A program made the translations under genes and the position numbers. A model generated the notes under the pieces. It was not told the origin of the DNA and ran no database searches. It worked only from the letters and a program-made list of their open reading frames with translations. Of a stretch of DNA of 10,706 bases, positions 1 through 10,706 are shown in pieces; the first letter of the stretch is position 1; every line of letters starts with the position of its first letter. The DNA is from SAR116 cluster bacterium (GTDB lineage: Bacteria > Pseudomonadota > Alphaproteobacteria > Puniceispirillales > Puniceispirillaceae), in assembly GCA_004213025.1 (NCBI GenBank), contig SHBC01000031.1:1-10706 (forward strand). Direction: 5' to 3'.

Positions 1-453
1 ATCAATGTCCGCGATGTCGCCAACACCGAGAAGCGCGCCTGAAAAGCTGACAACCGCCTGCGGCCTGTCGGCCATGTGAAGTCCGCAATGCAGGCTCATC
101 ATGCCGCCTTGTGAAAAGCCGGTCAGCGCCACCGCACCCATGTCGAGGTCCAATTCGGCGATGGCCGCCGCGACCGACGTCTCGATCACCGCCGCCGCGG
201 CAGCCGGGCCGTCCCTTGTGTCGGCAAGGTCGAACCATTGCCGGCCCATCGGGTTCATCGAACAGGGGTCGGGTGCGTTGGGGATGAAGAACGCCGCCCC
301 CGGAAAGCGGAGCGACATCGGATAGGCAAGATCCGCCAGATCATTCGCATCGGCGCCCCAGCCATGCATGATGATGATCAGGCTTGACGGCGCGCCGCCG
401 CGTGCAGGTTCATTGAAATGGCCGCTCAAACTTCCAAAGCTTTTCATCATCAT
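1..453 (-). CDS. Phospholipase/carboxylesterase-family alpha/beta hydrolase, partial (C-terminal part lies beyond the left edge)
   Basis: Reading the minus strand from ATG at 453 gives 151 codons with no stop before base 1. The protein shows the early strand and oxyanion segment LIIMMHGWGADANDL (residues 25-39), the GRQWFDLAD segment near residue 70 typical of the YpfH/carboxylesterase group, and the nucleophile elbow GFSQGG with Ser114 in a GxSxG motif. The catalytic Asp and His would lie in the missing part; the family is usually 200-230 residues. It is expected to be a cytosolic esterase of unknown substrate. Three consecutive ATG codons (453, 450, 447) follow an AGGGAACAGG ribosome binding site. 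The frame is also open through the upstream 13-bp repeats to an ATG at 495, which would add 14 low-complexity residues (MAREQGQGTGPGNR); I prefer 453 because of the ribosome site. It is divergent from gluQRS. Family assignment is confident, substrate is not. Confidence 0.85.
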   Translation of the reverse strand, partial: MMMKSFGSLSGHFNEPARGGAPSSLIIIMHGWGADANDLADLAYPMSLRFPGAAFFIPNAPDPCSMNPMGRQWFDLADTRDGPAAAAAVIETSVAAAIAELDLDMGAVALTGFSQGGMMSLHCGLHMADRPQAVVSFSGALLGVGDIADID

Positions 454-454
454 C

Positions 455-493
455 CTGTTCCCTGGGCCTGTTCCCTGGCCCTGTTCCCTGGCC
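455..493 (-). repeat. Three tandem 13-bp repeats upstream of the esterase start
   Basis: Plus-strand units are 455-467 CTGTTCCCTGGGC, 468-480 CTGTTCCCTGGCC and 481-493 CTGTTCCCTGGCC; the first differs at one base. On the minus strand each unit reads GGCCAGGGAACAG, so each carries an AGGG Shine-Dalgarno-like core. The unit nearest the gene ends one base before the ATG at 453. Because 13 is not a multiple of 3, a change in copy number would disconnect the upstream ATG at 495 from the gene but leave the proximal ribosome site intact. Confidence 0.9.
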
Positions 494-599
494 ATATTCG
501 CCAACTCAGATCATCACGGTGGCAAGAGGCTACACCCGGCCACCCCATCTGGTCTATATTCACCGGCACCGGCGCCGATAGCGGCGCCCCAACAGAGTT

Positions 600-1484
600 G
601 TGGACACGCATATCGTGACCGTTCCTTCCCCGATGCCGGCACCTGTTACGCGGTTTGCGCCAAGTCCGACTGGCCTGCTGCATCTTGGTCATGCCTATTC
701 GGCACTTGTCGCGTCGCGGTTTGGTGATGGCTATATTCTGCGGATTGATGATATCGACCATACGCGGTGCCGCCCCGAATTCACCGAACAGATTTACCGC
801 GATCTCGAATTTCTGGGTCTGCCATGGCGCGGTGAACCGGTATTCCAGAGCCACCGGCTTGCCGCCTATGCGGACGCGCTTGCCAGCCTGCGGGCGCGCG
901 ATCTTGTCTATCCCTGCTATCTGACACGGGCCGAGCTTGCCGAGGTGCTGTCCGCCCCACAGGAAGCGCCGGTGGCGACAGACCGCGCCATCCCGGCGGC
1001 CGAAGCGGAACGCAGGTCCGAGGCGGGGAAATCGCCTGCCTGGCGTCTGCGGACCGACCGCGCACTCGACCTTGTCGGTGATCTGACCTGGACGGATATT
1101 GCCGCCAAAGCCGAGGCTGGCCGGCACCGGCCTGTCAACATGTCGGCGCATGGCGATGTGGTTCTGGCGCGGCGCGACATCGGCACGTCCTATCATCTGT
1201 CGGTTGTCGTCGATGATTCGCTTGACGGTGTCACCCTTGTCACCCGCGGCGCCGACCTCGAGAACTGCACGCATGTTCATCGTCTGCTGCAGGCGTTGCT
1301 GGATTTGCCCTCGCCAGCCTATTTCCATCACGATCTGGTGCGTGATGCCGCCGGCAGCCGTCTTGCCAAGCGTCATGATTCGGAAAGTATCCAGCAGCTT
1401 CGCAAGGCGGGCCAGAGCGCCAACGACATTGCCGCATCCCTGCCACCGGTGCCGGAATCATTACGTTTCGGCGTCGATTTTTGA
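600..1484 (+). CDS. gluQ: Glutamyl-queuosine tRNA(Asp) synthetase (GluQRS)
   Basis: This is a truncated paralogue of glutamyl-tRNA synthetase. The family activates glutamate without tRNA and attaches it to queuosine in the anticodon wobble position of tRNA(Asp). The 294-residue length fits a GluRS catalytic domain without the anticodon-binding domain. Visible are the class I ATP motif HLGH (28-31) after FAPSPTG, the active-site stretch around LARRDIGTSYHL (189-200), and the KMSKS-like RLAKRHDS (254-261). The usual E in the RIEDID segment is D here (RIDDID). Only one cysteine (Cys106, YPCYLTRAE) remains where the E. coli enzyme has a CxC zinc pair, so the zinc site looks incomplete. The start is uncertain: GTG at 600, GTG at 615 or ATG at 633 are all in frame, none with a good ribosome site, and homology begins only after 633. 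A CTATAT at 554-559 could be its -10 box. Family confidence is high. Confidence 0.9.
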   Translation: MDTHIVTVPSPMPAPVTRFAPSPTGLLHLGHAYSALVASRFGDGYILRIDDIDHTRCRPEFTEQIYRDLEFLGLPWRGEPVFQSHRLAAYADALASLRARDLVYPCYLTRAELAEVLSAPQEAPVATDRAIPAAEAERRSEAGKSPAWRLRTDRALDLVGDLTWTDIAAKAEAGRHRPVNMSAHGDVVLARRDIGTSYHLSVVVDDSLDGVTLVTRGADLENCTHVHRLLQALLDLPSPAYFHHDLVRDAAGSRLAKRHDSESIQQLRKAGQSANDIAASLPPVPESLRFGVDF

Positions 1485-1564
1485 AATTCAACTAAATGTT
1501 TTTGTGTGTTTTTTTACGAATCATTACCCGCTGCGGTTTTTTTGCTTAAAAGCCGGTGGGCAGG
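1485..1564. other. AT-rich non-coding stretch downstream of gluQRS
   Basis: This stretch has long T tracts (near 1500-1517 and 1542-1549) and no convincing coding frame. The only dyad before the second T tract is a very short CCG-CTG-CGG (about 1530-1538), too weak for me to call a terminator. It ends where the candidate sRNA promoter begins. Confidence 0.5.
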
Positions 1565-1593
1565 CTTGACGGAGTGAATCTTCGGGCGCATAT
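1565..1593 (+). promoter_or_regulatory. Promoter of the candidate sRNA
   Basis: CTTGAC at 1565-1570, a 17-base spacer, then GCATAT at 1588-1593. This fits the alphaproteobacterial housekeeping promoter pattern CTTGAC-N17-CTATAT, as I recall it, with a perfect -35 and 4 of 6 bases in the -10. Transcription would start near 1599-1601, just at the base of the first hairpin. It is positioned to drive the short RNA ending at 1667. Confidence 0.55.
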
Positions 1594-1599
1594 ACCCCG

Positions 1600-1667
1600 T
1601 GCACGGCGTATTCGTCGTGCGTTTCCTCCCTAAACTCGGCCGTGAGATTTCTCACGGCCTTTTTTTT
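1600..1667 (+). ncRNA. Candidate trans-acting sRNA of the alpha-r8 (MmgR-like) family
   Basis: A compact non-coding unit lies between gluQRS and moaA. A first hairpin has GCACGGCG (1601-1608), loop TATT, and CGTCGTGC (1613-1620), 8 pairs with one G-U. Then comes TTTCCTCCCT (1622-1631), a short AAACTC spacer, and an intrinsic terminator (1638-1667). The order of hairpin, exposed UUUCCUCCCU and terminator hairpin, about 70 nt long, matches what I recall of the alpha-r8 sRNAs. Their Sinorhizobium meliloti member MmgR (about 77 nt) limits polyhydroxybutyrate accumulation, and their central decamer is described as invariant. The CU-rich single strand would target GGGAGG-like ribosome sites. Both hairpins and the decamer are direct observations; family membership is inference from motif and architecture. 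The alternative is an unrelated short RNA or a leader transcript with a C-rich linker. Confidence 0.65.
1638..1667 (+). terminator. Strong rho-independent terminator
   Basis: A perfect 9-bp stem GGCCGTGAG (1638-1646) / CTCACGGCC (1651-1659) with loop ATTT is followed directly by eight T (1660-1667). It terminates the candidate sRNA and would also stop read-through from gluQRS. Confidence 0.93.
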
Positions 1668-1696
1668 GTCAATCGACCCCCTATTCACCGGTTGAA

Positions 1697-1799
1697 GTGC
1701 CCATCATCAGGCACCCGGGGGTGCGACGTGTCGTTCCTTGCCAAGCCGGAAGCGTGGGGCGTAGCATGATGATGTATACAGGGGGAGGACACCATCATG
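1697..1799 (+). promoter_or_regulatory. Structured leader of moaA with the start codon in a stem and the ribosome site in the loop
   Basis: GCATGATG (1764-1771) and CATCATGC (1793-1800) form a perfect 8-bp inverted repeat. The ribosome site GGGGGAGGA (1781-1789) is in the 21-base loop and the moaA ATG (1797-1799) is in the 3' arm. Upstream, GTGCC (1697-1701) pairs with GGCAC (1710-1714), while GCACC (1711-1715) can instead pair with GGTGC (1720-1724). The loop of the first hairpin holds CATCATC (1702-1708), which is perfectly complementary to GATGATG (1768-1774), the segment that would mask the start. These overlapping pairings suggest a switch between a closed and an open start. I could not match it to the known Moco riboswitch, so ligand or function is unknown. 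The pairings are observed; regulation is inference. Confidence 0.4.
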
Positions 1800-2828
1800 C
1801 CGTTGACAGATGCCGCGCCGGTGACAAAGCCGGACAAGCTGATCGACCCGTATGGCCGTACTGTCGACTATCTTCGCGTGTCGGTGACCGACCGATGCGA
1901 TTTCCGCTGTGTTTACTGTATGGCCGAGGAGATGACCTTCCTGCCGAAGGCGGAGCTACTGACACTTGAGGAACTTGAAACCCTCTGCCGGCGATTCATG
2001 GCGGCAGGTGTCCGCAAGATCCGTCTTACCGGCGGTGAGCCGCTTGTCAGGCGCAACATCATGCAGCTGATCCGCGCCCTTGGCGCCGAGGTCAAGACCG
2101 GTGAGCTTGACGAGCTGACAATCACCACGAATGGCAGCCAGCTTGTCAAAATGGCGGATGATCTGTTTGATGCCGGCGTACGGCGGGTGAATATCTCGCT
2201 CGACACGCTCGACCCGGACAAGTTCCGGCAGATTACACGCTGGGGCGATCTTGACAAGGTTCTTGCCGGGCTTCGCGCCGCGCAGTCGGCCGGTCTTGAT
2301 GTGAAGATCAACGCTGTTGCCCTGAAGGGCGACAATGACACCGAGCTTGGCGACATGCTGGCCTGGTGCGGCGATGAAGGGTTCGACATGACCATCATTG
2401 AGGTCATGCCGATGGGCGATATCGGCACCGAAAACAGGCTCGACCAGTATCTGCCGCTGTCACGCGTCCGCGCAGACCTGTCAAAGCGGTTCACCCTGAC
2501 CGACATTCCGTTCCGCACCGGCGGCCCGGCCCGCTATGTCAAGGTTGAGGAGACCGGCCGCAAGCTTGGCTTCATCACGCCGCTAACGCACAATTTCTGT
2601 GAAAGCTGCAACCGGGTGCGGGTGACCTGTACAGGCCAGCTTTATATGTGTCTTGGTCAGGATGACAATGCTGATCTGCGACGCGCCCTTCGTGATGGCG
2701 GCGAGCCGGCGCTCGACGCGGCGATTGCCGAAGCCATCGGGCGCAAGCCGAAGGGGCATGATTTCATCATCGACAGGCGCCACAGCGACCCTGCGGTCAG
2801 CCGGCACATGAATGTCACAGGCGGCTGA
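1797..2828 (+). CDS. moaA: GTP 3',8-cyclase MoaA (molybdenum cofactor biosynthesis)
   Basis: MoaA is a radical-SAM enzyme that, with MoaC, converts GTP to cyclic pyranopterin monophosphate, the first step of molybdenum cofactor synthesis in the cytosol. At 343 residues it has normal family length and all the hallmarks. The N-terminal SAM cluster motif is CDFRCVYC (Cys34, Cys38, Cys41), followed by TGGEPLVRR (78-86). The second, GTP-binding 4Fe-4S cluster is CxxC-x13-C (Cys268, Cys271, Cys285). The protein ends in the conserved C-terminal GG needed for activity. The start is ATG 1797 with a very strong GGGGGAGGA site 7 bases upstream. No other moa, mog or moe gene is adjacent, so the gene stands alone here. 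It faces the convergent MFS gene. Confidence 0.97.
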
Positions 2829-2835
2829 CGCCGCC
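2820..2835 (+). other. Hairpin enclosing the moaA stop codon
   Basis: GGCGGC (2820-2825) and GCCGCC (2830-2835) form a perfect 6-bp stem whose four-base loop TGAC contains the moaA stop codon. No T run follows, so it is not a standard intrinsic terminator. It lies in the 45-bp gap between the convergent moaA and MFS genes and may slow or protect the transcript ends of either. Role uncertain. Confidence 0.4.
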
Positions 2836-2873
2836 GCATTCCATCGCACCGTTCTGCCGGGGATACGTGTTAG

Positions 2874-4070
2874 TCAGGTCACAGCCTCGGCTTCGGCCTG
2901 CCGGCGCTGCGCCAGCCCCAGCCAGACAAGCGCAATCGCAAGTATCGTCACCGGAACAAGTGCCGCCAGACTGACAGCATCCCATCCAAGCTGGCTATGG
3001 ATCGCACCTGCCGACAGCGAGGCCGTTGCCACCGTCGTCATTGTCGCCAGATCGGCAAAGCCCTGGACGCGGCCACGCTCTTCCGGCTCGGCCACCCTTG
3101 CGACCAGCGAGCTGCCGCCAACATACAGAAAGTTCCAGCCCAGCCCGAGCGTGACCAGCGCCATCCAATAGGGCCAGAAGCCAAGAGCACCGACGGCCAG
3201 ATAAATCGTCATGGCATAGAAGAACACACCCGCCCACAGCACGCGAAGCGCGCCGATCCTGGCAATGATCGAGCCGGTAAAGAAGGATGGCAGGAACATC
3301 GCCACCACATGCCACTGGATGATCGTGGCGTTCGCCGAGGTGCCAAGCCCGGCAACATTGACAACCTGCAGCGGTGTCGCCGTCATCAGATAGCTCATCA
3401 GCGCATAGCCAAGCGCGCAGCAGATGACCCCGACAACAAAAATAGGCATGCGAAAGAAGGCGCCAATGGGACGCCCGCCAGACGCTGTTCTTTTCGGAAT
3501 TTCGATCTTCAGCCCGGCCAGCGCGATGATCGAGAAAAGCTGGACCACCGCAACCGTGAAAAAGCACCCCGCATAGAGAATGTCGGGAACAAGATCCACC
3601 GTTCGCCGGGCGATTTCAGGCCCGAGGAACGCCGCCGCCAGACCGCCGGCGAGGACATAGGCAATCGCCTTTGGGCGCCGATCTGTGGGAACGCCATCCG
3701 CTGCGGCATAGCGGTAATAGCTGGCAATCCCCATCGCCATGCCAAGCCCCATGCTGGCGCCGCAGAACATCAGGAAATTCCCAGAGACCACGGCAATGCC
3801 AAGACAGGTTGTCGACACACTGCTGATCAAAACCCCGATTATCAGCACCGGACGCCGGCCATACCGTGCCATCAGCAGCGAGGCCGGCAGCGTGACCATC
3901 ATCGAGGTCAGGAATTGCAGCGACAGCGGCAGCGTCGCCAGCCACGCAACAGGCGCCAACAGCACACCGACGAGCGCCGTGTTGATGATGTTGACATTCA
4001 TCGAGGTCATCGACAGCGCCTGCGCGATGGCAAGCCGGATGACATTACGCTTCTGTGTTGCGCTGTTCAT
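2874..4070 (-). CDS. Major facilitator superfamily (MFS) transporter
   Basis: A 398-residue inner-membrane protein made of about twelve hydrophobic segments, the standard MFS length. The loop after the second segment carries the signature MARYGRRPVLIIG (67-79), an MFS motif A. A hydrophilic stretch near residues 190-205 (KIEIPKRTASGGRP) marks the central loop between the two six-helix halves, and the short tail AQRRQAEAEAVT is cytosolic. In the second half, VARVAEPEERGRVQGFADL is a motif A-like loop. Substrate cannot be deduced. It lies 76 bp downstream of the Fur-family gene on the same strand, so co-transcription and a role in metal or siderophore-related export are possible, but unproven. 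No strong ribosome site was seen before ATG 4070, leaving the exact start a little uncertain. Confidence 0.88.
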   Translation of the reverse strand: MNSATQKRNVIRLAIAQALSMTSMNVNIINTALVGVLLAPVAWLATLPLSLQFLTSMMVTLPASLLMARYGRRPVLIIGVLISSVSTTCLGIAVVSGNFLMFCGASMGLGMAMGIASYYRYAAADGVPTDRRPKAIAYVLAGGLAAAFLGPEIARRTVDLVPDILYAGCFFTVAVVQLFSIIALAGLKIEIPKRTASGGRPIGAFFRMPIFVVGVICCALGYALMSYLMTATPLQVVNVAGLGTSANATIIQWHVVAMFLPSFFTGSIIARIGALRVLWAGVFFYAMTIYLAVGALGFWPYWMALVTLGLGWNFLYVGGSSLVARVAEPEERGRVQGFADLATMTTVATASLSAGAIHSQLGWDAVSLAALVPVTILAIALVWLGLAQRRQAEAEAVT

Positions 4071-4146
4071 CGACGCGGCAGCCCGGCTTTGACCATCGCT
4101 GATGCCATGGCGGGGGCGCAGACATGGAAGGTCAAGAGTTCACCGG

Positions 4147-4563
4147 TCAACCTTCACCGGATGGCAGCTTGCGGCCAAACAGCTCAAGCCTGTGGTCGAC
4201 AAGCTCATAGCCCATCTCGCGGGCGACCTGCTCTTTCAGCGCCTCAAGCTCGGCGTGATAGAATTCGATCACCTCGCCGGTTTCGACATCGACAAGATGC
4301 TCGTGATGCTCGCCCGATTCTTCATAGCGCGCCCGGCCATCGCCAAATTCAAGCCGGTCGATAACGCCGGCCTCTTCGAGAAGCTTGACGGTCCGGTAGA
4401 CGGTTGCGATCGAAATCGTGCTGTCCTCATCGACGGCGCGGCGATAGAGCTCATCAACATCCGGATGGTCCTCGGAATCACCAATGACTCCAACAATGAC
4501 CTGACGTTGGCTTGTCATACGAATGCCACGGCTCAGGCATTTTTCCAGAAGATCAAGGGACAT
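4147..4563 (-). CDS. Fur-family metalloregulator (alphaproteobacterial Fur/Mur type)
   Basis: A 138-residue DNA-binding repressor of the ferric-uptake-regulator family. An N-terminal winged helix has the recognition helix SIATVYRTVKLLEEAG (51-66), and a C-terminal dimerisation domain carries regulatory metal ligands: His33, Glu81, the HHEH cluster (86-89), Glu101 and His124. The structural zinc CxxC of E. coli Fur is absent: the HHDHLICLDC segment reads HHEHLVDVET here. That pattern is usual in alphaproteobacterial Fur/Mur, which often sense manganese as well as iron. The single Cys9 lies outside any metal site. Start ATG 4563 leads into the expected MSLDLLEKCLSRGIRMT N-terminus. It is divergent from the DMT transporter and upstream of the MFS gene. 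Fur, Mur and a generic Fur-like protein cannot be separated from sequence alone; the classic Irr haem motif is not evident. Confidence 0.9.
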   Translation of the reverse strand: MSLDLLEKCLSRGIRMTSQRQVIVGVIGDSEDHPDVDELYRRAVDEDSTISIATVYRTVKLLEEAGVIDRLEFGDGRARYEESGEHHEHLVDVETGEVIEFYHAELEALKEQVAREMGYELVDHRLELFGRKLPSGEG

Positions 4564-4619
4564 GGCGGTTCCGTCCAGGCCGGCAGGGGCGGTACCGGCC
4601 GGGAAATTGCGAGGCCGCC

Positions 4620-4648
4620 ATTTTGCCCGTTAACGGTCCAAACTGCAA
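4620..4648 (-). promoter_or_regulatory. Possible promoter of the Fur-family gene
   Basis: On the minus strand, TTGCAG (4648-4643) is followed after 17 bases by CAAAAT (4625-4620), a moderate match to a sigma-70 type promoter, about 57 bases before the start codon. Only the spacing and partial consensus support it. Confidence 0.3.
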
Positions 4649-4720
4649 CCTTGTGACTGCAGGCTTGTGATCGTACAAGGCTGCCATCGGCACGCCGCAC
4701 GAGTTTCATTGACCTTGCTT

Positions 4721-4734
4721 TGCATTGCCATGCA
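4721..4734. promoter_or_regulatory. TGCAT-N4-ATGCA dyad before the DMT transporter
   Basis: TGCAT (4721-4725), four bases TGCC, then ATGCA (4730-4734). The dyad sits directly upstream of the DMT start in the Fur/DMT divergent region. As I recall, several alphaproteobacterial Fur/Mur sites contain TGCA-type half sites, so it could be an operator for the adjacent regulator. It could also be chance; the second arm overlaps the ribosome site. Confidence 0.3.
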
Positions 4735-4737
4735 GGA
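4734..4737 (+). promoter_or_regulatory. Ribosome binding site fixing the DMT transporter start
   Basis: AGGA lies seven bases before ATG 4745, while the in-frame ATG at 4730 and GTG at 4667 have no suitable site and would add polar, non-family residues. This decides the start at 4745. Confidence 0.6.
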
Positions 4738-4744
4738 TGCCGCG

Positions 4745-5677
4745 ATGGAAATCGCAAAAACACGGCAACCGAATCATGCCCTTGGCGCGCTGCAGCTGTG
4801 CGCCGGCATGCTGATCATCCCCTTCCTTGACGTCTTCGCCAAGCTTCTGGGGGTCACGCATGGCCCGTTCGAGATCACCTTCTGGCGCTTTTTCATGCAA
4901 ACCGTGCTGATGCTTCCCTTCGTCATGGTGCTGCGCCTGTGGAGCATTCCGGCAGGCACACTGGTGCTGCAGGCGGTGCGCGGTCTGTTGCTGGCATCGG
5001 CAACGGTATTTTTCTTTGCTGCGCTTCAGCATCTGCCAATGGCCGAAGCAATCGCCATCTTCTTCGCGCAGCCAATAATCCTGACACTGCTGTCGGCGGT
5101 GCTGCTTGGCGAGAGGCTGCGCGCCCGGCGTATCAGCGCCATCCTTGTCGGTCTTGCCGGCACGATCATCATCGTTCAGCCAAGTGTTCTGATCTTCGGC
5201 TGGGCGGCGGTGCTGCCGCTTGGCTCGGCCTTGTCGATGGCGCTCTACATGGTGCTAACGCGCCGCCTGGCCGACGATGTCAATCCGTATCAGATGCAGT
5301 TTCTTGGCAGTGTCGCCGCGATGGCGGCGCTTGGCGCGGTGGTGCTTGTCGGCAGCCTGCTGTCGATCCCGGGCGCCACCATGTCGGCGCTGACATGGCA
5401 GGAAACGGGATGGGTGATCGGCATGGGAATCGCGGCGACGCTCGGCCATGCCTTCATCGTGCTGGCGGCCGGCAAGGCGCCAGCCAACCTGCTGGCGCCG
5501 TTCCAGTATGTCGAGATCATCGGCGCGACGATACTTGGCTATCTTGTCTTTGGTGACATTCCCGCCAACAGCACCGTTCTCGGCGTCGGCATCATCATCG
5601 CCAGCGGCCTGTATCTGTTCCACCGCGAACGCATCGCCACACGAAAACAGGTGGCAGGCAGGCAGGTAGGCAGGTAG
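4745..5677 (+). CDS. EamA-family (drug/metabolite transporter superfamily) permease
   Basis: A 310-residue inner-membrane protein with about ten hydrophobic segments arranged as two EamA repeats (roughly residues 15-145 and 160-290), the usual length and layout of RhaT/YdcZ-like DMT exporters. Typical family stretches are FWRFFMQTVLMLP in the first repeat, AIFFAQPIILTLLSAVLLGERL at the end of it, and APFQYVEIIGATILGYLVFGD at the end of the second. Such proteins usually export amino acids, nucleosides or other metabolites; the substrate is not predictable here. It is divergent from the Fur-family gene and convergent with pssA, with only three bases between the two stop codons. The C-terminal residues (VAGRQVGR) and the stop are encoded by a tetranucleotide repeat, so the tail is probably not conserved. 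Confidence 0.88.
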   Translation: MEIAKTRQPNHALGALQLCAGMLIIPFLDVFAKLLGVTHGPFEITFWRFFMQTVLMLPFVMVLRLWSIPAGTLVLQAVRGLLLASATVFFFAALQHLPMAEAIAIFFAQPIILTLLSAVLLGERLRARRISAILVGLAGTIIIVQPSVLIFGWAAVLPLGSALSMALYMVLTRRLADDVNPYQMQFLGSVAAMAALGAVVLVGSLLSIPGATMSALTWQETGWVIGMGIAATLGHAFIVLAAGKAPANLLAPFQYVEIIGATILGYLVFGDIPANSTVLGVGIIIASGLYLFHRERIATRKQVAGRQVGR

Positions 5678-5678
5678 G
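5655..5678 (+). repeat. CAGG/TAGG tetranucleotide microsatellite spanning a stop codon
   Basis: Six consecutive 4-base units: CAGG, CAGG, CAGG, TAGG, CAGG, TAGG. The DMT stop codon TAG is 5675-5677 within the last unit, and the convergent pssA stop begins at 5681. Slippage by one unit would shift the frame and change the DMT C-terminus without touching pssA. Confidence 0.85.
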
Positions 5679-5680
5679 TC

Positions 5681-6433
5681 TCAGCTGCGAGATTGCCTGC
5701 GATAGTGATGTAACACCGAGATCGGGATCGAGGTCACATAGGCGAGCGCGAGCACCATGTAGGTAATCCAGGGCTGCATGAAGATGCCGGCTATCAGGAT
5801 CGAGCCTCCTGCCATGACCGGCAGCACCGTGCCCACCGGCAGTTTCACCCGTTTGCCGGCAAAGGTTGGCAGGGCGGAGACGGCCAACCCGCCTATCAGC
5901 ACCAGCCAGCCGCTGACATAGGCCGCCTCGCGCGCCCAGGCGATTCCGAATTCCAGATCGACGGCAATCGGCACCAGCACCAGAAACCCCGCCGCCGGTG
6001 CCGGGACGCCGGTGAAATAGTCTTTTGAATGTTCCGGCGGATCGCGAAGTTCGGAATCAAAGCGCGCCAGCCGCAAGGCGATTGACACCGCGTAGAACAT
6101 CGTCGCCCACCAGGCAAGATTGCCGGAATCCTGCAGCGCCCAAAGATACAGGCACAGCGCTGGCACAACGCCAAACACCACCAGGTCGCTGAGGCTGTCC
6201 AGCGCGGCCCCGAAGGCCGAGCTTGTCTTGAACCGGCGCGCCGTCCGCCCGTCCAGCGCATCGAAAACCGAGGCAAGGGCTATCAGCCCGATCACCGCCG
6301 CCCACCGCCCGTCCAGCGCAAATCGCAGCGCCGTCAGGCCCGAGATCAACCCGGCCACTGTCAGAACATTCGGCAGAAGCCAGAAAATCGATACTGTTCT
6401 GAAGCGACGCTGGTTACGCGGTGCGGGTGTCAT
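5681..6433 (-). CDS. pssA: CDP-diacylglycerol--serine O-phosphatidyltransferase
   Basis: This integral membrane enzyme joins CDP-diacylglycerol and L-serine to give phosphatidylserine and CMP, the committed step toward phosphatidylethanolamine. The 250-residue sequence contains a complete CDP-alcohol phosphotransferase motif D-G-x2-A-R-x8-G-x3-D-x3-D, with Asp61, Gly62, Ala65, Arg66, Gly75, Asp79 and Asp83, which hold the catalytic metals. Multiple hydrophobic segments and a basic C-terminal tail (HHYRRQSRS) fit the type II, integral-membrane PssA class rather than the phospholipase-D-like E. coli enzyme. Its ATG (6433-6431) shares one base with the psd stop (TGATG), so translation is probably coupled. 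It is the second gene of psd-pssA, an order common in alphaproteobacteria. Confidence 0.96.
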   Translation of the reverse strand: MTPAPRNQRRFRTVSIFWLLPNVLTVAGLISGLTALRFALDGRWAAVIGLIALASVFDALDGRTARRFKTSSAFGAALDSLSDLVVFGVVPALCLYLWALQDSGNLAWWATMFYAVSIALRLARFDSELRDPPEHSKDYFTGVPAPAAGFLVLVPIAVDLEFGIAWAREAAYVSGWLVLIGGLAVSALPTFAGKRVKLPVGTVLPVMAGGSILIAGIFMQPWITYMVLALAYVTSIPISVLHHYRRQSRS

Positions 6434-7140
6434 CAGGCGCGCCTCGACTCGCCGGGTTCCTGCAGCCCGCCGGACATATCGGCAAGGACTGTCTCGCCCG
6501 CCACCGTGCGCTGCCCTTCCATGACCAGCACCGGCGTGTCGGCCGAAATCCAGACGTCAACCCGGCTGCCAAAGCGGATGATGCCGAATTGCTGGCCGAC
6601 CGCAAGCTGATCGCCAACGCCGGCCTCAAGAAGAATTCGCCTGGCGACAAGACCGGCAATCTGGACAATGCCGATGGCCTGGCCGGATGCGGTTTCCATG
6701 ACGATATTCTGCCGTTCATTGGCCTCGGCGGCCTTATCAAGGCTGGCATTCAGAAACGTGCCGGCATGATAGCTTGTCGCCGTCACACGCCCGGCAACCG
6801 GGGCGCGGTTCACATGGACGTCAAACACATTCATAAAAATGGCGACACGCCGCCATTCACCATCAGGCAGGTCGAGATCAGCCGGCGCCGGCGCAATGCC
6901 GGTTGACAGAACGCGCCCGTCAGCCGGCGCGATGATCAGATTGTCGGTGACCGGAGTGGTGCGGACCGGGTTGCGAAAGAAATAGACGCACCACAGGCTG
7001 AGCAGGGTTCCGGGCAACGCAAAAGGTGACCAGAACACCGTGATCAGGATGCTTGCCACGACGAAGATAAAGATAAAGGGCCAGCCTGCCGGATGGATCG
7101 GCACCAGGACCTCGGTGGTAATCGCCTTGTAAATGTTCAT
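6433..7140 (-). CDS. psd: Phosphatidylserine decarboxylase proenzyme (short, type A)
   Basis: It decarboxylates phosphatidylserine to phosphatidylethanolamine at the inner membrane. The 235-residue proenzyme is of the short class found in alphaproteobacteria. Two hydrophobic segments near residues 20-55 anchor it. The self-cleavage triad is visible as Asp in APADGRV (Asp74), His in DVHVNR (His109) and Ser192 in the RFGSRVD site. Cleavage between Gly191 and Ser192 would give a beta chain of 191 residues and a 44-residue alpha chain whose Ser192 becomes the pyruvoyl group. The GS pair in RFGSR replaces the LGST of E. coli, as is normal for this class. It precedes pssA with a one-base stop-start overlap. 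A weak GAAAG lies upstream of ATG 7140. The 150-bp gap to the previous gene suggests its own promoter. Confidence 0.96.
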   Translation of the reverse strand: MNIYKAITTEVLVPIHPAGWPFIFIFVVASILITVFWSPFALPGTLLSLWCVYFFRNPVRTTPVTDNLIIAPADGRVLSTGIAPAPADLDLPDGEWRRVAIFMNVFDVHVNRAPVAGRVTATSYHAGTFLNASLDKAAEANERQNIVMETASGQAIGIVQIAGLVARRILLEAGVGDQLAVGQQFGIIRFGSRVDVWISADTPVLVMEGQRTVAGETVLADMSGGLQEPGESRRA

Positions 7141-7232
7141 CGGCGGCTTTCTGTCTCAAACAGGTAACAGGGGTAAACGGGATTCAGGAACGCAACAAAC
7201 TAGGCGCTGCGCCGAAAAAAATCACCCTGAAA

Positions 7233-7248
7233 TGCATACCCCTATGCA
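7233..7248. promoter_or_regulatory. TGCATA-CCCC-TATGCA perfect dyad upstream of psd
   Basis: Six-base arms (7233-7238 and 7243-7248) flank four C. It lies about 95 bases before psd and 45 bases after the end of the upstream minus-strand gene. It could be an operator for psd-pssA or, read on the minus strand, a short terminator hairpin followed by TTT only; the long T run on that strand comes about 14 bases later. A second dyad GGCGC-T-GCGCC is at 7203-7213. Function unresolved. Confidence 0.35.
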
Positions 7249-7293
7249 CGGAGGCGGGATTCGCTCACCAATCGAGGCAACAGACCGGACAGG

Positions 7294-8475
7294 TCACTCG
7301 GCATCTACAACCACGGCAAGGCCGCGCTGCCTGAATTCGCTCAGCTTCTTTATCATCGCCTCACGTTCCAGCGCCCGCGGCGCGTCAAGCCCAGGCACCG
7401 TGACCTCGATCATCGGCCGCGGATAGAGATGCTGGGGATAAGCAGGACGGGCATAAACAGGTCGATCCGGCATGGCCGCCAGCGGTGCCCTGTTCTCACT
7501 TCTGTTCTCGCTTCCATTCTCGCTTCTGTCCTCACTTAAGCCCTCACCTCTATCCTCCGGCAGCCGAATGTCGCCATTTGCCGGCTGATCCACCGGCGCC
7601 TCCGGTGAAACCGGATCAGTCGGGGCCAGATCAGCCGGGACCGGATCAGTTGGGGCCAGATCAGTCGGGGCCAAATCAGTTGGGGCCGGGGTGGGCTGCT
7701 CTTCCCGGGCCATGGCATGCTCGGGCGGCGTCTCATCCGTTTCATCCTGCCGTGTGTCGCCAGTCATCACGCCATTGGTCGCGTGGTCGGTCGACGCGCC
7801 ATTGCTTCTGGCTTGGCCTGTGGATGGCGGCGATGACTCAACGCCGTCGCCAGATGCCGCCACACCGTCAAATTCAGGTTCAGGCTGTGTCGGAACGAAT
7901 GCCGGTGAGGCGATGCTGACGGGATAGAGGGCGAGCTGGCGACGCTTTGGCGACTGCACGGGCTGGTCCGTGACCTGCCCTGTCGACAGGCCGAGAAACT
8001 CGTCGACGAGACGTTCCTGCCAATGGCACGCCTCGATTTCCCACGGTCGCAGATGCCAGGCAAGATTGTCGATGACCACCGGCTTGCCACCCATCCAGCG
8101 CGCCATATCGACCGCGGTCTTGCGGCCGGCGACCTTGGTTTTCTTCCTTGTGATCAGCAGCCTTTCATTGACCGCCTGTGATATGTGAAGCATCTCATGG
8201 GCGATTGTCTCGGCAGCATCGCGGATCCCAAAGGCCGTCGACACGGTCATCTCGAACAGGGTCGGGGCCTTCGTGCCAAGGCTGGATTTCTGCGGTCCCA
8301 GCATGGCCCGCGTCACCGGAACGCGCAGAGGTTCCTTCGTCACGTCAATCAGAACGTTCAGATATTTTCGCTGGCGCGGCGTGAACAGGCGCGCCGCCAT
8401 GTAATTGGCCGCATAGGCCAGAAGCTCCGCCTCGCCGGGAATCGAATCGATTGAATTTACCTCGACCATCATCAT
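7294..8475 (-). CDS. Unrecognised HExxH (zincin-like) protein with repeat-built disordered linker
   Basis: I do not recognise a named family. The 393-residue frame has three parts. Residues 1-170 look globular and contain ETIAHEMLHISQ, a HExxH metallopeptidase motif (His93, Glu94, His97), followed by HLRPWEIEACHWQERLVDEF (141-160), where Glu146 or Glu148 could be the third zinc ligand. Residues about 185-330 are polar, acidic and low in complexity, including the pentapeptide run APTDLAPTDLAPTDP and the run SEDRSENGSENRSENR. The last 60 residues (from PDRPVYARPAYPQHLYPRP to the end) look folded again, ending in a charged helix. There is no signal peptide, so it is probably cytosolic. Three ATG codons occur in tandem (8475, 8472, 8469) with no clear ribosome site. 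It is upstream of psd on the same strand but 153 bp away. SprT-like or phage-type metallopeptidase relationship is possible. Confidence 0.72.
   Translation of the reverse strand: MMMVEVNSIDSIPGEAELLAYAANYMAARLFTPRQRKYLNVLIDVTKEPLRVPVTRAMLGPQKSSLGTKAPTLFEMTVSTAFGIRDAAETIAHEMLHISQAVNERLLITRKKTKVAGRKTAVDMARWMGGKPVVIDNLAWHLRPWEIEACHWQERLVDEFLGLSTGQVTDQPVQSPKRRQLALYPVSIASPAFVPTQPEPEFDGVAASGDGVESSPPSTGQARSNGASTDHATNGVMTGDTRQDETDETPPEHAMAREEQPTPAPTDLAPTDLAPTDPVPADLAPTDPVSPEAPVDQPANGDIRLPEDRGEGLSEDRSENGSENRSENRAPLAAMPDRPVYARPAYPQHLYPRPMIEVTVPGLDAPRALEREAMIKKLSEFRQRGLAVVVDAE
7493..7552 (-). repeat. Five imperfect 12-bp tandem repeats in the HExxH-protein gene
   Basis: Units on the plus strand: TTCTCACTTCTG, TTCTCGCTTCCA, TTCTCGCTTCTG, TCCTCACTTAAG, CCCTCACCTCTA (7493-7552). 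They encode the Ser-Glu-Asp/Asn-Arg type tetrapeptide run. The unit length is a multiple of three, so copy-number change keeps the reading frame. Confidence 0.75.
7613..7687 (-). repeat. Five 15-bp tandem repeats in the HExxH-protein gene
   Basis: Units start at 7613, 7628, 7643, 7658 and 7673 and follow the pattern RRATCAGYYGGGRCC. On the minus strand they encode the pentapeptide run (A/P)PTD(L/P). Differences are few, suggesting recent expansion. The frame is preserved by any copy-number change. Confidence 0.88.
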
Positions 8476-8728
8476 GGTACTGGGATGCCCCGTATGGATA
8501 CCTGTCTGGATATCTTGTGTTCACACCTTGTAATTAAGCAAAAATTAACACAGTAAACCTTTTGCGCAAAACGCCTGAAATTCTCATTATTTCAATTTGT
8601 TGAATTGTCCTTTGACGAATTAAACAAGCCATTCCGGGTTAGTCCGGCTATAGTCGGATCACCGACAACCACGTCATCCCCGCCCGGTTCGGGCGCGATC
8701 CATGACCCACCCGAAAAGGTAAGAACTG
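8476..8728. other. AT-rich divergent intergenic region with several dyads
   Basis: This separates the HExxH-protein gene (minus) from the CMD-family gene (plus) and must hold both promoters. Visible are a perfect 12-bp palindrome TTTTGCGCAAAA (8560-8571), TTCAA-TTTG-TTGAA (8592-8605), GTCGG-ATCA-CCGAC (8653-8666), and CGCCCG-GTT-CGGGCG (8681-8695). A TATAGT (8649-8654) could be a -10 for the plus-strand gene, but no good -35 is 17 bases before it. TTGACG at 8612-8617 has no good partner. No coding frame or RNA gene is convincing. Confidence 0.5.
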
Positions 8729-9103
8729 ATGGACAACATGTTTGAAACCGGCCTCGCTCAGCGCAAGGCCACACTTGGCGAGGCCTATGTTGATGGAGTT
8801 TTCGAAAAGGCCGATGATTTCAACCGGCCATTCCAGGAAGCCATGACTTCCTGGTGCTGGGGTTTTGGCTGGGGCGATGACGCCATTGATGCAAAGACAC
8901 GGTCAATGATGAATCTGGCGATGATCGGCGCGCTTGGCAAAATGCATGAATGGGAGTTGCACTGCCGCGGCGCCATCGGCAACGGTGTCACACAAGAGGA
9001 ATTGCGCGCCATTATCCATGTGATTGCGATCTATTGCGGCGTTCCGCAGGCCATGGAATGCTTCCGCTCGGCCCGCAAGGTGCTTGATGAACTGGAGGGG
9101 TGA
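8729..9103 (+). CDS. Carboxymuconolactone decarboxylase (CMD) family protein
   Basis: A 124-residue all-helical cytosolic protein. It matches the PcaC-like branch of the CMD family through SWCWGFGWGDDAIDAKTRSM (41-60), the ALGKMHEWELHCRGAIGNGV segment (68-87), TQEEL (88-92), and HVIAIYCGVPQAMECFR (97-113). PcaC decarboxylates 4-carboxymuconolactone in protocatechuate breakdown, and 124 residues is the normal length. No other protocatechuate genes are nearby and many stand-alone CMD proteins have other or unknown roles, so the reaction is not assigned. It lacks the CxxC of AhpD-type peroxidase members; its cysteines (43, 79, 103, 111) are scattered. ATG 8729 follows an AAAAGG about nine bases upstream. 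It appears monocistronic. Confidence 0.9.
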   Translation: MDNMFETGLAQRKATLGEAYVDGVFEKADDFNRPFQEAMTSWCWGFGWGDDAIDAKTRSMMNLAMIGALGKMHEWELHCRGAIGNGVTQEELRAIIHVIAIYCGVPQAMECFRSARKVLDELEG

Positions 9104-9109
9104 TCGCCC

Positions 9110-9122
9110 TTTCACCGTGAAA
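9110..9122. other. TTTCAC-C-GTGAAA dyad after the CMD-family gene
   Basis: Six-base arms (9110-9115 and 9117-9122) around one central base, seven bases beyond the CMD stop codon. No T run follows and the loop is too small for a terminator hairpin, so an operator-like site is more likely than termination, if it has any role. The rest of 9104-9310 shows no gene; it holds the inverted pair AAGTACC (9228-9234) / GGTACTT (9281-9287). Confidence 0.3.
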
Positions 9123-9310
9123 TCCGAGGCAAACAGACGATTTCCTGACTGCGACATGTCAGCCGGAATGCGTAAAAACTGGACATAAGCCACATTTTGG
9201 GCGATTTTGTTTTGGCTTAAACGTTTCAAGTACCGTATTGATATGTAACAATGTCATCAGGTACGCTTATTTTGTGTCTGGGTACTTTGATGAATGAGCT
9301 TGTGATTGTT

Positions 9311-9316
9311 AGGGGG
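9311..9316 (+). promoter_or_regulatory. Ribosome binding site fixing the start of the secreted repeat protein
   Basis: AGGGGG is only two bases before ATG 9319 but eight before the in-frame ATG 9325, so the latter is the likelier start. Confidence 0.6.
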
Positions 9317-9324
9317 TCATGAGT

Positions 9325-10518
9325 ATGCGTCGACTGTGGATATCCTTGATCGCCGGGACGGCCTTGTCCGCGGGCGGGACCGCTTTTGCTGGCGGCTTGC
9401 CCGGATCCAATACCGCGTCGACGGCAACCGCCGGTTCGACCGCGCAGGCCGCCGCCGCGCCGGCAACAACTGTAGCCGAAACAACCGTGGCCGAAACAAC
9501 GGCATCTGCCACAACAACCGGCGCAGCAGGCCAGACTGCCTCGACAGAAATGGCATCGACCGATTCGAACTCGCAGACCGCAAGCGGTGGCGTGGATAAT
9601 GGCGATGTCCAGACAGGGTCCTTTATCGCTATTGAAGATGATCCGCTGATCATCGACGCATCGTCTGTCGTCGATGGCGACGGTGTCGGCAGCATGCAGG
9701 TTCAGTGGCAGATCGCCACCGATGGCACGGATTGGTCGAACCTGTCCGGTGAGATCAGGCAGTCCTTCACACCGCGCGAACGCCATGTTGGCAAACTTCT
9801 GCGGGTACAGCTGTCCTATGTTGACGGTCAGGGCAACCTTGAGACGATTCTCAGCCCGCCCTCCAGCCCGGTTCAAAATGTGAATGACAAGCCGAACGGC
9901 GCCCCGCAACTTGTCGGCGCGGCGCGCGAGGAAGACGCGCTTGTCGTTGACACAAGCATGATTTCCGATGATGACGGCCTTGGCAATTTCTCCATCATCT
10001 GGCAGCGCTCGAGTACGAAGACCGAATGGCAGGCCTTCCCCGAGACGAATGGTGAAGTGCTGCAGCTCTCGCAGCGGCATGTTGGCTACTCATATCGCGC
10101 CGTCGTATCCTATGAGGACGGGCACGGAACCAAGGAACTCCTGGTCACCAGCCCGTCAGAGACGGTGCAGAATGTCGATGATCCGGTTCAGGGCGAAGTT
10201 CTGATCACCGGCGAGGCCACCGAGGGCGAGGTCATCCTTGTCAGCACAAATGGCGTGTCCGATGAAGACGGCATTGCCAGCATGTCGGTTGGCTGGGAAG
10301 CCTCGACCGATGGCCGGAACTGGCGCGCCATTGAAACCGGCGGCGCCACCCAGTTGTCGCTGTCACAGCCGCTGGTGAACAAGCAGATCCGGGCCCGTGT
10401 CGCGGTCGTTGACAGTTTCGGCGTGGAAACGGTGATCTTCAGCCAGGCAACGAATACGGTTCGCAACATCAACAACAAGCCGGCAGGTACAATTTTTGTC
10501 CGGCGTGTTGGCGGCTAG
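9325..10518 (+). CDS. Secreted protein with three tandem 98-residue Ig-like/adhesin-type modules
   Basis: A 397-residue exported protein. The N-terminus MRRLWISLIAGTALSAGG followed by TAFA-GG is a clear Sec signal peptide with an AFA cleavage site. Next is an Ala/Thr/Ser-rich linker (about residues 25-94), then three modules of exactly 98 residues at 9607-9900, 9901-10194 and 10195-10488. Each carries D-x-D-G at its front (116-120, 214-218, 312-316), a W pair in the middle, a VSYxDG-like strand, and closes with NVND, NVDD or NINN. This unit resembles the Ig-like/cadherin-like repeats strung together in giant RTX adhesins of marine bacteria; the acidic DG turns suggest calcium binding. After module 3 only nine residues follow (TIFVRRVGG), matching the seam of a fourth. 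No anchor, RTX nonapeptides or sorting signal is seen. ATG 9319 is the alternative start. Exact role unknown; probably periplasmic or extracellular. Confidence 0.85.
   Translation: MRRLWISLIAGTALSAGGTAFAGGLPGSNTASTATAGSTAQAAAAPATTVAETTVAETTASATTTGAAGQTASTEMASTDSNSQTASGGVDNGDVQTGSFIAIEDDPLIIDASSVVDGDGVGSMQVQWQIATDGTDWSNLSGEIRQSFTPRERHVGKLLRVQLSYVDGQGNLETILSPPSSPVQNVNDKPNGAPQLVGAAREEDALVVDTSMISDDDGLGNFSIIWQRSSTKTEWQAFPETNGEVLQLSQRHVGYSYRAVVSYEDGHGTKELLVTSPSETVQNVDDPVQGEVLITGEATEGEVILVSTNGVSDEDGIASMSVGWEASTDGRNWRAIETGGATQLSLSQPLVNKQIRARVAVVDSFGVETVIFSQATNTVRNINNKPAGTIFVRRVGG
9607..10488 (+). repeat. Three 294-bp coding modules in perfect register
   Basis: Anchor motifs DxDG and N(V/I)(N/D)(D/N) recur at exactly 98-residue intervals, giving unit borders 9607, 9901 and 10195. 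The units have diverged clearly at protein level, so this is an old duplication rather than a recent one. Confidence 0.8.
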
Positions 10519-10565
10519 ACAGCGTTTCCGCTGGCACCAGCTGCGCCCTGAACACAGCTTTATCC

Positions 10566-10597
10566 AAAGAGGCCCATTCGGGCCTCTTTGCATTTTT
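10566..10597 (+). terminator. Rho-independent terminator after the secreted repeat protein
   Basis: A perfect 10-bp stem AAAGAGGCCC (10566-10575) / GGGCCTCTTT (10580-10589) with loop ATTC, followed by GCA and five T. The A-rich 5' flank is short, so it acts mainly on the plus strand, 47 bases after the stop codon. Confidence 0.88.
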
Positions 10598-10706
10598 GTG
10601 ATATTTTCGACACCGATTCATTTTTTGCTTTGCAGCAATTATCTTTGCGTCCACACTGTATCTTGTATGGAACGCACGGACTCGCACCTAAGTGTAGATC
10701 ATCCGC
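10598..10706. other. Non-coding right edge
   Basis: AT-rich sequence after the terminator with no convincing gene before the edge. TTGCGT (10645-10650) and TATGGA (10666-10671) could be promoter elements for a downstream gene, but the 15-base spacing is short. Confidence 0.35.

What the first reader, a model, noticed from the sequence alone, without database searches (positions are those of the whole stretch)
1565..1667. MmgR-like (alpha-r8) sRNA candidate between gluQRS and moaA
A CTTGAC-N17-GCATAT promoter, an 8-bp hairpin, the exposed decamer UUUCCUCCCU and a textbook terminator line up as a self-contained 70-nt gene. From memory of the alpha-r8 family, the decamer is its invariant core and the two-hairpin layout is the same. 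If confirmed, it places this regulator of storage-polymer metabolism in another lineage and in a new gene neighbourhood.
Basis: partly seen in the sequence, partly recalled or inferred. Interest (0 to 1): 0.7.

Follow-up and report, generated by a model that had tools for sequence, protein, structure and literature searches.

The report
Marine alpha-r8 small regulatory RNA gene
A well-supported small RNA gene of the known alpha-r8 (MmgR/SisA) family sits after gluQRS in a bacterium related to the marine SAR116 group; the family was known, but in this group it lies at a different genomic address and its textbook link to storage-polymer control probably does not apply.

Summary
Window 1594-1674(+) matches Rfam RF00519 (suhB/mmgR, the alpha-r8 family) at 47.2 bits, above the gathering score of 41. 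It has a promoter, an 8-bp hairpin, the single-stranded core UUUCCUCCCU and an intrinsic terminator. In the window and 27 gluQRS-linked relatives, TTGAC lies upstream in 28 of 28 and two hairpins flank the core in 28 of 28. In the window and three near relatives the core region is 17/17 invariant, against 1/49 just after the terminator. This argues for an independent gene, not a gluQRS tail; no RNA data were available.

Two claims need changing. The family is already reported from nearly all Alphaproteobacteria. The gluQRS site is usual in this group: gluQRS next door in 27 of 30 fetched loci, FGase in 0 of 30, against FGase 24 and gluQRS 0 of 30 in a class-wide sample. PHB control is unlikely: PhaC_N was not found in 3 of 3 near relatives, nor in 11 of 12 relatives. 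Best mechanism: an Hfq-assisted anti-Shine-Dalgarno repressor. The target search was inconclusive. New member of a known kind.

The parts
1565..1593 (+). promoter: CTTGAC (1565-1570), 17 bases, GCATAT (1588-1593)
   Evidence: Read. TTGACGGAG and GCGCATATAC are invariant in the window and 3 near relatives. TTGAC upstream in 28 of 28 gluQRS-linked sequences; CAT begins exactly 17 bases after TTGACN in 23 of 28 (my count from the rows).
1600..1667 (+). alpha-r8 (MmgR/SisA-type) sRNA, about 68 nt; 5' end inferred 7 nt after the -10 box, 3' end at the T run
   Evidence: RF00519 match 1594-1674, 47.2 bits, gathering 41, E 2.3e-7; E 6.9e-9 when only 1485-1800 is searched
1601..1620 (+). 5' hairpin, 8 pairs, loop UAUU
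   Evidence: MFE fold; hairpin in 28 of 28 sequences; 27 of 27 distinct 5' segments fold better than their shuffles at z below -1, mean z -3.25
1622..1631 (+). core UUUCCUCCCU, anti-Shine-Dalgarno seed, unpaired in the fold
   Evidence: Invariant in 28 of 28 aligned sequences; of its 10 bases 10 are unpaired in 14, 9 in 13 and 8 in 1 of 28 folds (my count)
1638..1667 (+). intrinsic terminator: 9-bp stem, 4-nt loop, eight T
   Evidence: 29/30 invariant in window plus 3 near relatives; varied pair types at stem positions
600..1484 (+). gluQRS, usual upstream neighbour in this group; not part of the sRNA
   Evidence: NF004315.1, 293.8 bits, cut-off 250; upstream on the same strand in 27 of 30 fetched loci
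1797..2828 (+). moaA, downstream neighbour in some relatives only; not part of the sRNA
   Evidence: TIGR02666.1, 359.8 bits, cut-off 284.05; downstream in 8 of 30 loci

Best explanation
A stand-alone gene for a trans-acting regulatory RNA of the alpha-r8 family. A housekeeping-type promoter starts an RNA of about 68 nt at about 1600 that ends at its own terminator (inferred from conserved signals). The 5' hairpin and the terminator stem leave UUUCCUCCCU single-stranded (predicted). By analogy with SisA of Caulobacter, this seed pairs, helped by Hfq, with Shine-Dalgarno regions of several mRNAs and represses their translation (inferred). Which mRNAs is not known here; nutrient-uptake and central carbon genes are the likeliest class by analogy. 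PHB control as in Sinorhizobium is unlikely in this lineage.
For: RF00519 above its cut-off. Core invariant in 28 of 28. Promoter upstream in 28 of 28. Two-hairpin fold with open core in 28 of 28. Footprint in 4 near relatives: core 17/17, terminator 29/30, against 1/49 just after it. Varied pair types in both stems. One core copy in each of the 3 near relatives. hfq found in 12 of 12 relatives searched. PMC12559287 passages: SisA represses a TonB-receptor mRNA through this decamer, with compensatory mutations, and its pairing with CrfA is helped by Hfq.
Against: No transcript data. Conserved-target search gave no signal above a control: GGGAGGA sites before ATG shared between two near relatives 8 of 24, AGGAGGA control 11 of 43. 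19 of 61 relatives had no match at E 0.001 (stricter filters); 3 of 13 genomes had none, all 3 reached through loci titled SAR116. The window's genome is not held.
Confidence: 0.88

Rival explanations
1. The RNA is the processed 3' end of the gluQRS mRNA rather than a separate transcription unit.
For: gluQRS lies upstream on the same strand in 27 of 30 fetched loci. The scan found no strong terminator between the gluQRS stop and the sRNA, and a stretch after the gluQRS stop is conserved, 25/31 invariant.
Against: A TTGAC element upstream in 28 of 28, with CAT exactly 17 bases further in 23 of 28, kept while the surroundings vary. Family members elsewhere sit beside other genes.
Confidence: 0.06
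2. It regulates PHB/PHA storage, as MmgR does in Sinorhizobium meliloti.
For: Same family and same decamer; deletion within MmgR's conserved core raised PHB in S. meliloti (review passages, PMC8401924). Of 12 relatives, 1 has PhaC_N (G016) and 3 have PHB_acc_N.
Against: PhaC_N not found in 11 of 12 relatives, including the 3 nearest; PHB_acc_N not found in the 3 nearest; no class III synthase above cut-off in 12. Completeness of these genomes is not given.
Confidence: 0.04
3. It acts mainly on the neighbouring moaA.
For: The window's moaA Shine-Dalgarno region holds GGGAGGA (1783-1789), complementary to UCCUCCC of the core (read).
Against: The same site is not kept in the 3 near relatives, and moaA is next door in only 8 of 30 loci.
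Confidence: 0.02

Closest known systems
alpha-r8 family, Rfam RF00519 (suhB/mmgR)
   Same: Covariance model above cut-off over positions 1-77; core UUUCCUCCCU; hairpin, open core, terminator
   Different: Next to gluQRS instead of the FGase gene; 8-bp 5' hairpin with 4-nt loop, where Rfam's consensus has 4 pairs at that place (alignment)
SisA-D of Caulobacter crescentus (PMC12559287, passages)
   Same: Same decamer, described there as an anti-Shine-Dalgarno signature, below a weak hairpin and followed by a Rho-independent terminator
   Different: Four copies there, and no shared promoter motif; one copy found in each of the 3 near relatives here. The sponge CrfA was not sought by homology; exact AGGGAGGAAA sites outside the sRNA number 7 in the 3 near relatives, none shared by all three
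MmgR of Sinorhizobium meliloti (review passages PMC7143759, PMC8401924)
   Same: Family, size class (77 nt there), decamer
   Different: PHB phenotype, NtrC and AniA control there; PHA synthase and PHB_acc_N not found in the 3 near relatives here

Membership tests
alpha-r8 / RF00519 | covariance model score at or above the curated gathering score | tested here: met
   47.2 against 41 bits
alpha-r8 / RF00519 | conserved 10-mer UUUCCUCCCU, single-stranded | tested here: met
   1622-1631, 10/10 unpaired in the predicted fold of the window sequence; invariant in 28 of 28
alpha-r8 / RF00519 | hairpin just upstream of the 10-mer | tested here: met
   1601-1620
alpha-r8 / RF00519 | Rho-independent terminator downstream | tested here: met
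   1638-1667
alpha-r8 / RF00519 | linkage to an FGase gene (reported for most species, not required of members) | tested here: not met
   gluQRS and moaA flank it; FGase within about 1.5 kb in 0 of 30 relatives' loci, though an FGase gene lies elsewhere in 12 of 12
alpha-r8 / RF00519 | small transcript, Hfq-associated | not testable with these tools
   No RNA data; hfq gene found in 12 of 12 relatives
MmgR in function (PHB regulator) | a PHA synthase system to regulate | tested here: not met
   Tested in relatives only: PhaC_N 0 of 3 nearest, 1 of 12 in all; own genome not held
SisA-type anti-Shine-Dalgarno repressor (mechanism) | direct pairing of the 10-mer with target mRNAs | tested here: inconclusive
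   Complementary sites before ATG exist in 3 genomes but are no better shared than a control

The most novel reading that the evidence does not exclude
In the ancestor of this SAR116-like group the alpha-r8 gene moved from the FGase site to the gluQRS site and became a global feast-or-famine regulator of uptake and central carbon genes in bacteria that make no PHA, so that anti-Shine-Dalgarno control of nutrient genes, not PHB control, is the family's core role.
Probability: 0.3. Interest if true: 0.5.

Novelty: new member of a known kind. Interest (0 to 1): 0.3.

Why it matters
It gives a well-supported riboregulator, with mapped promoter and ends, in an abundant group of ocean bacteria. It also shows that the name 'makes more granules regulator' should not be carried over as a function: the RNA and its seed are kept where the PHA synthase was not found. 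The change of neighbourhood (gluQRS 27 of 30 against 0 of 30; FGase 0 of 30 against 24 of 30) gives a handle on how this sRNA family moves.

Tried and rejected
Target prediction. Exact AGGGAGGAAA sites (10 in 3 near relatives, 3 of them the sRNA gene itself) gave no site shared by all three. GGGAGGA-N2-9-ATG sites (45, 32 and 29) include four whose Shine-Dalgarno string and protein recur in all three near relatives (Band_7 protein, TPP enzyme C-terminal domain, TctC receptor, MFS/ATG22-like protein). A fifth shared string lies before a different protein in one genome. Strings shared by two genomes lie before sigma-54, a DctP receptor and a dehydrogenase E1 component among others. But such sharing is no higher than for the AGGAGGA control (8 of 24 against 11 of 43), so I claim no target.

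Idea that moaA is the target: the complementary site is not conserved. Idea of a different Rfam family: the other matches at relaxed E-value lie far below their cut-offs.

Mistakes of mine, mended: three of four FGase queries were a neighbouring reading frame; repeat it with five FGase queries. In one search the labels of the -35 and -10 segments are one base off; the statement on those boxes rests on the alignments. MAFFT misaligned the variable 5' arm, so pairs in that stem were counted from each sequence's own fold, which leans towards structure. Several coordinate guesses failed.

Full report
Observation. The promoter, hairpin, decamer and terminator are present as described. The scan lists the terminator but not the promoter, and its promoter count for the whole window is no higher than in shuffles, so the promoter rests on comparison, not on that scan.

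Identity. cmscan gives RF00519 (suhB, described in Rfam as Makes More Granules Regulator RNA, mmgR) at 1594-1674(+), 47.2 bits, gathering 41, E 2.3e-7; it is the only match above a gathering score in the window. Restricted to 1485-1800, E is 6.9e-9, and the four weaker matches lie far below their own cut-offs.

Lineage. No whole genome is held for the window. The closest MoaA proteins among named records are 79-80% identical: an Alphaproteobacterium MAG (L001) and a Candidatus Puniceispirillum MAG (L002). Among 61 genomes (G002, which holds L002, and its relatives), three carry loci whose MoaA is 94-95% and GluQRS 79-82% identical to the window's: L096 in G038, L098 in G043, L102 in G028. I call these the near relatives. 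All three have gluQRS, the sRNA and moaA in this order.

Independent gene. In the window plus the three near relatives the invariant positions are: core region 17/17, terminator 29/30, hairpin 14/21, then 1/49 after the terminator. TTGACGGAG and GCGCATATAC are invariant in the four. In the window plus all 27 gluQRS-linked relatives TTGAC is upstream in 28 of 28, and CAT begins exactly 17 bases after TTGACN in 23 of 28 (my count; exceptions L084, L099, L103, L105, L107). The three fetched loci without gluQRS were left out of these sets. The fold has two hairpins with the core between them in 28 of 28; all 10 core bases are unpaired in 14, 9 in 13, 8 in 1 (my count). The 5' segments fold better than mononucleotide shuffles in 27 of 27 distinct sequences (mean z -3.25), and both stems show several pair types at a position.

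Distribution and address. In the 61 genomes 42 have a match at E 0.001 and 20 exceed the cut-off; 19 have none (stricter filters). The 18-nt core pattern with one mismatch is in 35 of 61, control 0. In an earlier set of 13 genomes 10 match; the 3 without a match (G011-G013) were all reached through loci titled SAR116. The control genomes of that search include one weak match in Thermus below the cut-off, so hits between E 0.001 and the cut-off can be chance. Of the 30 fetched loci (best match in each of 30 of the 42 genomes; the loci were capped), gluQRS lies upstream on the same strand in 27, moaA downstream in 8, FGase in 0. A class-wide sample of 190 genomes gave matches in 107, of which 86 over the cut-off. 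Of the 30 best loci fetched there, FGase lies within about 1.5 kb in 24 and gluQRS in 0. An FGase gene is present elsewhere in 12 of 12 relatives, and none of those 12 loci shows the core: TTCCTCC occurs in 3 of 12, never followed by the family's next bases. So the usual address differs between the groups.

Function. In Caulobacter the alpha-r8 RNA SisA represses a TonB-receptor mRNA through the decamer and is sponged by CrfA (PMC12559287, passages). In S. meliloti MmgR limits PHB (reviews PMC7143759 and PMC8401924, passages). Here hfq was found in 12 of 12 relatives, whereas PhaC_N was found in 1 of 12 and in none of the three near relatives. PHB_acc_N was found in 3 of 12, none of them near relatives, and no class III PHA synthase passed its cut-off. 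Genome completeness is not given, so absence is provisional. I therefore commit to an Hfq-assisted anti-Shine-Dalgarno repressor of several mRNAs, and reject PHB control as the likely role. Direct target prediction was tried and did not exceed its control.

Literature. Searches for mmgR with formylglutamate amidohydrolase (0 papers), gluQRS with sRNA (1 paper listed, not opened, title on modified ribonucleosides) and alphar8 (8 listed) showed no report of the gluQRS linkage. The library lacks most subscription papers, including Lagares et al. 2016 on the family's distribution, so it may be in print. PMC5913331 was seen in one passage.

Noticed in passing
window 1717-1768: Second conserved non-coding block, upstream of moaA: 42/52 invariant in the window and 3 near relatives, with 1/49 before it. 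It holds CGACGTGTCG, a near-palindrome, and TTGCCA-N18-TAGCAT; likely the moaA promoter or operator. Blast found it only in loci of those three genomes among the loci held.
   Followed up: partly
window 1485-1515: T-rich stretch after the gluQRS stop is unusually conserved (25/31 invariant in 4, against 80/145 in the 3' part of the gluQRS reading frame).
   Followed up: no
G103:C7:54432-55030 and G231:C4:3801090-3801687: Three RF00519 copies within about 600 bases in each of two genomes of the class sample: clustered alpha-r8 genes.
   Followed up: no
L017:1073: TTTCCTCCC followed by a strong terminator-like hairpin in Hwanghaeella grinnelliae; an alpha-r8-like or other anti-Shine-Dalgarno RNA, not scored.
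   Followed up: no
G002, G015, G016, G017, G018, G026, G033, G040: Several related genomes hold three to five places matching the sRNA core with up to one mismatch, while the three near relatives of the window hold one each.
   Followed up: no
window 454-493, 7490-7537, 7610-7687, 9465-9500: Short tandem repeats; three of the four lie inside reading frames without a Pfam match (7297-8475 minus, 9319-10515 plus).
   Followed up: no
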